Of a stretch of DNA of 64,000 nt, positions 1 through 64,000 are shown piece after piece. Source of the DNA: Niastella vici (GTDB lineage: Bacteria > Bacteroidota > Bacteroidia > Chitinophagales > Chitinophagaceae); NCBI RefSeq assembly GCF_002077945.1, contig NZ_LVYD01000001.1, positions 1-64,000 on the forward strand, in the 5' to 3' direction. The notes beneath the pieces were generated by a model. It saw only the letters and a program-made list of their open reading frames with translations, did no database searches and was not told where the DNA came from. The position numbers and the translations under genes were made by a program. Numbering within the stretch: the stretch's first letter is position 1; every line of letters starts with the position of its first letter.

Positions 1-2
1 CT

Positions 3-731
3 TTACAACAGGCGAACAACAATCCTTACGAAGTTCCACAAGGCTATTTCGATAATTTACCGGCTGCCATTCTTAAGCGGGTTAAGGCAACAGCCGCAGA
101 TAATGCCTCGGAAGAACTGGAAATATTATCACCTGTTCTCAGCCAGCTTGGCAAAAAAATGCCCTTCAGTACACCGGCAGGTTATTTTAGTGAGCTGAGC
201 GAAAATGCAGTTGCCGGCGCGCAGGCCATTGACTTTGTAAATGGCGCACTCGAAAACCTGTCGCCTGTAATGAACAGCCTTAAAGAAATACAGGTGTATG
301 AAGTGCCGGCCGGTTATTTTGAACAACTGCCAGGCCAGGTACTGCAGGCAGCCAAAGCGCAGCAACCAGCTAAAGTTGTATCAATGAGCTTTACCCGCCG
401 GGTAATACGGTATGCAGCAGCCGCAGTTGTAGCAGGGCTTGTGGTTACTGCCGGTTGGTTGTACTTCGGCCATACAGGGGTTAAACCAGGTGGCGATGAA
501 AAAACCGTTGTCGCAGCTGCCGATCTCGATAGCATCAGTGATGATATGCTTGAAAAATACCTCGAGAATCAAACAGCTGCGCCTGCAGAAACAGCTATTG
601 CAGCCGCTACGCCAGCAGTTGAAGAATTAGGTGCCAATAACATGAAAGATATGCTGGCCGATGTAACTGATGCTGACCTGCAGCAATATCTCGAAAAGTA
701 CAGCTCAGAAAAAAACATTCAAACGAACTAA
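3..731 (+). CDS. membrane protein with three PxGYF repeats, 5' end missing
   Basis: The frame is open from the window edge, so the gene starts upstream; 242 residues are visible. Three repeat units of about 45 residues are seen: a P-x-GYF-x-x-L core at residues 12-19, 58-65 and 102-109, the last two preceded by LSPV-L/M-x-S-L. After the repeats comes one predicted membrane helix (about residues 135-156, preceded by RRVIRY, so the repeats would be cytoplasmic) and an Ala/Glu-rich C-terminal region of about 85 residues that would be periplasmic. This architecture, followed 6 nt later by a Spy-like gene, fits an anti-sigma-like membrane partner of an ECF sigma factor encoded just outside the window. 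That role is inferred; no named domain was recognised. Confidence 0.75.
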   Translation, partial: LQQANNNPYEVPQGYFDNLPAAILKRVKATAADNASEELEILSPVLSQLGKKMPFSTPAGYFSELSENAVAGAQAIDFVNGALENLSPVMNSLKEIQVYEVPAGYFEQLPGQVLQAAKAQQPAKVVSMSFTRRVIRYAAAAVVAGLVVTAGWLYFGHTGVKPGGDEKTVVAAADLDSISDDMLEKYLENQTAAPAETAIAAATPAVEELGANNMKDMLADVTDADLQQYLEKYSSEKNIQTN

Positions 732-737
732 GAAGTC

Positions 738-1166
738 ATGAAAAAAATTATACTCATATTATTAATGGCGTTGGGCGTATCGGTTGTTTCCGTTGCGCAG
801 GACGAGGGCGGCGATAAACCGAACGGCGGCCGCATTGAAGCGTTGAAGATCGCCTATATCACTAAAAAATTAAACCTGAGCACAGAGGAAGCGCAGCGGT
901 TCTGGCCTATATACAACCAGTATATGGATGAGATCAAAAAAACCAGGATCGATGCCCGCCAGAACCAGGAAGGTGAATTACCTACAGAAGAGAAATTATT
1001 GAATATTCGTAAGAAGTACAATGGCGAGTTTAACAAAGCCCTGTCTTCCGAAAAAGTAAATACATTCTTTAAAGCTGAAAAAGAATTCAGCACCGGCCTG
1101 CAGAAGGAACTCATGGAACGCCGGATGCAGCGCATGGAGAACAGAAAGCCTTTCAGAAATAATTGA
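738..1166 (+). CDS. Spy/CpxP-like periplasmic protein (sigma-module sensor-like)
   Basis: 142 residues with a signal peptide (charged MKK, hydrophobic core, cleavage near VAQ-D at about residue 21). The mature part is highly charged and helical, with LNLSTEEAQRFWPIYNQY near residues 47-64, a pattern typical of small Bacteroidota proteins annotated as sensors of ECF sigma factors and resembling Spy/CpxP folding sensors. It starts 6 nt after the preceding membrane protein, so the two are almost certainly cotranscribed. A role in sensing envelope stress is inferred from family and context; no catalytic residues are seen. Confidence 0.75.
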   Translation: MKKIILILLMALGVSVVSVAQDEGGDKPNGGRIEALKIAYITKKLNLSTEEAQRFWPIYNQYMDEIKKTRIDARQNQEGELPTEEKLLNIRKKYNGEFNKALSSEKVNTFFKAEKEFSTGLQKELMERRMQRMENRKPFRNN

Positions 1167-1231
1167 TTAAACTAGGTGTTTTTCATAGGTTAGCAATGGC
1201 CGGCTCTTTCCAGGGCAGGCCTTTTTTGTTT

Positions 1232-1969
1232 TTAAAACTCCCAGGTCGGATTTTTCACATCGTGATAAAACAAAAACTTCCATCTTTCTTTTTCTCCCTG
1301 TTGCCACCACTGCTGACGCAGTTCCATACTTTTTTTACCATCATAATCATATTTGGCCACAAAGCGGCTGCGCATTTGCTGTAGTTGCGGGGCATCGTCA
1401 CCGCCAAAGAATACGGTTTCGCCGCCATCAACGATCCAGAACGCCTGGTGATATTTACTGTGCGCACCGGTTATTTCATATTTGATATAGCCGTCAATTA
1501 CGCCATTGCCATTGAGCCAGGTTACCTGGGGCGCATCTTTTAAACAATCGAGCTCTTCGGGTATATAAGAGGGAAAACCTTTCTCATATACATACTCCAT
1601 TTCCTGTTTCTGTATATAATAGCGGGCTTGCGGAAAGCTGAGCGTACGGTCTTTCCCGGAGCCAATGGCTACGCCGCCGGAATGATCTTTATGCAAATGG
1701 GTCATCAGCACCTTGGTAACCTCACCGGGATTAATTCCATTATCGATCAGGTTCTGGTGCAATTGCAGGCGGCCATTCTCATTGGTAAAACCCAAACCGG
1801 TATCCAACAACAGAACATCTTCAGAAGTAATAACTACAAAGGGTTGAATTTCTACCAGCAAACTTCCTACGGGACGTTGCTGCAGATCATCTTTATCAGT
1901 ATCAAAAGGAACAAATTGCTTTGTCTTGTCAATCGTAAACGTGCCTTCACTCAGCGGAATAACTTTCAT
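1232..1969 (-). CDS. MBL-fold metallo-hydrolase
   Basis: 245 residues from ATG at 1969 (MKVIPLSEG); a longer in-frame start exists 27 nt upstream, but the family usually begins here. The metallo-beta-lactamase motif HLHKDHSGG lies near residue 100, with further metal ligands expected at ITGAHSKYHQ and FFGGDD. Family members hydrolyse diverse esters, thioesters or lactones, and the substrate cannot be read from sequence. No signal peptide, so probably cytoplasmic. The stop lies just beyond the rod-shape operon on the same strand (rodA ends at 2004, 34 nt upstream of this start), so read-through from that operon is possible. Confidence 0.85.
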   Translation of the reverse strand: MKVIPLSEGTFTIDKTKQFVPFDTDKDDLQQRPVGSLLVEIQPFVVITSEDVLLLDTGLGFTNENGRLQLHQNLIDNGINPGEVTKVLMTHLHKDHSGGVAIGSGKDRTLSFPQARYYIQKQEMEYVYEKGFPSYIPEELDCLKDAPQVTWLNGNGVIDGYIKYEITGAHSKYHQAFWIVDGGETVFFGGDDAPQLQQMRSRFVAKYDYDGKKSMELRQQWWQQGEKERWKFLFYHDVKNPTWEF

Positions 1970-2003
1970 GATCTTATTTATTAATCGTGCGGGCAAGCAG
2001 TCA

Positions 2004-3347
2004 TTATCTCAACACCATTTGCCGGTCGGCATCGAGCCTTATCAAAATAAACAGCATGGTAGTGAATGACAACAGCGAGGTACCGCCATAGCTTATAAAT
2101 GGCAATGGGATCCCGATCACCGGCGCCAAACCTATGGTCATACAAATATTGATAGCAATATGGAAGAAGAAAACAGAAGCTACGCCATATGCATAACACC
2201 GGCTGAACACGCTTCGCTGCCGCTCGGCAATATTTACAATGCGCAATAATAAAAATATATAGATGCCCAACACGCCCAAACATCCCAAAAAGCCAAAGCC
2301 TTCACCGATGGTACAGAATATAAAATCGGTACGCTGTTCGGGCACAAATTCGAAACGGGTTTGCGTGCCTTTTAAAAAGCCGCGCCCTACAAAACCACCG
2401 CTACCAATGGCAATTTTGCTTTGCCGAACGTTGTAGTCCGTGTCTTTCCCTTTTTTATCGACAGGTTCATCATCCCCTTTTACCGTATTTAATTTTGCAT
2501 AGGGGTTTTCGCGGCCAATGAGCGAGAATATGCGTTCAACCTGATATCCTTTTAAAACATGGGTAAATATAAATGGTACGGCAAAACGCTGCACGCCCAC
2601 GCAGGTAACTGTTACCAGGCTTACAATAATGATCAATTCCCGGCGCTGACGCGTAAACCGCCAGCCAAAATAAATGGTCAGCAAGGCAATTATCAATATT
2701 ATAACAGCCAGGATGTTTTTATCAACCAGCAGGGTAGCTACCACCAGCACAGCCAGTGAAAACCCAATTACCAGGTAACCGGCAGGTAACCCTTCGCGGA
2801 ACATCACCAGGAAAAAGGCGAAGAACACCAGCGCCAATCCGGTCTCATGCTGGGCAATGGTGATCAGGGCAGGCAGCAGCAGAATACCGGCCGCCATGAG
2901 GTGTGAGCTGGTCTTATTAAAATCAGTTTCTACCCGCGACAGGTATTTGGCCAGGGCCAGGCACACAAACAACTTCATTAACTCGGCTGGTTGCAAATTG
3001 AAACCACCTAACTTGATAATAGATTCTGTACCTCGTACATTGCTATGGAAGGGAAACACCAGCAACAATAGCAATACACCGAACGCATACCAGATATTAG
3101 CCGTAGCGGTAAAGAATTTACTATCGGTGAGCAGGATGAACAATCCCAACAAAAGCGAGGCGCCAAAAAAGATCAGCTGTTTGCTGTATTCTGTTTTAAA
3201 GTTCAGAAAACTGCGCAGTACATCATCTCCTTCCCGATAGGTTACTGAAAATATACTCATTAACCCGATCGCAACCAGGAGTAAATAAAGCCAGATCAGG
3301 GTTGAATCAACCCCTTTCGAAATGGTAGGATTACGCTGGTTGTTCAT
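2004..3347 (-). CDS. rodA: RodA, SEDS peptidoglycan glycosyltransferase
   Basis: 447 residues, about ten hydrophobic segments. SEDS hallmarks are visible: a long periplasmic loop around residues 265-325 ending in FVPEQRTDFIF, and the C-terminal ISYGGTSLL signature. RodA polymerises lipid II glycan chains in the lateral wall and works with the class B transpeptidase PBP2. Its start codon overlaps the stop of the PBP2 gene by 4 nt (ATGA), showing translational coupling and the expected pairing. Last gene of the mreB-mreC-mreD-pbp2-rodA operon. Confidence 0.96.
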   Translation of the reverse strand: MNNQRNPTISKGVDSTLIWLYLLLVAIGLMSIFSVTYREGDDVLRSFLNFKTEYSKQLIFFGASLLLGLFILLTDSKFFTATANIWYAFGVLLLLLVFPFHSNVRGTESIIKLGGFNLQPAELMKLFVCLALAKYLSRVETDFNKTSSHLMAAGILLLPALITIAQHETGLALVFFAFFLVMFREGLPAGYLVIGFSLAVLVVATLLVDKNILAVIILIIALLTIYFGWRFTRQRRELIIIVSLVTVTCVGVQRFAVPFIFTHVLKGYQVERIFSLIGRENPYAKLNTVKGDDEPVDKKGKDTDYNVRQSKIAIGSGGFVGRGFLKGTQTRFEFVPEQRTDFIFCTIGEGFGFLGCLGVLGIYIFLLLRIVNIAERQRSVFSRCYAYGVASVFFFHIAINICMTIGLAPVIGIPLPFISYGGTSLLSFTTMLFILIRLDADRQMVLR

Positions 3348-5428
3348 GGATTTCTTTTATCGGTCGTTGATCGTTTTGCATATAAATTCTCATTGATCAT
3401 CTTATCCTTTTCGGGTTTCATAGCTACAGGGGCTGGTGCCCTGTTCTCTTTTTTCGCAGAGCGACGGGGCAAATACTTTTTAATATAGTCGCTGTCATGC
3501 GTGAGATTAAACCATTTATAGGCCCGCACAGAATCAGTTTTATATTGTAACCTTTCAAAGTAATCAGGAATGATGTTGGCTTCCGCAATGCGTTTTATTT
3601 CAGGCAATCTTTCTGCCCTGATTGAATCGGTCAAATATTTTTCTACCATCAATGACGCTATCGGCGCAGCCCAGCTAGCTCCAAAACCGGCGTTCTGCAC
3701 CACTACTGCCACACAGATCTTGGGATCTTCGCGGGGCGCAAAACAAACGAACATGGAGTTATCTTTTAATTGTATCACCCTGCCATCGAGCACAGTCTTA
3801 TTTTCGGCGGTACCTGTTTTGGCGCACATATTTATACCCGGTATGCGTGCCACCTGCGCCGTACCATGATCTACCACATCCTGCATACCTTCCTGCACAA
3901 TGTCATACACATCGTTTGGAATATGGGTCAATACTTCATGTTTCTCACGGTATTTCTTCAGCAAGGTATCCTTTTCAGTTTCGTTCTCGATGTTCTTTAC
4001 AAAATGCGGAATATAATAATAGCCTTTATTGGCAACGATGGCCATTGAGTTGGCCATCTGCAACGGCGTTACAGTTAGCTTATCCTGGCCAATACCAATG
4101 GTAACCATGGTACAGGAGTTCCACGACCGGTGATATTCCTTATCATATTGTGTGGTATCGGGCACATTGCCGCCAATTTCGCTGGGCAGGTCAACGCCAA
4201 TGCGATGCCCCAAACCAAACTTATGCATATAATTTGTCCATTGTATAAGTCCGGCGCGGGAACTATGATATTCAGGATTATCAATCGTTTTCCTGAAAAC
4301 ATCAGAAAAGAACGAGTTGCACGACCAGGCTATGGATAAGCGCAAATTGGCCGAGTGCCCCTGCCAATGCTCTGTACAGTGAACCACCTTATTACAACCG
4401 TAATAGGCGCCGGTGCAGCCAATACCACTGGCCGGTGTAATAACGCCTTCATCTAACCCAATTAATGCACCCAATGGTTTATAAGTAGAACCGGGCGGAT
4501 AAAAGCCCTGGATGGCTCGATTCAGCAACGGAGCTTTAACATCGAGCACCATGCGGCCATAATTCTTTTGCTTATTGGGACCCGTTAAGGTGTTGGGATC
4601 GTAATTAGGACCCGAAGCCATGGCCAATATGCCACCGGTTTTGGGGTCAAGCGCTACTACGGCGCCCAGTTTACCCGAAATCAGTTTTTCGGCCAGCTGC
4701 TGCAGTTCAACATCGATATAGGTATGCAGGTTACGGCCCCGGATAGCCGGTGTATCGTAACGGCCTTTTTCATAATTACCCACCAGCCGGTTCTTGTTGT
4801 CTTTCAACAGGAACTCTACCCCGCGTTGCCCCATCAGCACCCGTTCGTAATAAGCTTCCAACCCGTTGCGGCCCACATAGTCGCCCATGTGATAAAAACC
4901 ACCCGAACGCTTAATGATGGTTGAGTCGGCTTCCCCAATGTAACCCATAATATGCGCTGCAGCATTGAAGGGGTATACGCGTACCGGACGTTCAACCAGC
5001 GCAAAGCCGGGGAACTTCCAGATGTTCTCATCGAGCCGGGCCTGCAGCTGCGGTTCCAACAGATCTTCAAATATGGAAGGACGATAGGGGCCGTTCTTAA
5101 AACTGGCCTCTTTAATACGCTTGTTATATTCAGCGGTATCAATTCCGAGAATCTCGCAAAGGCCAAAGGTATCGGTCTTTTTTGCTTCCTTGGGCACCAC
5201 CACCAGGTCGTACATGATGGTGTTGTTGAGGATTGGCCGGTTCTTCCGGTCATAAATGATACCCCGGTCGGGATATCTGGTCTTGGCAAACACCGCATTA
5301 TCCATGGCCAGTTGTTTATACTTGCCCTGAATGACCTGCAAATTGAATAACTGAACTATGATAATGAGGAAGAGTCCAAGGAATATCAGGCGAATTATAT
5401 TACTTCTTGACTGGTTAAATACAGACAT
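3344..5428 (-). CDS. mrdA: penicillin-binding protein 2, class B transpeptidase
   Basis: 694 residues: short cytoplasmic N-terminus, one membrane anchor (about residues 11-30), PBP dimerisation domain, then transpeptidase domain. Active-site motifs are complete: STYK with catalytic Ser314, SCN at 369-371 and KTGT at 537-540. A roughly 60-residue charged C-terminal tail (residues about 635-694, rich in Lys and Pro) is less typical of the family. Cross-links peptidoglycan during elongation together with RodA, whose gene overlaps by 4 nt. The start follows a gap of about 100 nt after mreD. Confidence 0.97.
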   Translation of the reverse strand: MSVFNQSRSNIIRLIFLGLFLIIIVQLFNLQVIQGKYKQLAMDNAVFAKTRYPDRGIIYDRKNRPILNNTIMYDLVVVPKEAKKTDTFGLCEILGIDTAEYNKRIKEASFKNGPYRPSIFEDLLEPQLQARLDENIWKFPGFALVERPVRVYPFNAAAHIMGYIGEADSTIIKRSGGFYHMGDYVGRNGLEAYYERVLMGQRGVEFLLKDNKNRLVGNYEKGRYDTPAIRGRNLHTYIDVELQQLAEKLISGKLGAVVALDPKTGGILAMASGPNYDPNTLTGPNKQKNYGRMVLDVKAPLLNRAIQGFYPPGSTYKPLGALIGLDEGVITPASGIGCTGAYYGCNKVVHCTEHWQGHSANLRLSIAWSCNSFFSDVFRKTIDNPEYHSSRAGLIQWTNYMHKFGLGHRIGVDLPSEIGGNVPDTTQYDKEYHRSWNSCTMVTIGIGQDKLTVTPLQMANSMAIVANKGYYYIPHFVKNIENETEKDTLLKKYREKHEVLTHIPNDVYDIVQEGMQDVVDHGTAQVARIPGINMCAKTGTAENKTVLDGRVIQLKDNSMFVCFAPREDPKICVAVVVQNAGFGASWAAPIASLMVEKYLTDSIRAERLPEIKRIAEANIIPDYFERLQYKTDSVRAYKWFNLTHDSDYIKKYLPRRSAKKENRAPAPVAMKPEKDKMINENLYAKRSTTDKRNP

Positions 5429-5531
5429 AGGACTTAAAGTACGTTACAGCACTAATTACCAAAGAAAAATTGAATAAATTATTGTAAGCGAAGTTAATTC
5501 TTTTTGAGCACTGCAACACAGGGCCTTCGGC

Positions 5532-6065
5532 CTAGGCTGTATTGGTCCTGAACTTCTCCTTTCTGAAGAACAGCAGCTCGGTTATGAGCACCAGCATCAG
5601 GCTGATACCGCTGGTTGCCACCACTTTTCCCAGGAAAAAGAGGAAGGAGCCAAATTGCAGCCATTCGAGAAATACCAGGTAAATATGATGCAGCAGCGTG
5701 AGCACCAATACATAAACTGCATAAGGGGCCCATCCCATGCTCACGGGAGATGGCGATTTATAGTTTTGTTCGGCGCCTTCCTGGGGTATCAGGATGTTCA
5801 CTACAAACCCACGCAGGTATGCGATCATTACGCAGGCAGCAGCATGCAGGCCGGGGGTTTGGGTAAAATAATCAAGGGTTAAGCCAAACAGAAAACTTAC
5901 CAGCATCAGGCTCATACGGCCCATGCTGAAGGGTAACCAAAGTACGTACAGGTAGTATACGTACGGCACTACAAACTGATGCAGCGGCCGTATCTGAAAC
6001 AGTACATAATACTGTACCAGAATAAACAATACAAACCGAATCGTATTACGTACCAGATCACTCAT
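5532..6065 (-). CDS. mreD: rod shape-determining protein MreD
   Basis: 177 residues, almost wholly hydrophobic with about five membrane segments, as expected for MreD. Primary sequence is poorly conserved in this family, so the call leans on context: its start overlaps the mreC stop by 4 nt and the gene lies between mreC and pbp2. MreD links MreC/MreB filaments to the membrane elongation machinery. No unusual features. Confidence 0.93.
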   Translation of the reverse strand: MSDLVRNTIRFVLFILVQYYVLFQIRPLHQFVVPYVYYLYVLWLPFSMGRMSLMLVSFLFGLTLDYFTQTPGLHAAACVMIAYLRGFVVNILIPQEGAEQNYKSPSPVSMGWAPYAVYVLVLTLLHHIYLVFLEWLQFGSFLFFLGKVVATSGISLMLVLITELLFFRKEKFRTNTA

Positions 6066-6919
6066 TGGTTTATTTTATTGGTTTCTTCTTCCAGCTTTGC
6101 CTGCTCGTCTTTCACCAGGTTTTCAACTACGGTAACATACTGCACATTAAAAAAGTTGGTAGCCGGTTTTAACCGTACGGTGTAAAAACTGCTGGTTTTG
6201 TCGTCAACTATATCCATTACAGTGCCAATCAATATTCCTTGCGGAAAACGGTACGAAGCGTACTGGCTGGTAACCACCGAATCGCCTTTGGCCAACGGGG
6301 CGCTTTTAGGCACGTTCTTCAGGGTTATATATAATGGACTATTGCCATCCCAAAACACATAACCGGTTTCTCCGGTCTTTTTAAGACTGGCATATACTTT
6401 CGACTGGCGATGTAACAGGCTCATTACCACTGCATAATTAGCACTGGTGTTAATAACTACCCCTACCACGCCGGTGGGGCCAATTACGCCCATATTCTTT
6501 TGCACGCCCTGGTTTTCGCCCCGGGCAATAGTAAGTGTATTATTGGGTAAGCTTACTGTATTGTTAACCACCTTGGCCTCGCGGTACAGGTATTTTCGAT
6601 GATGCCCCAGGGTATCGTAAGGAATGGAATCCTGCATCATTTTTTGGGTAGTGTCGGGGCGTTCGAAATTGGAAAGCAGCTTGTTACGCAATTCCTCGTT
6701 TTCTTTGGCGAGGTCGTCGTTGGTCTTTTTAAGATGGAAATAATAGGTAACGTTATTGTATTTGCCGCCAATGTTGCCGGTTAATTCATTGGCTACATTC
6801 GAAAAAACGGCTTCATGGAACTTATTATAGTGAAAAAGGATGTACAGGGCCGCAACCTGCAGCACCACGAAGAATACAAAATTAAAGTACCTCCTGATGA
6901 AGAGAAAAATATTACGCAC
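6062..6919 (-). CDS. mreC: rod shape-determining protein MreC
   Basis: 285 residues: N-terminal membrane anchor (about residues 10-32), a coiled coil (about 60-85, KTNDDLAKENEELRNKL), then the periplasmic beta-domain containing conserved GVIGPTGVVGVV and GDSVVTSQYASYRFPQGILIG-type segments. MreC binds PBP2 and couples it to MreB. Start lies 72 nt downstream of mreB; stop overlaps mreD. Confidence 0.96.
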   Translation of the reverse strand: MRNIFLFIRRYFNFVFFVVLQVAALYILFHYNKFHEAVFSNVANELTGNIGGKYNNVTYYFHLKKTNDDLAKENEELRNKLLSNFERPDTTQKMMQDSIPYDTLGHHRKYLYREAKVVNNTVSLPNNTLTIARGENQGVQKNMGVIGPTGVVGVVINTSANYAVVMSLLHRQSKVYASLKKTGETGYVFWDGNSPLYITLKNVPKSAPLAKGDSVVTSQYASYRFPQGILIGTVMDIVDDKTSSFYTVRLKPATNFFNVQYVTVVENLVKDEQAKLEEETNKINQ

Positions 6920-6991
6920 CTGCAGAATTTTTAAAACACATTACAAATACCGGCCCTAATGCCTGTAAGTCAATGTTAAAATTGAAAATTA

Positions 6992-8017
6992 CTAACGCAT
7001 TACAAATGGATAGCGATCATAATTCTTCAATGCCAGGCCAGTTCCGCGTACAACACTTTTTAAAGGATCATCGGCCACATGCACCGGTAATTTGATCTTC
7101 TGGCTTAAGCGTTTATCCAAACCCCGCAGCAAGGCGCCACCACCGGTAAGGTATAAACCGCGTCTGTAAATATCGGCAGCCAGCTCGGGCGGGGTCATTT
7201 CGAGCGCTTTTAAAATGGCTTCTTCGATCTTAAAGATGCTTTTATCGAGCGCTTCGGCAATTTCCTGGTAGCTAACCATGATCTGTTTAGGAATACCGGT
7301 AACCAGGTCACGGCCGTTAACCGGAATATCATCTGGTGGGTTATCCAGGTCTTTCATGGCCGCACCAATGTTTATTTTGATCTGCTCGGCAGTGCGTTCA
7401 CCGATCAGCAAGCTATGATAACGGCGCAGGGCCTCCATGATATCGGCTGTAAATTCATCCCCGGCTATACGGATACTTTGGTCACAAACAATACCGGCCA
7501 GGGCAATAACGGTAATACCCGTTGTACCACCACCAATATCGATGATCATGTTACCAACCGGCTCTTCTACATCAATGCCAATACCCAGGGCGGCAGCCAT
7601 GGGTTCGTGCAAAAGGTAAACTTCTTTGGCGCCGGCTTGTTCGGCACTATCGCGCACCGCTCTTTTTTCTACCTCCGTAATACTTGAGGGTATGCAGATC
7701 ATCATCCGCCAGCTTGGGGGGAACAAAGGCTTTTTGGGATAGATCATTTTGATCATTTCCCGGATCATTAATTCAGCCGCGTTGAAATCGGCAATTACAC
7801 CGTCCTTAAGCGGACGAACAGTGCGGATGCTTTCATGGGTCTTTTCATGCATCATCAACGCCCGTTTCCCTACTGCCAGAACCGTTTTGGGGTTATTTCG
7901 GTCCAGCGCAACAATACTCGGTTCATTCACCACTACTTCGTCATTATGTATGATTAGGGTATTGGCAGTGCCCAGATCGATTGCAATCTCCTGGGTGAAA
8001 AAGTTGAATAAGCCCAT
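6992..8017 (-). CDS. mreB: MreB, actin-like rod-shape filament protein
   Basis: 341 residues, full length. Actin-fold nucleotide motifs are clear: DLGTANT (phosphate 1, residues 14-20), DIGGGTTG (phosphate 2, about residue 165) and LTGGGALLRGL (adenosine motif, about residue 290). N-terminal GLFNFF is a plausible amphipathic membrane-binding helix. Polymerises under the membrane and directs lateral wall synthesis. First gene of the rod-shape operon; a 400-nt non-coding region precedes it. Confidence 0.98.
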   Translation of the reverse strand: MGLFNFFTQEIAIDLGTANTLIIHNDEVVVNEPSIVALDRNNPKTVLAVGKRALMMHEKTHESIRTVRPLKDGVIADFNAAELMIREMIKMIYPKKPLFPPSWRMMICIPSSITEVEKRAVRDSAEQAGAKEVYLLHEPMAAALGIGIDVEEPVGNMIIDIGGGTTGITVIALAGIVCDQSIRIAGDEFTADIMEALRRYHSLLIGERTAEQIKINIGAAMKDLDNPPDDIPVNGRDLVTGIPKQIMVSYQEIAEALDKSIFKIEEAILKALEMTPPELAADIYRRGLYLTGGGALLRGLDKRLSQKIKLPVHVADDPLKSVVRGTGLALKNYDRYPFVMR

Positions 8018-8425
8018 TTAGAAGGTCAGATTTTGGATTGAATGTAATGCATGCAAAATTGAAGCAAATAATTCGAATTAACAAAGCACAACCTTTACTG
8101 GATCAAGTATTTTTTTTCTGGTACAAAATTCGCTTATCGTAGCTGCTGCTTTCCGCTACAGTTCCGGCGCGGAAGGCTGTGTATTGCTATTCTGTATTAT
8201 ATCTTTTTCATCGTATCAACACCTTTTCTGAAGTATTGAAACGGTGGAAAAGTTATTAAACTAACGTTATACTGAAACGTTAATTGTAGCTTATTGTTTA
8301 AATTGTTTTTCAACCTGTTTTTCGCACTGGTTGAATAGCTCATTTTCCCGAAAAATTACCCGCTGTTACCGCACTGTTTTTTACTTACTTTCATGCTGCC
8401 GCCGTATAATTGACATCCTTCCGCT
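8018..8425. other. divergent intergenic region, mreB / MFS transporter
   Basis: About 400 nt separate the divergently transcribed mreB and MFS genes. It must hold both promoters, but I found no convincing TAnnTTTG box with a -33 TTG in either direction. No ORF or strong hairpin was recognised. Confidence 0.5.
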
Positions 8426-9586
8426 ATGCGTATTATTACCCGAACTGTGTGGATTTTGTCATTGGTAAGTCTGTTTGCAGATGTTGCCAGCGAAATGCTG
8501 TACCCCGTGATACCGCTGTATTTGCAGGAAATTGGTTTCAGCGTTGCCTGGATCGGCTTGCTGGAAGGCGTGGCAGGTTTTACAGCCGGCATCAGTAAAG
8601 GTTATTTTGGCAAGCTAAGCGATGAAAAAGGACTGCGGTTGCCCTTCGTGAAAACCGGTTATTTCTTCAGCGCCCTTTCGAAACCAATGCTGGCTGTTGC
8701 CGCTTTCAAATTGTGGATATTTTTTGCCCGTACGCTCGACCGGCTGGGCAAAGGGGTTCGAACCGCCGCCCGCGATGCACTTCTTTCAAAAGAAGCTACC
8801 CGCGAAACCAAGGCGAGGGTCTTTGGTTTTCATCGCGGCATGGATACGCTGGGAGCCGTGCTGGGCCCCGTTTTCGCCCTTATTTGGTTGTATTATTATC
8901 CGGGCGGTTATACCAGTATTTTCTACCTGGCCTTTATTCCCGGTCTTATTTCGGTAATGCTGATCTTTTTGCTGCGCGAACAAAAACAACCCGCCAGCAC
9001 CCTGGCGCGCGGTAACTTTTTCTCTTTTTTCGCTTACTGGAAAATTGCCACGCCACCCTATAAACGATTGGTGACCGGCCTCGCCCTGTTTGCCATTGCC
9101 AACAGCTCAGATGTGTTCCTGTTGCTGAAGGCAAAACAGGTTGCGCATAACGACCACACCGCCATTGTTGCGTATATTCTGTATAATGTAGTTTATGCCT
9201 TAAGTTCTTATCCCATGGGCGTTGTGGCCGATAGTATGGGGAAGAAAAAAGTATTCCTGTTTGGGTTATGCCTGTTTGTGGTGGTGTATGGCGGTTTTGC
9301 TTTTATTACTTCGCCCTTGCTGGTTTATACACTTTTCATTATTTATGGTGTGTATGCTGCGGCTACAGAAGGCATTGCCAAAGCATGGATAACCAATATG
9401 GCGCACGATCAAAACACGGCCACCGCCATTGGTTTTTATACTTCACTTGAAAGCGTCAGCAGCCTGCTGGCCAGCCTCATCGCCGGCTTTTTGTGGAGCG
9501 GTGTTGGAAGTGCGTATGTGTTCCTTTTTTCAGTGATGGTGACGCTGGTGGCAATAGTGAACCTCGGGCGGCTTCGTGAGGCGTAA
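8426..9586 (+). CDS. MFS transporter
   Basis: 386 residues with about 10-12 membrane helices. The loop segment DRLGKGVRTAARDALL (about residues 109-124) matches a signature seen in a subgroup of MFS exporters, and the family Gly/Asp/Arg loop between helices 2 and 3 appears as GYFGKLSDEKGLRL. Substrate unknown; possibilities include a drug or small metabolite. Monocistronic: divergent from mreB and convergent with the dioxygenase gene, separated by a palindromic repeat. Confidence 0.9.
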   Translation: MRIITRTVWILSLVSLFADVASEMLYPVIPLYLQEIGFSVAWIGLLEGVAGFTAGISKGYFGKLSDEKGLRLPFVKTGYFFSALSKPMLAVAAFKLWIFFARTLDRLGKGVRTAARDALLSKEATRETKARVFGFHRGMDTLGAVLGPVFALIWLYYYPGGYTSIFYLAFIPGLISVMLIFLLREQKQPASTLARGNFFSFFAYWKIATPPYKRLVTGLALFAIANSSDVFLLLKAKQVAHNDHTAIVAYILYNVVYALSSYPMGVVADSMGKKKVFLFGLCLFVVVYGGFAFITSPLLVYTLFIIYGVYAAATEGIAKAWITNMAHDQNTATAIGFYTSLESVSSLLASLIAGFLWSGVGSAYVFLFSVMVTLVAIVNLGRLREA

Positions 9587-9687
9587 TGAAATAGCGCTGA
9601 AAATTGGAAACTTTAGTAATAACCATTTAACAATCAAGCAATGAGAGGCACCCTTTCAGGAAGATCTCAAAGGCGGAAGATTTAATT

Positions 9688-9746
9688 AGTTACCAGTTAC
9701 CAGTTTCCGGGACCTGGCAACTGGTAACTGGCAACTGGTAACTGGC
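9688..9746. repeat. palindrome made of tandem AACTGGTAACTGGC units
   Basis: Left arm (about 9688-9708) carries two GTTACCA units; right arm (about 9716-9746) carries repeated AACTGGTAACTGGC in the opposite orientation, with a short GG-rich centre. It lies between the convergent MFS and tryptophan dioxygenase genes and could form a long hairpin acting as a bidirectional terminator. Both arms are themselves short tandem repeats. Confidence 0.8.
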
Positions 9747-9753
9747 ATCTGCC

Positions 9754-10812
9754 TCACCCAACAAAACCCAGTCTCTTTTCCATTTCAGGACTTAATACTG
9801 GCAGTTTTCTTCTTTCAATGAGGAAACTGGTAAGCCGGGCTATTTCGGCGAAAATATAGTGTTTGTCTAACGCACCTTTCAGGTAATCGCGGCCGGTGCT
9901 GCCGCCTGTGCCAATGCGGGTGCCTATCATGCGGTGTACCATGCTCATATGCCGGTAGCGCCAGGTGCTCAGTTGCTCATCAATCTCCAGCAGGCTGTTC
10001 AGCAGTTGAAAAGGCAGTTGCAGAATGGGATAACCACGGTATAACATAATGAACAGGGCCGCCCGGCAGGCGCGGGGCGACAATTGCCGGCCTTCCTGAG
10101 CGGGGGAAGACCCGTCAGAAAATACTGTATCAAAATATTGCTGGTTGCTTTGTTCAGCCTCGGCCAGTCCGCCGGAATAAATGGCGCGGTAATCGGCCCA
10201 AAAGGGATCATTACCCCCGGCAGCAGGGGCGCCGGAAACCGGCTTATAATGCTTCCAGTTCTCCCCTTCTTCAAAAAACGGCATGCGTTCGAGCCAGGCG
10301 TTCAGCAGTTCTATAAACGACTTTTCACTTTCAACCCGCCGAATAATGTCGATGTGTTCCTGGCGCAATTGGGAAATATAATATTCCTGGGCATGGCGTT
10401 GCTGGTATTTGAGGCCCAGTTTGGCCTCCACCAGTTTGAACTGCCAGCTCTGGAAACCCGAAGCGGGGCGCAGCATATCCCTGAAATCGAGAAAATCCAT
10501 GGGTGTCATGGTTTCCATGATATCGATCTGGTGTACCAGCACCTTCAGGATGGTCACGGTGCGGTTGAGCCGGTGCACCACGGTTTGCAGTTCGGGCGAG
10601 TTATCGTTCAATGCAGGCTTTTGCATGATGGCCGCCACCGAATCTACTTCATAAAGCAATTGTTTGAACCAAAGCTCATAGGCCTGATGAATAACGATGA
10701 ACAACATTTCATCATGGGCATGTTGTTGCAGCAGATCGCTCTCCAGCACCTGGGCATTCAGTATTTTATCCAATTGCAGGTAATCGCTGTAGTGTACTTG
10801 TTTTTGTTGCAT
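9754..10812 (-). CDS. kynA: tryptophan 2,3-dioxygenase family protein
   Basis: 352 residues. Family motifs: HDEMLFIVIHQAYELWFKQ (about residues 33-51), FRDMLRPASGFQSWQF (about 111-126) and, near the C-terminus, HMSMVHRMIGTRIGTGGSTG, which includes the haem-ligand histidine. The enzyme opens the indole ring of tryptophan to N-formylkynurenine, first step of the kynurenine pathway. No other kynurenine genes are nearby, although nadC, which uses quinolinate, lies 7 kb away. It is longer than the typical ~280-residue bacterial enzyme, mainly through an insertion around residues 190-215 (ENWKHYKPVSG...). Confidence 0.93.
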   Translation of the reverse strand: MQQKQVHYSDYLQLDKILNAQVLESDLLQQHAHDEMLFIVIHQAYELWFKQLLYEVDSVAAIMQKPALNDNSPELQTVVHRLNRTVTILKVLVHQIDIMETMTPMDFLDFRDMLRPASGFQSWQFKLVEAKLGLKYQQRHAQEYYISQLRQEHIDIIRRVESEKSFIELLNAWLERMPFFEEGENWKHYKPVSGAPAAGGNDPFWADYRAIYSGGLAEAEQSNQQYFDTVFSDGSSPAQEGRQLSPRACRAALFIMLYRGYPILQLPFQLLNSLLEIDEQLSTWRYRHMSMVHRMIGTRIGTGGSTGRDYLKGALDKHYIFAEIARLTSFLIERRKLPVLSPEMEKRLGFVG

Positions 10813-10872
10813 GCAGCAGAAATTTCTCAGTATGTAGTTTTTGTAATGCTATGTTTCAGCCGCATACGCGTT

Positions 10873-12153
10873 CTACTCAAATTCGAACCCAATATCCTGG
10901 CGGTAATACATGCCCTCGAATGAAATATGTTGCAGCACATCTTTCGACTTCATCACCGCTGCGCTAACGGTATTGCCATAAGAGGTAACCGCCAGCACCC
11001 GGCCACCGCTGGTGACCACATTGCTATCTTTGCGGGCAGTACCGGCATGAAATACCAGGCTATCGGCATGCAGGGGTTTATTCAACCCGTCAATAACAAA
11101 ACCTTTTTCGTATGACCCGGGGTATCCACCGCTTACCGCCATAACCGTACAGGCATAGCGTTTGTCCTGCTCAATTTTTATAGTACCAAGCTGGCCATTC
11201 ACCGTTGCCATAAACAGATCGACCAGGTCGGTTTTAAGACGGGGCATCACCACTTCGGTTTCGGGATCGCCCATGCGGCAATTATATTCAATAACATACG
11301 GCTCATCACCTACCTTAATAAGGCCAAAAAAGATAAATCCTTTATAATCGATGGCTTCCTGTTCAAGGCCACGCACGGTGGGTTTTATCACTCGTTCTAC
11401 TACCTTTTCCATGAAAGTTGCATCGGCAAAGGGTACCGGACTTACCGCACCCATACCGCCGGTATTGAGGCCGGTATCGCCCATACCTATTCTTTTATAA
11501 TCTTTGGCTTCGGGCAGCAACACATAATCCTTTCCATCGGTGAGCACAAACACACTGAGTTCGATGCCCGATAAAAACTCTTCGACCACTACCTTTTTGC
11601 CGGCATCGCCAAATTTGCTGTGTTGAAGCATGAGCTCGTATTCAGCTACCGCCTCTACATGCGACTGGCAAATGAGCACACCTTTACCGGCAGCCAGTCC
11701 ATCGGCCTTTAAAACAATGGGCAATGGATGCTGCTGTAAATAAGGTATGCCTTCCTCGTAATTCGATTCATCAAACTCCCGGTATGCCGCTGTGGGAATG
11801 CCATGACGGATCATGAACTTTTTTGCAAAAGCCTTGCTTCCTTCGAGCTGGGCGCCGTACCGGGAAGGACCAATCACTGCAACGTGTTGCAGTTCACTGT
11901 CTTTTTTAATGAAGTCGGTAACCCCTTTTACCAGTGGTTCTTCGGGACCAACCACCAGCAGGGTAATTCCTTTTTCGAGTACAAATTGTTTGATGGCGCC
12001 AAAATCGGTATTTGACAGGTTAACATTGGTGCCATACTGCGATGTTCCGGCATTACCGGGTGCAATAAACAGCTGATCACATTGTTTACTTTGCGCGAGT
12101 TTCCATGACAGGGCATGTTCCCGGCCGCCAGAGCCTAAGAGTAAAATATTCAT
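10873..12153 (-). CDS. purD: phosphoribosylamine-glycine ligase
   Basis: 426 residues from ATG at 12153 (MNILLLGSGGREHALSWKL). The open frame extends 33 codons upstream, but the family starts exactly at this glycine-rich motif. ATP-grasp features: GPSRYGAQLEGSKAFAKKFM, GLAAGKGV (about residue 145), NCRMGDPETEVVMPRL. Catalyses step two of purine synthesis (5-phosphoribosylamine plus glycine plus ATP to GAR). Standard length. Stands alone, not in a pur operon. Confidence 0.97.
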   Translation of the reverse strand: MNILLLGSGGREHALSWKLAQSKQCDQLFIAPGNAGTSQYGTNVNLSNTDFGAIKQFVLEKGITLLVVGPEEPLVKGVTDFIKKDSELQHVAVIGPSRYGAQLEGSKAFAKKFMIRHGIPTAAYREFDESNYEEGIPYLQQHPLPIVLKADGLAAGKGVLICQSHVEAVAEYELMLQHSKFGDAGKKVVVEEFLSGIELSVFVLTDGKDYVLLPEAKDYKRIGMGDTGLNTGGMGAVSPVPFADATFMEKVVERVIKPTVRGLEQEAIDYKGFIFFGLIKVGDEPYVIEYNCRMGDPETEVVMPRLKTDLVDLFMATVNGQLGTIKIEQDKRYACTVMAVSGGYPGSYEKGFVIDGLNKPLHADSLVFHAGTARKDSNVVTSGGRVLAVTSYGNTVSAAVMKSKDVLQHISFEGMYYRQDIGFEFE

Positions 12154-12269
12154 GATAAATAGTGAAGTAGTTTTGCCGCGGCGAATTTCGGTATTGTGGT
12201 GGGATTTGTGAATTTTAATTCTTTGCTCCAGAAGCAACTCATTGATTGCCAAAACGATGAATGATTTCT

Positions 12270-12632
12270 TTACCTCTTGTTTACCTCCTGGCTGCCCATC
12301 TGCTTTGCAATCATCTGATTTTCAACAACAGCAAAATTATCTCTTTACCCCTGGTTAACTCCTGCTTAGGTATTCTTTACCTCCCGGTTACCCACGCTTC
12401 TCCTTTTCATTACCCCCTGGTTGGCTTTTCTTCTCCCTTCTTCAGGTACCCATTATGTTAGGATAATATTGCCTTTACCTTTTCATTTCCTTTTTATTAC
12501 CTAAGGGGTAAACAAATGGTTAATCTAATATTACCACAATACGACCACAACCAAACCACAACCTAACCGAAGTACATTAACAGCAGATAATAGCTATTAA
12601 TAAAAAGCTAAAATTGGCTAAACTATCACACA
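12270..12632. repeat. degenerate array with 11-bp periodicity
   Basis: The 570-nt divergent spacer between purD and the peptide transporter is largely filled by short related units spaced 11 bp apart. Clear blocks: TTACCTCTTGT / TTACCTCCTGG (12270-12291); ACCCCTGGTTA, ACTCCTGCTTA, GGTATTCTTTA, CCTCCCGGTTA from 12347 to 12390, continuing with CCTTTTCATTA and CCCCCTGGTTG to 12423; and CCACAATACGA, CCACAACCAAA, CCACAACCTAA (12534-12566). The second and third blocks are in register (17 x 11 bp). AT-rich TTA/TAA trinucleotides recur at one helical face. Promoters for both flanking genes must lie in or beside it. Function unknown. Confidence 0.75.
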
Positions 12633-12722
12633 TTCTCTTTTTAGCAGAATGGAATTAATCGCTATTTTAGGCCGATAAATACTACGCTCAACGATTGCTT
12701 GATTTTTTAAAACAAAAACTAC

Positions 12723-14489
12723 ATGTCTCAAACCGCTACAATTAACCCCGATGTACTTGATGTACTTCCTGAACAGGCTATGCCAACAAAAGGGCACCCT
12801 AAAGGTCTCTATGTTTTATTTGCAACCGAAATGTGGGAACGATATAACTATTATGGCATGCGCGCCATATTGGTTTTATTCATGACCAAAGCTTTATTGT
12901 TCGATAAAGTTTTTGCCAGTAACCTGTATGGCAGTTATACCTCCCTGGTTTATCTCACTCCGCTTGTTGGCGGTTATATATCAGACAGGTTCTGGGGCAA
13001 TAAACGCTCCATTATAGCCGGCGGTTTGGTTATGGCCATAGGTGAGTTTGTGCTGTTCTTCTGTGCTTCTTTATATAAATCAGCTCCTGATATATCTTCT
13101 ATTTTGTTCTTTACCGGGTTGGGGTTAATGATAGCCGGTAACGGGTTCTTCAAACCCAATATTTCTTCCATGGTTGGCCAGTTGTATCCCAAAGGCGACC
13201 GAAGGATCGATGCGGCCTACACCATATTTTATATGGGTATTAATGTGGGTGGCGCTATCGGGCCCTTTATCTGCGGCCTGGTGGGCGATACCGGAAACCC
13301 GGCCGACTTTAAATGGTCATTCCTGGTAGCAGGTATCGGCATGCTGATCAGTGTAATTGTTCAAAAATCATTTCAGTCGAAATATGTAAAATCGCCCGAA
13401 GGACTGCCATTAGGTGAAGTACCGGCCAACTCACCCAAACAATTCAGTAACCCGGTATATATTGTGGGCGGCTTGTTGTTTTTTTCAGCCTTATTGATAG
13501 GCCTGTTATACATAGATGCCAGGGTATTTAGCTACCTCACCTACCTGTTAATAGCCAGTGTATTATTTATTGCATTCGTTATTTTTTCCGACAAATCGTT
13601 GACTAAAATAGAGCGCCAGCGTATTGGCGTCATTTTTATAGTGGCCTTCTTTGTGATCTTCTTTTGGTCGGCCTTTGAACAGGCTGGCGCTTCGCTAACC
13701 TTTTTTGCCGAAGAGCAAACCAACAGGCATCTTGGGCTAAAGATCCCGGTATGGGGAGTAGTCGCCGTATCCCTTCTTTTCCTGTTCTATATTGTTACAC
13801 TTTTTAGAAAAGTGGGTAAAAATCTTGGTTCAACCTACGATAACCAGCTTAGAGGTACCCTTTATATGCTGCTGTTCATTCTTACAGCGGCTGTGGTTGC
13901 AGGAAATATTTATTTACTTGCTCAGGGCCAACAATATGTTGAAAAAGACTCTGCGCCTGCCAGTTGGTTCCAGTCATTGAACTCCTTGTTTGTGGTTTTA
14001 TTCGCCCCCGTTTTTGCCTGGTTATGGTTAAAGATGGGCAAACGCGAACCAACTTCTCCCTTTAAAATGGCCATAGGTCTTGCGCTGTTGGCCCTGGGCT
14101 ATTTGTGGATCGGGTTTGGCGTGAAGAATGTTCAGCCGGGTATTAAAGTAAGTATGATCTGGCTTACCGGCATGTACGCATTGCACACCTGGGGTGAGCT
14201 CTCCTTATCACCCATTGGTTTATCGCTGGTAAATAAACTGGCGCCTTTCAAATTCGCTTCTTTGTTAATGGCCGTATGGTTCCTGGCCAATGCAGCTGCC
14301 AATAAACTGGCCGGGGTATTAAGCGCCCTGTATCCCGAAGCCGGCAAAACCACCAGCTTCCTGGGTTATAAAATGACTAACCTGTACGACTTCTTTATGT
14401 TATTTGTAGGTATGGCGGGCATTGCTTCGCTGATCCTGTTCCTGCTTACGAAGCAATTAAAGAAGATGGCACACGTAAATGAAGCATAA
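12723..14489 (+). CDS. POT/PTR-family peptide transporter
   Basis: 588 residues, about 14 hydrophobic segments. The proton-coupling ExxER motif appears as EMWERYNYYG (about residues 37-46), followed by the PTR signature GGYISDRFWGNKRSI. A second signature region contains FKPNISSMVGQLY. Family members import di- and tripeptides with protons across the inner membrane. Larger than E. coli DtpA (500 residues), as is usual in Bacteroidota. Monocistronic, with a terminator directly downstream. Confidence 0.95.
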   Translation: MSQTATINPDVLDVLPEQAMPTKGHPKGLYVLFATEMWERYNYYGMRAILVLFMTKALLFDKVFASNLYGSYTSLVYLTPLVGGYISDRFWGNKRSIIAGGLVMAIGEFVLFFCASLYKSAPDISSILFFTGLGLMIAGNGFFKPNISSMVGQLYPKGDRRIDAAYTIFYMGINVGGAIGPFICGLVGDTGNPADFKWSFLVAGIGMLISVIVQKSFQSKYVKSPEGLPLGEVPANSPKQFSNPVYIVGGLLFFSALLIGLLYIDARVFSYLTYLLIASVLFIAFVIFSDKSLTKIERQRIGVIFIVAFFVIFFWSAFEQAGASLTFFAEEQTNRHLGLKIPVWGVVAVSLLFLFYIVTLFRKVGKNLGSTYDNQLRGTLYMLLFILTAAVVAGNIYLLAQGQQYVEKDSAPASWFQSLNSLFVVLFAPVFAWLWLKMGKREPTSPFKMAIGLALLALGYLWIGFGVKNVQPGIKVSMIWLTGMYALHTWGELSLSPIGLSLVNKLAPFKFASLLMAVWFLANAAANKLAGVLSALYPEAGKTTSFLGYKMTNLYDFFMLFVGMAGIASLILFLLTKQLKKMAHVNEA

Positions 14490-14514
14490 TACAAATTCGA
14501 TTTAATTCAGATAA

Positions 14515-14545
14515 AAAAGGCATCCGCCAGTTGGGGATGCCTTTT
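14515..14545. terminator. bidirectional rho-independent terminator
   Basis: Perfect 11-bp stem AAAAGGCATCC / GGATGCCTTTT with a 9-nt loop, flanked by A and T tracts on both sides. Serves the peptide transporter (plus) and the convergent apaG (minus). Confidence 0.9.
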
Positions 14546-14565
14546 ACTATTTTAATTGTTGCAGA

Positions 14566-14952
14566 CTAGTTCATCTTGAAAGGAACGATCATCTCAAACA
14601 CCGGAATGTTTACGTCGAAAGAAGTTTTGTTCACCAAATTCTCCATAAGGTAGGTGCCGTGCATTTTACCCATTTCGCTGCGCAGGTTGCAACCGCTTAC
14701 ATACTGGTACCGTTCACCGGGTTGTAATGTGGGCTGAACACCTACCACACCTTCCCCCTCCACTTCACGGTTGGTGCCGTTGCTGTCGATAATATACCAG
14801 TGGCGGCGATGCAGTTTAACAGGAAAGTTGTTGTGATTCTCAATGGTTATCCGGTAGGCAAACATATATTCGCCCGATACAGGGTTGGAATAATCGGGCT
14901 GATAGAACGTTTCGACACTTATTTCAATGCCTTCGGAAATCTTTGAAACCAT
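14566..14952 (-). CDS. apaG: ApaG-domain protein (DUF525)
   Basis: 128 residues from ATG at 14952 (MVSKISEGIEISV), the usual length; the frame extends 11 codons further upstream without support. Contains the conserved core RITIENHNNFPVKLHRRHWYIIDSNG and the GVVGVQPTLQPGERYQYVSG segment of the fibronectin-like ApaG fold. Linked by genetics in enterobacteria to Co/Mg efflux; molecular function remains unclear. Monocistronic. Confidence 0.95.
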   Translation of the reverse strand: MVSKISEGIEISVETFYQPDYSNPVSGEYMFAYRITIENHNNFPVKLHRRHWYIIDSNGTNREVEGEGVVGVQPTLQPGERYQYVSGCNLRSEMGKMHGTYLMENLVNKTSFDVNIPVFEMIVPFKMN

Positions 14953-15045
14953 TACAAATACAGTTTGGAATTTAAAGATAATCAAAAATAAAAGCCAGCC
15001 ATAGCAAATATTCAGGTTTTAATATGAATTGTTGGAGTGGATGGC

Positions 15046-15305
15046 TAATTTTGCCCCGGATTTATGCACACCGACCAATATTTAATTCTTTTACATGGAA
15101 CCTTCACGATAACCTGTTCATTATTATGATCATAATCAGCTAACAGCGATCGGGATGGCGCCATGAAGGCTTTGATTTAAAAACAAAAACTATAAAAATT
15201 ATCACATGAAATGAGCCATAAAATTTTCGAGCTTAAATCCAAAACCCGCGATGAAAATTTTATGGCGAATTCCATGTGGCCAAAAAAACAACTAAAAATT
15301 ATCAC
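15046..15305 (+). promoter_or_regulatory. long icd leader with duplicated start-region sequence
   Basis: TAATTTTG at 15046-15053 fits the Bacteroidota -7 box, but the nearest TTG elements are only 11-14 nt upstream, so the promoter is weakly supported. The leader then contains AAAAATTATCACATGAAA at about 15195-15212, repeated at 15294-15311 across the icd start codon. Between the copies lies a 12-bp inverted repeat, CCATAAAATTTT (15216-15227) with AAAATTTTATGG (15254-15265). The first copy's ATG opens only MK before a stop (TGA), so it is a decoy start. Confidence 0.5.
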
Positions 15306-16757
15306 ATGAAAATTGCAGTGGCTAAAGGCGACGGCATAGGACCTGAGATCATGAGTGCCGTTCTAAAAATTTTTGATGCCAATAAAGTGCCCCTCGAATA
15401 TGAAATGGTTGATATGGGCAAATGGGTATTCGATAAAGGTTTTTCTAACGGTATGACACCCGAAGCCCAGCAGACCATCGAGCGTTTGGGTATTTTGTTC
15501 AAAGGCCCCATGGAAACGCCCAAAGGCAAAGGTGTTAAAAGTGTGAACGTTACTGCCCGTAAAACCTGGAACACCTACGCCAACAAACGGGTTTTTCAAA
15601 CCCTGCATGGCGTTGATACCGTTTTCTCAAAAGCCGGCATCCCCATCGACATTACTGTTGTTCGTGAAAATATTGAAGATACCTATGGTGGTATTGAACA
15701 TATGCTCACCCACGACGTGGCATTGAGCCGCCGCTTTATTACCCGCCCCGGTAGCATGCAGGTGATCAGGTATGCATTTGCCATGGCACGTCAGAAAAAT
15801 GCCCGCCGCATTACCTGTGGTCACAAGGCCAACATCATGAAAATTACCGATGGCCTGTTCCTGGAATGCTTTTATGAAGTGGCGAAAGAATATCCTGAAC
15901 TGAAGGCTGATGATATCATTGTAGACGATCTGTGTATGAAACTGGTTACCCGCCCCGATACCTTTGATGTGGTGGTATTAACCAACCTGCAGGGCGATAT
16001 TGTAAGTGACCTGTGTGCCGGTTTGGTAGGCGGTTTGGGCTTTGCACCAAGCGCCAACATCGGCGATCATATTTGCATATTTGAAGCCGTACATGGTACA
16101 GCGCCTGATATTGCTGGTAAAAATATTGCCAACCCCACTGCCTTATTATTAAGCGGGTTCGCCATGCTTCGTCACCTTGGCCTTACTGAAAATGCGGCCA
16201 TCATCGAAAATGCTTTGCTGTATACGCTCGAGCAGGGTGTGCACACCGGTGATTTCGGCGACAAGAACAAACCCAGTTTGAATACCACTGAATTTGCCGA
16301 TGCCATCATCAGCAATTTTGGCAAAATGCCGCAGTTGAACGCTAAAGAATTATTAGCCAATAAACCCGGTACCCCCACTCCTTTGAAGCTGGAAAAGAAT
16401 ACCATGCTTGAGTCGAAAGAAATTGAAAATGAAAAGATCATTGGCGTTGATATGTTTATTGAAAGCAATGAGCAACCGGATGTCATTGCTAAAAAATGCC
16501 AGCGTCATGCAGGGGTTAAATTCAATCTCGTCAATATCAGCAACCGTGGTACGCAGGTATGGCCTACCGGCTCGGTTTATACGAACCTGGTGAACCAGTA
16601 CAATGTACGTTTTGAAAGCATCGATACTTATCCATTAAACCAGCAGGACGTAATAGGACTGTATGTAAGCTTAAGCGGCGACTTCAAGATCTGTTCGCTT
16701 GAATTACTGAATATGTGGGGCGAGAAGAAATCGTATAGTTCGGCTGCAGGACAATAA
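15306..16757 (+). CDS. icd: NADP-type isocitrate dehydrogenase
   Basis: 483 residues from ATG at 15306 (MKIAVAKGDGIGPEIM). A GTG at 15276 would add ten residues, but the family begins at MKIA. Decarboxylating-dehydrogenase features: GDGIGPE near the N-terminus, RENIEDTYGGIEH substrate loop, HKANIMKITDGLF, NLQGDIVSDLCAGLVGGLG metal site, and FEAVHGTAPDIAGK. About 140 residues beyond the core form the C-terminal domain seen in the Thermus/Rickettsia-type enzymes. TCA-cycle oxidation of isocitrate to 2-oxoglutarate. Confidence 0.93.
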   Translation: MKIAVAKGDGIGPEIMSAVLKIFDANKVPLEYEMVDMGKWVFDKGFSNGMTPEAQQTIERLGILFKGPMETPKGKGVKSVNVTARKTWNTYANKRVFQTLHGVDTVFSKAGIPIDITVVRENIEDTYGGIEHMLTHDVALSRRFITRPGSMQVIRYAFAMARQKNARRITCGHKANIMKITDGLFLECFYEVAKEYPELKADDIIVDDLCMKLVTRPDTFDVVVLTNLQGDIVSDLCAGLVGGLGFAPSANIGDHICIFEAVHGTAPDIAGKNIANPTALLLSGFAMLRHLGLTENAAIIENALLYTLEQGVHTGDFGDKNKPSLNTTEFADAIISNFGKMPQLNAKELLANKPGTPTPLKLEKNTMLESKEIENEKIIGVDMFIESNEQPDVIAKKCQRHAGVKFNLVNISNRGTQVWPTGSVYTNLVNQYNVRFESIDTYPLNQQDVIGLYVSLSGDFKICSLELLNMWGEKKSYSSAAGQ

Positions 16758-16773
16758 GTTTGATCTAAGCAAT

Positions 16774-16811
16774 AAAAGAAAACGTCCCGATGTATCGGGA
16801 CGTTTTCTTTT
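16774..16811. terminator. bidirectional rho-independent terminator
   Basis: Perfect 17-bp stem (16774-16790 with 16795-16811), loop TGTA, core AACGTCCCGA / TCGGGACGTT, with A-rich and T-rich outer arms. Ends icd (plus) and the small membrane protein gene (minus). Confidence 0.95.
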
Positions 16812-16829
16812 ATGGTTACTTTTATTTTA

Positions 16830-17039
16830 TTAACAGCCCATCCTGCTTAAAATACTAAAAACAATCACAACCCATACTATCAAAATACCAATGCCCCACA
16901 ACAACGTTTTGCCGGCAAAAGATATTCTCTTACGGTTCTTTTCAATGGCGCCTGTTACAAAGGAAAATAAAGACACCAAAACAAAGAAGCATCCGGCAAG
17001 ACCCAGTGCATAAATAAGGAAGGCGACTACAGTGATCAA
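16830..17039 (-). CDS. small membrane protein, paralogue of the next gene
   Basis: 69 residues with two predicted membrane helices (about residues 5-27 and 46-64) joined by a short basic loop (EKNRKRISFAGK). The helix-loop-helix pattern, including the loop followed by F-G/x-K/x-LLW, matches the adjacent upstream gene, so the two look like a tandem duplication. No named family recognised. Ends at the bidirectional terminator shared with icd. Confidence 0.7.
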   Translation of the reverse strand: MITVVAFLIYALGLAGCFFVLVSLFSFVTGAIEKNRKRISFAGKTLLWGIGILIVWVVIVFSILSRMGC

Positions 17040-17075
17040 GTTGGTACTTTTATTATTTTTTTTAGGGCGGCATTT

Positions 17076-17300
17076 TTATATCTGGTCAATGATCTTACCT
17101 AACTCATTGGCGATCCCGTTCAACAACGTAGAGAAGATCAGCATGAAAGCAATAGATACCAGCACAGCCCACAACAGGAAGCGGAGCCCGAAAAAGATCT
17201 TTCTACGATCATGTTCCCACACTCCCATTGCCAATGATACCAGTGTTATCACATAGCAGCCGAAAGCGGCCGCACCAAACAGGAATAACAGAACGTACAT
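17076..17300 (-). CDS. small membrane protein, paralogue of the previous gene
   Basis: 74 residues, two membrane helices (about 3-25 and 38-60) separated by WEHDRRKIFFGLRFLLW. Aligns along its length with the 69-residue neighbour 36 nt downstream (GC-hydrophobic helix, charged loop, LLW, second helix). Probably one operon. Function unknown; could be a membrane-complex accessory subunit. Confidence 0.7.
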   Translation of the reverse strand: MYVLLFLFGAAAFGCYVITLVSLAMGVWEHDRRKIFFGLRFLLWAVLVSIAFMLIFSTLLNGIANELGKIIDQI

Positions 17301-17373
17301 AGTTATTTGTGTTTATTCATTTTCAACACAGGTTCTAACCATACTTGTATAAAACCGGCAGTGGCACCCCGAG

Positions 17374-17389
17374 CCCCGGCTTGCCGGGG
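17374..17389. other. GC-rich hairpin after the SUI1-like gene
   Basis: CCCCGGC TT GCCGGGG, a perfect 7-bp stem 9 nt beyond the stop of the SUI1-like gene. On that gene's strand no T-tract follows, so it is at best a weak terminator or an mRNA end-protecting hairpin. Confidence 0.5.
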
Positions 17390-17397
17390 TTAAAAGG

Positions 17398-17742
17398 TCA
17401 CCCTGCTTTCTTACTATTCTTATATCCGTTCTTTAACAACCACTGCATTACTTTTTCGCGTTGATCGCCCTGAATAATGATCTCGCCATCTTTGGCCGAT
17501 CCACCGGTTCCGCAATAATTCTTTAATTTTTTACCCAGGTCTTCGAGGTCATCGGCTGTACCAACAAAACCAACTATCAGCGTAACCGCTTTACCGGCGC
17601 GTTGTTTGGTATCTAACCAAACCCGCAGTTTTTGTTGTTCGGGTAAAAGGGTTTTAACCGCTTCCTGTTCTTCTTCAAATTTAAAGCTGGGATCGGTACT
17701 GTATACGAAGCCTTTGTTATCAGGTTTATACTTTTTGCTCAT
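17398..17742 (-). CDS. yciH: SUI1/eIF1-like translation factor (YciH family)
   Basis: 114 residues with the SUI1 fold in the C-terminal two thirds: LRVWLDTKQRAGKAVTLIVGFVG, DLEDLGKKLKNYCGTGGSAKDGEIIIQGDQREKV. These segments match the eIF1 core, including the GTGG loop before the strand EIIIQGD. Bacterial YciH homologues influence start-site selection under stress. Starts 8 nt after the nadC stop and is probably cotranscribed with it. Confidence 0.92.
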   Translation of the reverse strand: MSKKYKPDNKGFVYSTDPSFKFEEEQEAVKTLLPEQQKLRVWLDTKQRAGKAVTLIVGFVGTADDLEDLGKKLKNYCGTGGSAKDGEIIIQGDQREKVMQWLLKNGYKNSKKAG

Positions 17743-17749
17743 AGAATTA

Positions 17750-18604
17750 TCAGATTATTACCGCTTTCAAACTAAGATCCAAACTTGCTGCCTGATGAAT
17801 GAGAGCGCCTACGCTTACGTAATCTACACCAGTTTCGGCATATTCGGTAATATTGTCGAGGGTTATGCCGCCGCTGGCCTCGGTCTCATACTGCCTGTTT
17901 ATTATCTTCAATGCCCTGAAAAGCATTTCGGGCGTAAAGTTATCCAACATAATTCTATCAACTTTACCAAATTCAACCACCCGCCTAACATCGTCGAGGT
18001 TGCGGGTTTCCACTTCAATTTTTAACCATGGTTTAACCTGCTGCACATAGGTATAGGCCCTGTCAATAGCTTTTTCCAACCCGCCGCAATAATCAATATG
18101 ATTATCCTTCAGCATGATCATATCATACAACCCCATGCGGTGGTTGTGGCCGCCGCCAATACGCACCGCTTCTTTTTCGAGCAAGCGAAAACCGGGAGTT
18201 GTTTTGCGGGTATCCAGCAAACGGGTAGCATATCCTTTTAACCGGTCGGTATATAAACGGGTAAGTGTGGCAATGCCGCTCATGCGTTGCAGACAATTCA
18301 GCACCAGCCGCTCGCATTGTAATATGGTATGAACCGAAGCGGCTACTTCAAAAGCATTTTCACCGGCTTCCATGCGGTCGCCATCTTTTTTATACGCAAT
18401 AAACTGAACGCCGGGTTCTCTGTAGCGGAAAATAGCTTCGGCCACCTGCATGCCGGCCATGGTGCCATCCTGTTTGATCTTTAGCACCGCAACACCTTTT
18501 GCATCGGCAGGGATAACAGATAATGTGGAATGATCCCCATCGCCTATGTCTTCCTGCAGGGCAGTGTCAATTAAATGATGCAGCTGTTCGTTGAATGTGA
18601 GCAT
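17750..18604 (-). CDS. nadC: nicotinate-nucleotide diphosphorylase (carboxylating)
   Basis: 284 residues from ATG at 18604 (MLTFNEQLHHLI); the open frame runs 25 codons upstream but the family starts here. Motifs: EDIGDGDHST near the N-terminus, LNCLQRMSGIATLT, DTRKTTPGFRLLEKEAVRIGGGHNHRMGLYDMIMLKDNH and the C-terminal ASGGITLDNI. Converts quinolinate and PRPP to nicotinate mononucleotide in NAD synthesis. A TACCTTTG box (minus strand, 18609-18616) lies only 5 nt upstream of the ATG, so the transcript may be leaderless; no -33 TTG is at the right distance. Confidence 0.96.
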   Translation of the reverse strand: MLTFNEQLHHLIDTALQEDIGDGDHSTLSVIPADAKGVAVLKIKQDGTMAGMQVAEAIFRYREPGVQFIAYKKDGDRMEAGENAFEVAASVHTILQCERLVLNCLQRMSGIATLTRLYTDRLKGYATRLLDTRKTTPGFRLLEKEAVRIGGGHNHRMGLYDMIMLKDNHIDYCGGLEKAIDRAYTYVQQVKPWLKIEVETRNLDDVRRVVEFGKVDRIMLDNFTPEMLFRALKIINRQYETEASGGITLDNITEYAETGVDYVSVGALIHQAASLDLSLKAVII

Positions 18605-18737
18605 ACTGCAAAGGTAATCAATTGGCAATAAGCCGCATTTCGCCTTGTTCACCCCGGCGGGCACGCGCTTAATGCACAAATGGCCTGTTCATTCAATTTG
18701 CCGAAGGCCGAACTCGCGTTCAGGACCAGTCACTAAA

Positions 18738-19127
18738 TTATTCCATAACCTCAAATCCAAGCTCCTGAACAACCTGCTGATCGCCCTTTTGCTTCATAAA
18801 GAATTTTGTGCGGAAATTTCCATTTTTGGTTTGTAGTAATCCGATGCAGAACTGGGAACCGTTTTGCTCCCCTTTATGTTTTACGATGAAGTTCTTGACC
18901 ATATTGTTGGCAAAAAAATCCTTTAAGATCATTTCAGCCTGGCTTTTGCTGTAATTGTCGCTTTTACCTGGTAAAGAAAGGTCCACACGGCTATCGAAAT
19001 ATTTCGACAATTGGGTGGCATTACCAGTGCGCATAGCAGCTACTACGTCATCAATAGAATAAAGGGGTGCAAAGGATACCAGGACCAGCGAAACGGCTAC
19101 AATCGCAAATCCCAGATACTTTTTCAT
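18738..19127 (-). CDS. DUF4783-type secreted protein
   Basis: 129 residues from ATG at 19127 (MKKYLGFAIVAVSLVLVSFAP), giving a proper signal peptide; the frame continues upstream but would bury it. The mature part (DDVVAAMRTGNATQLSKYFDSRVDLSL, then FIVKHKGEQNGSQFCIGLL) matches the Bacteroidota DUF4783 family, which has an NTF2-like/cone fold. Periplasmic or surface; function unknown. Divergent from gpmI. Confidence 0.85.
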   Translation of the reverse strand: MKKYLGFAIVAVSLVLVSFAPLYSIDDVVAAMRTGNATQLSKYFDSRVDLSLPGKSDNYSKSQAEMILKDFFANNMVKNFIVKHKGEQNGSQFCIGLLQTKNGNFRTKFFMKQKGDQQVVQELGFEVME

Positions 19128-19220
19128 AAATGTGCAATTTTTACTTTTCACCGCTAAATTCGCTAAAAATATGCCAAAGTAAGAATGACGCCAAAAATTA
19201 CTACTACCGCCGCATTGCCT

Positions 19221-19228
19221 TACCTTTG
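19221..19228 (+). promoter_or_regulatory. candidate gpmI promoter -7 box
   Basis: TACCTTTG matches the Bacteroidota -7 consensus TAnnTTTG, 39 nt upstream of the gpmI ATG. No TTG lies at the expected distance upstream, so the -33 element is missing or degenerate. Confidence 0.45.
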
Positions 19229-19267
19229 CAGCTTCCCATACCAAACCAAACATAATCACATTGTTAT

Positions 19268-20794
19268 ATGCCAAGTAATAAATCAATATTAGTCATCATG
19301 GATGGCTGGGGCCTCGGAAAAGTTAAATCTTCAGATGCTATTCAGAATGCCAATGCTCCTTTTGTAAGCTCGCTGTACGCTAAATATCCCAACACAACTT
19401 TAACAACCTGCGGCGAACTGGTAGGGTTGCCCGATGGACAAATGGGGAACAGTGAAGTAGGTCACCTGAACCTGGGCGCCGGCCGCATCGTTTACCAGGA
19501 GTTACAACGGATCAATGTTGCCGTACGTGATGGTTCTTTCGCAAAAAATGAAGTTTTGTTAAAAGCGCTTCGCTACAGCAAAGACAATAAAAAAGCCTTA
19601 CACCTGATCGGTTTGGTAAGCGATGGCGGTGTGCATTCTCACACCAGTCATTTAAAAGCCATCGTTTCTTTATGCGCCAAAGAAGGGGTACAGGATGTAT
19701 TCATTCATGCCTTTACCGATGGCCGCGATACCGATCCCAAAAGCGGTTTGGGCTTTGTTACCGACCTGCAACGCCACTTAAACGAAACCACCGGTAAAAT
19801 TGCTTCTGTAAGTGGCCGGTATTATGCCATGGACCGCGATAAACGCTGGGAACGGGTTAAACTGGCGTACGATACCCTGGTAAATGGAATCGGTGAAAAA
19901 GCAACCGATGCCCTGGCTGCTATTGAACAATCGTATGCCGCCAATGTTACCGATGAATTTATTAAACCAACTGTTATTCTCAGCGAGGATCAAAAACCGC
20001 TGGCTACCATTCAGGATGGCGATGCCGTGATCTGTTTTAATTTCCGTACCGACCGTTGCCGCGAGATCACCCAGGTGCTGTCACAAACCGATATGCCCGA
20101 ATTCGGCATGAAAAAGCTGTCGCTGCACTATACTACGATGACTGAATACGATAAAACGTTTAAGAACGTATCAGTGATCTTTGAGAACGACAACCTGAAC
20201 AATACGCTGGGCGAAATACTGGCCAACAATGGCAGGAAACAGATCCGCATAGCCGAAACAGAAAAATACCCGCACGTATCGTTCTTTTTCAGCGGTGGCC
20301 GCGAAACGCCATTTGAAGGCGAAAACCGCATCATGATCCCTTCACCCAAAGTGGCAACTTACGACCTGAAACCTGAGATGAGCGCCGTTGAAATAACCGA
20401 TGCCATTGTACCGGAAATTGAAAAAGAATCGGCCGATTTTATTTGTCTGAACTTCGCCAATGCCGACATGGTAGGCCATACCGGTGTATTTTCAGCAGCA
20501 ATTAAAGCGGTTGAAACAGTTGATAAATGTGTTGAACGTGTGGTCACCGCTGCGCTGGCGCATGGTTATACCGTGTTCTTAACTGCCGACCATGGTAATG
20601 CTGATTATATGATCAATGGCGATGGTACGCCCAATACGGCGCACACCATGAACCTGGTGCCGTTATTTATCATCGACAAAGACTGGAAGGGAACTGTAAA
20701 ACCCGGCAAGCTGGGCGATATTGCACCCACTATTCTCACCATGATGCATTTGCCTATTCCGCCTGAAATGACGGGCGATGTGCTGATAAGTTAG
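19268..20794 (+). CDS. gpmI: 2,3-bisphosphoglycerate-independent phosphoglycerate mutase
   Basis: 508 residues, typical length. Alkaline-phosphatase-fold metal site: MDGWGLG at residues 11-17, catalytic Ser62 in GNSEVGH, and the C-terminal FLTADHGNADYM and AHTMNLVPLF. Interconverts 3- and 2-phosphoglycerate in glycolysis with Mn as cofactor. Monocistronic, convergent with cox1 and separated from it by a palindromic repeat. Confidence 0.98.
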   Translation: MPSNKSILVIMDGWGLGKVKSSDAIQNANAPFVSSLYAKYPNTTLTTCGELVGLPDGQMGNSEVGHLNLGAGRIVYQELQRINVAVRDGSFAKNEVLLKALRYSKDNKKALHLIGLVSDGGVHSHTSHLKAIVSLCAKEGVQDVFIHAFTDGRDTDPKSGLGFVTDLQRHLNETTGKIASVSGRYYAMDRDKRWERVKLAYDTLVNGIGEKATDALAAIEQSYAANVTDEFIKPTVILSEDQKPLATIQDGDAVICFNFRTDRCREITQVLSQTDMPEFGMKKLSLHYTTMTEYDKTFKNVSVIFENDNLNNTLGEILANNGRKQIRIAETEKYPHVSFFFSGGRETPFEGENRIMIPSPKVATYDLKPEMSAVEITDAIVPEIEKESADFICLNFANADMVGHTGVFSAAIKAVETVDKCVERVVTAALAHGYTVFLTADHGNADYMINGDGTPNTAHTMNLVPLFIIDKDWKGTVKPGKLGDIAPTILTMMHLPIPPEMTGDVLIS

Positions 20795-20847
20795 TTTTCT
20801 CTGAAATTGTAACTTTTGAGGATATAAGAGACTGAAGTAGGAGGTAA

Positions 20848-20942
20848 GATTGCTGATTTCGCGATTTCGGGATTTTGAGATTTATAAAAATGCTGAACTT
20901 TATGAAATCCCGAAATCTCAAAATCTAAAAATCAGAAATTCT
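20848..20942. repeat. palindromic repeat family A, copy 1
   Basis: Left arm about 20851-20884 contains GATTTCGGGATTTTGAGATT; right arm about 20904-20940 contains AAATCCCGAAATCTCAAAAT. Lies between the convergent gpmI and cox1 genes. Related copies at about 25404-25492 and 53320-53378. Confidence 0.85.
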
Positions 20943-20948
20943 TACCGC

Positions 20949-22802
20949 TTACTTCAGCGTGGTTAAATCAACATCATTCCTGCTAACGGCAGCCTCCGTT
21001 TCCTGCCCAACCGGCTCTGTTTGTGGTATAAAGCTGCGGTCGTCTTTATCATAATCATATGGCCAGCGATACACCTGGGGTATTTCCCCCACCCAGTTAC
21101 CATGTGGCGCGGTAATGGGGGTAGTCCATTCAAGGGTGGTGGCCTCCCATGGATTCTGCGTTTTTACACGGCGGCCTTTAATGATAGAATAAAAGAAATT
21201 GAACACAAATAACAGCTGCACGGCAAACACAATGAGCGTTGCAATGGTGATAAACCGGTTCAGCCCCTCAAACTGGTTAAACGATTGCCAGTTAGAGTAA
21301 TCGAGGTAACGGCGCGGCATACCTGCCAGGCCCATATAATGCATGGGCCAGAAGATACAATAAGCCCCGGCGAATGTTACCCAGAAATGAATATAGGCCA
21401 GCGTGGTGTTCATAAACCGGCCATATATTTTCGGGAACCAGTGATAAATACCGGCAAACATGCCAAACATGGCCGCTACACCCATTACGAGGTGAAAATG
21501 GGCAATAATGAAATACGTATCATGAACATGCAGATCAATGGTTGAATTACCCACCCAAATGCCGGTGAGTCCGCCCGAAATAAACATGCTTACAAACCCG
21601 ATCGCAAACAGCATACCGGGCGTAAACCGGATATTACCACGCCATAAGGTAGCCAGCCAGTTAAACACCTTTATGGCCGATGGAATGGCTATCAGCAGGG
21701 TTAACAGCACGAATACAGAACCCAAAAATGGGTTCATACCGGTAACGAACATATGGTGCGCCCATACCAGGAACGATAATACCGCTATGGCAAACAGGGA
21801 CGCAACCATGGCCGAATAACCAAAAATGGGTTTACGCGAATTAATGCTGATCACCTCCGATGCAATGCCCATGGCGGGTAAAATAATTATGTACACTTCA
21901 GGATGCCCCAGAAACCAGAAGAGATGCTGATATAAAATAACATTTCCGCCTTCGTTTATCAGGGCTTTATTGGTAGAACTAAGAAAGATATCAGTTAAAT
22001 AAAAGCTGGTGCCTGCGTGCCGGTCGAACAATAACAGGATAAAGCCCGACAGCAATACCGGGAACGACAACACCCCCAACGTGGCAGTAAAGAACAATGC
22101 CCATACCGTAAGCGGCAATCGGGTCATGGTCATTCCTTTGGTGCGCAGGTTCAGGATGGTTGAAATATAGTTAATGCCCCCCAGCAAAGTACTTACCACA
22201 AACAGGGCAAGGGCAATAAGCCAGTAATCCATTCCCTGGCGCGAACCGGGCATGGCATCGCCCAGGGCGCTCAGTGGTGGATAGGCCGTCCACCCACCGC
22301 TGGCCGGTCCCGTTTGCAGAAACAGCGAAGACACCATCACGATGCTGGCCGCAAAGAAGAACCAGTACGAAAGCATGTTCAGGAAAGGAGAAGCCATATC
22401 GCGGGCGCCGCATTGCAGGGGAATTAAAAAGTTGGCAAAAGTGCCGCTTAACCCGGCCGTCAATACAAAAAAGATCATGATAGTGCCATGCATGGTGACC
22501 AGGGCATAATAAAACTCGGGATGAATGACGCCACCCTCACCCCAATGCCCCAGCAGGGTTTCCAGAATAGGAAATTTTTCGCCCGGGTAACCCAGTTGCA
22601 GGCGGAACAATACCGAAAAGCCGGCGCCAATGATGGCCCATATCATGCCTGTGATCAAAAACTGGCGGGCGATCATTTTATGGTCCTGGCTGAAAACGTA
22701 TTTGGTCCAGAAAGATTGGGTATGTTCAGCATGCCCTTTCTCTTCATGTGTGGTTATAGTGGATGCCGTGGCGGCATGGTGCACTTCCTCCTCGTTAGCC
22801 AT
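20949..22802 (-). CDS. ctaD: cytochrome c oxidase subunit I (haem-copper)
   Basis: 617 residues from ATG at 22802 (MANEEEVHH), about 12 membrane helices. Catalytic-site motifs are intact: GHPEVYI (CuB ligand and cross-linked Tyr), WAHHMF (CuB His pair) and HDTYFIIAHFHLVMG (haem ligands); GYSAMV marks the K-channel region. Reduces O2 to water at the end of respiration. Odd point: no subunit II, III or assembly gene is adjacent; the gene stands alone between a convergent gpmI and a divergent sigma factor, so it must pair with subunits encoded elsewhere. Confidence 0.96.
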   Translation of the reverse strand: MANEEEVHHAATASTITTHEEKGHAEHTQSFWTKYVFSQDHKMIARQFLITGMIWAIIGAGFSVLFRLQLGYPGEKFPILETLLGHWGEGGVIHPEFYYALVTMHGTIMIFFVLTAGLSGTFANFLIPLQCGARDMASPFLNMLSYWFFFAASIVMVSSLFLQTGPASGGWTAYPPLSALGDAMPGSRQGMDYWLIALALFVVSTLLGGINYISTILNLRTKGMTMTRLPLTVWALFFTATLGVLSFPVLLSGFILLLFDRHAGTSFYLTDIFLSSTNKALINEGGNVILYQHLFWFLGHPEVYIIILPAMGIASEVISINSRKPIFGYSAMVASLFAIAVLSFLVWAHHMFVTGMNPFLGSVFVLLTLLIAIPSAIKVFNWLATLWRGNIRFTPGMLFAIGFVSMFISGGLTGIWVGNSTIDLHVHDTYFIIAHFHLVMGVAAMFGMFAGIYHWFPKIYGRFMNTTLAYIHFWVTFAGAYCIFWPMHYMGLAGMPRRYLDYSNWQSFNQFEGLNRFITIATLIVFAVQLLFVFNFFYSIIKGRRVKTQNPWEATTLEWTTPITAPHGNWVGEIPQVYRWPYDYDKDDRSFIPQTEPVGQETEAAVSRNDVDLTTLK

Positions 22803-23216
22803 AATCACTTATTTTTTAGAACCCTTGTAGAAAATATTTCACTGTTAGCAGGTCAGTTTCATGGAGTTGCTCAAGTGATAATATAAGGCAGCAAAACTTA
22901 CGCCATGGGTTATAACGCGTATAAGCAATCGATTTATTGGTGGCCCCCCTGTTTGTTATGGATTATTAATTAGAAGCGGCTCCCGGGCACATCGGGGCTG
23001 CTGCGGCACACCCACGCCAGGCCTCTTTTATCGCTTTTTGCTTCATTATGCATAAACTGATGAAACTCATATAGTATAACACAATTGGCTGCTAAACAGT
23101 GGCAGAAACCGCCAACCGGGGGCAAAAATTCCTGCTCATAAAAGGCAATTTTTTATAAATAGCGCAGCAATTACTTCAAAAAATTGTCTAAATTACAGGG
23201 CAACCAAACGGTTAAT
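22803..23216. other. divergent intergenic region, cox1 / ECF sigma
   Basis: About 410 nt without a credible ORF. Must contain both promoters, but I see no consensus -33/-7 pair. The sigma-factor side may use an ECF-type promoter that the Bacteroidota housekeeping consensus would miss. Confidence 0.5.
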
Positions 23217-23795
23217 ATGACCGACGACGCCATTTTACAAGGCTGTTTACGTAACGACACAACTGCCCAGCGGGAATTGTACAACCGGTACAGTCCCAAA
23301 ATGCTGTCTGTGTGTTACAGGTTCGCCCACCACCGGGAAGATGCTGAAGACATGTTGCAGGAAGGATTTATCAAGGTATTTTCACAAATACACACCTTCC
23401 AGAGCAAAGGAGCATTTGAGGGTTGGATACGGCGAATCATAGTTCATACCTGTATCAACCATCTCAAAAAGAACAAGAAGTTCAACGAAAGCGTCGACAT
23501 CATCCATGCAACCAGCATCCAGGTGCGCGAAGAATCGGTGCCATCGATAGTACAGGCAAAACAGGTAGTGGAATGCATCCGTTTACTACCTATTGGTTAC
23601 CGTACGGTACTTAACCTGTATGCCATCGAAGGTTATTCGCACAAGGAAATTGCCGATATGCTGGATATTGAAGAAAGTACCAGCCGTTCGCAATATACCC
23701 GGGCCAAGCAAATGCTTGAAGATATACTGGTGAAGAAAAAGATCATTATGCGGCCCAAAGAAAAGATCAATTGGTTAGGTGTTGCAGCAAGATAA
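23217..23795 (+). CDS. ECF RNA polymerase sigma factor
   Basis: 192 residues from ATG at 23217 (MTDDAILQGCLRND); upstream in-frame codons are unlikely to be translated. Region 2: YRFAHHREDAEDMLQEGFIKVFSQIHTF and the following GWIRRIIVHTCINHL; region 4: LPIGYRTVLNLYAIEGYSHKEIADMLDIEESTSRSQYTRAKQML, a helix-turn-helix for the -35 element. Followed 73 nt later by a membrane/beta-barrel protein, the usual pairing in Chitinophagaceae. Target genes unknown. Confidence 0.95.
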   Translation: MTDDAILQGCLRNDTTAQRELYNRYSPKMLSVCYRFAHHREDAEDMLQEGFIKVFSQIHTFQSKGAFEGWIRRIIVHTCINHLKKNKKFNESVDIIHATSIQVREESVPSIVQAKQVVECIRLLPIGYRTVLNLYAIEGYSHKEIADMLDIEESTSRSQYTRAKQMLEDILVKKKIIMRPKEKINWLGVAAR

Positions 23796-23837
23796 ACCAA
23801 AACATCACACTTATACTGATTACTGATACATGATCCT

Positions 23838-23867
23838 ATGAAAATCATACCGTACAAATTCAAATGA
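23838..23867 (+). other. nine-codon upstream ORF
   Basis: ATG at 23838 opens MKIIPYKFK and stops at TGA 23865-23867, 1 nt before the ATG of the beta-barrel gene. Arrangement suits termination-reinitiation coupling; not proven. Confidence 0.35.
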
Positions 23868-23868
23868 T

Positions 23869-25341
23869 ATGGAGCGAGGTTTCTATAATGAGGATATTGA
23901 AGAACTGCTGAAAGAAAAAGCTGACCAGTATAAAATGTATCCTTCTGATAAGGTGTGGAAAAACATTCACCGTTCCTTACACCCAAACAGAAAGTGGTAT
24001 TGGTTAAGTTTGATTCTCTTTCTGGGTGCCGTCGGCTACTATACATTTATTGAATTTATCACTCCTTCATCTGCCAGTAAATCAATCAGCGGCAATAATG
24101 CAACTTCTACCATTTCCAAATCAACTGAAATAGCAGAAGCCGCCAATAATACCAAAGCAGTTATTGTACCTTTTGGCAATCCCAAACAAACAGCCGGCAC
24201 CGGAGCCAACAAACAAAGAACGTTTGTGCTCAATCCTGCTAACGACGAAAGCAATACCGCTGTGGTGATCAATTTAGATCAAGCCGCGACTTCCCCTCTT
24301 GCAGCGAATACAGGCCCCGAAGAAAATCATACCCTGGCATTTAACAATGAAACACCGGTGTATGACCTGAATGACTGGCAGGCTAAAAAATTATCACAAC
24401 CCGAACAGGTGCGTACCGAGCAATACGAAGGCAGCCAGGAGCCCACTTTAGCTCCAGCCGCCGCCCGCGTTCCGGCCCAGGCCTCCTTACTACCGGGTTC
24501 TACCGCTATTGACAAATCAAAACTCGACGCCAATACCCAAAATGCCGAAGAAGACAGCAAACGCCTGAACTGGCTTCAGAACAGCGCCGTGTACGAATTG
24601 AATGTTCCCAAACAAAGAAGGCTCAGCTGGCAGCTATCCTTTACACCTACGATGAATTACCGTACGTTCAGGGGCAGCAACTATCCTTCAGACGTTAAAA
24701 CATTACCACTCGCGCCTTATATCCCGGGCGATCCTGAAAAGCTGGTGAACCATAAGCCGGCCCTGAGTTTCGAACTGGGTTCAAACATATTGTACGCCGT
24801 AAACAAATCAGTGACGCTGAAAACAGGTTTACTGTTCAACTATGCCCGGTACGATATTCAGGCGTATAGTTCCAGCACTTCTGAACCGGCTACCATTGCC
24901 CTGAACTCAAATTTCGGCATTGTAACGGGTCAGCTCACTTCCTATACCCGCTACCGCAACTTTGGTGGCGATGCTGTAGAGAATTTACATAACCAGTATT
25001 TCCAGTTATCAGTTCCATTAGGCCTCGAAGTAAACCTGCTGGGTAATGAAAAAATACAGGTGGGCGTTGCCGGAACCGTTCAGCCAACCTACCTGCTGAA
25101 CCGCAACACCTATCTTTTAACTGCTGATTATAAATATGCAACCGAACCGTCGCTGGTAAGAAAATGGAATGTCAATACCAGCCTGGAAGCATTCATCTCT
25201 TATAAAACCGGCGACCTGAAATGGCAGGTTGGTCCGCAGATACGATATCAGTTATTGTCGAGTTATATCAAAGAATACCCTATCCGCGAGAACCTGTACC
25301 AGTACGGTATCAAGATAGGCGTAGCCAAAACTATCCGCTGA
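23869..25341 (+). CDS. inner-membrane-anchored protein with C-terminal outer-membrane barrel
   Basis: 490 residues. Residues 1-43 are cytoplasmic-like (LLKEKADQYKMYPSDKVWKNI), one membrane helix spans about 44-63, then a low-complexity Ala/Ser/Thr/Asn-rich linker to about residue 245, and the last ~240 residues alternate hydrophobic and polar as in an eight- to ten-strand beta-barrel (LSWQLSFTPTMNYRTF to YQYGIKIGVAKTIR). Immediately follows an ECF sigma factor, so the N-terminal segment may be the sigma-binding part and the protein may bridge both membranes. No enzyme motif. Function as regulator is inferred from context. Confidence 0.8.
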   Translation: MERGFYNEDIEELLKEKADQYKMYPSDKVWKNIHRSLHPNRKWYWLSLILFLGAVGYYTFIEFITPSSASKSISGNNATSTISKSTEIAEAANNTKAVIVPFGNPKQTAGTGANKQRTFVLNPANDESNTAVVINLDQAATSPLAANTGPEENHTLAFNNETPVYDLNDWQAKKLSQPEQVRTEQYEGSQEPTLAPAAARVPAQASLLPGSTAIDKSKLDANTQNAEEDSKRLNWLQNSAVYELNVPKQRRLSWQLSFTPTMNYRTFRGSNYPSDVKTLPLAPYIPGDPEKLVNHKPALSFELGSNILYAVNKSVTLKTGLLFNYARYDIQAYSSSTSEPATIALNSNFGIVTGQLTSYTRYRNFGGDAVENLHNQYFQLSVPLGLEVNLLGNEKIQVGVAGTVQPTYLLNRNTYLLTADYKYATEPSLVRKWNVNTSLEAFISYKTGDLKWQVGPQIRYQLLSSYIKEYPIRENLYQYGIKIGVAKTIR

Positions 25342-25365
25342 TTATAGAAGTTTATCAACTTCAGC

Positions 25366-25397
25366 AAAGTGGGTCACTCTCAATGGTGACCCACTTT
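25366..25397 (+). terminator. stem-loop after the beta-barrel gene
   Basis: Perfect 12-bp stem AAAGTGGGTCAC / GTGACCCACTTT with an 8-nt loop, 25 nt past the stop. A strong hairpin with TTT at the end of the stem but no long T-tract. Confidence 0.75.
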
Positions 25398-25403
25398 GCG
25401 TTA

Positions 25404-25492
25404 TTTCGGGATTTAGAGATTTCGGGATTTCGCAGAATGCTGAAACCAAATAAATCCCAAAATCGAAAAATCTCAAAATCAGCAATTTCATA
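25404..25492. repeat. palindromic repeat family A, copy 2
   Basis: Left arm contains TTTCGGGATTTAGAGATTTC; right arm contains AAATCCCAAAATCGAAAAAT. Same units as copy 1 (about 20848-20942) and copy 3 (53320-53378) but less perfect. Ends about 10 nt before the next gene start at 25503. Confidence 0.8.
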
Positions 25493-25502
25493 ATTTTACC
25501 CG

Positions 25503-26111
25503 ATGAAGCGGATATACCTTTTTTTACCGGCCCTTTTTTTACTGGTCATTGCCTGTAAACACCAACCCAAAGTACCCACAGCGCCTGTTCAACCTGCGGA
25601 AGACTCCCTGGGTTCGAATAATTATTTACCAATAGCTGATTTTATTAAGAATGATATTACAAAAGTTGACTCATTTGCAGGCGGTATTATGCGTAAGGTG
25701 AATATCAACGGCAAAAAAGATTCTGGTTATATTCAGCCGCAAGCCTTCCATCAGCTGGCGAACCAGTTCCTGGTACCCGAGCTTGACTCCACTTCGTTCA
25801 GGGAGCATTTCAGGGAAAGTTCGCTGATGGATGAAACCACACAAATGCTGAATTTTATTTATACGGGCAACCAGCCCGGCTGGCCCCTGCAGAATGTAAT
25901 GGTATATATAAAACCCAGCCTGGCCTCTGACCAGGTGAACCGCGTTTATATGGAAAGGGCGTTTACCAGCGGCGACACCGCTGTTCAACAAAAGCTTACC
26001 TGGAAAATGCAGGAATATTTCTATATCATTACCATGCGCCAACCAAAGAACGGGCCGGCTGTTACTACTATGGAAAAAGTGATCTGGGACCCGCAGCATT
26101 TTGCTGAGTAA
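25503..26111 (+). CDS. lipoprotein of unknown function
   Basis: 202 residues with a lipoprotein signal: LFLLVIAC with lipid Cys at about residue 17, followed by KHQPK. The mature part resembles a small alpha/beta protein, with FREHFRESSLMDETTQMLNF and VYIKPSLASDQVNRVYMER. No family recognised. Located 13 nt before the uvrC ATG, with its last codons overlapping the extended uvrC frame, so probably cotranscribed with uvrC, although a functional link is unlikely. Confidence 0.75.
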   Translation: MKRIYLFLPALFLLVIACKHQPKVPTAPVQPAEDSLGSNNYLPIADFIKNDITKVDSFAGGIMRKVNINGKKDSGYIQPQAFHQLANQFLVPELDSTSFREHFRESSLMDETTQMLNFIYTGNQPGWPLQNVMVYIKPSLASDQVNRVYMERAFTSGDTAVQQKLTWKMQEYFYIITMRQPKNGPAVTTMEKVIWDPQHFAE

Positions 26112-26124
26112 TGCGCCAAAAATT

Positions 26125-27966
26125 ATGACTTCACAGGAATTTCAACATATTGCGTCCACCTTACCTGTTGACCCCGGTATTTACAAATACTTCGATTCGG
26201 GCGATACCCTGTTGTACGTGGGTAAGGCCAAAAACCTTCGTAAACGCATCAGCTCTTATTTTACCAAAACCTTTACCTCGTATAAAACTCACGAGCTGGT
26301 TCAGCGTATAAAGCGCATAGAGTTCACAATTGTTCCCAGTGAGCAAGATGCCTTCCTGTTGGAGAATTCGCTTATTAAACAGTTTCAGCCGCGTTTTAAC
26401 ATCAACCTGAAAGATGATAAAACGTATCCCTACATAGTCATCAAAAAAGAAAATTTTCCCCGGGTATTCCTTACCCGCCGCAAGCTCAATGACGGCTCTG
26501 AATATTTGGGTCCCTTTACCTCGGTGGCCAAAGTACGCGAGCTGCTCGATTTTGTAAAGGCCAATATTCAGCTGCGCACCTGCAAGCTGAACCTTACCCC
26601 GGCCAATATAGCCCGGGGCAAGTTCAAGGTATGCCTTGAGTATCACCTTGGCAATTGCAAAGGCCCCTGCGAAAGCCTGCAAACCGAAAAAGGTTATGAC
26701 GAAGGATTGCAGCAGCTGCGGAATATCCTGAAGGGGAACCTGAGCCCCGTGATACAGCATTTCAAAAAGGAAATGAAGGAGGCGGCGGAAAATCTGCAGT
26801 TTGAAAAGGCACAGATCCTGCATAAAAAAATTGAGCATCTTGAACAGTACCAGGCCCGCTCGGTAATTGTAAGCCGGCACCTCGGCAATGCCGATGTGTT
26901 CTCCATGCTGCGCGATGGCGATACGGCCTATGTTACCTATCTCATGATGCAGAACGGCACCATTGTGCAAACCCATACCTCGCAATGGGAAACCCATCTC
27001 GATGAACCCGACGATGAAATATTATCATTTGCGGTGGCGCAACTGCGTTCAACCTTCAACAGCCTGTCGCCCGAGATCATAGTGCCCTTCGAGATCGAAT
27101 ATGCCGAACCGGAGATCGTTGTCACCGTGCCAAAGGCCGGTGATAAAAAGAAGCTGCTCGATATGGCAGCCCTGAATGTAAATTATTTCAAGGAAGAGAT
27201 CAGGCAACGGAAAATGCTGAAGCTCGATGGCAAGGATGATTCTGTACGCCAGCAGGTACTGGAACAAATACAGCACGACCTGCAGCTGCCGGCCATTCCC
27301 CTTCATATTGAGTGTTTCGATAACTCTAACTTCCAGGGCAGTTACCCGGTATCGGCTATGGTTTGTTTTAAGAACGGGGTGCCCAGTAAGGCAGATTACC
27401 GGCACTTTAATGTAAAAACGGTACAGGGTATTAATGATTTTGCTACTATGAAAGAAGCGGTTACCCGGCGCTATAAACGGTTACAGCTGGAGCAGCAGCC
27501 ATTTCCGCAACTGGTGATCATTGATGGAGGTAAAGGACAGCTGGGCGCCGCGCTGGAAGGTATACGCGAGCTGGGCTTGCAGGGTAAAATGACCATTGTG
27601 GGCCTCGCAAAAAATGAAGAGGAGATCTTTTTCCCCGGCGATCAGCAATCGGTTAAACTACCCTATAACAGCGACAGCCTGAAACTGATACGCTCTATAC
27701 GCGATGAGGTGCACCGGTTTGGCATTACGTTTCACCGCAAGAAACGCAGCCAGGGCACTTTCAGGAATGAGCTGGAGCAAATAAAAGGCATTGGAAAAAA
27801 TACGGCAGAACAGCTGTTGAAAGAATTCAAATCGGTGCGGCGGATAAAGGAACTGAGCCATGATGAGTTATCGGCGGCTGTAGGCAATGCAAAGGCTACA
27901 TTGATAAGAAATTATTTTGATACTCCCCAATCTTCGCCGGCTGGTGAAGGAGAAGCTACCACTTAA
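26125..27966 (+). CDS. uvrC: excinuclease ABC subunit UvrC
   Basis: 613 residues from ATG at 26125 (MTSQEFQHIASTL); a TTG 24 nt upstream is an alternative. Domains in order: GIY-YIG nuclease (DPGIYKYFD ... LLYVGKAKNLRKRISSY), cysteine cluster (CKLNLTP, CLEYHLGNCKGPC), UVR motif (FEKAQILHKKIEHLE), RNase H-like nuclease (IECFDNSNFQG, then VIIDGGKGQ) and a helix-hairpin-helix (IKGIGKNTAEQLLKEF). Makes both incisions around bulky DNA lesions with UvrB. Confidence 0.97.
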   Translation: MTSQEFQHIASTLPVDPGIYKYFDSGDTLLYVGKAKNLRKRISSYFTKTFTSYKTHELVQRIKRIEFTIVPSEQDAFLLENSLIKQFQPRFNINLKDDKTYPYIVIKKENFPRVFLTRRKLNDGSEYLGPFTSVAKVRELLDFVKANIQLRTCKLNLTPANIARGKFKVCLEYHLGNCKGPCESLQTEKGYDEGLQQLRNILKGNLSPVIQHFKKEMKEAAENLQFEKAQILHKKIEHLEQYQARSVIVSRHLGNADVFSMLRDGDTAYVTYLMMQNGTIVQTHTSQWETHLDEPDDEILSFAVAQLRSTFNSLSPEIIVPFEIEYAEPEIVVTVPKAGDKKKLLDMAALNVNYFKEEIRQRKMLKLDGKDDSVRQQVLEQIQHDLQLPAIPLHIECFDNSNFQGSYPVSAMVCFKNGVPSKADYRHFNVKTVQGINDFATMKEAVTRRYKRLQLEQQPFPQLVIIDGGKGQLGAALEGIRELGLQGKMTIVGLAKNEEEIFFPGDQQSVKLPYNSDSLKLIRSIRDEVHRFGITFHRKKRSQGTFRNELEQIKGIGKNTAEQLLKEFKSVRRIKELSHDELSAAVGNAKATLIRNYFDTPQSSPAGEGEATT

Positions 27967-28115
27967 TAGCTTATAATTCCTAATACATTAAAGGCTGAGT
28001 TCACTGAATTCACCGGGGCTAACTATTGCGCGTTTACTGTTTAACGTGTGCATCGTTTACTGGTGGGCGGTCATTGCTTTTTGCGGGTTTTCCGGGAACA
28101 GGAAGGTATAAAAAC

Positions 28116-28151
28116 AAAAAGGGGCCCGGATAGACATCCAGCCCCGTTTTT
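28116..28151 (+). terminator. candidate uvrC terminator
   Basis: GGGGC (28121-28125) pairs with GCCCC (28141-28145) across a 15-nt loop, flanked by AAAAA and GTTTTT. 150 nt after the uvrC stop. Confidence 0.55.
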
Positions 28152-28309
28152 AAAATCCAATATCCTATGAAAAACCATTGTAAAAATAGTGAATCAATAC
28201 CATAAAACAATACCTGCATGTGGGTATTTTTAAAAAAATTATTGATATAATGTTTATACAACGACTTCATTTTATAACTGTTCCATAGAACGGAAAAGTT
28301 CCATAATGC

Positions 28310-28343
28310 AAAAAGGGTATCGTAAAATTACGATACCCTTTTT
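28310..28343. terminator. bidirectional rho-independent terminator, uvrC / gldN
   Basis: Stem AAAAAGGGTATCGTA with TACGATACCCTTTTT, loop AAAT, ending 24 nt from the gldN stop. The rest of the 400-nt spacer (27967-28367) holds the candidate hairpin at 28116-28151, a weaker one near 28209-28230, and no credible gene. Confidence 0.9.
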
Positions 28344-28367
28344 GGTTATAGTTATACTTAACTTTTC

Positions 28368-29408
28368 TTAGTATGACCACAGGTCCTGTTCATAGTTAAA
28401 TATCCGCTCCTTCATGTCTTCGCCTTCTAACAGCGCGAGGATAGGATCTTTAATATAACCTCTGATGAACTCATCGTTGGGGTTATTAACAGTTGATTTG
28501 ATAATACGGCTCGCAAACATGCGGCTTTCAAACAACTCTTCCCAACTCATACGGGCGCCAAAGTTTTTACCATTGTACACCTCGTGTTTAGCAAAGATGG
28601 GTCTCAGATCGGGGTAGTATACCCAGAAGATGGGGGTGGCATCACGGTAAGAACCATCATCATTCATAACGGTTTTCACCGGTGCAATTCCGAGAATACG
28701 CACGTGCATACGTGAAGATTCCTTGTCGAATACCCAATCTTCCTTGATCCAGAACCTTTCTATTTTATCAGGATTGAATTCCTGCACGATAGTAGTATCA
28801 CGCATAATACCTTTGGAACCGTCTGGGTCTTTAACCAGGTCAGGTACCTGTATTATTGTAGGCGTACCAACCAGTCCTTTAACGATCTCCTGGAACGGTA
28901 AAGGCGTGGTGAACCGGTCATCATCGGCAGAGAAAGCGGTAATGCTGTCGTTTTTGATGGCGTTCAACAAGATGTAAATGAACCGTTGGTTACCCTGGTC
29001 GCCTTCAGCTTTGTAAACGAAAGGCAGGTTCATTTTTTCATGCACATCAAGCTCGCGCCATACGCGTTGCATATACACGGCGTCATCTTCCCGAATGTGT
29101 TCGTATGCCAGGGGAGTCCGGTCTTTAACCAGGTTGCGCTCGATAGCATTGTCATTACGCAGCGATTTTTTAATCGGTGGAATGTCGAGCTTGGCCTCAA
29201 TTGGAGCCGGCTTTACGGTATCTACCGGAGGAGGAGCTACTGCTGCAGTAGGTTTGTTCTTGCTTTTAGTAGTGCTCTTCTTCTTTATGGGAGTAGCCCG
29301 TTTGGTAGTTGGCCGTTTCGGCTTTTTGTTCACCTGGGCATCTACTGCTGTAGCAGTAAACGTCAGTACAGTCAGCAACAAACACAACTTTATGATTCGG
29401 TTCTTCAT
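28368..29408 (-). CDS. gldN: gliding motility protein GldN
   Basis: 346 residues: signal peptide (cleavage near VDAQ, residue 24), a Lys/Pro/Thr-rich segment to about residue 75, then the conserved domain with RVWRELDVHEKMNLPF, IWVYYPDLRPIFAKHEVYN and FASRIIKSTVNNPNDEFIRGY. GldN sits with GldK on the periplasmic side of the outer membrane and forms the T9SS ring required for secretion and gliding. Last gene of gldK-L-M-N, 25 nt after gldM. Confidence 0.96.
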   Translation of the reverse strand: MKNRIIKLCLLLTVLTFTATAVDAQVNKKPKRPTTKRATPIKKKSTTKSKNKPTAAVAPPPVDTVKPAPIEAKLDIPPIKKSLRNDNAIERNLVKDRTPLAYEHIREDDAVYMQRVWRELDVHEKMNLPFVYKAEGDQGNQRFIYILLNAIKNDSITAFSADDDRFTTPLPFQEIVKGLVGTPTIIQVPDLVKDPDGSKGIMRDTTIVQEFNPDKIERFWIKEDWVFDKESSRMHVRILGIAPVKTVMNDDGSYRDATPIFWVYYPDLRPIFAKHEVYNGKNFGARMSWEELFESRMFASRIIKSTVNNPNDEFIRGYIKDPILALLEGEDMKERIFNYEQDLWSY

Positions 29409-29433
29409 TTGTACCCTGTTTTAATATAGTGTT

Positions 29434-31017
29434 TTACTTAAGGCTAAAGTTCATGCTGGGGATCTCACGTTTGCGGCCATCAGGTCCTACAACATTGATA
29501 GCGTCGATGAAGATCCTTGTTCCAGGACCAGCACTTGTAATGATGCTGGCAGCCTGACCGCTCCAGCGGTTACCTTCGTTGGTTGCTTCACGGTACAACT
29601 GGATGGGGCCACCCACAGCACCTAATCTGTAGCTAACTACTTTGAAAGGCGCTTCGAAATCGCTTTCTTCCAGTTTCGCAATTACTGCACCGATGGCTTT
29701 AAATTCAGCAGAAGAAATGCTTCCACCTTTTTTAGAACCAACGAAACCAGTTGGCGGAGGTAAATATTTTAATCGCATGGGGAATTCAAAATTCTTCCCG
29801 TTTGCATTTACTACAATTTTAGAGATGCCGGGTTTGCTGGGCTTTGCAATGTAGCGGTCGCCACCAGCTTTTGAAATAGTACCATCGGGAAAGCTAACAT
29901 GTGTTTTTTCGGCACCTACGCTACCACCAGAGATGGTGAGCGGATTGTCGACACCGATATACAGTACGTTCATTTTTTCGAGGAAAATAGAAGCACCTGA
30001 AGGAACACCCACTGTATATTTAACCACTTTGTTTACATGCTCAACTGAACCATCGGGTTTGTTGAACTCGATAGCAACATTCACTGAATGTTCGCCGGTT
30101 CCGCTGGCACTTGTTTTAAACAAGGCTGTACCTTCTGTGGTGATCGGCATGTTCTGGCCATTGATCGTGATCTTTGGTTTGGCGGCATCGCTGAATGCGC
30201 CTACACCAGCAGTGATCTCGATGTTATCGCCAGGCATGGCATATGAAGTGTTAGCCTGGGCAATAGCCTGGAATTTGTTATAAACCAGTTTTACTTCACC
30301 AATTTTAGAGTGGTAGTAGTCAACAACCTGAGCTTCAGAGCTTTTTACATCGTTCTGGAATTTGCTCAAAATGGTCAACGCTGCAATGGCAGGGGTCATG
30401 TGGAAATAGCTTTCGATCCAGCCATTTACATCATCGCTATATTTTGTGCCGGTTTTTGAAGCGGGGATCGACAGGTCCATGGGAATGGATTTCTGTAACC
30501 TTGCCAGATCCGCTGCCAGGTCGGCTCTTTTGCCCAAAGAAGAATCGTTAGGATCTATTCCAGCGAGGATCTTCTTTTTAAAATCATCCAGCTTGGCATA
30601 TAACTCCTTACCTTTTCCTTTGGTATCCATCAGGCGAACAGCGGCATCAAGGTTATCAGCATTGATCTCCTGTTTACCATTGGTATGGTTCTCGTGCGTA
30701 CCAGCTTCTTTGGTAAGCTGTTCTTTCAGGCTCTCGATATAAGTATACAGATCAGCAGACATTTTCCTTGCTTCTTCAGCTTTAGGCGCCCATTTCGCAG
30801 CCTGGGCTTTCGTCTGATCATCTTTCAATTTAGCTTCAAATGATTCGTAGGTCAGCTTATTCTTGTCGGCAATTACTTCATTCGACTTAATAATGCTGCC
30901 GTTAACAGTTACGAAGGCGTTGAGGATCTCTGATGATACGTTCAGTGCCAGCAGGGCTGTTAGCACCAGGTACATCATGTTAATCATCTTCTGCCTCGGC
31001 TCTTTAGGTAAAGCCAT
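29434..31017 (-). CDS. gldM: gliding motility/T9SS motor protein GldM (PorM)
   Basis: 527 residues. N-terminal cytoplasmic stretch and single membrane helix (PRQKMINMMYLVLTALLALNVSSEIL, about residues 8-33), then a long periplasmic arm of four domains: helical N-terminal domain followed by beta-rich domains, the last ending with GPDGRKREIPSMNFSLK. GldM transmits proton-motive-force-driven rotation from GldL to the GldK/N ring. Usual length. Confidence 0.97.
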   Translation of the reverse strand: MALPKEPRQKMINMMYLVLTALLALNVSSEILNAFVTVNGSIIKSNEVIADKNKLTYESFEAKLKDDQTKAQAAKWAPKAEEARKMSADLYTYIESLKEQLTKEAGTHENHTNGKQEINADNLDAAVRLMDTKGKGKELYAKLDDFKKKILAGIDPNDSSLGKRADLAADLARLQKSIPMDLSIPASKTGTKYSDDVNGWIESYFHMTPAIAALTILSKFQNDVKSSEAQVVDYYHSKIGEVKLVYNKFQAIAQANTSYAMPGDNIEITAGVGAFSDAAKPKITINGQNMPITTEGTALFKTSASGTGEHSVNVAIEFNKPDGSVEHVNKVVKYTVGVPSGASIFLEKMNVLYIGVDNPLTISGGSVGAEKTHVSFPDGTISKAGGDRYIAKPSKPGISKIVVNANGKNFEFPMRLKYLPPPTGFVGSKKGGSISSAEFKAIGAVIAKLEESDFEAPFKVVSYRLGAVGGPIQLYREATNEGNRWSGQAASIITSAGPGTRIFIDAINVVGPDGRKREIPSMNFSLK

Positions 31018-31104
31018 GGGTTAGGTTTTTCTAGTTTAAACAATTTTGTTTCACTAATCTGATTGCATTTACATTGGGTAACAGGATATGGACTACCACC
31101 CTAA

Positions 31105-31872
31105 TTAACGACCCTGCATGGCAGTGAGCATGTTACCATAAATGGTATTCAGGTGGCTCAGGTTACCTGCCAGTTTAGAGATCTGTTCGTGTGCTTTTTT
31201 AGCATCATCTACGCTGCCCTGCATGGTTTGTGAAGCCTGCACCAGGTTACCGTAGAATGAGTTCATAGCTTTCAGGTGGTTGTTGGTATCCTGTAACTCC
31301 AGTTCATAGATAGCATTCAGTGAACCTAAGTTTTTGGTCAATACCTGTACTTGCTCGTGGAATTGTTTTGTGCTGTCTGCAGCTGAATTGAAGCTGGAAA
31401 CAGTAGAAGCAGCGCCCTGGTAAACACTTTTCATTTGATCCAGTGCAACAGTTACTTCTTTAGTTTTTGCTGTATAATCGCTGGTAGTTTTAACTACATC
31501 AGAAACGTCAGCTATATTATTTACAGTAGAACCTAATTTTTTGAAACCTTCGCTCAAACGGGCCAGGTTGGCAGGTGTGATGTCAGCTTCCTGGAACATG
31601 GCGTCCATTTTGTCGATAGCAGGGTTGCCAGAAGCGGCGCCACCGGCCAGTTTAGGTAATGCTTCAGCAATTGCATGCATTTCTGATCCGGGAGGCGGTA
31701 AGAATGCGTACACAACGAAGATTACTGCTTCAGTGATCAAACCTGCGGTTAAGAAGAAATCAGCAAGCGCCTGGTGCGTAATTTTCTGCCAGGCACCGAA
31801 GATAACAACAGCAGCACCCATACATACGATTACGTTTACCAGTCTTTCAGTAGATTTAGAAACTCCAGCCAT
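31105..31872 (-). CDS. gldL: gliding motility/T9SS motor protein GldL (PorL)
   Basis: 255 residues. Two membrane helices near the N-terminus (about 11-30 and 38-58) with a conserved acidic residue (LITEAVIFVVYAFLPP) thought to carry protons, then a long cytoplasmic helical/coiled-coil tail. Five to seven GldL subunits surround a GldM dimer and power rotation. The tail has repeated helical patterns around NHLKAMNSFYGNLVQASQTM and HLNTIYGNMLTAM. Confidence 0.97.
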   Translation of the reverse strand: MAGVSKSTERLVNVIVCMGAAVVIFGAWQKITHQALADFFLTAGLITEAVIFVVYAFLPPPGSEMHAIAEALPKLAGGAASGNPAIDKMDAMFQEADITPANLARLSEGFKKLGSTVNNIADVSDVVKTTSDYTAKTKEVTVALDQMKSVYQGAASTVSSFNSAADSTKQFHEQVQVLTKNLGSLNAIYELELQDTNNHLKAMNSFYGNLVQASQTMQGSVDDAKKAHEQISKLAGNLSHLNTIYGNMLTAMQGR

Positions 31873-32006
31873 AACTTTAATTTTTAATTTTTAGAAAACG
31901 GGTTTTCAATAGGGATGAGAGAATAAGATACCAGTTTGATTTTGTTGTTAAATCAATCTCAAATAAAACGGATTAGCCGTTAAAAAATTTTACTCTTAAA
32001 CAAATT

Positions 32007-33287
32007 TTAACGTTTCTTCTGCATAGCCGGTAAATCAATTACACAGCGGAAGCCGATGTAAGACTTAGCCGTATCCATGTATTCATAACTACGGGTGCTC
32101 GTTTGAAGGAAGAATCCTACATCTTTCCAGCTACCACCGCGAATTACCTTACGTTTCATACGTGGAGGATCATCGTCATTGGCGTCAAAACGGATGTCAG
32201 GGTTCATATCATGTTGGAAATTGTAAGCGCCTTCGTAATACAGAGAAGAAGTCCACTCCGATACGTTTCCGGCCATGCAATACAGGCCAAAATCGTTAGG
32301 CCAGTAAGCATCTGCACGGGCAGTATAGAAAGCACCATCTTCAGGATAGTTACCACGGCCAGGTTTGAAGTTGGCCAGTAAGCAACCTTTTCTGTTTCTC
32401 AGATAATAGTTACCCCAGGGGAACATTGATTGAGAACGGCCGCCACGGGCTGCGTATTCCCACTCTGCTTCTGTTGGTAACCGGAAATCTGATTCGGTAG
32501 GCCTTTTCTTTGATTCCAGGAAAGAATTCAGGTAATGTGTTCTCCATTCGCAGAATGCACGTGCCTGTTTCCAGTTTACACCTACTACAGGATAGTTCCC
32601 GAAAGCAGGGTGAACAAAATACCGCTTGGTCATGGGCTCGTTATAGGAATAACTGAAGTCGCGGATCCAAACCAGGGTATCAGGATAAATAGGTACATTC
32701 TTTTTGGTAATGAACTGAGAGCGGGGTCTGCCGGCATTTTCTCTTTTGGCAGCTTCTTTCAGCTCAAATACTTCTGAATGGTATATTAATTTAGATGGAT
32801 CGATCTCTTTTTTGCCAAACACCCGGTTTTCAGGCGACAAAATCAACTGGTCGATTTTCTCGATAGTTGCCTTATCATCCCATTTAATGGTTTTGGCCTT
32901 TTTCCAGTCAACCTGGAAGGTACCATCTACTTCTTTACCATACTGAAGCAGGGTGGCGCCAATTGAGTCGCGTACCCATTGCACAAACTGACGGTACTCG
33001 TTGTTTGTGATCTCGGTAGCGTCCATCCAGAAGCCATTAATGGAGATCTGCTTGTTACGGGCAGTATACGCAAAATTAACATCCTCATCGCTGGGACCCA
33101 TGTGGAAAGTGCCTGGTGGTATGTAAACCATGCCAGGGGGCCTCGTCATCGTGTACTTGGATGCCGCCGATACGCCATGAAGCTGGCCATCATTGGGGAC
33201 TCCTTTTGAGGACTTTCCAGCTTTGCCGCAGCCGGTGGCCATCAAAGCCACCAGTGCCGTTAAGGCGGATAGGTTCTTCATTTTCAT
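32007..33287 (-). CDS. gldK: gliding motility lipoprotein GldK (FGE-sulfatase domain)
   Basis: 426 residues from ATG at 33287, giving a lipoprotein signal (LVALMATGC, lipid Cys near residue 20). The body is a formylglycine-generating-enzyme-like domain: MVYIPPGTFHMG, FWMDATEITNNEYRQF, WEYAARGG, MAGNVSEWTSSLYY and the C-terminal RGGSWKD ... SYIGFRC. GldK forms rings with GldN under the outer membrane; catalytic FGE cysteines are not needed for that role. First gene of gldKLMN. Confidence 0.96.
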   Translation of the reverse strand: MKMKNLSALTALVALMATGCGKAGKSSKGVPNDGQLHGVSAASKYTMTRPPGMVYIPPGTFHMGPSDEDVNFAYTARNKQISINGFWMDATEITNNEYRQFVQWVRDSIGATLLQYGKEVDGTFQVDWKKAKTIKWDDKATIEKIDQLILSPENRVFGKKEIDPSKLIYHSEVFELKEAAKRENAGRPRSQFITKKNVPIYPDTLVWIRDFSYSYNEPMTKRYFVHPAFGNYPVVGVNWKQARAFCEWRTHYLNSFLESKKRPTESDFRLPTEAEWEYAARGGRSQSMFPWGNYYLRNRKGCLLANFKPGRGNYPEDGAFYTARADAYWPNDFGLYCMAGNVSEWTSSLYYEGAYNFQHDMNPDIRFDANDDDPPRMKRKVIRGGSWKDVGFFLQTSTRSYEYMDTAKSYIGFRCVIDLPAMQKKR

Positions 33288-33306
33288 AATATTAAAGGGT
33301 ATTGGG

Positions 33307-33337
33307 CAAAAATAATGTTTTACCGACTTCATCACAA
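33307..33337 (-). promoter_or_regulatory. gldKLMN promoter
   Basis: On the minus strand, TTG (33337-33335), 20-nt spacer, TATTTTTG (33314-33307): a complete Bacteroidota -33/-7 promoter. The -7 box ends 20 nt before the gldK ATG at 33287, predicting a leader of about 12-15 nt. Confidence 0.7.
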
Positions 33338-33435
33338 GAATAGAATTTATTTTTTAAAACTGCAATTACGTGATATAAGCTTACATGTAAACGATACCGG
33401 AAATTGGATTATTGTATCGCCAAAATTTTAAATTT

Positions 33436-35493
33436 TTACACATTTTTCAGAAGACGGATCAGGTCGCTTACTTTATCTACAGGCGCGCTACACTGGTAGT
33501 TCTTACATAAGTAGATCAGCGTATTAAGGGATGATGGCTTATTGGCAAGTAAGGGTAAATCATTATTTGCCGAGGGGGCAGACTGTACCACCCGGAACGG
33601 GATAAAATGCCCTAAAAGCTCCCGCCGAACCAATTCAACGTCGTTCCCAATAATGGCTATTTCTGAAACCCCACCAACAATAGAAAGTATCATGGTCGCC
33701 CAAACGCCAAAAGAACCCGGATAGCGGTGTACGGCCTGTTGCAGTCCCGCACACATTTTTAAGGCCCTTTCCTTCCAACTGCTCGTATCAAAAACAACAC
33801 CTATATACTGCAAATTAAAAGCCATTATTGCGTTTCCGGAGGGAATGGCACCGTCATACACTTCTTTTTTACGCACAATTACATCCTGTTGCTCATTATG
33901 CGTATAAAAGAAATAACCGGTGTCATCTTCGCTGAACCGATCAATTACCCATTCTGTTAATGATTTTGCCTTATACAGATAGTCTGCATTACCCGAAATT
34001 TCCTGCAAACAGATCAACGCCTGTATTAAATACGCGTAATCATCCAAAAAGGCTGGGTAGCGGGCCACATCTTTTTTCCAGGTGTGAAAAAAATGCCGGC
34101 CATCACGGGTGAACCGGTCCCAGATAAACGCCATATTCTCGCGGGCAACAAGCTCATAATGCGGATTGCCAAATACACTGTACGCCTTGCTGTATGCACT
34201 GTTCATAAGCGCATTCCAGCCCAGCAATATTTTATCATCGAGCAGGGGACGCACCCGCCCCTCGCGATGCTGTAACAGCTTTTCGCGGCATCGCTGCAAT
34301 AATTCCTGCAACGGCTGTACAGGTATGTTTTTCTCATTTGCAAAGACTTCCAGCGGCTTACGTATATTCAGAATGTTCTTATGTTCCCAATTACCGCCTT
34401 CTGTAACATCATAAAATTCGCAGAACAGGGGAGCATCCTGCTGCAACAACTGTTCTATTTCGGCCCTGTCCCATACATAGAACTTCCCTTCTACCCCTTC
34501 ACTGTCGGCATCCAGCGCCGAATAAAATCCTTTTTCAGGCGCATACAATTCCCTTTCTACAAAAGCCAGCGTTTGTTCAACCGCCTGTTGGTACAGGGGT
34601 TGCTGAGTTAACTGAAACGCATCGCACAGTACCGATACCAGCAGGGCGTTGTCGTATAACATTTTTTCAAAGTGCGGCACCAGCCATTCGCGGTCGGTCG
34701 AGTACCGGGCAAAACCACCACCAAGGTGATCGTATAAACCTCCCTGTATCATTTTATCGAGGCTCAGGCAGGCCTGTTGTAACGCCTCGACGTTCCCTGT
34801 AAGATGGTAATACCGCAGCAGGTACCCAATAGTGAAAGTTTGGGGAAATTTAGGGGCATTTCCAAAACCACCCTCTTCCCTGTCGGCTGTTGCCATAATG
34901 TTTTTGAACATGGTTTCAGCCTTCTCCATCGAAAACAGTTCTTCTATATTAACAGCACCGGTAACCGCCTGTTGGCCGAAGGAGTTTGACTGTACTATAT
35001 GGCCGGTTAAATTAGTGGCCTGGGTATCTATATCGTTGCGCTTTTCACTCCAGGCATTGGCAACGCCTGTTAATACATCTTTCCACGAAGGCCGGTTGTA
35101 AATGGCTTTTGGCGGGAAATAGGTTCCGCCATAAAATGGCCGCCCGTCGGGGGTAAGAAAAATATTCAGGGGCCAGCCGCCGCTGCCGGTCATGGCCTGA
35201 ACGGCATCCATATAAATATGGTCAAGGTCGGGCCGCTCTTCGCGGTCGATCTTGATGTTGACGAAATATTCATTCATGAGGCCGGCGGTTTCCTCATCTT
35301 CAAAGCTCTCTTTTTCCATAACATGGCACCAGTGGCAGGCTGCATAGCCAATGCTTACCAGCAGCGGTTTGTCTTCTTCTTTCGCTTTGTTAATGGCTTC
35401 ATCGCCCCAGGGGTACCAATTCACCGGGTTATGGGCATGCTGTAACAGGTAGGGACTCGTTTCCTGCGCTAATTTGTTGGTATACTTTGCCAT
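33436..35493 (-). CDS. SPATA20/YyaL-type thioredoxin-domain protein (DUF255)
   Basis: 685 residues from MAKYTNKL (ATG at 35493). N-terminal thioredoxin-like domain: [27 protein letters not shown] (CxxC), [12 protein letters not shown] and [13 protein letters not shown]; the rest is an (alpha/alpha)6-barrel resembling glycosidases ([27 protein letters not shown]). Widely conserved from bacteria to humans without a settled biochemical role. Separated from the upstream hemD gene by a large palindrome. Confidence 0.93.
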
Positions 35494-35524
35494 AAGAGCC
35501 ACAAGGTAAGGAATGCCTGTTGGC

Positions 35525-35615
35525 AGTTCTCAGTTTTTAATTCTTAGTTATTGCAATAGGCTGGCCAGCGCCTGATCAGGCGCCTGAATAACTAAAAACT
35601 CAAAACTTAAAAACT
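35525..35615. repeat. long imperfect palindrome between hemD and the thioredoxin-domain gene
   Basis: Left arm 35525-35552 (ends AATTCTTAGTTATT) pairs with right arm 35587-35615 (begins AATAACTAAAAACT), about 70 percent complementary. The centre contains GCGCCTGATCAGGCGC, itself palindromic. Both flanking genes run on the minus strand, so it could attenuate or process the transcript after hemD. Not related in sequence to repeat family A. Confidence 0.75.
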
Positions 35616-36415
35616 TACTTCTTTTTGGTATGCGCAGCCAGGTATTGTTCCAGGGCAGCTACCATGGAAGGAGCCTGGGGTGCAGGCGCTTTTATATCGA
35701 GGGTTAAGCCGGCTTCCTCCACCGCGCGAGAAGTATTACTTCCAAAAGCGCCGATGCGGGTGCCGTTCTGTTGATAGGCAGGAATATTATCGAAAAGGCT
35801 TTTTACACCGCTGGGAGTGAAAAAGCAGATGATATCGTATTCTGTTTTTGACAGAAAATCTTTCACATCATTGCTGATAGTGCGATACATGAACGGGGTG
35901 GCAAATTCGCAATTGTTTGCCTTCAGCCAGCTCACGATCTCATTATCCTGCTGGTTTTCGGAACAGGGGTACAGGAACTTTTCGTTCTCTTTATGTTTGT
36001 TGATCACATCAAACATGCTCTTGTTGGTACCATCGGCTCCATAAAACACCTTGCGCTTGCGGTAAAGGATAAACTTTTGAAGGTAAAGGGCAACGGCTTC
36101 GGTAATGCAGAAATACTTGGTATCCTGCGAAATGTTGATCTTCATTTCCTCGCAAATGCGGAAGAAGTGATCGATGGCGTTGCGGCTGGTGAATATAACT
36201 CCTGTATAATTAGCTATTTCTATCTTTTGCTTGCGGAAATCTTTGGCGGGAATACCTTCAAGACGTATGAATGGCTGGAAATCCAATTCAACACTGTACT
36301 TCCTGGCAAGTTCAAAGTACGGCGATTTATCGGTTTCCGGCCTGGGTTGCGTAATCAGGATCTTTTTAATGGTTTGTGTAGCAGCTGCTACACTTTTAGC
36401 CCCGTTTTTGACCAT
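35615..36415 (-). CDS. hemD: uroporphyrinogen-III synthase
   Basis: 266 residues from ATG at 36415 (MVKNGAKSV); the open frame begins 15 codons earlier with TTG. Fold typical of HemD: N-terminal ILITQPRP, GVIFTSRNAIDHFF, SDV-type second half with DIICFFTPSGVKSLF and GAFGSNTSRAVEEAGL. Sequence conservation is always low, but the TSRNA and TPSGV motifs plus the location right after a DUF4271 gene, as in other Bacteroidota, make the call firm. Cyclises hydroxymethylbilane in haem and corrinoid synthesis. Confidence 0.9.
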   Translation of the reverse strand: MVKNGAKSVAAATQTIKKILITQPRPETDKSPYFELARKYSVELDFQPFIRLEGIPAKDFRKQKIEIANYTGVIFTSRNAIDHFFRICEEMKINISQDTKYFCITEAVALYLQKFILYRKRKVFYGADGTNKSMFDVINKHKENEKFLYPCSENQQDNEIVSWLKANNCEFATPFMYRTISNDVKDFLSKTEYDIICFFTPSGVKSLFDNIPAYQQNGTRIGAFGSNTSRAVEEAGLTLDIKAPAPQAPSMVAALEQYLAAHTKKK

Positions 36416-36440
36416 ATTAGCTACGTATGGATTTGCAAAG

Positions 36441-37499
36441 TTAATAACTTCTTTCCACAAAAATCAATAACACCTTGTAAATCAATAAAAGGGGTGCTAT
36501 TTCGAAGGCGCAAAGGTAAATAAAAAAATGGAATCTTGAGAGTTTAATCTCATTTCTTACTGGCCTGTACGCTATTATAAACCGGTAAATAAATAATATA
36601 GCGATAAAACAATAAGTCAAAGTTATTAAAACTGTCAAAAAAGTTCCCTTTGCAAACGCCATAAACAGTAGTGCGGGCAGTAAGTAAATGCCCATCATCT
36701 TGTTTACCAGGAATACAATGAAGATATAGGTATCGGTAGCTGTTCTTATATTGAACATCCAGCCAAGCATCTTCAGCATAATGAACTTACCTATATAAAT
36801 AGCAGTCAGTAAAAGACAGCAATAGAACAGCAACAGCCACCGGTTCATGCCCGGCACTATATTATAGTAGTCTGCCACAAAGCTCAGGAACAGGCCCGTG
36901 GAGATAATGAACAGGATATTCAGCATCAGCGAAGGCAAGGGCGATTGCAGTACCTGGTCGCGTATCTGTTGCTGCCGCATGGTAACCCTCAAAAACAGTG
37001 TTTTCAGGTTATCGAGGTATTTCATGAATACTATGCGAATGAACCCAAAGTAGAACAACAGGGCGCACAGAAAGTAGAACATACTTTCATCATTGCTTTG
37101 CTTCTTCAGCTGTTCGGTGATCTTTACCCCCTGGCCGTAAAAGTTAAAGTAAGGATGATTGCTTAACGCCTTTTGAAAACCCTGTATGGTGGGTTTGGCC
37201 TCAGGCATGGCCGCCGGCCCTTTCATTACAGAAGCCACCGGTATGTCGGTATCGGCAGGTTTCTGTTGCACTACCGGCGCTTTCTGCGCTTTAATGCTGT
37301 CGGTGCTATCGGGTAATGCAGCCACGTGTACCGTATCGGGCAACAACTTCGCAGTAGTATCTTTTTTAATACCTGATTTAATACCGGGCGTATCTCGCTG
37401 TTCCCGGGGAGGAATAGTATCCTTTCCGCTTTGCGCAAGCGACACTATGAATAAACAACAGCAGAAAGTGAGTAGTAACAGTCTCTTCACAGGGAACAT
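36441..37499 (-). CDS. DUF4271 membrane protein
   Basis: 352 residues from ATG at 37499 (MFPVKRLLLLTFCCCLF), which gives a signal peptide; a TTG 12 nt upstream is the frame limit. Pro/Thr/Lys-rich periplasmic stretch to about residue 120, then about seven membrane helices. Matches the Bacteroidota DUF4271 family, habitually encoded next to hemD; function unknown. A TATTTTTG box (minus strand, 37516-37509) lies 10 nt before the ATG, without a matching -33 TTG. Confidence 0.85.
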   Translation of the reverse strand: MFPVKRLLLLTFCCCLFIVSLAQSGKDTIPPREQRDTPGIKSGIKKDTTAKLLPDTVHVAALPDSTDSIKAQKAPVVQQKPADTDIPVASVMKGPAAMPEAKPTIQGFQKALSNHPYFNFYGQGVKITEQLKKQSNDESMFYFLCALLFYFGFIRIVFMKYLDNLKTLFLRVTMRQQQIRDQVLQSPLPSLMLNILFIISTGLFLSFVADYYNIVPGMNRWLLLFYCCLLLTAIYIGKFIMLKMLGWMFNIRTATDTYIFIVFLVNKMMGIYLLPALLFMAFAKGTFLTVLITLTYCFIAILFIYRFIIAYRPVRNEIKLSRFHFFIYLCAFEIAPLLLIYKVLLIFVERSY

Positions 37500-37553
37500 T
37501 TGGGTTTGCAAAAATATTGTAGTGGCGGCATAGGTTGAAAAGAATTTATTCCA

Positions 37554-39368
37554 TTAAAAATAATTAACATACCCAATATGGATCTTCGCCTGCCGCATAT
37601 TGAACTTTGTATCATCCCGTTTGCCTACAGCATACGATATATTGAAAATGCCGGCCTTTGTTTCAAAAGCCATCCCCAGGCCGGTTCCCCAATAGGAATT
37701 GGCCGACCGGGCATATACAGCGGCATTCTTCGACCAGCCCCCATCTATAAAATAAAACAGGAACGAATTCCTGCCTACCAGGTACCTGTACTCAAGGGTG
37801 CCCACCGCGTATTGAGATGCAAAAATGCTTTCTTCATCAAAACCACGCAATAATTTATATCCACCAATCTGAAATAATTCGTTCCGGAATATGGCCGGGC
37901 TCTGGTACCAGCCCCCATTAACAGCGGTTTTAAGGGTCGAGAACCGGGTTATTTTAAAATAATGCGCTATAGAAGCTTTCAGCCTGAACTGGTAACTATT
38001 TAATTTTACCGTATCGTACAGGCTGTTGAAATCGAAACCGGGGTCGCTTTCATCTTTAAGGCCAACGATCACGATGTTCTTTTTTATCTTTTTCGACCCT
38101 GCCGAAAGGCTCAGCTGCCATTCATTTCCCTTGCGGGGGTTGAACCGGTAATCGGTATTGAACCACTCGTAATTGATGCCCAGGTTCACCGACCTGATGT
38201 CGGCCTGCTGGGGCAGGGCACGGCTGTTTTTAACCACCAGGGTATCTACCGTTAATAGGTTGGTTTGAAAACTTTGAATAAACACACTACCGCCCTGGCT
38301 GGCCGAAAGGGCGTATTGCGCCCCTACCTGCATATTTATATTTATATAGGAAGAATCTTTCTTAAACAAATTGAAACTGGCATTTACGCCAAAAGGCGAA
38401 CCAAAAAGATAGGGTTGCTGAAACGACAGATCGAGCCGGGGCGATTTTACCTGTATCTGCTGCCAGTTGAGGCCAATAGTTTCGCCATTCCCCAGCGAGT
38501 TGCGCAAATTCACATTTGCCTCACCGGTGATCTGCAGTTTATTATTCACCGTTTGATCGCTGGCCGGCAAAAAGCCCACCAGTACATTCACCTGGCTGCT
38601 GCGTTTGGGCGCCAGGTATACATTTAAAATGGAACCGGTTCCCAGCATCGTCATATTCCAGGGTTGTTGTTCCTGTACATACGACAGATCGTTGAGCTTT
38701 TTGCTGATGGTTTGCAATCGTTCCTTTTTGTAAAAACTGCCATTGGTGATGCCCAGATAGCGCTGTAAAAAGGTGGAAGATATTTTGGCCGTTCCAAAAT
38801 TGCGGATGCTGTCGATGCGGTAAAGCGGTCCGCGGTGCACCCGCAGCTTAGCTTCAAATTGCCGGTCAGTATAGGATATGCTGTCGAGCTGGATCTTTGC
38901 GAAGGGGTAGCCATTGTTCTCCAGGTAATCGAGCAGTTTTTGCTGGGCAGCCACCACCTGGTCAAAGCTCAGGGACTGTTTATTTGATCTGTAATTAAAA
39001 TTGATGGCATCGAGTAATTTTCTATCGGCCGAGTCAACCTGCAGGTGCGCCCATTGAAATTGTTCGCCCACATACAGAACGCACACAGTACCCAGCGAAT
39101 CTTTGAAAACAGAATCTACAGAGGCAGCGGGATAACCTTTTGATTGTAACAATGCAGGCAGGTTGGCTATATATTCCCGGGCCAGGTCAGCATTTTTGAA
39201 CCCTGCCTGTAAACGCAGGGTTGTATAGATAAAAAGGGAGTCTTTGTCGACTGGTTTTATGTGTAACCGGTATTGGGCAGGCAGTAAAAAAGGACAAACC
39301 AGCCAAAAGGCAAGTACAATCCCCAGGCGGGTACAGTTATATACAACTACCTTTGCACTCCGGAACAT
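37554..39368 (-). CDS. BamA/TamA-family outer-membrane protein
   Basis: 604 residues from ATG at 39368 (MFRSAKVVVYN), leaving a membrane/signal segment to about residue 32. N-terminal region holds POTRA-like domains (KGYPAASVDSVFKDSLG, VVAAQQKLLDYLENNGYPFA, IDSIRNFGTAKISSTFLQRYL), C-terminal half a 16-strand-type barrel ending in HIGYVNYF with the terminal aromatic BAM signal. The barrel motif GGYKLLRGFDEESIF corresponds to the L6 VRGF/Y motif of the Omp85 family. Shorter than BamA itself; probably a TamA-like insertase or transporter. Confidence 0.87.
   Translation of the reverse strand: MFRSAKVVVYNCTRLGIVLAFWLVCPFLLPAQYRLHIKPVDKDSLFIYTTLRLQAGFKNADLAREYIANLPALLQSKGYPAASVDSVFKDSLGTVCVLYVGEQFQWAHLQVDSADRKLLDAINFNYRSNKQSLSFDQVVAAQQKLLDYLENNGYPFAKIQLDSISYTDRQFEAKLRVHRGPLYRIDSIRNFGTAKISSTFLQRYLGITNGSFYKKERLQTISKKLNDLSYVQEQQPWNMTMLGTGSILNVYLAPKRSSQVNVLVGFLPASDQTVNNKLQITGEANVNLRNSLGNGETIGLNWQQIQVKSPRLDLSFQQPYLFGSPFGVNASFNLFKKDSSYININMQVGAQYALSASQGGSVFIQSFQTNLLTVDTLVVKNSRALPQQADIRSVNLGINYEWFNTDYRFNPRKGNEWQLSLSAGSKKIKKNIVIVGLKDESDPGFDFNSLYDTVKLNSYQFRLKASIAHYFKITRFSTLKTAVNGGWYQSPAIFRNELFQIGGYKLLRGFDEESIFASQYAVGTLEYRYLVGRNSFLFYFIDGGWSKNAAVYARSANSYWGTGLGMAFETKAGIFNISYAVGKRDDTKFNMRQAKIHIGYVNYF
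39348..39355 (+). promoter_or_regulatory. candidate hemW promoter -7 box
   Basis: TACCTTTG 59 nt upstream of the hemW ATG, within the start region of the divergent barrel gene. No TTG at the expected -33 position. Confidence 0.4.
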
Positions 39369-39414
39369 CCTTGATCTATTAAACTGTAATATTCGATAAA
39401 AAATACGGAATACA

Positions 39415-40542
39415 ATGGCAGGCATTTATTTACATATCCCGTTTTGCAGGCAGGCCTGTCATTATTGCAATTTTCACTTCTCCACATCATTGAAGCTAAA
39501 GAACGAATTTGTGGAGGCTTTATTGAAAGAAATACAGCTGCAAAAGAATTATCTGCCCGCCGAACCCGTGAACACGATCTATTTTGGCGGCGGCACCCCT
39601 TCCCTGCTTACGAAAGACGAACTATGGGCTATTCTGCAAATGGTGCGGCAAAATTTCTCTGTGGCTGCAGATGCCGAGGTAACGCTCGAAAGCAATCCCG
39701 ATGATATAACCGAAGAAAAACTCATTGACTGGAAGCAGGCCGGCATCAACCGGTTAAGCATAGGCGTTCAATCGTTTTTTGAAGACGATCTGCGCTGGAT
39801 GAACCGCGCCCATTCGGCCCAACAGGCTATAGACAATCTGCAACTGGCAAAGCAATATTTCAATAATATCACCATGGACCTCATTTACGGCACGCCTACC
39901 CTGCCCGATGCCAATTGGCAGCACAACGTGCAGCAGGCCATTGCACTGGGCATTCCGCATGTTTCGTGTTATGCGCTCACCGTTGAACCCGGCACCGCGC
40001 TGTCATCGCTGATCAATAAACACAAGATGGCCGATGTAAATACCGAAGACCAGGCCCGGCAGTTTTTGCTGTTGATGAACTGGATGCAGGAAGCCGGTTA
40101 TGAACATTACGAGATCTCGAACTTCGCTTTGCCCGGCATGCGCAGCCGCCACAACAGTTCTTACTGGCAGGGCGCCGCCTACCTGGGACTGGGCCCTTCG
40201 GCCCATTCGTTCAATGGCGCATCGCGGCAATGGAATATTTCGAACAATGCGCTCTATATAAAATTGCTGAAAGAAGATAAAGTTCCATTTGAAATTGAAA
40301 CGCTCACTGGTACCCAGCAGTTAAACGAATACATTATGACCTCGCTGCGCACTATGGAAGGACTGAATTTGCAATGGGTGGCAGAACGGTTCAGCCAAAA
40401 AGCCGCCGATGAGTTGTTACAGGCCGGAAAGCCGTTTATGGAAACCGGTAAAATGCAATTGAATAATGGCCGCCTGCAACTAACGAAAGAAGGGAAGTTG
40501 TTTGCCGATGGTATTGCAGCGGAGCTTTTCTTTACCCCCTAG
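39415..40542 (+). CDS. hemW: HemW, radical SAM haem chaperone
   Basis: 375 residues. Radical-SAM cluster motif CxxxCxxC at Cys11, Cys15, Cys18 followed by NF, then YFGGGTPSLL and LESNPDD; C-terminal HemN_C domain. Presence of the additional F after the cluster and absence of extra HemN N-terminal residues point to HemW rather than coproporphyrinogen dehydrogenase. Delivers haem to respiratory enzymes. Divergent from the barrel gene. Confidence 0.93.
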   Translation: MAGIYLHIPFCRQACHYCNFHFSTSLKLKNEFVEALLKEIQLQKNYLPAEPVNTIYFGGGTPSLLTKDELWAILQMVRQNFSVAADAEVTLESNPDDITEEKLIDWKQAGINRLSIGVQSFFEDDLRWMNRAHSAQQAIDNLQLAKQYFNNITMDLIYGTPTLPDANWQHNVQQAIALGIPHVSCYALTVEPGTALSSLINKHKMADVNTEDQARQFLLLMNWMQEAGYEHYEISNFALPGMRSRHNSSYWQGAAYLGLGPSAHSFNGASRQWNISNNALYIKLLKEDKVPFEIETLTGTQQLNEYIMTSLRTMEGLNLQWVAERFSQKAADELLQAGKPFMETGKMQLNNGRLQLTKEGKLFADGIAAELFFTP

Positions 40543-40576
40543 ACTGCCTAAAACTGCGGCTATTCCCTGCTAAGAG

Positions 40577-40807
40577 TTGCACTGGAGTTGCACCGGGGTT
40601 GCACTGCAGCCTTAACATTCAGTGCAACCCCGGTGGTAGTGTCAGTGTAGACCGAAGCGGGTTTTAGGCTTCTTCGGGTATGCCAGGAGACTGATTCCAA
40701 CCTGATTCCAACCAGGTTCCGACCAGGCTTTGGATTTCTTCGCAAATTTGCGAAGAAGCCCCAGCTAATTCCCAAACGATTCCCGAACAATTCCCGAAGA
40801 AATTATA
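40577..40807. repeat. degenerate array with 11-bp periodicity plus palindromes
   Basis: Units recur every 11 bp in one register over 231 bp: TTGCACTGGAG, TTGCACCGGGG, TTGCACTGCAG (40577-40609); GAGACTGATTC, CAACCTGATTC, CAACCAGGTTC, CGACCAGGCTT (40687-40730); GCTAATTCCCA, AACGATTCCCG, AACAATTCCCG (40764-40796). It also holds a perfect 16-bp inverted repeat (40591-40606 with 40620-40635, 13-nt loop) and a 22-bp palindrome at 40737-40758. Lies between convergent hemW and gpsA units. No coding potential is credible. Function unknown. Confidence 0.8.
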
Positions 40808-40853
40808 GGCCAGGCCATAGCAAACCATTAATTATCAGTGCAATAGAGCCCAA

Positions 40854-40883
40854 TAAAAAATGCGCCCCGTGTACCGGAGCGCA
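40854..40883 (-). terminator. rho-independent terminator of the gpsA unit
   Basis: Hairpin TGCGC ... GCGCA (40861-40883, one internal mismatch), followed on the minus strand by TTTTTT (40860-40855). Lies 35 nt past the stop of the 36-residue membrane peptide gene. Confidence 0.85.
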
Positions 40884-40917
40884 TAACTATCACTAAATCA
40901 ATATTTTAAAGACTAAA

Positions 40918-41028
40918 TCAGACCGAATGGTGGTCTTTTTTAACGTGCTTGATCACCTCATTAATGATCACAATACCGGCCAGCACCAGCATCGCAGTAA
41001 ATCCATATGTTCCTAATGAGATAGGCAT
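40918..41028 (-). CDS. 36-residue single-pass membrane peptide
   Basis: ATG at 41028, TGA at 40920-40918. MPISLGTYGF, a hydrophobic helix of about 17 residues (TAMLVLAGIVIINEVI), then a basic tail KHVKKDHHSV. Positioned 80 nt after the gpsA stop, just before a proper terminator, so it is probably transcribed with gpsA or on its own. The clean stop-terminator spacing and the helix-plus-basic-tail layout support it as a real gene. No family recognised. Confidence 0.6.
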   Translation of the reverse strand: MPISLGTYGFTAMLVLAGIVIINEVIKHVKKDHHSV

Positions 41029-41108
41029 ATAATTACATTGGTCGTACAAACGCTGTAAATATTACAAACGAACCTGTGCAAAGGTTCAATAATAATTCTT
41101 CTTACCTG

Positions 41109-42146
41109 TTAGACCAACGTCTTTTCTACAAGATTAAAGCCTTTGCTGGGTTTAACATTTTCCCACAGAATGCGGTAAACGGTTTCGGCTATGGGCATTT
41201 CGGCGCCGATCTGTTTATTTACCATATAAATACATTTGCTGGCATTATATCCTTCGGCCACCATATTCATTTCGAGCTGCGTAGCCCGCACCGAATAACC
41301 CTTACCGATCATATTCCCAAACGTACGGTTACGGCTGTACAACGAGTAACAGGTTACCAGCAGATCGCCCAGGTATACCGATGCCGCATAATTGGGCGTT
41401 TTGCGATGCGTTACCGGGTCTTCGCCATCATGCACGCCCACTTCAATATGCTGAATACCCACTTTCTTTAAAAAACCGGCCATTTCATCGGCACAGTTAG
41501 CGATGAGTACGCTCAGGAAATTATCACCATATTCAAGCCCATGCGCAATACCGGCGCCCAGCGCATAAATATTTTTCAGCACCGCCGCATATTGCACGCC
41601 ATACACATCGGGGTTCACTATGGTGTTAAGGTATTCTGTAGTGAAACAGGCGGCAATGTTTTCGGTCATGGCCACATCGATGCCCGAAAAAGTGAGATAG
41701 GATAATTTTTCTGAAGCTACTTCCTCTGCATGGCAGGGTCCCATTACCGTGAAATAATCAGATAATGGCAGGTTGAACTCATTTTTCAGGTGATCGTTCA
41801 GCAGCAAATTATTATCGGGCAGAATACCTTTTACCGCCGAGATCAGTTTTTTGCCCTCAAATGCATTAGCGGGAAGGTCTTTAAGCGAAGCCGTTACATA
41901 GGCCGAAGGAACCGCAATGAGGATGCAGTCACTGGCTGCAATGGTTTGGGCAATATCGGTATGCAGGGTAAGCAGATCGGTATTGAAATACACCGAACTT
42001 AAATAACCGGGATTGTGATGCCGTTGTTGTAAATGCTTTACGGTCGCCTCTGATCTTACACACCAGTTTATAGATTGTTTATTGTCTGTACAGATCTTCG
42101 CCAATGCCGTGGCCCAGCTTCCACTACCAATTATTCCCAGTTTCAT
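41109..42146 (-). CDS. gpsA: NAD(P)-dependent glycerol-3-phosphate dehydrogenase
   Basis: 345 residues. Rossmann motif GIIGSGSWATALA at the N-terminus, SAVKGI near residue 100, VMGPCHAEEVA, and the catalytic-lysine segment YAAVLKNIYALGAGIAHGLEYGDN, with NRTFGNMIGKG in the C-terminal domain. Makes sn-glycerol-3-phosphate for phospholipids from DHAP. Typical length. Confidence 0.96.
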   Translation of the reverse strand: MKLGIIGSGSWATALAKICTDNKQSINWCVRSEATVKHLQQRHHNPGYLSSVYFNTDLLTLHTDIAQTIAASDCILIAVPSAYVTASLKDLPANAFEGKKLISAVKGILPDNNLLLNDHLKNEFNLPLSDYFTVMGPCHAEEVASEKLSYLTFSGIDVAMTENIAACFTTEYLNTIVNPDVYGVQYAAVLKNIYALGAGIAHGLEYGDNFLSVLIANCADEMAGFLKKVGIQHIEVGVHDGEDPVTHRKTPNYAASVYLGDLLVTCYSLYSRNRTFGNMIGKGYSVRATQLEMNMVAEGYNASKCIYMVNKQIGAEMPIAETVYRILWENVKPSKGFNLVEKTLV

Positions 42147-42162
42147 TCATTAATGTTTGTGT

Positions 42163-42196
42163 CAAAAGTAAGAAAAAGCCAATTGGCATTATGCAA
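42163..42196 (-). promoter_or_regulatory. candidate gpsA promoter
   Basis: On the minus strand TTG (42196-42194), 23-nt spacer, TACTTTTG (42170-42163), 16 nt before the gpsA ATG. The spacer is at the long end of the accepted range. Confidence 0.5.
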
Positions 42197-42244
42197 AAGG
42201 CATCCCGGTATAGCCGGAATGCCCTTTACGTATTATTTCATCAA

Positions 42245-43621
42245 TTACTTCGTTACTTCAAACAATTTATCTTTTGGTACCACTTTCACCTTTGTACCAT
42301 CTTTCAGCGTTTTGCTGATGATATTATAAGGGGCCACTACCACTTCGTCGCCCGCATTCAATCCTTCGGTCACTTCAATATTATTGATATCCTGTATACC
42401 TGTTTTCACTACAACTTTTTTCACCTTACCATCTTTTTGTAATACGAACACTACTTCATCGAGGTCGGTTGCGGTAGTTTTATTTTCGCTCTGTGAATTG
42501 TTCTCTTTGTTCTTCTCCTTGTCTTTGTCCTCTTCGCCACCCACCACTTTATCGGTGCCTTTTTCGCGGGTACTAACTGCATTGATAGCAGTTGACAGTA
42601 CATTGACTTTTGTGCGGGTTTGAATATCGGCGCTGGCATTCATACCGGGGCGGAATGGAAAATTTCTGGGGCGTGCGGGATCGAACAGATCGTTGTACGA
42701 TTCGCGAAACAACCTGATGTGCACTTTATAATTTGTTACATCGTTCGATGACGATGCGGAGCTGGCAGTGGTATTGCTGCTGGCGATCTGGGTAACAAGG
42801 CCTTTAAATTTCCGGTTGTTATAGGCATCCACTTCAACCAGGGCCGAATCGCCCAACTTTACTTTGGGAATATCGTTCTCCCCTACTTCTACCTGTACTT
42901 CAATAACGCTCATATCGGCAATGCGCATCATTTCGGTTCCCGCCATCATGGAATTACCAACAACCCGTTCGCCGGCTTTTACATTCAGCAACGATACCAC
43001 GCCGCTCATGGGCGCCAGCACGGCAGTACGGCTAAGGTCCTTGTTGGCCCTTTCGAGACTGGCGCGCGAGCTGGCGATACCGGCTTCACCGCTGCGAATA
43101 TTTTGTTGCGCGGCATTGTAATTAGCCTGGGCTGTTTGCAGGGAATTTAGCGCCTGGTCGTATTCCGCCTTCGAAATTATTTTCTCCCCTAACAGTTGCT
43201 TCTGCCTCTCGAACGTGGTTTTTGCCAGTTCAAGGGAACTTCTCAGGCTTTCCAACTGAGCCTTGCTGTTATCGACCATTGCCTGCTGGCGGCTTACTTC
43301 TGCTGCGGCCTGCGTACGCTGACTGGAATATATATCGGCATAGATCTTCGCCAGGACCTGGCCTTTGCGAACGCTATCGCCTTCCTTTACCTGCAGCTCA
43401 ACAATTTCACCCGAAATATCTGGACTAACCTTTACTTCTATTTCAGGATATACTTTTCCGCTGGCATTTACTGTTTCGGTTATATTGCGGCGTTCCACTT
43501 TTTCAATGGCAACTTTCAGGCCTTCCTCCTTTCCAATAACGCCGGCGCTCTTTAAGCCTACCAGCCCAATTACCAGTATCACAAGTCCCAGAATGATCCA
43601 CAATAATTTTTTCTTCTTCAT
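42245..43621 (-). CDS. efflux periplasmic adaptor (HlyD/MacA type)
   Basis: 458 residues: N-terminal membrane anchor (LLWIILGLVILVIGLVGL), barrel-sandwich halves GKVYPEIEVKVSPDISGEIVELQVKEGDSVRKGQVLAKI and TAVLAPMSGVVSLLNVKAGERV flanking a long coiled coil (about residues 105-195), then beta-barrel domain. An acidic/Lys-rich low-complexity insert near residues 365-390 (EEDKDKEKNKENN). Connects an inner-membrane pump to a TolC channel. The TolC-like gene lies 34 nt upstream, but no pump gene follows: gpsA is next. Confidence 0.93.
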   Translation of the reverse strand: MKKKKLLWIILGLVILVIGLVGLKSAGVIGKEEGLKVAIEKVERRNITETVNASGKVYPEIEVKVSPDISGEIVELQVKEGDSVRKGQVLAKIYADIYSSQRTQAAAEVSRQQAMVDNSKAQLESLRSSLELAKTTFERQKQLLGEKIISKAEYDQALNSLQTAQANYNAAQQNIRSGEAGIASSRASLERANKDLSRTAVLAPMSGVVSLLNVKAGERVVGNSMMAGTEMMRIADMSVIEVQVEVGENDIPKVKLGDSALVEVDAYNNRKFKGLVTQIASSNTTASSASSSNDVTNYKVHIRLFRESYNDLFDPARPRNFPFRPGMNASADIQTRTKVNVLSTAINAVSTREKGTDKVVGGEEDKDKEKNKENNSQSENKTTATDLDEVVFVLQKDGKVKKVVVKTGIQDINNIEVTEGLNAGDEVVVAPYNIISKTLKDGTKVKVVPKDKLFEVTK

Positions 43622-43655
43622 AATGAATGGTTGTCTCGGTTTAGAATCTCACGTA

Positions 43656-45113
43656 CTAGTTTAATTTAATGCCCTGTCCTTTGTAAAACTCCAGCACTTT
43701 CATTTTAAATACATAATCGAATTGGGCTGAGAGCATATCGTATTGGGCACGGTTCATATTATTTTGACTGATCAACAGATCGTATGTATTCAACAAACCC
43801 AATTCGCTTCTTTTATTCGCAACGGCAAATGCTTTTTGGGTTATTTCGTAGGTAAGTTTGGTAGCATTGAATTTTTCGAGCGCTGCCGATGCGTTGTAAT
43901 AAGCTTTATAAATATCGTTCTTTAAGGTTTGATCGGCGAGCGATTTGGTAAGCTCTGCATTTTTAAGATCGAGCTTCGATCGTTCATAATTAAACCGGGC
44001 AGCACCGCTACTGTTAATGGGTACCGAAATACTGAAACCAAGGCTTTGGCGGAAGTTGTTATGCATTTGCGTACCCCAGCCGCTCCAGCGATCACCAAAA
44101 GATACCTTTGAATGGGCAGCCGTGATATTAGGGATCATAACGCTGTATTGATTACCACCCACATTTACGTAATAGGGAGAAACTTCATAGCCGTTGTCCA
44201 CCGTATAAGTAGATTTATTAGGGCTCGAAAAATTTGTCCCTAATGAACCGCCAACTGCAATAGTGGGATACTTGGCGGCCCGGCTGGCCCGCATGGCCGC
44301 TTCATATGATTGCAAGCGCAACGCATTGGCCTTTTGGGCGGGCTGGTTCTGCAATGCTATCTGGAAAACCGTTTCGGGTTGTAATTGTAAAATTGGTTCT
44401 ACCGGTATTTGTTCAACCGGCGGTTCGGCAATATCAAACAGCTTACCGGCATCAAGGTTCAACACCTGTTTTAACAACAGCAGGTTTTGATCGGCAGCAG
44501 CCCTTGCAGCAATAAGATTTGAACTATCTGTTGCCAATTGCCCTTTCAGCGTAAGCACATCCAGCTCGGGCACAGCGCCTGCGGCCTCTCTTTTGCTAGT
44601 TACCTCCAATTGCTTTTTCGTTTGCTGCATTTGATTATAGGCGATCTGGATCTGTTGCTTTGATAACAATACCTGTAAATAATAAGTTGCTACGTTCAGG
44701 GCGATATCATTCTTCATTTTTTCCAGGTCCATTTTCGCGGCATCGGTCCTCAGATCGGCCGAAACAATGTTGTTGCGAATGCGATGCCAGTTGAAGACTG
44801 TAACGCTGGCATTGAAACTATACCCCTGGTATAACAGCTGGTTACTGGTAAACTGGTTGGTGGTAGGGTCAATTGACCGGCCCCATTGCAAACCGGTATT
44901 GGTACTGAAATCGGCGTTGGGATATTGTGACCACCTGGTTTGTTTTTCGTTTACATCGGCTACATCGGCCTGCAAACTGGTTTGTTGAACGCTTAAATTG
45001 TTCGCCAGTGCATAATCAACGCAACGGCGCAGGTCCCATTTATCCTGGGCAAGGGCACCAAAGGAAAGGCTGCAAATAAGGAAGGGAATCAGAAGTACCT
45101 TACTTTTTTTCAT
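43656..45113 (-). CDS. TolC-family outer-membrane channel protein
   Basis: 485 residues with signal peptide (cleavage near LAQD, residue 22). Two OEP repeats of long helices: WDLRRCVDYALANNLSVQQ ... YYLQVLLSKQQIQIAYNQMQQTKKQLEVTSKREAAGAVPELDVLTLKGQL in the first and RFNYERSKLDLKNAEL ... RSELGLLNTYDLLISQNNMNRAQYDMLSAQFDYVFKMKVLEFYKG in the second. Forms a trimeric exit duct. First gene of a two-gene operon with the adaptor. Confidence 0.95.
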   Translation of the reverse strand: MKKSKVLLIPFLICSLSFGALAQDKWDLRRCVDYALANNLSVQQTSLQADVADVNEKQTRWSQYPNADFSTNTGLQWGRSIDPTTNQFTSNQLLYQGYSFNASVTVFNWHRIRNNIVSADLRTDAAKMDLEKMKNDIALNVATYYLQVLLSKQQIQIAYNQMQQTKKQLEVTSKREAAGAVPELDVLTLKGQLATDSSNLIAARAAADQNLLLLKQVLNLDAGKLFDIAEPPVEQIPVEPILQLQPETVFQIALQNQPAQKANALRLQSYEAAMRASRAAKYPTIAVGGSLGTNFSSPNKSTYTVDNGYEVSPYYVNVGGNQYSVMIPNITAAHSKVSFGDRWSGWGTQMHNNFRQSLGFSISVPINSSGAARFNYERSKLDLKNAELTKSLADQTLKNDIYKAYYNASAALEKFNATKLTYEITQKAFAVANKRSELGLLNTYDLLISQNNMNRAQYDMLSAQFDYVFKMKVLEFYKGQGIKLN

Positions 45114-45184
45114 CTGAAAATTTATAATTTGTTTTTCGCCAGCTGCCCGCTCCCGACAAGCCGGGATCGCACGGGGAACTTATA

Positions 45185-45232
45185 ATGACAATATTTTCAT
45201 TTTACTTTAATTCCTAATGAAAATATTGTCAT
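45185..45232. promoter_or_regulatory. paired palindromic operator upstream of the TolC/adaptor operon
   Basis: ATGACAATATTTTCAT (45185-45200) and its exact reverse complement ATGAAAATATTGTCAT (45217-45232). Each 16-mer is itself palindromic except at one symmetric pair of positions, so there are two similar operator-like sites with centres 32 bp apart, about three helical turns. They lie just downstream of the candidate -7 box at 45248-45255 and 70 nt upstream of the tolC ATG, as expected for a dimeric repressor (for example TetR type). No regulator gene is nearby. Confidence 0.65.
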
Positions 45233-45247
45233 AGACGTTTCATATTC

Positions 45248-45255
45248 CAAATGTA
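45248..45255 (-). promoter_or_regulatory. candidate -7 box of the TolC/adaptor operon
   Basis: TACATTTG on the minus strand fits TAnnTTTG. No clear TTG at -33, as may be the case at a regulated promoter. Confidence 0.4.
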
Positions 45256-45354
45256 ATTGTAATGGCAGGCGAAAGAACCGGTTTTTGATAAGCGGTCAGT
45301 TAAAAAATATTAAACAAACGGATACAACAAAATCATAGACACACGAAAACCTGT

Positions 45355-45379
45355 ATGCTGAAACACTGCGTTTCAACAT
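45355..45379. other. hairpin downstream of the PLP-enzyme gene
   Basis: ATGCTGAAAC with GTTTCAACAT, nine of ten positions paired, 5-nt loop, 52 nt beyond the stop at 45431. No T-tract on the minus strand; possible mRNA 3' end structure. Confidence 0.45.
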
Positions 45380-45430
45380 ACCGGGAAGGGTGTAAGCCTG
45401 CCGGAAATATTTCCTGCTAAAGGAGTATAG

Positions 45431-46597
45431 CTACCGGGCCTTTGCAAATGCCTGCTCAATATCAGCGATCAGGTATTCCGGGTCTTCCAACCCCACATAA
45501 AACCGGATCATTTTATGGGCGCGGTTACCGGCATCGAAATTTTCCGGTAAAATGGATGCGCACCGCGGAATTGCAAGGCTTTCATGGCCACCCCAGCTTA
45601 CAGCCATTAGAATATGTCGCAAAGATTCGCAGAAGGTTACAATCTGTTGCATTTTTTCTGCTTTCATTACCATGGTAAACAGCCCACAGGCGCCGCCCAT
45701 TTGCTTTTTGGCCAGGTTTATTTGCGGAAATGAGGGGTCAAAAGGGAAGATCACTTCTTCTACCAGGGGATGTTTTTTCAGGTAGTTGACCACTTTGGTG
45801 GTGGAATTTGAGATACGCTCTAACCGAATGGGCAGGGTGCGCAGGCCCCTGATAAGCAGCCAGGCATTAAAAGGCGTAATGCCATTGCCCATGTTCAGCA
45901 GTTCATTGTCGAATATTTTTTTCATCATCTGGCGGGTGCCGGTGAGCACCCCGGCCACCACATCGCTGTGCCCGCCAATATATTTGGTAGCTGATTGCAA
46001 AACCATATCAATGCCCATGGCAACCGGTTTTTGATACAGGGGCGTGCAGTAACTGTTATCACAAATAGTTATAATATTTTCGGCCCGGGCCAGGTCGGCC
46101 ACGGCGCGCAGGTCCTGCAGGGCAAAATCCCAGCTGTTGGGCGACTCCAGGTAAATGATCTTTGTATTGGGCAAAATGGCCCTTTCGAAATTCTCTATAT
46201 GAGTGCCGTCGATATAAGTAGTGGTTACACCAAACCGGGGCAGAATATTATCAAACATTTTTTGCGCCCAGGTATAAGGGCTTTTTACCGAAACAATATG
46301 ATCACCCGATTGCACATTCGAAAATACAGAGGCAAAGATGGCAGAAGCGCCGCTGTTAAACACCAGGCAGTCTTCCGCTTCATCTAAAGCAGCCAGCTTC
46401 TGGCGAAGGATATCAACTGTAGGATTTAAACCGCGGCTGTACAGGTAGGTGCTGAATTCATCCTCGAACACTTTACGCAATTCTTCCACTTTCTTGAAAG
46501 CAAAATTGCTCGTTTGCATGATGGGGGGAGAAATGGCGCGAAAATATTGCTCCCGATCTTCACCTAATTCATTTAAAATGTACGAAAGGTCGTTCAT
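45431..46597 (-). CDS. Cys/Met-metabolism PLP-dependent enzyme (trans-sulfuration type)
   Basis: 388 residues. Fold-type I gamma-family features: YSRGLNPTVDILRQKLAALDEAEDCLVFNSGASAI, ESPNSWDF, DNSYCTPLYQKP and the PLP lysine Lys205 in SATKYIGGHSD. Relatives include cystathionine gamma-synthase, cystathionine gamma-lyase and methionine gamma-lyase; substrate cannot be fixed. Start overlaps the stop of an amino acid permease gene by 4 nt, so the pair probably takes up and metabolises a (sulfur) amino acid. Confidence 0.88.
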   Translation of the reverse strand: MNDLSYILNELGEDREQYFRAISPPIMQTSNFAFKKVEELRKVFEDEFSTYLYSRGLNPTVDILRQKLAALDEAEDCLVFNSGASAIFASVFSNVQSGDHIVSVKSPYTWAQKMFDNILPRFGVTTTYIDGTHIENFERAILPNTKIIYLESPNSWDFALQDLRAVADLARAENIITICDNSYCTPLYQKPVAMGIDMVLQSATKYIGGHSDVVAGVLTGTRQMMKKIFDNELLNMGNGITPFNAWLLIRGLRTLPIRLERISNSTTKVVNYLKKHPLVEEVIFPFDPSFPQINLAKKQMGGACGLFTMVMKAEKMQQIVTFCESLRHILMAVSWGGHESLAIPRCASILPENFDAGNRAHKMIRFYVGLEDPEYLIADIEQAFAKAR

Positions 46598-47940
46598 GTG
46601 ACTTTTGTTTGTTGAGAAGATTTCTTGAATATGCGTAACACAAAATACAAGATAAAGAAAACTGCGAAAACAAGGCCACTTACCCAGGCCGCTTTGGGTG
46701 TATTAAAGACAATACTGGCGCCCACAAACAGGTACGATGCAATAAAGATCAGGGGCAGTAACGGATACAGCTTCATACGGTAACTATCCTTCTTATCTTC
46801 ACCCACCCCTCTTTTACGTAAAATAAAGATAGTAGCTGCCGAAGTAGCCATGCCAATGGAATCAAGGAATATAGTGTGATCGAGAATTTCATCAAAAGTT
46901 TTAGCATAAAACAACGTAATAAGACAAAGCGCTGTAAATGCAGTGAGCGAAACCAAAATCACATTTCTTTTTATGGTCACCCTTTTAAATATAGCCGGTA
47001 ATACACCTTCGTCGCTCATAGCATACATAACGCGGGGGTTGCTCATCAACAATACATTTACATAAGCAAGCACAGACAGGAATAACAGTACCGATGAAAT
47101 GGCGTAACCTTTTTCCCCGAATAATTTACCGGCAAGAATAGCAGCAATGGATTGTGCTCCTTTTAAGTTATCGAAACCTATCACCTTATAGTAGGTGTAA
47201 TTAATTGTAATATACAGCAACATTATGATAGCAATGCCAAAAAATATCCCTTTTGGTAAAATTTTTGACGGATTCTGAACCTCGCCCCCAAAATTTATCG
47301 TTTGTTGATAGCCGCCATAAGTAAAACTAACGGCAACAAGGCAGGCGCCAAAGGCCCTAAAGATGCTCATAAGGTCATTAGCATCATTTGTGGGCGTGGG
47401 GTTGAACGGCGTAGCATAATCGCCGGTGAACAAGGCGCTGATCAGGAAAACCACCAAGCCTATTTTTATTATGGTCAGTACATTCTGGGTACGGGAACTC
47501 ATTTTAAGCCCCAGCAAATTAACCCCGTAGAAAACAATCACTGCAATTGTTGAAATGATCAACTTGATCGTATTGATATCACTACTGCCCTTAAACAACA
47601 AATTGGCCAGGTACTCTGAGCCTATCAGGGCCACGCCGGCCAGTGAAGCGGCATTGGACACCAGTATGATACAGTTAATGGCAAATGCAACGGATGGATG
47701 ATAACAGTAAGAAAATATTTTATAGTAGCCTCCGGTAACCGGATACCTTGAACCAATTTCAGCATAGGTTAATGCCCCACATAATGCAACCAAACCACCC
47801 ATGATCCAGGCGGCAAAGAACATTTCGGGCGAACCGGCAACACGGGCCACATTCGCCGGAGTACGAAAAATGCCCATGCCTATTACCAGGCTGACGACGA
47901 TCATGGTCAGATCGAACAATTTTAACCGGGAAGACTTCAT
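46594..47940 (-). CDS. APC-family amino acid permease
   Basis: 448 residues, about 12 membrane helices. N-terminal GMGIFRTPANVARVAGSPEMFFAAWIMGGLVALCGALTYAEIGSR is the characteristic first region of the APC superfamily with the broken helix 1 (normally GxG). Imports or exchanges amino acids. Cotranscribed with the PLP enzyme (4-nt overlap). Divergent from the TonB receptor with only 50 nt between starts. Confidence 0.93.
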   Translation of the reverse strand: MKSSRLKLFDLTMIVVSLVIGMGIFRTPANVARVAGSPEMFFAAWIMGGLVALCGALTYAEIGSRYPVTGGYYKIFSYCYHPSVAFAINCIILVSNAASLAGVALIGSEYLANLLFKGSSDINTIKLIISTIAVIVFYGVNLLGLKMSSRTQNVLTIIKIGLVVFLISALFTGDYATPFNPTPTNDANDLMSIFRAFGACLVAVSFTYGGYQQTINFGGEVQNPSKILPKGIFFGIAIIMLLYITINYTYYKVIGFDNLKGAQSIAAILAGKLFGEKGYAISSVLLFLSVLAYVNVLLMSNPRVMYAMSDEGVLPAIFKRVTIKRNVILVSLTAFTALCLITLFYAKTFDEILDHTIFLDSIGMATSAATIFILRKRGVGEDKKDSYRMKLYPLLPLIFIASYLFVGASIVFNTPKAAWVSGLVFAVFFILYFVLRIFKKSSQQTKVT

Positions 47941-47990
47941 TAACGAAAGTTAAAATAATATTTGCATTTACCTTTAGCAATAATTCACTC

Positions 47991-50081
47991 ATGATGATGA
48001 AAAATTGGTTCCTTTTCTTGTACGTCTTGTTAGCAGTGGGGTCGCTTCATGCACAAAAAAATGCACAACCCGATACCACCCGGGTTTTGCAAACGGTGAT
48101 CGTGAAAGGGTATGAGCAGAACCGGCAGTTGAAAGAAGTGTCGGCAGCCATCAATGTTGTAAACGTTGCCCAACTGCAGCGATACAACAATACAAGCCTG
48201 TTGCCCGCACTGAATGCCACGCCCGGCGTGCATATGGAGGAACGTTCGCCCGGTAGCTACCGGTTAAACATACGTGGCAGTACCCTGCGGTCGCCATTCG
48301 GAGTGCGCAATGTAAAGGTGTACTGGAATGGTATTCCGCTCACTGACCCGGGTGGTAATACTTATTTGAACCAACTCAGTTTTTATAATGTCAATTCTAT
48401 TGAAGTACTGAAGGGACCGGCCAGCAGTTTATATGGGGCCGGCACCGGCGGAGCGGTGCTCATCAACAGCTTACCCGATAGCCAGGCACCCGGCATAAAC
48501 CTGCATTATGCAACCGGCAGTTTTAATTTTCAAAACCTCAATGCCCAAATTATAACAGGCAATAGCGATCACAATAATACATTTGGCTATACGCATCAAA
48601 CCAGCGATGGTTATCGCGAACATACCCGCCTGCGGCGTGATGTGGCCACCTGGGAAACCCGGTTCAAGGCAAATGATAAACAGGAGTTATCGGCCTCCGT
48701 GCTCTATGGCGACCTGTATTATCAAACACCCGGCGGCTTAACTGCTGCTCAATACAACACCAATCCGCGCGCTGCACGGCCGGCAGCGGGTGCATTTCCC
48801 AGTGCAGCCGATGCCAAAGCTGCTATATACCAGAAAACATTTTTAGCAGGTCTTACCCATCAATACCGGTTCACCGAAAACTTTCAAAATACATCGGTGG
48901 TATATGGGGCTTTTTCCAATATAAAAAACCCCACCTTCCGCAATTATGAAAGAAGAAGCGAACCACATTTTGGCGGCCGCACTGTTTTTACGTTCAATAA
49001 ACAATGGCAGCAGGCCAGCTTACAGGTATCATTTGGCGGGGAAGGCCAACGTGGGTTCTTCAACACCAAAACATTCGGCAATGCAGGCGGCAATCCCGAT
49101 ACGGTGCAAACCGATGACGATATTGATAATTACATTTATTCAGGATTTATACAAACAGATCTTCATTTACCGGGCAATTGGTCACTGAGCGCAGGCGCCA
49201 GCATCAACAAATCGTCGATCACTATTACAAGGCTTACCGGCCCCCAGATGGGGAAACTGACCGCCAGTTTTAACAGCGAATGGGCGCCGCGGATCGCCCT
49301 GTCGAAAAAACTGCTGCCGGGCATGCTGTTGTATGCCAGTATATCACGTGGATTTTCGCCCCCCACCACTGCAGAGATATTGCCTTCAACCAGCATCATC
49401 AACACCAGCCTGCAGGCTGAACATGGCGTGAATTATGAAGCCGGTATCAAAAGCAACTGGTTACAACAACGCCTGTACGTAGAAGTGAATACGTTCTATT
49501 ACAAACTGAAGAACGCCATTGTACAACGACGCGATGCCAGCGGGGCCGATTATTTTACCAACGCCGGCAGTACGCGGCAACGGGGTATTGAATCGCAGGC
49601 AAGTTACCAGCTGTTGCCAACTGATCACCGGTTTGTAAACAATGCCCGCCTTTGGATCAGCCATACTTATAACAATTTCAGTTATACTGATTTTAAAGTG
49701 GTTGCCACTGATTATTCAGGAAATAAATTACCAGGTGTGGCTACCCATACTGTAACCGCCGGTGTTGATATAAGCACCCGGCCCGGCTGGTATTTAAACC
49801 TTACCTGGTATTACAGCGATCCCATTGCATTGAACGACGCCAATACTGATAAGGCGAGCTCTTATAACCTGGCCGGTGGCCGCACTGGCTGGCGAAAGTC
49901 AATAGGTAAAACCATCCTGATGGACCTGTTTGCCGGCATTGATAATGCGTTCAATGTAACCTATAGCCTGGGAAATGATATCAATGCAACCGGCGGCCGG
50001 TATTACAATGCGGCCCCGGGCGTAAATTATTATGGCGGTGTTTCGTTCCGGTTTAAATGTTTGAAAGGGGCACAGAAATGA
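47991..50081 (+). CDS. TonB-dependent outer-membrane receptor
   Basis: 696 residues starting with three ATG codons (the third, 47997, begins the signal peptide MKNWFLFLYVLLAVGSLHAQ). TonB box-like VLQTVIVKG near residues 33-41, plug domain (NIRGSTLRSPFG, VYWNGIPLTDPGG, IEVLKGPASSLYGAGTGGAVLIN), then a 22-strand-type barrel ending GVSFRFKC. No carboxypeptidase-like N-terminal domain and no SusD partner, so not a polysaccharide system. The cobalamin genes start after it but under their own riboswitch, so a corrinoid or metal chelate is possible but unproven. Confidence 0.92.
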   Translation: MMMKNWFLFLYVLLAVGSLHAQKNAQPDTTRVLQTVIVKGYEQNRQLKEVSAAINVVNVAQLQRYNNTSLLPALNATPGVHMEERSPGSYRLNIRGSTLRSPFGVRNVKVYWNGIPLTDPGGNTYLNQLSFYNVNSIEVLKGPASSLYGAGTGGAVLINSLPDSQAPGINLHYATGSFNFQNLNAQIITGNSDHNNTFGYTHQTSDGYREHTRLRRDVATWETRFKANDKQELSASVLYGDLYYQTPGGLTAAQYNTNPRAARPAAGAFPSAADAKAAIYQKTFLAGLTHQYRFTENFQNTSVVYGAFSNIKNPTFRNYERRSEPHFGGRTVFTFNKQWQQASLQVSFGGEGQRGFFNTKTFGNAGGNPDTVQTDDDIDNYIYSGFIQTDLHLPGNWSLSAGASINKSSITITRLTGPQMGKLTASFNSEWAPRIALSKKLLPGMLLYASISRGFSPPTTAEILPSTSIINTSLQAEHGVNYEAGIKSNWLQQRLYVEVNTFYYKLKNAIVQRRDASGADYFTNAGSTRQRGIESQASYQLLPTDHRFVNNARLWISHTYNNFSYTDFKVVATDYSGNKLPGVATHTVTAGVDISTRPGWYLNLTWYYSDPIALNDANTDKASSYNLAGGRTGWRKSIGKTILMDLFAGIDNAFNVTYSLGNDINATGGRYYNAAPGVNYYGGVSFRFKCLKGAQK

Positions 50082-50174
50082 ATTTAAGCGCGCTTCGGCT
50101 CCGCTCAACGCGCTTAGCCGGGCCCTTCGTATTCGCTCAGGGTTGGTTAAACACACATGCTTTAAAAAATTATA

Positions 50175-50204
50175 TTGGGCGAATAACAACACCCCCTATT
50201 TTTG
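50175..50204 (+). promoter_or_regulatory. promoter of the cobalamin operon
   Basis: TTG (50175-50177), 19-nt spacer, TATTTTTG (50197-50204): complete Bacteroidota -33/-7 promoter. Predicted start near 50210 places the riboswitch at the very 5' end of the transcript. Confidence 0.75.
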
Positions 50205-50562
50205 TTGCGCAAATGGTCTCCATCCTGTTTCGGCTCAGCCGGCACAGGATGGGTGAAAAGGGAAACCGGTGCAAATCCGGTGCTATCCCCGTAGCTGTAA
50301 GTTCTATTCGTGAATGGTGAATGGTGAATGGCTCGCAAATTTTGAAAATTGATTTGCGACATTGCGCCGCCCCAAATTTATTGCCGATTGCCGATTCACG
50401 ACTGTTGAAACTCCATACCACTGTTGATGATGGCCGAATGCCTTATCGATGGGAAGGTTTGAAAACAGTGAACAAGCCAGAAGACCTGCCACTTGCAAAA
50501 TATAGCATCAACGGGCTTTCGGGTGAAAAGCCGGGATGAAGTCAGTCTTTCCCCGGAAAGAC
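50205..50562 (+). ncRNA. cobalamin riboswitch with long variable insert
   Basis: Core motifs in order: GGGAAACCGGTGCAAATCCG (50261-50280 region), GCTATCCCCGTAGCTGTAA (to 50300) and AAGCCAGAAGACCTGCC (50474-50490). These are the B12-box and flanking conserved segments of the Cobalamin family. Between CTGTAA and AAGCCAG lie 173 nt, mostly an imperfect palindrome with tandem TGAATGG units (50311-50331) and an inner hairpin CGCAAAT / ATTTGCG (50334-50358). Two small hairpins after the aptamer, GGCTTT/AAAGCC (50514-50532) and GTCTTTCC/GGAAAGAC (50545-50562), form a plausible expression platform. Expected to repress the operon when adenosylcobalamin is plentiful. Confidence 0.9.
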
Positions 50563-50630
50563 CAATTCATTTCTGCATCTGTTTTCTTTCACCGAAGGCT
50601 CCTATTTTTAATGCTGACAAACATTGGCCT

Positions 50631-50855
50631 ATGTGTAAGCACGAACAAAAAACCTGTCCGCGTTGCCATGCTCCCTTTGAATGTAAAGTAGGCGATGTAA
50701 TACATTGCCAGTGCTATGGCATCAATTTAACGACTGAAGAAAAAGCATTTGTTGAAGATCGTTATACCGATTGTCTTTGCCGCAATTGCCTGCTGGAGTT
50801 AAAACAACGGTATACACTGTTCAAAGAAAAATATTTGTTTAATGATAACAGGTGA
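50631..50855 (+). CDS. small cysteine-rich CWC-family protein
   Basis: 74 residues from ATG at 50631 (MCKHEQKTCPRCHAPFECKVGDVIHC); the open frame extends upstream into the riboswitch and is not translated there. Eight cysteines, arranged CxxC ... C ... C-x-C ... C-x-C-x-x-C, suggest a zinc- or metal-binding fold. First gene after the riboswitch, and its end overlaps cobU by 14 nt, so it belongs to the corrinoid operon; a role in cobalt/corrinoid handling is a guess. Confidence 0.8.
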   Translation: MCKHEQKTCPRCHAPFECKVGDVIHCQCYGINLTTEEKAFVEDRYTDCLCRNCLLELKQRYTLFKEKYLFNDNR

Positions 50856-51384
50856 AGGACTCTCTGGCGGCCTTATATTTATTACCGGTGGCGCCCGCAG
50901 TGGCAAAAGCCGTTACGCCCAGCAACTGGCGCTGCAATTGAGCAATAACCCGGTTTACCTGGCCACCGCCCGCCGTTGGGACGATGATTTTGAAAAACGC
51001 ATTCAACGTCACCGGGACGAACGGGACGAACGCTGGACGAGTATTGAAGAAGAAAAAAATATCAGCGGCCTGGCTTTATCGGGTAAAGTGATCGTGATGG
51101 ATTGTGTTACTTTATGGCTTACCAATTTCTTTACTGATAACAAGTATGATATTGAAAGCAGCCTGCAACAATGCCAGGCTGAAATAGATAAACTGGATAC
51201 AACTACCAATACCTTTATCATCATCAGCAACGAAATTGGGATGGGCACACACGCCGATACAGAGATCGGCAGAAAATTTACCGACCTGCAGGGCTGGGTG
51301 AATCAGTATATTGCGGAAAAGGCCGGTAAGGTGGTGTTTATGGTGAGTGGGATACCGATGGTAATTAAAGCGTCCCGGCTGTAA
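50842..51384 (+). CDS. cobU: adenosylcobinamide kinase / GTP:adenosylcobinamide-phosphate guanylyltransferase
   Basis: 180 residues. P-loop GGARSGKS at residues 16-23, followed by YLATARRWDDDFEKRIQRHRDER, with the acceptor histidine in this HRDER segment, and VMDCVTLWLTNFF. C-terminal ISNEIGMGTHADTEIGRKFTDLQGWVNQYIA is the family signature. Phosphorylates and guanylylates adenosylcobinamide in nucleotide-loop assembly. Possible alternative start at 50860s is less likely given the overlap with the CWC gene. Confidence 0.96.
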   Translation: MITGEGLSGGLIFITGGARSGKSRYAQQLALQLSNNPVYLATARRWDDDFEKRIQRHRDERDERWTSIEEEKNISGLALSGKVIVMDCVTLWLTNFFTDNKYDIESSLQQCQAEIDKLDTTTNTFIIISNEIGMGTHADTEIGRKFTDLQGWVNQYIAEKAGKVVFMVSGIPMVIKASRL

Positions 51385-51428
51385 ATATGGATCTTATTTT
51401 TGCGACCTCTATTAATTAAACCAATTTC

Positions 51429-52493
51429 ATGTCTATTACTTTACAACAACAGTTACAACACATCATCGATCATAAAACTAAACCGTTGGGCGCATTGGGC
51501 CGGCTGGAAGAAATAGCGCTGCAAACAGGCCTGATACAGCAAACAACAAAGCCCGTCATTCAACAACCGCATATCATTGTGTTTGCCGGTGACCATGGCA
51601 TTGCCAAAACAGGACTGGTAAATGCATATCCGCAGGAAGTAACCGCCCAAATGGTGTTGAACTTTGTGCATGGCGGCGCAGCCATCAATGTATTTTGCCG
51701 GCAGCATCGACTAACACTGCAGGTAGTGGACGCAGGTGTAAACTTTGATTTTACATCGAACCCTGTTGATGTTATCAATGCCAAGATCGGTTATGGAACA
51801 AAAAATTATCTGGAAGAACCAGCGATGAGTACGTACGAAGCCATTCAGGCCATTGAAAAAGGAAGATCGATCGTCAATCAGATCGCGGCTTCGGGATGCA
51901 ACTGCATCGGCTTTGGCGAAATGGGCATTGGCAATACATCTTCTGCCACATTGATCATGAGCGCGATCGCGGGGTTACCGGTTGTTGAGTTTACCGGCCG
52001 GGGCGCTGGTTTAGACAATGATCAGTTGCAGAAAAAGATCGATACCCTGCAACAGGTGTATGAAAAGCATGCATTGAACAAGTTGAGTCAACAGCCTATT
52101 GAATTATTGGCGCGCGTAGGCGGTTTCGAGATTGCCATGATGGCCGGCGCCTACCTGGAAGCAGTAAAACAAAAAATGATCATAGTAGTGGATGGCTTTA
52201 TTACCACCGCTGCCCTGCTCATCGCCAATGCCATTTTTATGGCTGAGAAGCATAAGTCATTGGTTTCAGAATTTACTACGTTGATCGATCATTGCATTTT
52301 TGCACATACCAGTCATGAAGCCGGCCATGAAAAGATATTGCGGCATTTAGGTGTTGCCCCTTTATTAAGCCTGGGGATGCGTTTGGGCGAAGGAACAGGA
52401 GCAGCACTGGCCATACCCATGATACAATCGGCGGTAAATTTTCTGAATGAAATGGCCAGCTTTGAAAGCGCCGGTGTAAGCAATAAAGAATAA
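51429..52493 (+). CDS. cobT: nicotinate-nucleotide-dimethylbenzimidazole phosphoribosyltransferase
   Basis: 354 residues, standard length. Motifs: KTKPLGALGRLEEIA (N-terminal), FAGDHGIAKTGLVNAYPQEVTAQMVLNFVHGGAAINVF, GEMGIGNTSSATLIMSAI, GAGLDNDQLQKK, and the C-terminal LGMRLGEGTGAALAIPMI containing the catalytic Glu. Activates the lower ligand base as alpha-ribazole-5'-phosphate. 44 nt after cobU. Confidence 0.97.
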   Translation: MSITLQQQLQHIIDHKTKPLGALGRLEEIALQTGLIQQTTKPVIQQPHIIVFAGDHGIAKTGLVNAYPQEVTAQMVLNFVHGGAAINVFCRQHRLTLQVVDAGVNFDFTSNPVDVINAKIGYGTKNYLEEPAMSTYEAIQAIEKGRSIVNQIAASGCNCIGFGEMGIGNTSSATLIMSAIAGLPVVEFTGRGAGLDNDQLQKKIDTLQQVYEKHALNKLSQQPIELLARVGGFEIAMMAGAYLEAVKQKMIIVVDGFITTAALLIANAIFMAEKHKSLVSEFTTLIDHCIFAHTSHEAGHEKILRHLGVAPLLSLGMRLGEGTGAALAIPMIQSAVNFLNEMASFESAGVSNKE

Positions 52494-52501
52494 ATTCATT
52501 C

Positions 52502-53314
52502 ATGAAAAAAGAGCTGCGCATATTTTTTACGGCCATGATGTTCCTTACGCGGCTACCAGTGCCGCGTTTTGCCGATCATTCGCCCGATTACCTGGAACGG
52601 TCGGTAAAATATTTTCCCCTGATAGGCTGGATAGTAGCCGCCATCAGCGGGTTCCCCTTCCTCGTCTTTAATAAGTACATCAGCGAAGATATTGCCATTG
52701 CAGCCTCTATTATTGCCGGCATCTTAACAACCGGCGCATTTCATGAAGATGGGTTTGCCGATGTGTGTGACGCATTTGGCGGTGGCTGGACAAAAGAAAA
52801 GATCCTGCTGATCATGAAAGACAGCCGCCTGGGTTCCTATGGCGTAATAGGCATGATCGCCATTCTGTTCTGTAAATTTCTATTATTGAAAGAGCTGCCC
52901 AAATTCACGCCCGATCTTCAAAACCCTTCTCTGAATATTTTCTACAATTACCGGTACTTTTTACTCACGCTCATTGCAGCCCATAGCGTAAGCCGGTTGA
53001 TGCCCGTGCTGGTGATGCGGTTTTATGATTATGTGAGCGACCCCGATGGCAGTAAATCAAAACCGGTGGCCACCCGCAAACCAACTATTGGGGCTTTACT
53101 GGTTGCTGCTATTCCAGCCCTGGTCCCTTTCGCCTTTATGAGCTGGCAATTTCTGCTGGCGATTATAACAGTAGTATATGCGGCCTTCAGCCTTGCCAAA
53201 TATTTTAAAAAATGGATCGGGGGTTATACCGGCGATTGCCTTGGGGCTATTCAGCAGGTAAGCGAGTTGTGTTTTTATTTATGTATGATCATTATCTGGC
53301 GCTATATAATTTGA
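52502..53314 (+). CDS. cobS: adenosylcobinamide-GDP ribazoletransferase
   Basis: 270 residues, about six membrane helices. Metal-binding acidic motif GAFHEDGFADVCDAFGGG (about residues 79-96), then MKDSRLGSYGVIG, and C-terminal GGYTGDCLGAIQQVSELCFY. Joins AdoCbi-GDP and alpha-ribazole(-P) to make the final cobamide in the membrane. 8 nt after cobT. Confidence 0.97.
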   Translation: MKKELRIFFTAMMFLTRLPVPRFADHSPDYLERSVKYFPLIGWIVAAISGFPFLVFNKYISEDIAIAASIIAGILTTGAFHEDGFADVCDAFGGGWTKEKILLIMKDSRLGSYGVIGMIAILFCKFLLLKELPKFTPDLQNPSLNIFYNYRYFLLTLIAAHSVSRLMPVLVMRFYDYVSDPDGSKSKPVATRKPTIGALLVAAIPALVPFAFMSWQFLLAIITVVYAAFSLAKYFKKWIGGYTGDCLGAIQQVSELCFYLCMIIIWRYII

Positions 53315-53319
53315 TTGTT

Positions 53320-53378
53320 GATTTCTGATTTAGAGATTTTGGGATTTAAAAAATCCCAAAATCTCTAAATCAGAAATC
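53320..53378. repeat. palindromic repeat family A, copy 3 (perfect 28-bp arms)
   Basis: Left arm 53320-53347 and right arm 53351-53378 are perfectly complementary with a 3-nt loop; each contains GATTTAGAGATTTTGGGATT or its complement. Lies inside the cob operon, between the cobS stop and the cobC ATG (53393, 15 nt after the arm). It may reduce cobC expression or act as a transcript-processing site. Copies 1 and 2 are at about 20.85 and 25.4 kb. Confidence 0.9.
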
Positions 53379-53392
53379 CCGAAATTTGCCCC

Positions 53393-54001
53393 ATGTCAAT
53401 CTATCTTATTCGACATACCACCCCACTCATTGAAAAAGGCGTTTGTTACGGGCAGCTGAATATTGATGTAACAGATACTTTTGAATCAGAAGCTGAGCAA
53501 ATACAACATGCGCTGCCTGCAGACATTGAGCAGGTGTATAGCAGTCCGCTCATCCGTTGTCATAAACTGGCCAGTTATTTATTTCCCGTTCATACCATAT
53601 CCCTTGAACCCGATCTCATGGAGCTGGCTTGCGGTGAATGGGAAGGCATACATTGGGATGCTATTCCGCAGGAGGTGATTGATCCCTGGATGAAAGATTT
53701 TGTGAACGTATGCATACCCGGTGGCGAAAGCTATGTGCAAATGCACAGCCGCGTAACGCAATGTTTTACCAGGATCATCAACGCATCAAAACCCGTAGCG
53801 ATCGTAACGCATGGCGGCGTTATAAGAAGCATTCTGGCGCATATTACGCAAACACCATTGGTTGATTCATTTGGCGCTTTTAAAATTCATTATGGCTGTG
53901 TAATGCAGCTGCAGGCCACACCGGCAGGATTTCGTTATGAAGCCCTGCATAATATCACTACTGAAAAAGAGCAGCACAAGCCCAGTAGTTTTAAAAGATA
54001 G
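53393..54001 (+). CDS. cobC: alpha-ribazole phosphatase (histidine phosphatase)
   Basis: 202 residues. Histidine-phosphatase core: YLIRHTTPL with catalytic His8 (RHT instead of the usual RHG), VYSSPLIRCHKLA, LMELACGEWEG (acid motif) and VTHGGVIRSIL with the second His near residue 139. GVCYGQLNID after the first motif is typical of CobC relatives. Dephosphorylates alpha-ribazole-5'-phosphate or cobalamin-5'-phosphate. Last gene of the corrinoid operon. Confidence 0.88.
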   Translation: MSIYLIRHTTPLIEKGVCYGQLNIDVTDTFESEAEQIQHALPADIEQVYSSPLIRCHKLASYLFPVHTISLEPDLMELACGEWEGIHWDAIPQEVIDPWMKDFVNVCIPGGESYVQMHSRVTQCFTRIINASKPVAIVTHGGVIRSILAHITQTPLVDSFGAFKIHYGCVMQLQATPAGFRYEALHNITTEKEQHKPSSFKR

Positions 54002-54018
54002 GTCGGCACGGCGCTGCG

Positions 54019-54723
54019 TCAACCTTTCATTTTCCCCATAAAATTGTCTTTGTACGAACGGCCAACCGGCAGTTCCTTACCATTGTGCAGCTGTATGGTT
54101 TTGCTGTTAAACTGGTCAATGGCCGAGAGGGCAACGATATAACTTTTATGAATGCGGATGAATTTTCCGGCGGGCAGTTCGCCTTCCAGTGCTTTTAATG
54201 CAGCCAGGGTGGTATATGTTCTTTCGCGGGAATAGATCTTTACATATTCGTTTAACCCTTCTATATATTCAATTTCTTCAAAAAGCAGTTTAACGATGCG
54301 GTAATCGGCTTTGATCATTAAAAAATTCCTGGCCGCCTGCTGTTGTTCATTCCAAACTTTCCGGTACTGGCGATACTCAAGCGCCTTCTGAATAGCTTTT
54401 TCGAACCGTTCCTGCGCAATTGGTTTTACAAGATAATCCAGCACATCCAGCTCATACGCCTGAACGGCATAGTCGTGCCGCGCGGTGGTAAAGATCACCA
54501 TGGTTTCGGCTGGAACCGCTTTAACCAGATCGAAACCGCTGACATACGGCATTTGAATATCGAGCAGGATAAGGTCGACCGGTTGTTGCTGAATAAAATC
54601 AACGGCAGCACGGGAATCGGTAAAGGTTTTTATTACCTGTAATGCCGGAATGTTGGAAGCATATGCCGACAGCACTTTAATGGCCAGGTATTCATCGTCG
54701 ACAATTATGCAGGATATACTCAT
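54019..54723 (-). CDS. LytTR-family response regulator
   Basis: 234 residues. Receiver domain with acidic pair Asp9-Asp10, phosphoacceptor Asp55 in LILLDIQMPY, Thr in FTTARHDY and Lys in LVKPI; C-terminal LytTR DNA-binding domain (IEYIEGLNEYVKIYSRERTYTTLAALKALEGELPAGKFIRIHKSYIVAL). Start overlaps the kinase stop by 4 nt. Target genes unknown; the divergent lipoprotein gene next to the kinase is one possibility. Confidence 0.95.
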   Translation of the reverse strand: MSISCIIVDDEYLAIKVLSAYASNIPALQVIKTFTDSRAAVDFIQQQPVDLILLDIQMPYVSGFDLVKAVPAETMVIFTTARHDYAVQAYELDVLDYLVKPIAQERFEKAIQKALEYRQYRKVWNEQQQAARNFLMIKADYRIVKLLFEEIEYIEGLNEYVKIYSRERTYTTLAALKALEGELPAGKFIRIHKSYIVALSAIDQFNSKTIQLHNGKELPVGRSYKDNFMGKMKG

Positions 54724-55793
54724 GCAATAAGGATGGAAAGGGTTATTGAAAAAGACCGGTCATTTTCATCAATGATCAGTGTATGTTTAAGGGGGTATAC
54801 CAGTTGTAATCGCTTTTGAATATTGACCAGGCCGATACCACCCGCATCCTGCAACACCGGCGGATTGGCCTTTGTATTGTTTACTGATATCACCAACCTG
54901 TTCTTTTCAGGCATTGATAGCTTCATAAAAACAGTAGCGGGCTGCACGCCGATGCCAGAGTGTTTGAGGGCGTTTTCAAGTAACGGTATCAGCAACAGGG
55001 ATTCCATTTCAACAGCCTGGTTAACTTCATAGATGATCTCAATGGCCAGTTTTTGTTCGAACCGTAACTGGAACAACTCCACATAGGCCCGCAAAGCTTC
55101 CATTTCCTGCTGCAGGGTCACCTTGCCAGAACTCTCATACAACATATACCGCAACAGGCCTGATAATTTCATCAGGGCTGTGGAGGCTTTATCAGACTTT
55201 AACAGCGTAAGCGAATAAATATTGTTTATGGTGTTAAACAAAAAATGCGGGTTCATTTGCGCTTTGAGAAAACGCAGTTCAGTTTGCAGATGCAGGTTTT
55301 CGAGCGCCGCCATTTTCGTTTGTTTTTCCTCATTACTAACCGCGAGTCGAAGTAAAGAGGCTACGGCAGCAATAAAGAGCTCAGAAAACAGGACGGTACC
55401 CCTGCGGTTGCGGCCATTAAAGAAGCGGTCTCTGAAATCAAGTGAGCTGGCAATAAAATGGTGTTCAATCAAATTCCTAAGCGGGGTGAGCACGATCAGC
55501 AGCATCAATAAACCGGCAAAGGCCGCCAGCCGGTGTCCTTTTTCATAATACCGGGGCACGAGGAAACTATAGCAAACATAAAAGTTGGTGAGGTGACAGG
55601 CCGCAATCAACAGAAAACGGGTCACCGCATCATGAGGTTGATAATTGACAACAGATACATAATAAACCAGGAAAAAAGTCACCAGCCAGAATACGATCTG
55701 AGTAAGAACAGCAAACGATAAAAACCAGTTACGGCGGGTTAACTCCATTTCCAAATTTACAAAACCGTGGGGCCCAAACAAGTCCATATGCAT
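54720..55793 (-). CDS. LytS/YehU-type sensor histidine kinase
   Basis: 357 residues (an internal ATG, MELTRRNWFL, would give 342). Four membrane helices in the first ~150 residues, without a recognisable extracellular sensor domain, then the His_kinase domain with His183 in QMNPHFLFNTINNI and an HATPase region (LLLIPLLENALKHSGIG, GIGLVNIQKRLQLVY). Phosphorylates the overlapping LytTR regulator. Confidence 0.94.
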   Translation of the reverse strand: MHMDLFGPHGFVNLEMELTRRNWFLSFAVLTQIVFWLVTFFLVYYVSVVNYQPHDAVTRFLLIAACHLTNFYVCYSFLVPRYYEKGHRLAAFAGLLMLLIVLTPLRNLIEHHFIASSLDFRDRFFNGRNRRGTVLFSELFIAAVASLLRLAVSNEEKQTKMAALENLHLQTELRFLKAQMNPHFLFNTINNIYSLTLLKSDKASTALMKLSGLLRYMLYESSGKVTLQQEMEALRAYVELFQLRFEQKLAIEIIYEVNQAVEMESLLLIPLLENALKHSGIGVQPATVFMKLSMPEKNRLVISVNNTKANPPVLQDAGGIGLVNIQKRLQLVYPLKHTLIIDENDRSFSITLSILIA

Positions 55794-55936
55794 TTCACTG
55801 AAACAAACCGGCCGTTCATTGAAATTACCTGCTGCGGCATGAAACCCCGGGAAAATATCCGGGTCTGTAAGCTGTTAGAAGTAAAACAATCCCTTAAAAT
55901 TATTAAACGACCACAATGAAACAACAATTGAATGCG

Positions 55937-56746
55937 ATGAAGACTTATGGAAGTATAGCCCTGGTTGCATTGATCGCCTTATCGGCCTGCCGCAAAGACA
56001 ATAAAGACAACAGTGACACCGACACTACGGTATCCCTGGCTTCAGGCGGCAGTGTTTCTCAAAGTTTGTACGATGACGCTTTTGACGTAATAACCACCGA
56101 AGGAGAAAACAACAGCGTAAATGGCCGGGTAGAAACCTGTGCTACAGTGACCCTGTCCCCTGCCGATACCACTACCTTTCCCAAAACCATGACGATTGAT
56201 TTTGGAACCGGTTGTGTAAGTTCCAATGGCATTACCCGGAAGGGAAAGATCATTGCTACGCTCAGTGGAAAGATCCGGAAAAGCGGTAGCACCGCATCGG
56301 TTACTTTCAGTAATTATTATGTAAACAATTATCATGTAGAAGGCACTTATTCCATTACCACCAATTCGGGCAGTGGCAACGGTATTAATTACACGACTGC
56401 GGTAAGCGGTGGCAAGATCACCTGGCCCGACGGCAGCACCTGGTTTAATTACAGTGGTACGCATACCCTGGCCCAAACCGGCGGTATTGGAACGGCGACC
56501 ATTTCGGATGACGTATTTTCCTGGACGGGTGGTTTTACCAGCAGTTCATCGGCCGGCAAAAGCCTGACGGTAAGCATTACGAGCCCGCTCGTGAAGAGTA
56601 TGAGCTGCAAAAACATAGTTTCGGGCGTGCAGACGTTCACATATAATGTTATTTCCGGATCTATAAATTATGGCGATGGCACCTGCGATAACCAGGCTAC
56701 CCTGACGGTGGGGAGCAGAACCCAGCAGATCACGCTGCCGCGTTAG
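55937..56746 (+). CDS. lipoprotein of unknown function, beta-rich
   Basis: 269 residues from ATG at 55937 (MKTYGSIALVALIALSACRKD), giving a clean lipobox with lipid Cys near residue 18; the ATG at 55916 adds seven residues. The mature part is rich in Ser, Thr and Gly and predicted all-beta (VTLSPADTTTFPKTMTIDFGTGCVSSNGITRKGKI), with a few cysteines possibly forming disulfides. Typical of Chitinophagaceae surface lipoproteins. Divergent from the LytS/LytTR pair. Confidence 0.8.
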   Translation: MKTYGSIALVALIALSACRKDNKDNSDTDTTVSLASGGSVSQSLYDDAFDVITTEGENNSVNGRVETCATVTLSPADTTTFPKTMTIDFGTGCVSSNGITRKGKIIATLSGKIRKSGSTASVTFSNYYVNNYHVEGTYSITTNSGSGNGINYTTAVSGGKITWPDGSTWFNYSGTHTLAQTGGIGTATISDDVFSWTGGFTSSSSAGKSLTVSITSPLVKSMSCKNIVSGVQTFTYNVISGSINYGDGTCDNQATLTVGSRTQQITLPR

Positions 56747-56770
56747 GTATTTGGAACCGTTTTTTTGGGA

Positions 56771-56795
56771 AAAAGCTCCTTCGGGGGCTTTTTTT
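56771..56795 (+). terminator. rho-independent terminator
   Basis: AAAAGCTCC with GGGGCTTTT (one G-T pair), UUCG tetraloop, then T-tract; 25 nt after the lipoprotein stop. Confidence 0.92.
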
Positions 56796-56940
56796 CATTA
56801 ATATCGCTTTAATTGTCAATGCTGAGGAGAATTCGCAATTTTGATGTAGATTTGCCGCCCGATTGGGCTTTCGGTTTATAAATGGCAGACAGGCCGATTG
56901 AGCAAATTTGACCGTTTACGATTGCCTATTCGCGACAACT

Positions 56941-57012
56941 GGTCTCGTAGTACAATGGATAGTACGCAAGTCTCCGGAACTTGATATCCCAGTTCGATTC
57001 TGGGCGAGACCA
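56941..57012 (+). tRNA. tRNA-Arg (anticodon CCG)
   Basis: Acceptor stem GGTCTCG / CGAGACC with discriminator A; D arm GTAC ... GTAC; anticodon stem CAAGT / ACTTG with loop CTCCGGA, anticodon CCG (reads CGG); T arm CCCAG TTCGATT CTGGG. 72 nt, no encoded CCA. All four arms pair. Confidence 0.95.
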
Positions 57013-57051
57013 CTCTCACACGTTTAATTGAAAGTAACGAAAAGCATTAAG

Positions 57052-57085
57052 CCCGTATAAAATCTTGATTTTGTACGGGTTTTTT
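57052..57085 (+). terminator. rho-independent terminator of tRNA-Arg
   Basis: 13-bp stem CCCGTATAAAATC / GATTTTGTACGGG (one wobble) followed by TTTTTT. Confidence 0.92.
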
Positions 57086-57659
57086 GTTTGTGGTTGACAC
57101 CCTTTGACAAAGAATTACCTGCTCATACAACCGCTTCAAGGTGATAGTTGCAATAACCTTCCTTACTTTTCTTATCGGCTTATCTGGCATTGTATTAATG
57201 TGTAAAGTGTATTACCTATGTTATTTAAAAGAATTGCTTACTAAGCTCATTTGGCCTTGCAGGTATTTGAAGTCGTTATCCTGCAATGGTAATTTTGCAT
57301 TCTAATTAATTTGTATGAAAGAATCAACGGCGACGAGTCATCCTCATTCATTGGAATTACCTCCTATTACAAAAGGATACCCCAATGATATTGTACACTC
57401 AAATCAAGCTGAAGATTTAATAAGCCCTGCTGGGCGTCTAACTGAAGAAAAGATCAGCTATCTCAACAGGATCGGTAATGAGTATCCATTCTGTATATAT
57501 TATAAGCCGAAAATGAACGATCCGCTTTAAGAGGAACATTTGTGACGGTTGACAATCCATGAGTATCAACAATGGCAGGCTAAAATGCTTTCATTGCATT
57601 TTTTCCAAGCTGTCTCAGAGTTAGTGAGATTCAACTTAGGTAAGCCTAACTTACTCACC
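57086..57659. other. AT-rich spacer after tRNA-Arg
   Basis: About 570 nt. A 71-codon frame at 57315-57530 (MKESTATSHPHSLELPP) is possible but has no recognised homology, signal peptide or helix pattern. No repeated tRNA 3' end was seen that would mark an attachment site. Confidence 0.4.
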
Positions 57660-58286
57660 TTATTTGATGGAATTAATTTTTCTGAAAACCATTGTATCAC
57701 TGTAACACATTCCCCCAGGATCAGAATTACATGTAAATACAATTGAATCACCGGCCAATTTACCCCTAAATAACTGCCTTTCGTTGCTTCCTCCTCTAAC
57801 TTCATACTTAATACCTTTATTATAATTATTCAACGTATAGGGTTTCAAATATAATTCATGCTCAACCAGGCTGAAAGATATAAAACCATTATTTGTATAA
57901 ACGCTATCGAGATCTTCCTTAAAATAAAACAAACCATGTTCACCTTCAGGATCAGGGCCAAACATTACAGCCTTCAATGAATCATTTTCACAACGAAATA
58001 TTACGGTGTAATGGACACTATCTGGTATTTTTGCATTTTCAGGCAAATCAGAAAGGTCCTCCCGCTCTTTAAACCGGAAAATACTTCCATCCAATTTTTT
58101 GCAATCCTGAAGTGTGGTCTGAACAACCCGGGTAGTAATAACGCTGTCTGTTACCTGGTTTGCTGTTCCGCTATCGGCTGTATTATTTGTGCCATTGCTA
58201 TTCCTACTGCTTTTATCAGTTCGAATACAAGCTGATAGCCAAAATAGAAAATTTACGAAAAGAAATAATCTGAAGGCGATTTTCAT
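57660..58286 (-). CDS. lipoprotein of unknown function
   Basis: 208 residues from ATG at 58286 (MKIAFRLFLFVNFLFWLSAC), lipid Cys near residue 20, followed by a Ser/Asn/Thr-rich linker. The mature part contains CKKLDGSIFRFKEREDLSDLPENAKIPDSVHYTVIFRCEND and ends in CNSDPGGMCYSDTMVFRK; beta-rich by pattern. No family recognised. The surrounding DNA is more AT-rich than the core genes. Confidence 0.7.
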   Translation of the reverse strand: MKIAFRLFLFVNFLFWLSACIRTDKSSRNSNGTNNTADSGTANQVTDSVITTRVVQTTLQDCKKLDGSIFRFKEREDLSDLPENAKIPDSVHYTVIFRCENDSLKAVMFGPDPEGEHGLFYFKEDLDSVYTNNGFISFSLVEHELYLKPYTLNNYNKGIKYEVRGGSNERQLFRGKLAGDSIVFTCNSDPGGMCYSDTMVFRKINSIK

Positions 58287-58423
58287 AAAGACGTTATTAA
58301 AATCAAAGGATAAAAACTTCAAGATAAATACAAAAAGCCATTATTTGTAACTTAACACATCTTCATATTTCTTTCAAAGCACATTCAATTTTTCTCCACC
58401 TTCGATTCCCTCAAGTTCTAAGG

Positions 58424-58469
58424 TGACCTCCGAGGTTAGTAGTCCGACTCACCGTAATAAATCATTGAT
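58424..58469 (+). promoter_or_regulatory. 46-nt shared upstream element, copy 1
   Basis: Begins TGACCTCCGAGGTTAG (a near palindrome around ACCTcCGAGGT) and ends ATAAATCATTGAT. An ungapped copy with about 65 percent identity and exactly the same length lies at 63731-63776. Located 174 nt upstream of a secreted-protein gene; function as regulatory site is inferred. Confidence 0.5.
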
Positions 58470-58642
58470 TTTAACCAGGTTTTGAACATTAAAGCCGTTT
58501 AAGCAAGATGACTCAATCTCGTCCTTTTTGTTCTGCCTGACAAACCTATCGAGATAAGGAAACCTCGTAAGAATTCAAACTTTTCTCTATCTTTCCCCCT
58601 AACGTTCTCATCAATTTGAAAACAAACCTTTCAAAACCAGCT

Positions 58643-59563
58643 ATGCAAAGAAAATTTTTCGCCCTTTATCTCGCAATTTTATGTTCTGTAACTTCAATAG
58701 CCCAGTACGCTGATATAAGGGCAGCCATTTCGAGTCAAAAATTTAGCGACGAAGTTATGGCTCAATTAAAGGCAACAACCACCGTATTCTTTTATTCCAA
58801 ACAACAGAAATCAGAGATTGACCTCATTAAACAGGCAGTTACTGATGGCTGGAAGTTAACGCCGTTGGTCTTTGATGATATTAGCAAATTTGACAAATAT
58901 GCTTCTAATCCAAAATACTCCTATTTCATCATCGAAGGATTTACTAAAGAATCCAAATACACCAGCAATACACATTATTATATAAATCTGCGTCTGTTCA
59001 AAGAAGTGACCAAAAAAGGAAATATTATTTCAACGGGTTTATGCCGCATTGAATTATACCCCAATACGGAAACTCTTAATATGGGTGGAGGTAGATCGGA
59101 AGAGGTAGTTGAAAATTTATATACTAAAGGGGCTTTTTACAACTGGAGCCCTATACTTTTAAAAGCGCAGCTGGAAGCTGTATCTTCAAACCTGGAAAAA
59201 AGTTTTAAACCAGAACATTACACTGAAATTAAGGACAAAGACCTCTCAAGTATCTTATCCAACGATACCTTGTATGTGCCAAAAACATTACTGATGAGCT
59301 TCAACGCTTTATCAGGAAAAGAGAAAGAAAAACCTGAAACCATTTTTGACGGTTATCATTATAAATACAGGCTCTGTACCGATGAAGAATTATTCGACCT
59401 TTTTCAAATAAGTAAAAAGGGCAGGCTTTTATTTGAGTACGTAAAAAGCTCTACCGATAAATTCATAACCATATACGACCTGCAGCAAAAAAAGATTATT
59501 TACCGAAATTATGTTCCTCTTAGTTATAACCTAAAAAGTAAAGACATTGAAAGCATAAAATAA
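58643..59563 (+). CDS. secreted protein of unknown function
   Basis: 306 residues from ATG at 58643 (MQRKFFALYLAILCSVTSIAQ) with a signal peptide; the open frame starts nine codons earlier with TTG. Mature sequence has alternating beta strands and helices (TTTVFFYSKQQKSEIDLIKQAVTDGWKLTPLVFDD, YSYFIIEGFTKE). No catalytic motif or named domain recognised. Likely periplasmic. Upstream element shared with the gene at 63852 suggests common regulation. Confidence 0.7.
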   Translation: MQRKFFALYLAILCSVTSIAQYADIRAAISSQKFSDEVMAQLKATTTVFFYSKQQKSEIDLIKQAVTDGWKLTPLVFDDISKFDKYASNPKYSYFIIEGFTKESKYTSNTHYYINLRLFKEVTKKGNIISTGLCRIELYPNTETLNMGGGRSEEVVENLYTKGAFYNWSPILLKAQLEAVSSNLEKSFKPEHYTEIKDKDLSSILSNDTLYVPKTLLMSFNALSGKEKEKPETIFDGYHYKYRLCTDEELFDLFQISKKGRLLFEYVKSSTDKFITIYDLQQKKIIYRNYVPLSYNLKSKDIESIK

Positions 59564-59585
59564 CTATTGTTGGCAATGTATACTT

Positions 59586-59616
59586 CAATGCCCCCTTGCC
59601 AATACAGGGGGCATTG
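59586..59616. terminator. terminator-like hairpin
   Basis: Perfect 11-bp stem CAATGCCCCCT / AGGGGGCATTG, 9-nt loop, 23 nt after the stop at 59563. Weak T-tract. Confidence 0.7.
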
Positions 59617-59870
59617 TATATTTCAAAACATTAAACGAGTTATGGGACAAACCGCTACCTTGTACCGAATTGACAAAAAAGAAAGAGGAAGGTGATTATG
59701 TTTTGAGTTTTATTGGATGATATTATTCTCAACTTTGCCACAAAAGCTGTCAATTTTCCAAAAACAACTCCCAACACGTTCTTCGAAATTTCAATCTGCA
59801 AAAAGTCGATCTTCCATTAACAGCAAAAGAGGGACTTTCGCCCCTCTTTTCGCTCTCTGGTATCTTCCTG

Positions 59871-62654
59871 CTATTTTTTGATAAACTTCTTCGTTACGCT
59901 TTTTGTATTGTTGCTGACCTTGATAAAATATACACCGCTGGGTATATCGCTTAACTTCAGCACATATTGCTTTCCGGATACCGGAAAACACTTCAATACA
60001 CGACCGGTTACATCAGTCAGGGTTGCTGTAGCTCCATTCTCAAACTCACTTGCAAGCTTTACAGTCAATTGTGTTATTGTCGGATTTGGATAAATAATCA
60101 CTTCATTAGACGCCATTTCCTGAACCGGAATGGTTGCTGTTGGCTCTGTTGCGATCCTTGTTCCCTGCGTGGTTGATGCAGTAACCGGCACTAACATCCA
60201 TTGCTGATTGTCGCCACCCAGGTAGGTCCATTGTTGAACATTGGCGCCATCGGCAGTGGAGCCTGCATTTACATCAACTGCTTTACCGCTGTGAACAGGT
60301 GTTATGCGATAATAACCTTCGCTCGTTGGGGTAAAACTAAACCGTTGGTTATCGCCACCGGTTGATTGCCAGATCTGAATGTTGGCGCCATCGGCCGTTG
60401 AAACACCAGCTACATCCAAATATTTTCCACTCGAAAGTCCGACAATCGAATACTTACCACTGCCGGTATATGTTACCGTCCATTTTTGACAGGAACAATC
60501 GTTCCAGGTATATTGTTGTACATTGGTGCCATTGGCAGTACCATTATTATATACATCCAGCACTTTGGCACTGTGCTTTGCAACGATCTTATAGAGGCCG
60601 TTCGGTATTGGCTGCGGCGTTCCTGCTATCAGACTTACATTATCAAAATGGGTGCTATCGATAGCTCCGGTTGAGCTGCCCGAACAGGCAGCGAGGCCAA
60701 TATAGTAACTAGTGGCCATTGTAATGGTTGTTGTTCCTATCTGAAACCATGCTGCTCCATCTAACGATTGATAAGCAGTGAAGGTATTACCCGACCGTTG
60801 CAGGCGAAACCAAACGGGCGTCCAGGTAAACTGATTTCCATCATTCCACCCCATTGAGCCGCCCGTAGCCGTTCTTGCTCCGAATCTGGAATACCGCCAG
60901 CCCGACTCACCGAGCGTTACGGCTACTGCCGCTGCATTGGCATTTAACGATTCACGAATGAGAAGACCTGTTCTCAGAAGTGTTCCGGTAATATCGTACA
61001 TACGGGCTGTAATAGTAACATCACCACTCACATTGGTATAAGCGTAACTGTAAGAATCGGCAGTTCCACCTATTCCGGTTCCCGAGCCACTTACAATAAA
61101 AGTGCTGTCGCCCACATTGGCAAAACCGGCACTGCCTGCAGCGCTTACCGTACCAATATCCTGACGCGCCCAGCCCGATGGCAATGTGGTGGTGGTAACC
61201 GGTGTGGCGCTTACCTGCGTTGAATTGGCGCTTGTGCCTGATTGATTAATGGACTGAATAACATAATAATATGTTGTGCCCGCGGTAACATTTTCATCGG
61301 TGTATTCAGCATAGGTGTTCTTCGTCCAGCTGGCAATTGTTGTATAAGGACCGCCGCTTGTTGTAGCCCGCAGCACATTGTAACCCTGAGCAGTGACACC
61401 ACTCGATGCCCATTTTAAAAATACCCTTGCCATACCGGGTATTGCAGTTACTCCCGTTGGAACCGGCGCCACCGGTGACGGTGGATACGGCGATGCAGTA
61501 GCATCCAGTGTAAATGTAAGTGTACCATATCCCAAATGATCTAAATCGCCCACCTCAGGACGTACTATTTGAGCGGCGGATTTTACATTCGGCGCCGATA
61601 AGCCTTTAAGAACAGCATAATGATTGTAAAGCAGTTCAAAAATGGGTTTATTATCCAAATGTCCATGCCCGTTTATGGCAGGATAAAATAAATTCCAGCC
61701 ATCACAGTTTACGTACGGTTCATACGGAACCCATTTCCATAAATTATATGCCGCATTATACTCGGCACCTGCCAGCAGGCGATTGCTACTATAACTAAAG
61801 ATGTCAATACCCTGGTTATAGGCTACCTGGCAGGCATACGCTAAAAACCCTAATCCCAGCATGGCATGCGCCTGGTCGCGGCCACTCTCCTGCCATTGGC
61901 CCATTCCGTTAGGATGAATGTAAGTCACCGCGTTCATGATGTTACCATTTCCTACCCCTGATTTGTAATAGGTAACCCCTTCATTGAACTTGGCTGTATC
62001 ATCCAGTAAAACACCCATTGAAATCAAAGCGCCCACATTACAGGCATCCCAGTTGGCGAAATAATGAGTGCCGCAGGTGCCGTTGTGATTGGTGAGAAAA
62101 TCGTGGCACACGGGATACAGGTACGTATTCATCATAGTCTTGAAGCGGGTAAAGCTGGTATCAGCCCAATGGGGATAAATGCGCAGCACTTCAGCAGCCA
62201 GCGCAAAATCCATAACCGCAATTCCCATTAAACCAGGGATATCGGTGCCGGTAGGCACCTGGTTTACTGCAGCGCTCCAACCGTCCAAATTCCGTTTGGC
62301 GCATTCTGCAAACGTAGTGTCGCCGGAAATATACCAGCGTATCGCATTCAGATAAGCAGCATGAGCATCGGCATCGGCCCGCTGCCGGTTCGCACCCATA
62401 TTCGCCCGTGGCGCAGCGCCGTAGGTATTTTGTGCTTTTGAATCGGTGATCAAAAGGTTCCAGTCATCGATCCAGGGATGCGTGCTGGCGGCTACTTTTG
62501 ATTTCATCCGGTCAAGATCGGCCTGTGTATGCAGGCCACCGGGATGGACAAAGGTTTGTGCCCGGGCAAGATCCTGAAGGGCAAGAACAATCGTTAGCGA
62601 TACCAATACCTTGTGTAGAAAGCATTGTTGCCTGTGGTTAATTTTTAACTTCAT
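59871..62654 (-). CDS. modular alginate-lyase-family protein secreted by T9SS
   Basis: 927 residues. Signal peptide to about 33; alginate-lyase-like alpha/alpha domain about 38-390 (NWDACNVGALISMGVLLDD, GMGQWQESGRDQAHAMLGL); fibronectin type III domain about 398-485; laminin-G/DUF1349-like beta-sandwich about 490-675; ricin-type CBM13 trefoil about 680-825 with QxW/F repeats (QKW, QRF, QQW); and a type-A T9SS C-terminal domain (IIYPNPTITQLTV ... SGVYFIKVSNNTKSVTKKFIKK). Degrades a uronate-containing polysaccharide; exact substrate uncertain. Exported through the machinery that gldKLMN contributes to. No SusC/D genes nearby. Confidence 0.85.
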   Translation of the reverse strand: MKLKINHRQQCFLHKVLVSLTIVLALQDLARAQTFVHPGGLHTQADLDRMKSKVAASTHPWIDDWNLLITDSKAQNTYGAAPRANMGANRQRADADAHAAYLNAIRWYISGDTTFAECAKRNLDGWSAAVNQVPTGTDIPGLMGIAVMDFALAAEVLRIYPHWADTSFTRFKTMMNTYLYPVCHDFLTNHNGTCGTHYFANWDACNVGALISMGVLLDDTAKFNEGVTYYKSGVGNGNIMNAVTYIHPNGMGQWQESGRDQAHAMLGLGFLAYACQVAYNQGIDIFSYSSNRLLAGAEYNAAYNLWKWVPYEPYVNCDGWNLFYPAINGHGHLDNKPIFELLYNHYAVLKGLSAPNVKSAAQIVRPEVGDLDHLGYGTLTFTLDATASPYPPSPVAPVPTGVTAIPGMARVFLKWASSGVTAQGYNVLRATTSGGPYTTIASWTKNTYAEYTDENVTAGTTYYYVIQSINQSGTSANSTQVSATPVTTTTLPSGWARQDIGTVSAAGSAGFANVGDSTFIVSGSGTGIGGTADSYSYAYTNVSGDVTITARMYDITGTLLRTGLLIRESLNANAAAVAVTLGESGWRYSRFGARTATGGSMGWNDGNQFTWTPVWFRLQRSGNTFTAYQSLDGAAWFQIGTTTITMATSYYIGLAACSGSSTGAIDSTHFDNVSLIAGTPQPIPNGLYKIVAKHSAKVLDVYNNGTANGTNVQQYTWNDCSCQKWTVTYTGSGKYSIVGLSSGKYLDVAGVSTADGANIQIWQSTGGDNQRFSFTPTSEGYYRITPVHSGKAVDVNAGSTADGANVQQWTYLGGDNQQWMLVPVTASTTQGTRIATEPTATIPVQEMASNEVIIYPNPTITQLTVKLASEFENGATATLTDVTGRVLKCFPVSGKQYVLKLSDIPSGVYFIKVSNNTKSVTKKFIKK

Positions 62655-62679
62655 AGTTGGGATTGTATAATTTTTTCAA

Positions 62680-62701
62680 ATGGCAAATGCCATCAAAAAT
62701 A
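62680..62701 (-). promoter_or_regulatory. candidate promoter with overlapping palindrome, lyase gene
   Basis: TATTTTTG -7 box on the minus strand (62701-62694), immediately followed by the palindrome ATGGCAAATGCCAT (62680-62693) where transcription would start, 26 nt before the lyase ATG. No -33 TTG. The palindrome is a candidate operator. Confidence 0.45.
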
Positions 62702-62983
62702 TTATTCATCCTAAAAAACGAAGTGGGGGCTATTGACCTAAAAAGGGGGGTAGTTTGGTCAGGGTTTCCGAAAATACCTGCGTATACTATATGCACAACT
62801 CTTTATTATACATAAAGGGCAGGCGCCGAAGCGGAAAAAACACTGGCAAACCTTTTTATACCAGGGAAGTTTTGCCGGGATTATAGGACAGCTGGCACCG
62901 TTGCCTTCCAATTCCTTTTGTCTTACATTATTCATTTTTAAGTTGATTTGCTATTTATACCAACTCAAAAATAAAATCACCCG

Positions 62984-63544
62984 CTACCATTCACATTTCT
63001 CTGACCGTAGCCTTTCCCTTCTTACCTGTTCAATACATTTGTATTTTTGATTGGCTGCAGTGTGTTTGTTCTTCCAACCCATTCTTTTGGAGATTATTTC
63101 AATGGACTCTCTGTAGAAGAAAAGAGCCTTTAATATGCGCTGGCAGTTCTCTGTAATCTTACTCAGCCATGAATTCATTTTTTCCTCGTTTGTCTTTTCG
63201 GGCCTGATCTCAATCGGGAAAACATCTGTGCCGGGCTGGTATTTTTCAATGCTTTCTACCGGCAAAAGCCTGTTGTCTCTTGAACGCTTTAACCATTGAT
63301 TCTTTGCGATGGCAATAAAGTACGTTTTAAGGGAGGAAGTCAACTTAAAGTCCTTCTGATTTATTTTTTGCAACAGAATAACCATTGTATCCTGAAAAAC
63401 ATCTTCCGCATCTTCCAGGTTTCCGGAATTCCTGGTTACATAAGCCTGTACAAACGGGAAATAGTTTGCGTACAAAGCCGCAAAAGCTTCATTACTATCA
63501 CATTTAAGACTGTTTATAAGGATGAGATCAGTTACTTTTTCCAT
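62984..63544 (-). CDS. ECF RNA polymerase sigma factor
   Basis: 186 residues. Region 2 YVTRNSGNLEDAEDVFQDTMVILLQKI and LKTYFIAIAKNQWLKRSRD; region 4 ENCQRILKALFFYRESIEIISKRMGWKNKHTAANQKYKCIEQVRR. No anti-sigma gene is adjacent on either side: downstream is the lyase after 330 nt, upstream a divergent secreted-protein gene. It may instead act on these neighbours. Confidence 0.92.
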   Translation of the reverse strand: MEKVTDLILINSLKCDSNEAFAALYANYFPFVQAYVTRNSGNLEDAEDVFQDTMVILLQKINQKDFKLTSSLKTYFIAIAKNQWLKRSRDNRLLPVESIEKYQPGTDVFPIEIRPEKTNEEKMNSWLSKITENCQRILKALFFYRESIEIISKRMGWKNKHTAANQKYKCIEQVRRERLRSEKCEW

Positions 63545-63730
63545 TTTTCATTACCATGCTCATTTGTTGATACCCTGCCAGGCGAATTATCACCCACCCG
63601 GAGGGTTAAAAAAAAGATATATAACTATAAACAATTGTAATTGTTCGAAATACCAGCCAGCATACAAGTACTCATTATTTTTTATATCTTAGGCCCCTGC
63701 AAATGTTCTCAATACAGTTAATTGTCAGGA

Positions 63731-63776
63731 TGACCTTCGAGGTGAGCAACCGGGGCATCAAATATAAACCATTGAT
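63731..63776 (+). promoter_or_regulatory. 46-nt shared upstream element, copy 2
   Basis: Begins TGACCTTCGAGGTGAG and ends ATAAACCATTGAT; ungapped match to 58424-58469. Lies 76 nt upstream of the ATG at 63852. Confidence 0.5.
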
Positions 63777-63851
63777 AGCGTAGGGATAAAAGTATAGGGC
63801 AACTATATCTTAAAAGAAGTACCCAATAAAATACAACTACCCATCCCTGCC

Positions 63852-64000
63852 ATGAAAAATCCTATCAAACCCAAACAACTGCCTGCATGGCCCCGTACCC
63901 TGCTAACCTGCCTGTTACTTTTACTTATATTTCTGACACCCTGGCTGGTAAATGGACAGTGTTTCCCAATATACAAGCCCGACACTTCGGCGCCTAAAAT
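63852..64000 (+). CDS. secreted protein, 3' end outside the window
   Basis: ATG at 63852 opens MKNPIKPKQLPAWPRTLLTC with a hydrophobic core and probable cleavage after VNGQ (about residue 37); 49 complete codons are visible before the window ends. Function cannot be judged. Divergent from the ECF sigma factor. Confidence 0.6.
   Translation, partial: MKNPIKPKQLPAWPRTLLTCLLLLLIFLTPWLVNGQCFPIYKPDTSAPK

Follow-up and report, generated by a model that had tools for sequence, protein, structure and literature searches.

An intergenic tract with an 11-bp periodicity in Niastella vici is a mosaic of two dispersed repeat families and may belong to a wider class of short-unit arrays

The STRR repeats of cyanobacteria are of the heptamer type and are grouped with hairpin repeats of the P6b type. 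Long simple sequence repeats of the category LSSR(5-11) are reportedly near-perfect direct repeats. Their units are 5-11 nt long and heptamers are common among them (Mrazek 2007, as cited in PMC4679880). P6b itself is a stem-loop of the Nostoc tRNA-Leu group I intron that PMC4476775 describes as composed of heptanucleotide repeats of two classes (Class I, TDNGATT, and Class II, NNTGAGT). Direct repeats of another heptamer, TAACTGA, are described from Beggiatoaceae, cyanobacteria and five Bacteroidetes (PMC4679880). Finally, the REP/BIME/REPIN group includes REPs of 20-40 bp which carry GTAG or CGTC tags (PMC3733652; for REP-type palindromes see also PMC3116915).

The DNA analysed here (the window) comprises the first 64 kb of contig 1 in the 10.06-Mb genome of the soil bacterium Niastella vici, a close relative of other Niastella and of Longitalea species. 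The tract of interest (40577-40807) has as its left neighbour a hemW-like gene for a radical SAM heme chaperone (39415..40542, + strand; NCBIfam TIGR00539, above cut-off). Its right neighbour is a 36-aa ORF (MPISLGTYGF..., 40918..41028, - strand), which has no NCBIfam match and occurs between hemW and gpsA in seven genus relatives (tblastn, 78-89% identity). A terminator scan places a terminator-like hairpin after this ORF (40860-40884), and a gpsA-like glycerol-3-phosphate dehydrogenase gene lies beyond it (41109..42146, - strand; 14 NCBIfam matches, all below curated cut-offs). A sequence-only reading of the window had drawn attention to the tract, to its convergent setting and to another 11-bp array at 12.3 kb. 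The convergent setting is correct for the tract but is not shared by the two loci: the 12.3-kb array is located between divergent genes, purD (-) and a transporter gene (+) which, from its protein, we take to be POT-like. Rfam gives no match to the tract at gathering score (the six that it lists up to E = 1 fall under that score), and a phage origin was rejected since there is no match among 50,697 phage records.

The 11-bp periodicity reported for the tract is real. Identity at lag 11 is 0.468 compared with 0.247 in dinucleotide shuffles (z 7.7; reached by none of 1000), lag 11 is the top lag among 4-40 (none of 300 shuffles reached the best-lag value), and z is 6.3 when the tract is compared with the whole window in 220-bp stretches. 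The arrangement proposed at first, 21 consecutive units in one register, does not hold. Agreement between one unit and the next reaches 8-10 of 11 bases at only 6 of the 21 positions and is 1-6 at the other 15, and the anchor motifs at 40577, 40695 and 40769 are in phases 9, 6 and 3 modulo 11. There is therefore no single 21-unit register; three clusters account for the period. These contain the three unit types distinguished by the sequence-only reading, and TRF also finds them (rows beginning at 40574, 40691 and 40767) as runs of about three copies each with 85-86% matches. A perfect 16-bp inverted repeat and a 22-bp palindrome, both noted previously, are likewise present.

The tract combines two families of short dispersed repeats, which we call R1 and R2, in a mosaic. 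The R1 element (40576..40650) includes three direct 11-bp units, TTGCACYGGRG (40577-40609), a loop and an inverted copy, CAGTGCAACCCCGGTG; a repeat search locates the perfect 16-bp inverted repeat within it (40591-40606 / 40620-40635). As RNA, the region 40571-40650 folds at z -6.1 on the + strand and -5.0 on the - strand. The R2 element (40670..40801) is delimited by outer arms, TTCTTCGGGTAT and ATTCCCGAAGAA (40670-40681 and 40790-40801), which are 92% complementary. It contains two clusters of three 11-bp units, both on the + strand, one of the type GATTCCAACC[T/A] (40693..40725; TRF row 40691-40724 and the sequence itself) and the other of the type TTCCCGAACAA (40769..40801; TRF row 40767-40798 and alignments). 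The centre is occupied by the perfect 22-bp palindrome, TTCTTCGCAAATTTGCGAAGAA, read directly from the sequence at 40736..40757. The RNA fold of 40663-40807 has z -3.6 and -3.7 on the two strands.

A DNA search of the tract against its own genome returned 12 rows: the tract itself, two of its own inverted parts, seven R1 places (55-76 bp at 81-93% identity) and two R2 places (matching segment 40722-40802 at 86%). Nine of the ten genus genomes, including that of N. vici, contain matches, many of which fall on the R2 palindrome. Its inner 18 bp, CTTCGCAAATTTGCGAAG, occurs exactly at 22 places, which are spread over 6 of 294 family genomes, against none for the reversed control. All but one of these places are within five of the six sampled genus genomes (three in N. 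vici, six in G004, two in G005, three in G002, seven in G003 and none in G001); the remaining one is in a genome of another genus (L254). In many copies from other species the frame around the core consists of units CTTCGCAARTY and GTCTAAGAGAA. The copy in the window has the same frame as these relatives but carries TTCCCGAACAA units where many genus copies have GTCTAAGAGAA.

The 21 R2 copies that we aligned (all except L254) are homogenised within genomes: identity is 83.4% within genomes (33 pairs) compared with 70.0% between them (177 pairs), and the R2 copy at hemW has its nearest copy in its own genome in three of four genomes. G005 is an exception, with 64.7% within the genome and 71.5% to the others. 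A typical R2 copy from a relative shows no more than modest folding (z -2.7 and -1.6), and the alignment of copies includes no covarying pair among the 7 pairs predicted.

The array at 12.3 kb (12266..12575, + strand), the first of the two described in the sequence-only reading, belongs to a third dispersed family, R3, with an element of about 310 bp made of TTACC-type 11-bp units. A search of the N. vici genome gave 12 rows, which include R3 itself and partial pieces. Matches are found in five of the ten genus genomes (own included) and are strong in N. vici, G001 and G004. R3 folds no better than shuffles (z -0.09). Its copies have a sharp right end and, by eye, no terminal inverted repeats. 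In 11 of 16 cases the copy lies upstream of a co-oriented right-hand ORF, at distances of 46 to 904 bp, and two copies occupy convergent gaps.

Two R3 sites are orthologous between N. vici and Longitalea, with flanks that align on both sides, so R3 seems old at these two loci. The eight N. vici copies used nevertheless form one clade (support 0.996, in a tree of copies other than the partial L150 and L151). At purD the copy shares 95-96% identity with two paralogues of its own genome and 71-73% with its orthologues; for the other copy at a locus shared with Longitalea the values are 95-97% and 74-75%. The flanks of the orthologues are 66-83% identical. The sequence-only reading had proposed looking for changes in whole 11-bp steps among strains. 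Among R3 copies and species, rather than strains, an 11-nt step is the most frequent one: the 91 pairwise alignments contain 106 interior gaps of at least 5 nt, of which the commonest size is 11 nt (28), although 10 nt (19), 6 nt (13) and 5 nt (11) are common too and related pairs are counted repeatedly in these figures. In multiple alignments, clean gaps of exactly 11 columns occur among others.

Three further observations concern such families. A dispersed 11-bp family with the unit ACCGAAGCTTR is present at L133 and on contig 1 of N. vici (G000:C1) at 352081-352174, 452337-452402 and 693691-693750. The neighbourhood of an IleS-like gene contains R2 in G004 and R3 in N. vici (L257/L145), and that of a GlpD-like gene contains R1 in N. 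vici and R2 in G005 (L134/L263); in both cases gene names and orthology were assigned by eye.

Arrays with short periods are not restricted to these families. An intergenic scan of 1.264 Mb of the N. vici genome identified 67 arrays, of which 46 have a period of 7 (16), 8 (17) or 11 (13); periods 21 (7), 10 (3) and 20 (3) follow, and every other period from 4 to 30 occurs at most once. Five shuffles of the same DNA yielded 21 arrays altogether and none at period 11; a single shuffle of a 464-kb part of the genome, all of which overlaps the larger sample, yielded one. In the ORFs of the 1.264 Mb, multiples of three predominate and periods 7, 8 and 11 are absent (the ORFs were called mechanically, and some DNA counted as intergenic may be small genes). 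With 13 period-11 tracts in intergenic DNA and none in ORFs or in the five shuffles, period 11 is enriched between genes and the suggestion of a common genomic element class is borne out. The same periods also lead in samples from three genus relatives, except that period 9 outnumbers period 8 in G006: 36 arrays of period 7, 12 of period 8 and 3 of period 11 among 68 in G003; 16, 7 and 2 among 31 in G004; and 7, 1 and 4, with 2 of period 9, among 15 in G006. In other Chitinophagaceae, sampled at 74 loci that all surround hemW, 27 arrays include 9 of period 7, 2 of period 8, 2 of period 9, 3 of period 11 and 4 of period 14.

When 22 arrays are pooled, identity peaks at lags 11, 22, 33 and 44 with none at 21, 31-32 or 42. 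This indicates duplication of exact units and not alignment to the turn of B-DNA, and a helical phasing of 10.5 bp was rejected for want of a signal at lags 21 and 32. The 43 unit consensuses from 31 regions fall into 33 clusters with no dominant motif (the window tract is counted twice, as its own array and as the hemW gap), which agrees with the earlier proposal that the arrays have their spacing and not their sequence in common. A common core motif was also considered and rejected: ACC occurs in 15 of the 33 clusters compared with 8.4 expected, a modest excess.

Most of the 11-bp arrays tested consist of runs that can pair with each other. Of the genus arrays, 12 of 16 with 11-bp units, 33 of 78 with 7-bp units and 11 of 29 with 8-bp units have inverted arms beyond every one of 20 shuffles (periods 14 and 21 being pooled with 7, 16 with 8 and 22 with 11). 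The whole tract, taken as 40571-40815, folds at z -5.2 as RNA and -5.8 as DNA. Gaps bearing arrays fold more stably than others (median z -2.5 and -3.2 compared with -0.9). Divergent gaps, with a length share of 0.282, hold only 8 of 83 period-7 and 4 of 40 period-8 arrays, a depletion that period 11 does not show (6 of 22, with 6.2 expected). The sequence-only reading had not noted that the class includes periods 7 and 8, that the tracts are mosaics built from dispersed families or that most 11-bp arrays tested are inverted pairs.

The window itself contains other arrays of this kind: a period-7 array (9670..9753) and three period-8 inverted arrays of the type GATTTNNN / AAATC (20850..20941, with RNA fold z -3.9 and -5.0; 25396..25498; and 53306..53385). 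By eye, the family formed by GATTTNNN and its reverse complement accounts for most of the 17 period-8 arrays in the 1.264 Mb. A further repeat class is represented by arrays of period 20-21 outside called ORFs, many with AATT-type motifs and up to about 670 bp long. Examples are found in G000:C1 (241681-241964, 415798-415997 and 624867-625537), in G000:C58 (61841-62228, 243264-243636 and 470415-470784) and in the purD gap of G008 (L284).

The window also includes a cobalamin riboswitch (50197-50507, 81.4 bits) in which a 151-nt stretch replaces 50 positions of the model. This stretch contains heptamer runs, GTGAATG and ATTGCCG, that partly pair, and by analogy may be comparable to the Nostoc P6b stem; folded alone, 50290-50420 is no more stable than shuffles (z -1.1).

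We then compared orthologous gaps between species. In the hemW gap of eight other genomes (G007, which gave no hit there, is omitted), lag 11 is the best lag in five (L029, L032, L034, L035 and L036; z 4.2-11.0); L030, which is partial, shows it weakly (z 2.5), and no lag-11 array is seen in L031 (z -1.2) or L033 (z 1.7, best lag 10). The gap before the MKRAAAILLLL protein has a lag-11 z of 3.3-5.9 in all nine genomes, N. vici and eight others (in G007 the contig begins inside the gene, and this genome was left out). Its units are those of R3 in N. vici, G004 and G001, a TTACC variant in G002, of the CTACC type in G008 and unrelated in G005, G006 and the pair G003/G009, making four or five unit types by eye. 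The purD gap has R3 in N. vici, G001 and G004 (z 4.4-6.0), weak signals in G005 (2.8) and G006 (2.0) and no 11-bp array in G002, G003, G008 or G009. A z of at least 3.3 is thus reached in other genomes in 5 of 8 cases for hemW, 8 of 8 for the MKRAAAILLLL gap and 2 of 8 for purD, against a background of 8 of 172 N. vici gaps of 250-700 bp. The hemW values derive from dinucleotide shuffles, and those of the other two gaps and the background from block shuffles. These gaps are not a random choice: hemW was given, and the other two carry R3 in N. vici.

A less selected comparison used 110 orthologous gaps (those of at least 60 bp in both species, out of 223) from positions 1-420000 of N. vici contig 1 and 400 kb of G003. 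Period 7 occurs in 9 of these gaps in N. vici and 13 in G003, and is shared in 6 compared with 1.06 expected (P 5.6e-5; 0 of 10000 in a length-stratified permutation). For period 11 the figures are 5 and 2, with 2 shared compared with 0.09 expected (P 0.0017); this sharing weakens when gap length is controlled (443 of 10000 permutations), and the two shared gaps, hemW and MKRAAAILLLL, were both known beforehand. Period 8 is found in one gap in N. vici, in seven in G003 and in none jointly. By best class, the N. vici period-7 gaps correspond in G003 to period 7 in six cases, period 8 in one and no array in two; those of period 11 correspond to 11 in one, 8 in two and none in two; and the single period-8 gap corresponds to none. 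The unit letters of arrays shared by the two species differ. When the threshold is lowered, nine gaps have arrays in both, and in seven of these each species has at least one strand that folds at z -2.5 or below. Related species often keep an array of the same step in other letters at the same place, and this points to step and folding as more important than sequence.

How do these arrays compare with the described systems? The view that no named repeat family applies was half right: by architecture, the nearest relatives are the heptamer-repeat hairpins of cyanobacteria and the REP-like palindromes. As in Nostoc P6b (PMC4476775), a stem is made of paired short tandem units, insertions and deletions are of unit size (7 nt there), and one unit class can be replaced by another while the fold is kept. 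P6b, as portrayed in that paper, is one intron stem with 7-nt units; here there are many intergenic sites, units of 7, 8 and 11 bp and dozens of unit sequences. Judged against the features of the STRR/P6b group, the tract lacks the 7-nt unit, which the 7-bp arrays of the same genome have. Complementary stem runs are present in the tract and in the majority of genus 11-bp arrays and are absent from R3, and replacement of letters while structure and place persist is seen in the MKRAAAILLLL gap and in the seven foldable gaps shared with G003.

The unit lengths fall within those of LSSR(5-11), where heptamers are also common (Mrazek 2007, via PMC4679880). The arrays here are degenerate, often inverted and common to several loci. 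The runs of about three copies at 85-86% in the tract are not near-perfect repeats, as those of LSSR(5-11) reportedly are. The TAACTGA repeats resemble them as intergenic heptamer arrays that extend to Bacteroidetes; they differ in being, in the account of PMC4679880, one fixed direct sequence which lies mostly near start codons in the Beggiatoaceae genome. R1 and R2 share with the REP/BIME/REPIN group the form of short dispersed intergenic palindromes clustered as mosaics; R3 is dispersed but unfolded. They differ from REPs, as these are presented in PMC3733652, by the 11-bp step, and a narrow search found no partner transposase. In the titles and opening abstract lines of the open-licence literature we recognised no description of period-11 intergenic arrays in the Niastella group. 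Given this, the likeness to P6b and the lack of an 11-bp step in REPs, we place the period-11 arrays as a new form of short-unit hairpin repeats.

The preferred periods, the dispersal of the families, the inverted arms, the homogenisation within genomes, the prevalence of 11 nt among long R3 indels and the unit length kept in relatives under changing letters are observations; the processes behind them are inferred. We have moderate confidence in the following explanation. The tract would belong to a class of non-coding intergenic arrays of Niastella and Longitalea that are retained, mostly hairpin-prone, change in unit steps, are homogenised within genomes and keep their unit length while losing their sequence; any function is a proposal. 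Members would consist of degenerate units of a fixed length (7, 8 or 11 bp), arranged in most of the 11-bp cases tested as two inverted, foldable runs. Slippage by whole units would generate new ones, the arms would stay complementary through template switching at the quasi-palindrome (PMC8794818 describes this process as making and keeping hairpins), and copies would exchange sequence through recombination. A site may keep its array because a foldable intergenic hairpin, whatever its letters, is tolerated or mildly useful, probably as RNA, in the form of a spacer structure or one at the 3' end. Two observations make such a role plausible: gaps with arrays fold better than the rest, and divergent gaps are poor in periods 7 and 8. 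Selection for hairpins does not appear to be general, since R3 is unfolded, the relative's R2 copy folds modestly and R2 has no covarying pair. It is the first two of these points, together with the failure of period 11 to avoid divergent gaps, that keep our confidence at this level.

The alternative that survives best, although we consider it unlikely, makes the arrays miniature mobile elements of the REP/REPIN or MITE-like kind, with a preference for certain intergenic hot spots. One spot would then hold different families in different species, and a transposase or some other trans-acting protein would use the 11-bp units as subsites. The dispersal of R1 to R3, the presence of different families in the same gaps in different species, the exact R2 core in most sampled genus genomes and the patchy distribution of R3 (half of the genus genomes) all fit this idea, and the dispersed copies could indeed mean that the gaps are insertion hot spots and not sites of inherited arrays. 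The genome, however, has a single match (L154) in a search limited to Y1 transposases, the kind to which RAYTs belong, and no transposase is seen by eye among the listed neighbours of the copies. R3 appears old at its two Longitalea-orthologous loci, by eye its ends are without terminal inverted repeats, and no target-site duplication was made out.

Cooperative binding sites for a DNA-binding regulator or architectural protein, arranged on one face of the helix, are improbable. The strict spacing, the 22-bp palindrome and the exact conservation of the R2 core could be read in this way, as could the position of most R3 copies before a co-oriented ORF, but a spacing of exactly 11.0 drifts with respect to B-DNA and leaves no signal at 21, 31-32 or 42, the units have no dominant motif and two R3 copies sit in convergent gaps. 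An operator array for a regulator was rejected on the mixed orientation of the genes and, again, the lack of a dominant motif. Equally doubtful are plain neutral slippage repeats, unselected decay products with a period set only by the habits of the polymerase: heptamers do prevail among the long simple repeats of bacteria, and contact with the polymerase has been proposed as the reason (Mrazek 2007, via PMC4679880), but this does not account for the inverted arms, the more stable folding of array-bearing gaps, the depletion of periods 7 and 8 from divergent gaps or R3 orthologues that are still 71-75% identical between flanks of 66-83%.

Returning to the explanation in terms of retained, hairpin-prone arrays, a bolder form of it can be stated, to which we attach rather little credence. 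The heritable property would be the unit length (7, 8 or 11) together with foldability; the letters would be rewritten by a mutational or enzymatic process with built-in steps of 7, 8 and 11, and the hairpins would do a sequence-independent job between genes. From one species to another these arrays retain their position, their unit length and often the capacity to fold, but not their letters, so that alignment does not reveal them and most tests of function in non-coding DNA, which seek conserved letters, would miss them. The preference for 7, 8 and 11 in non-coding arrays also raises the question of what sets the step sizes of slippage in bacteria.
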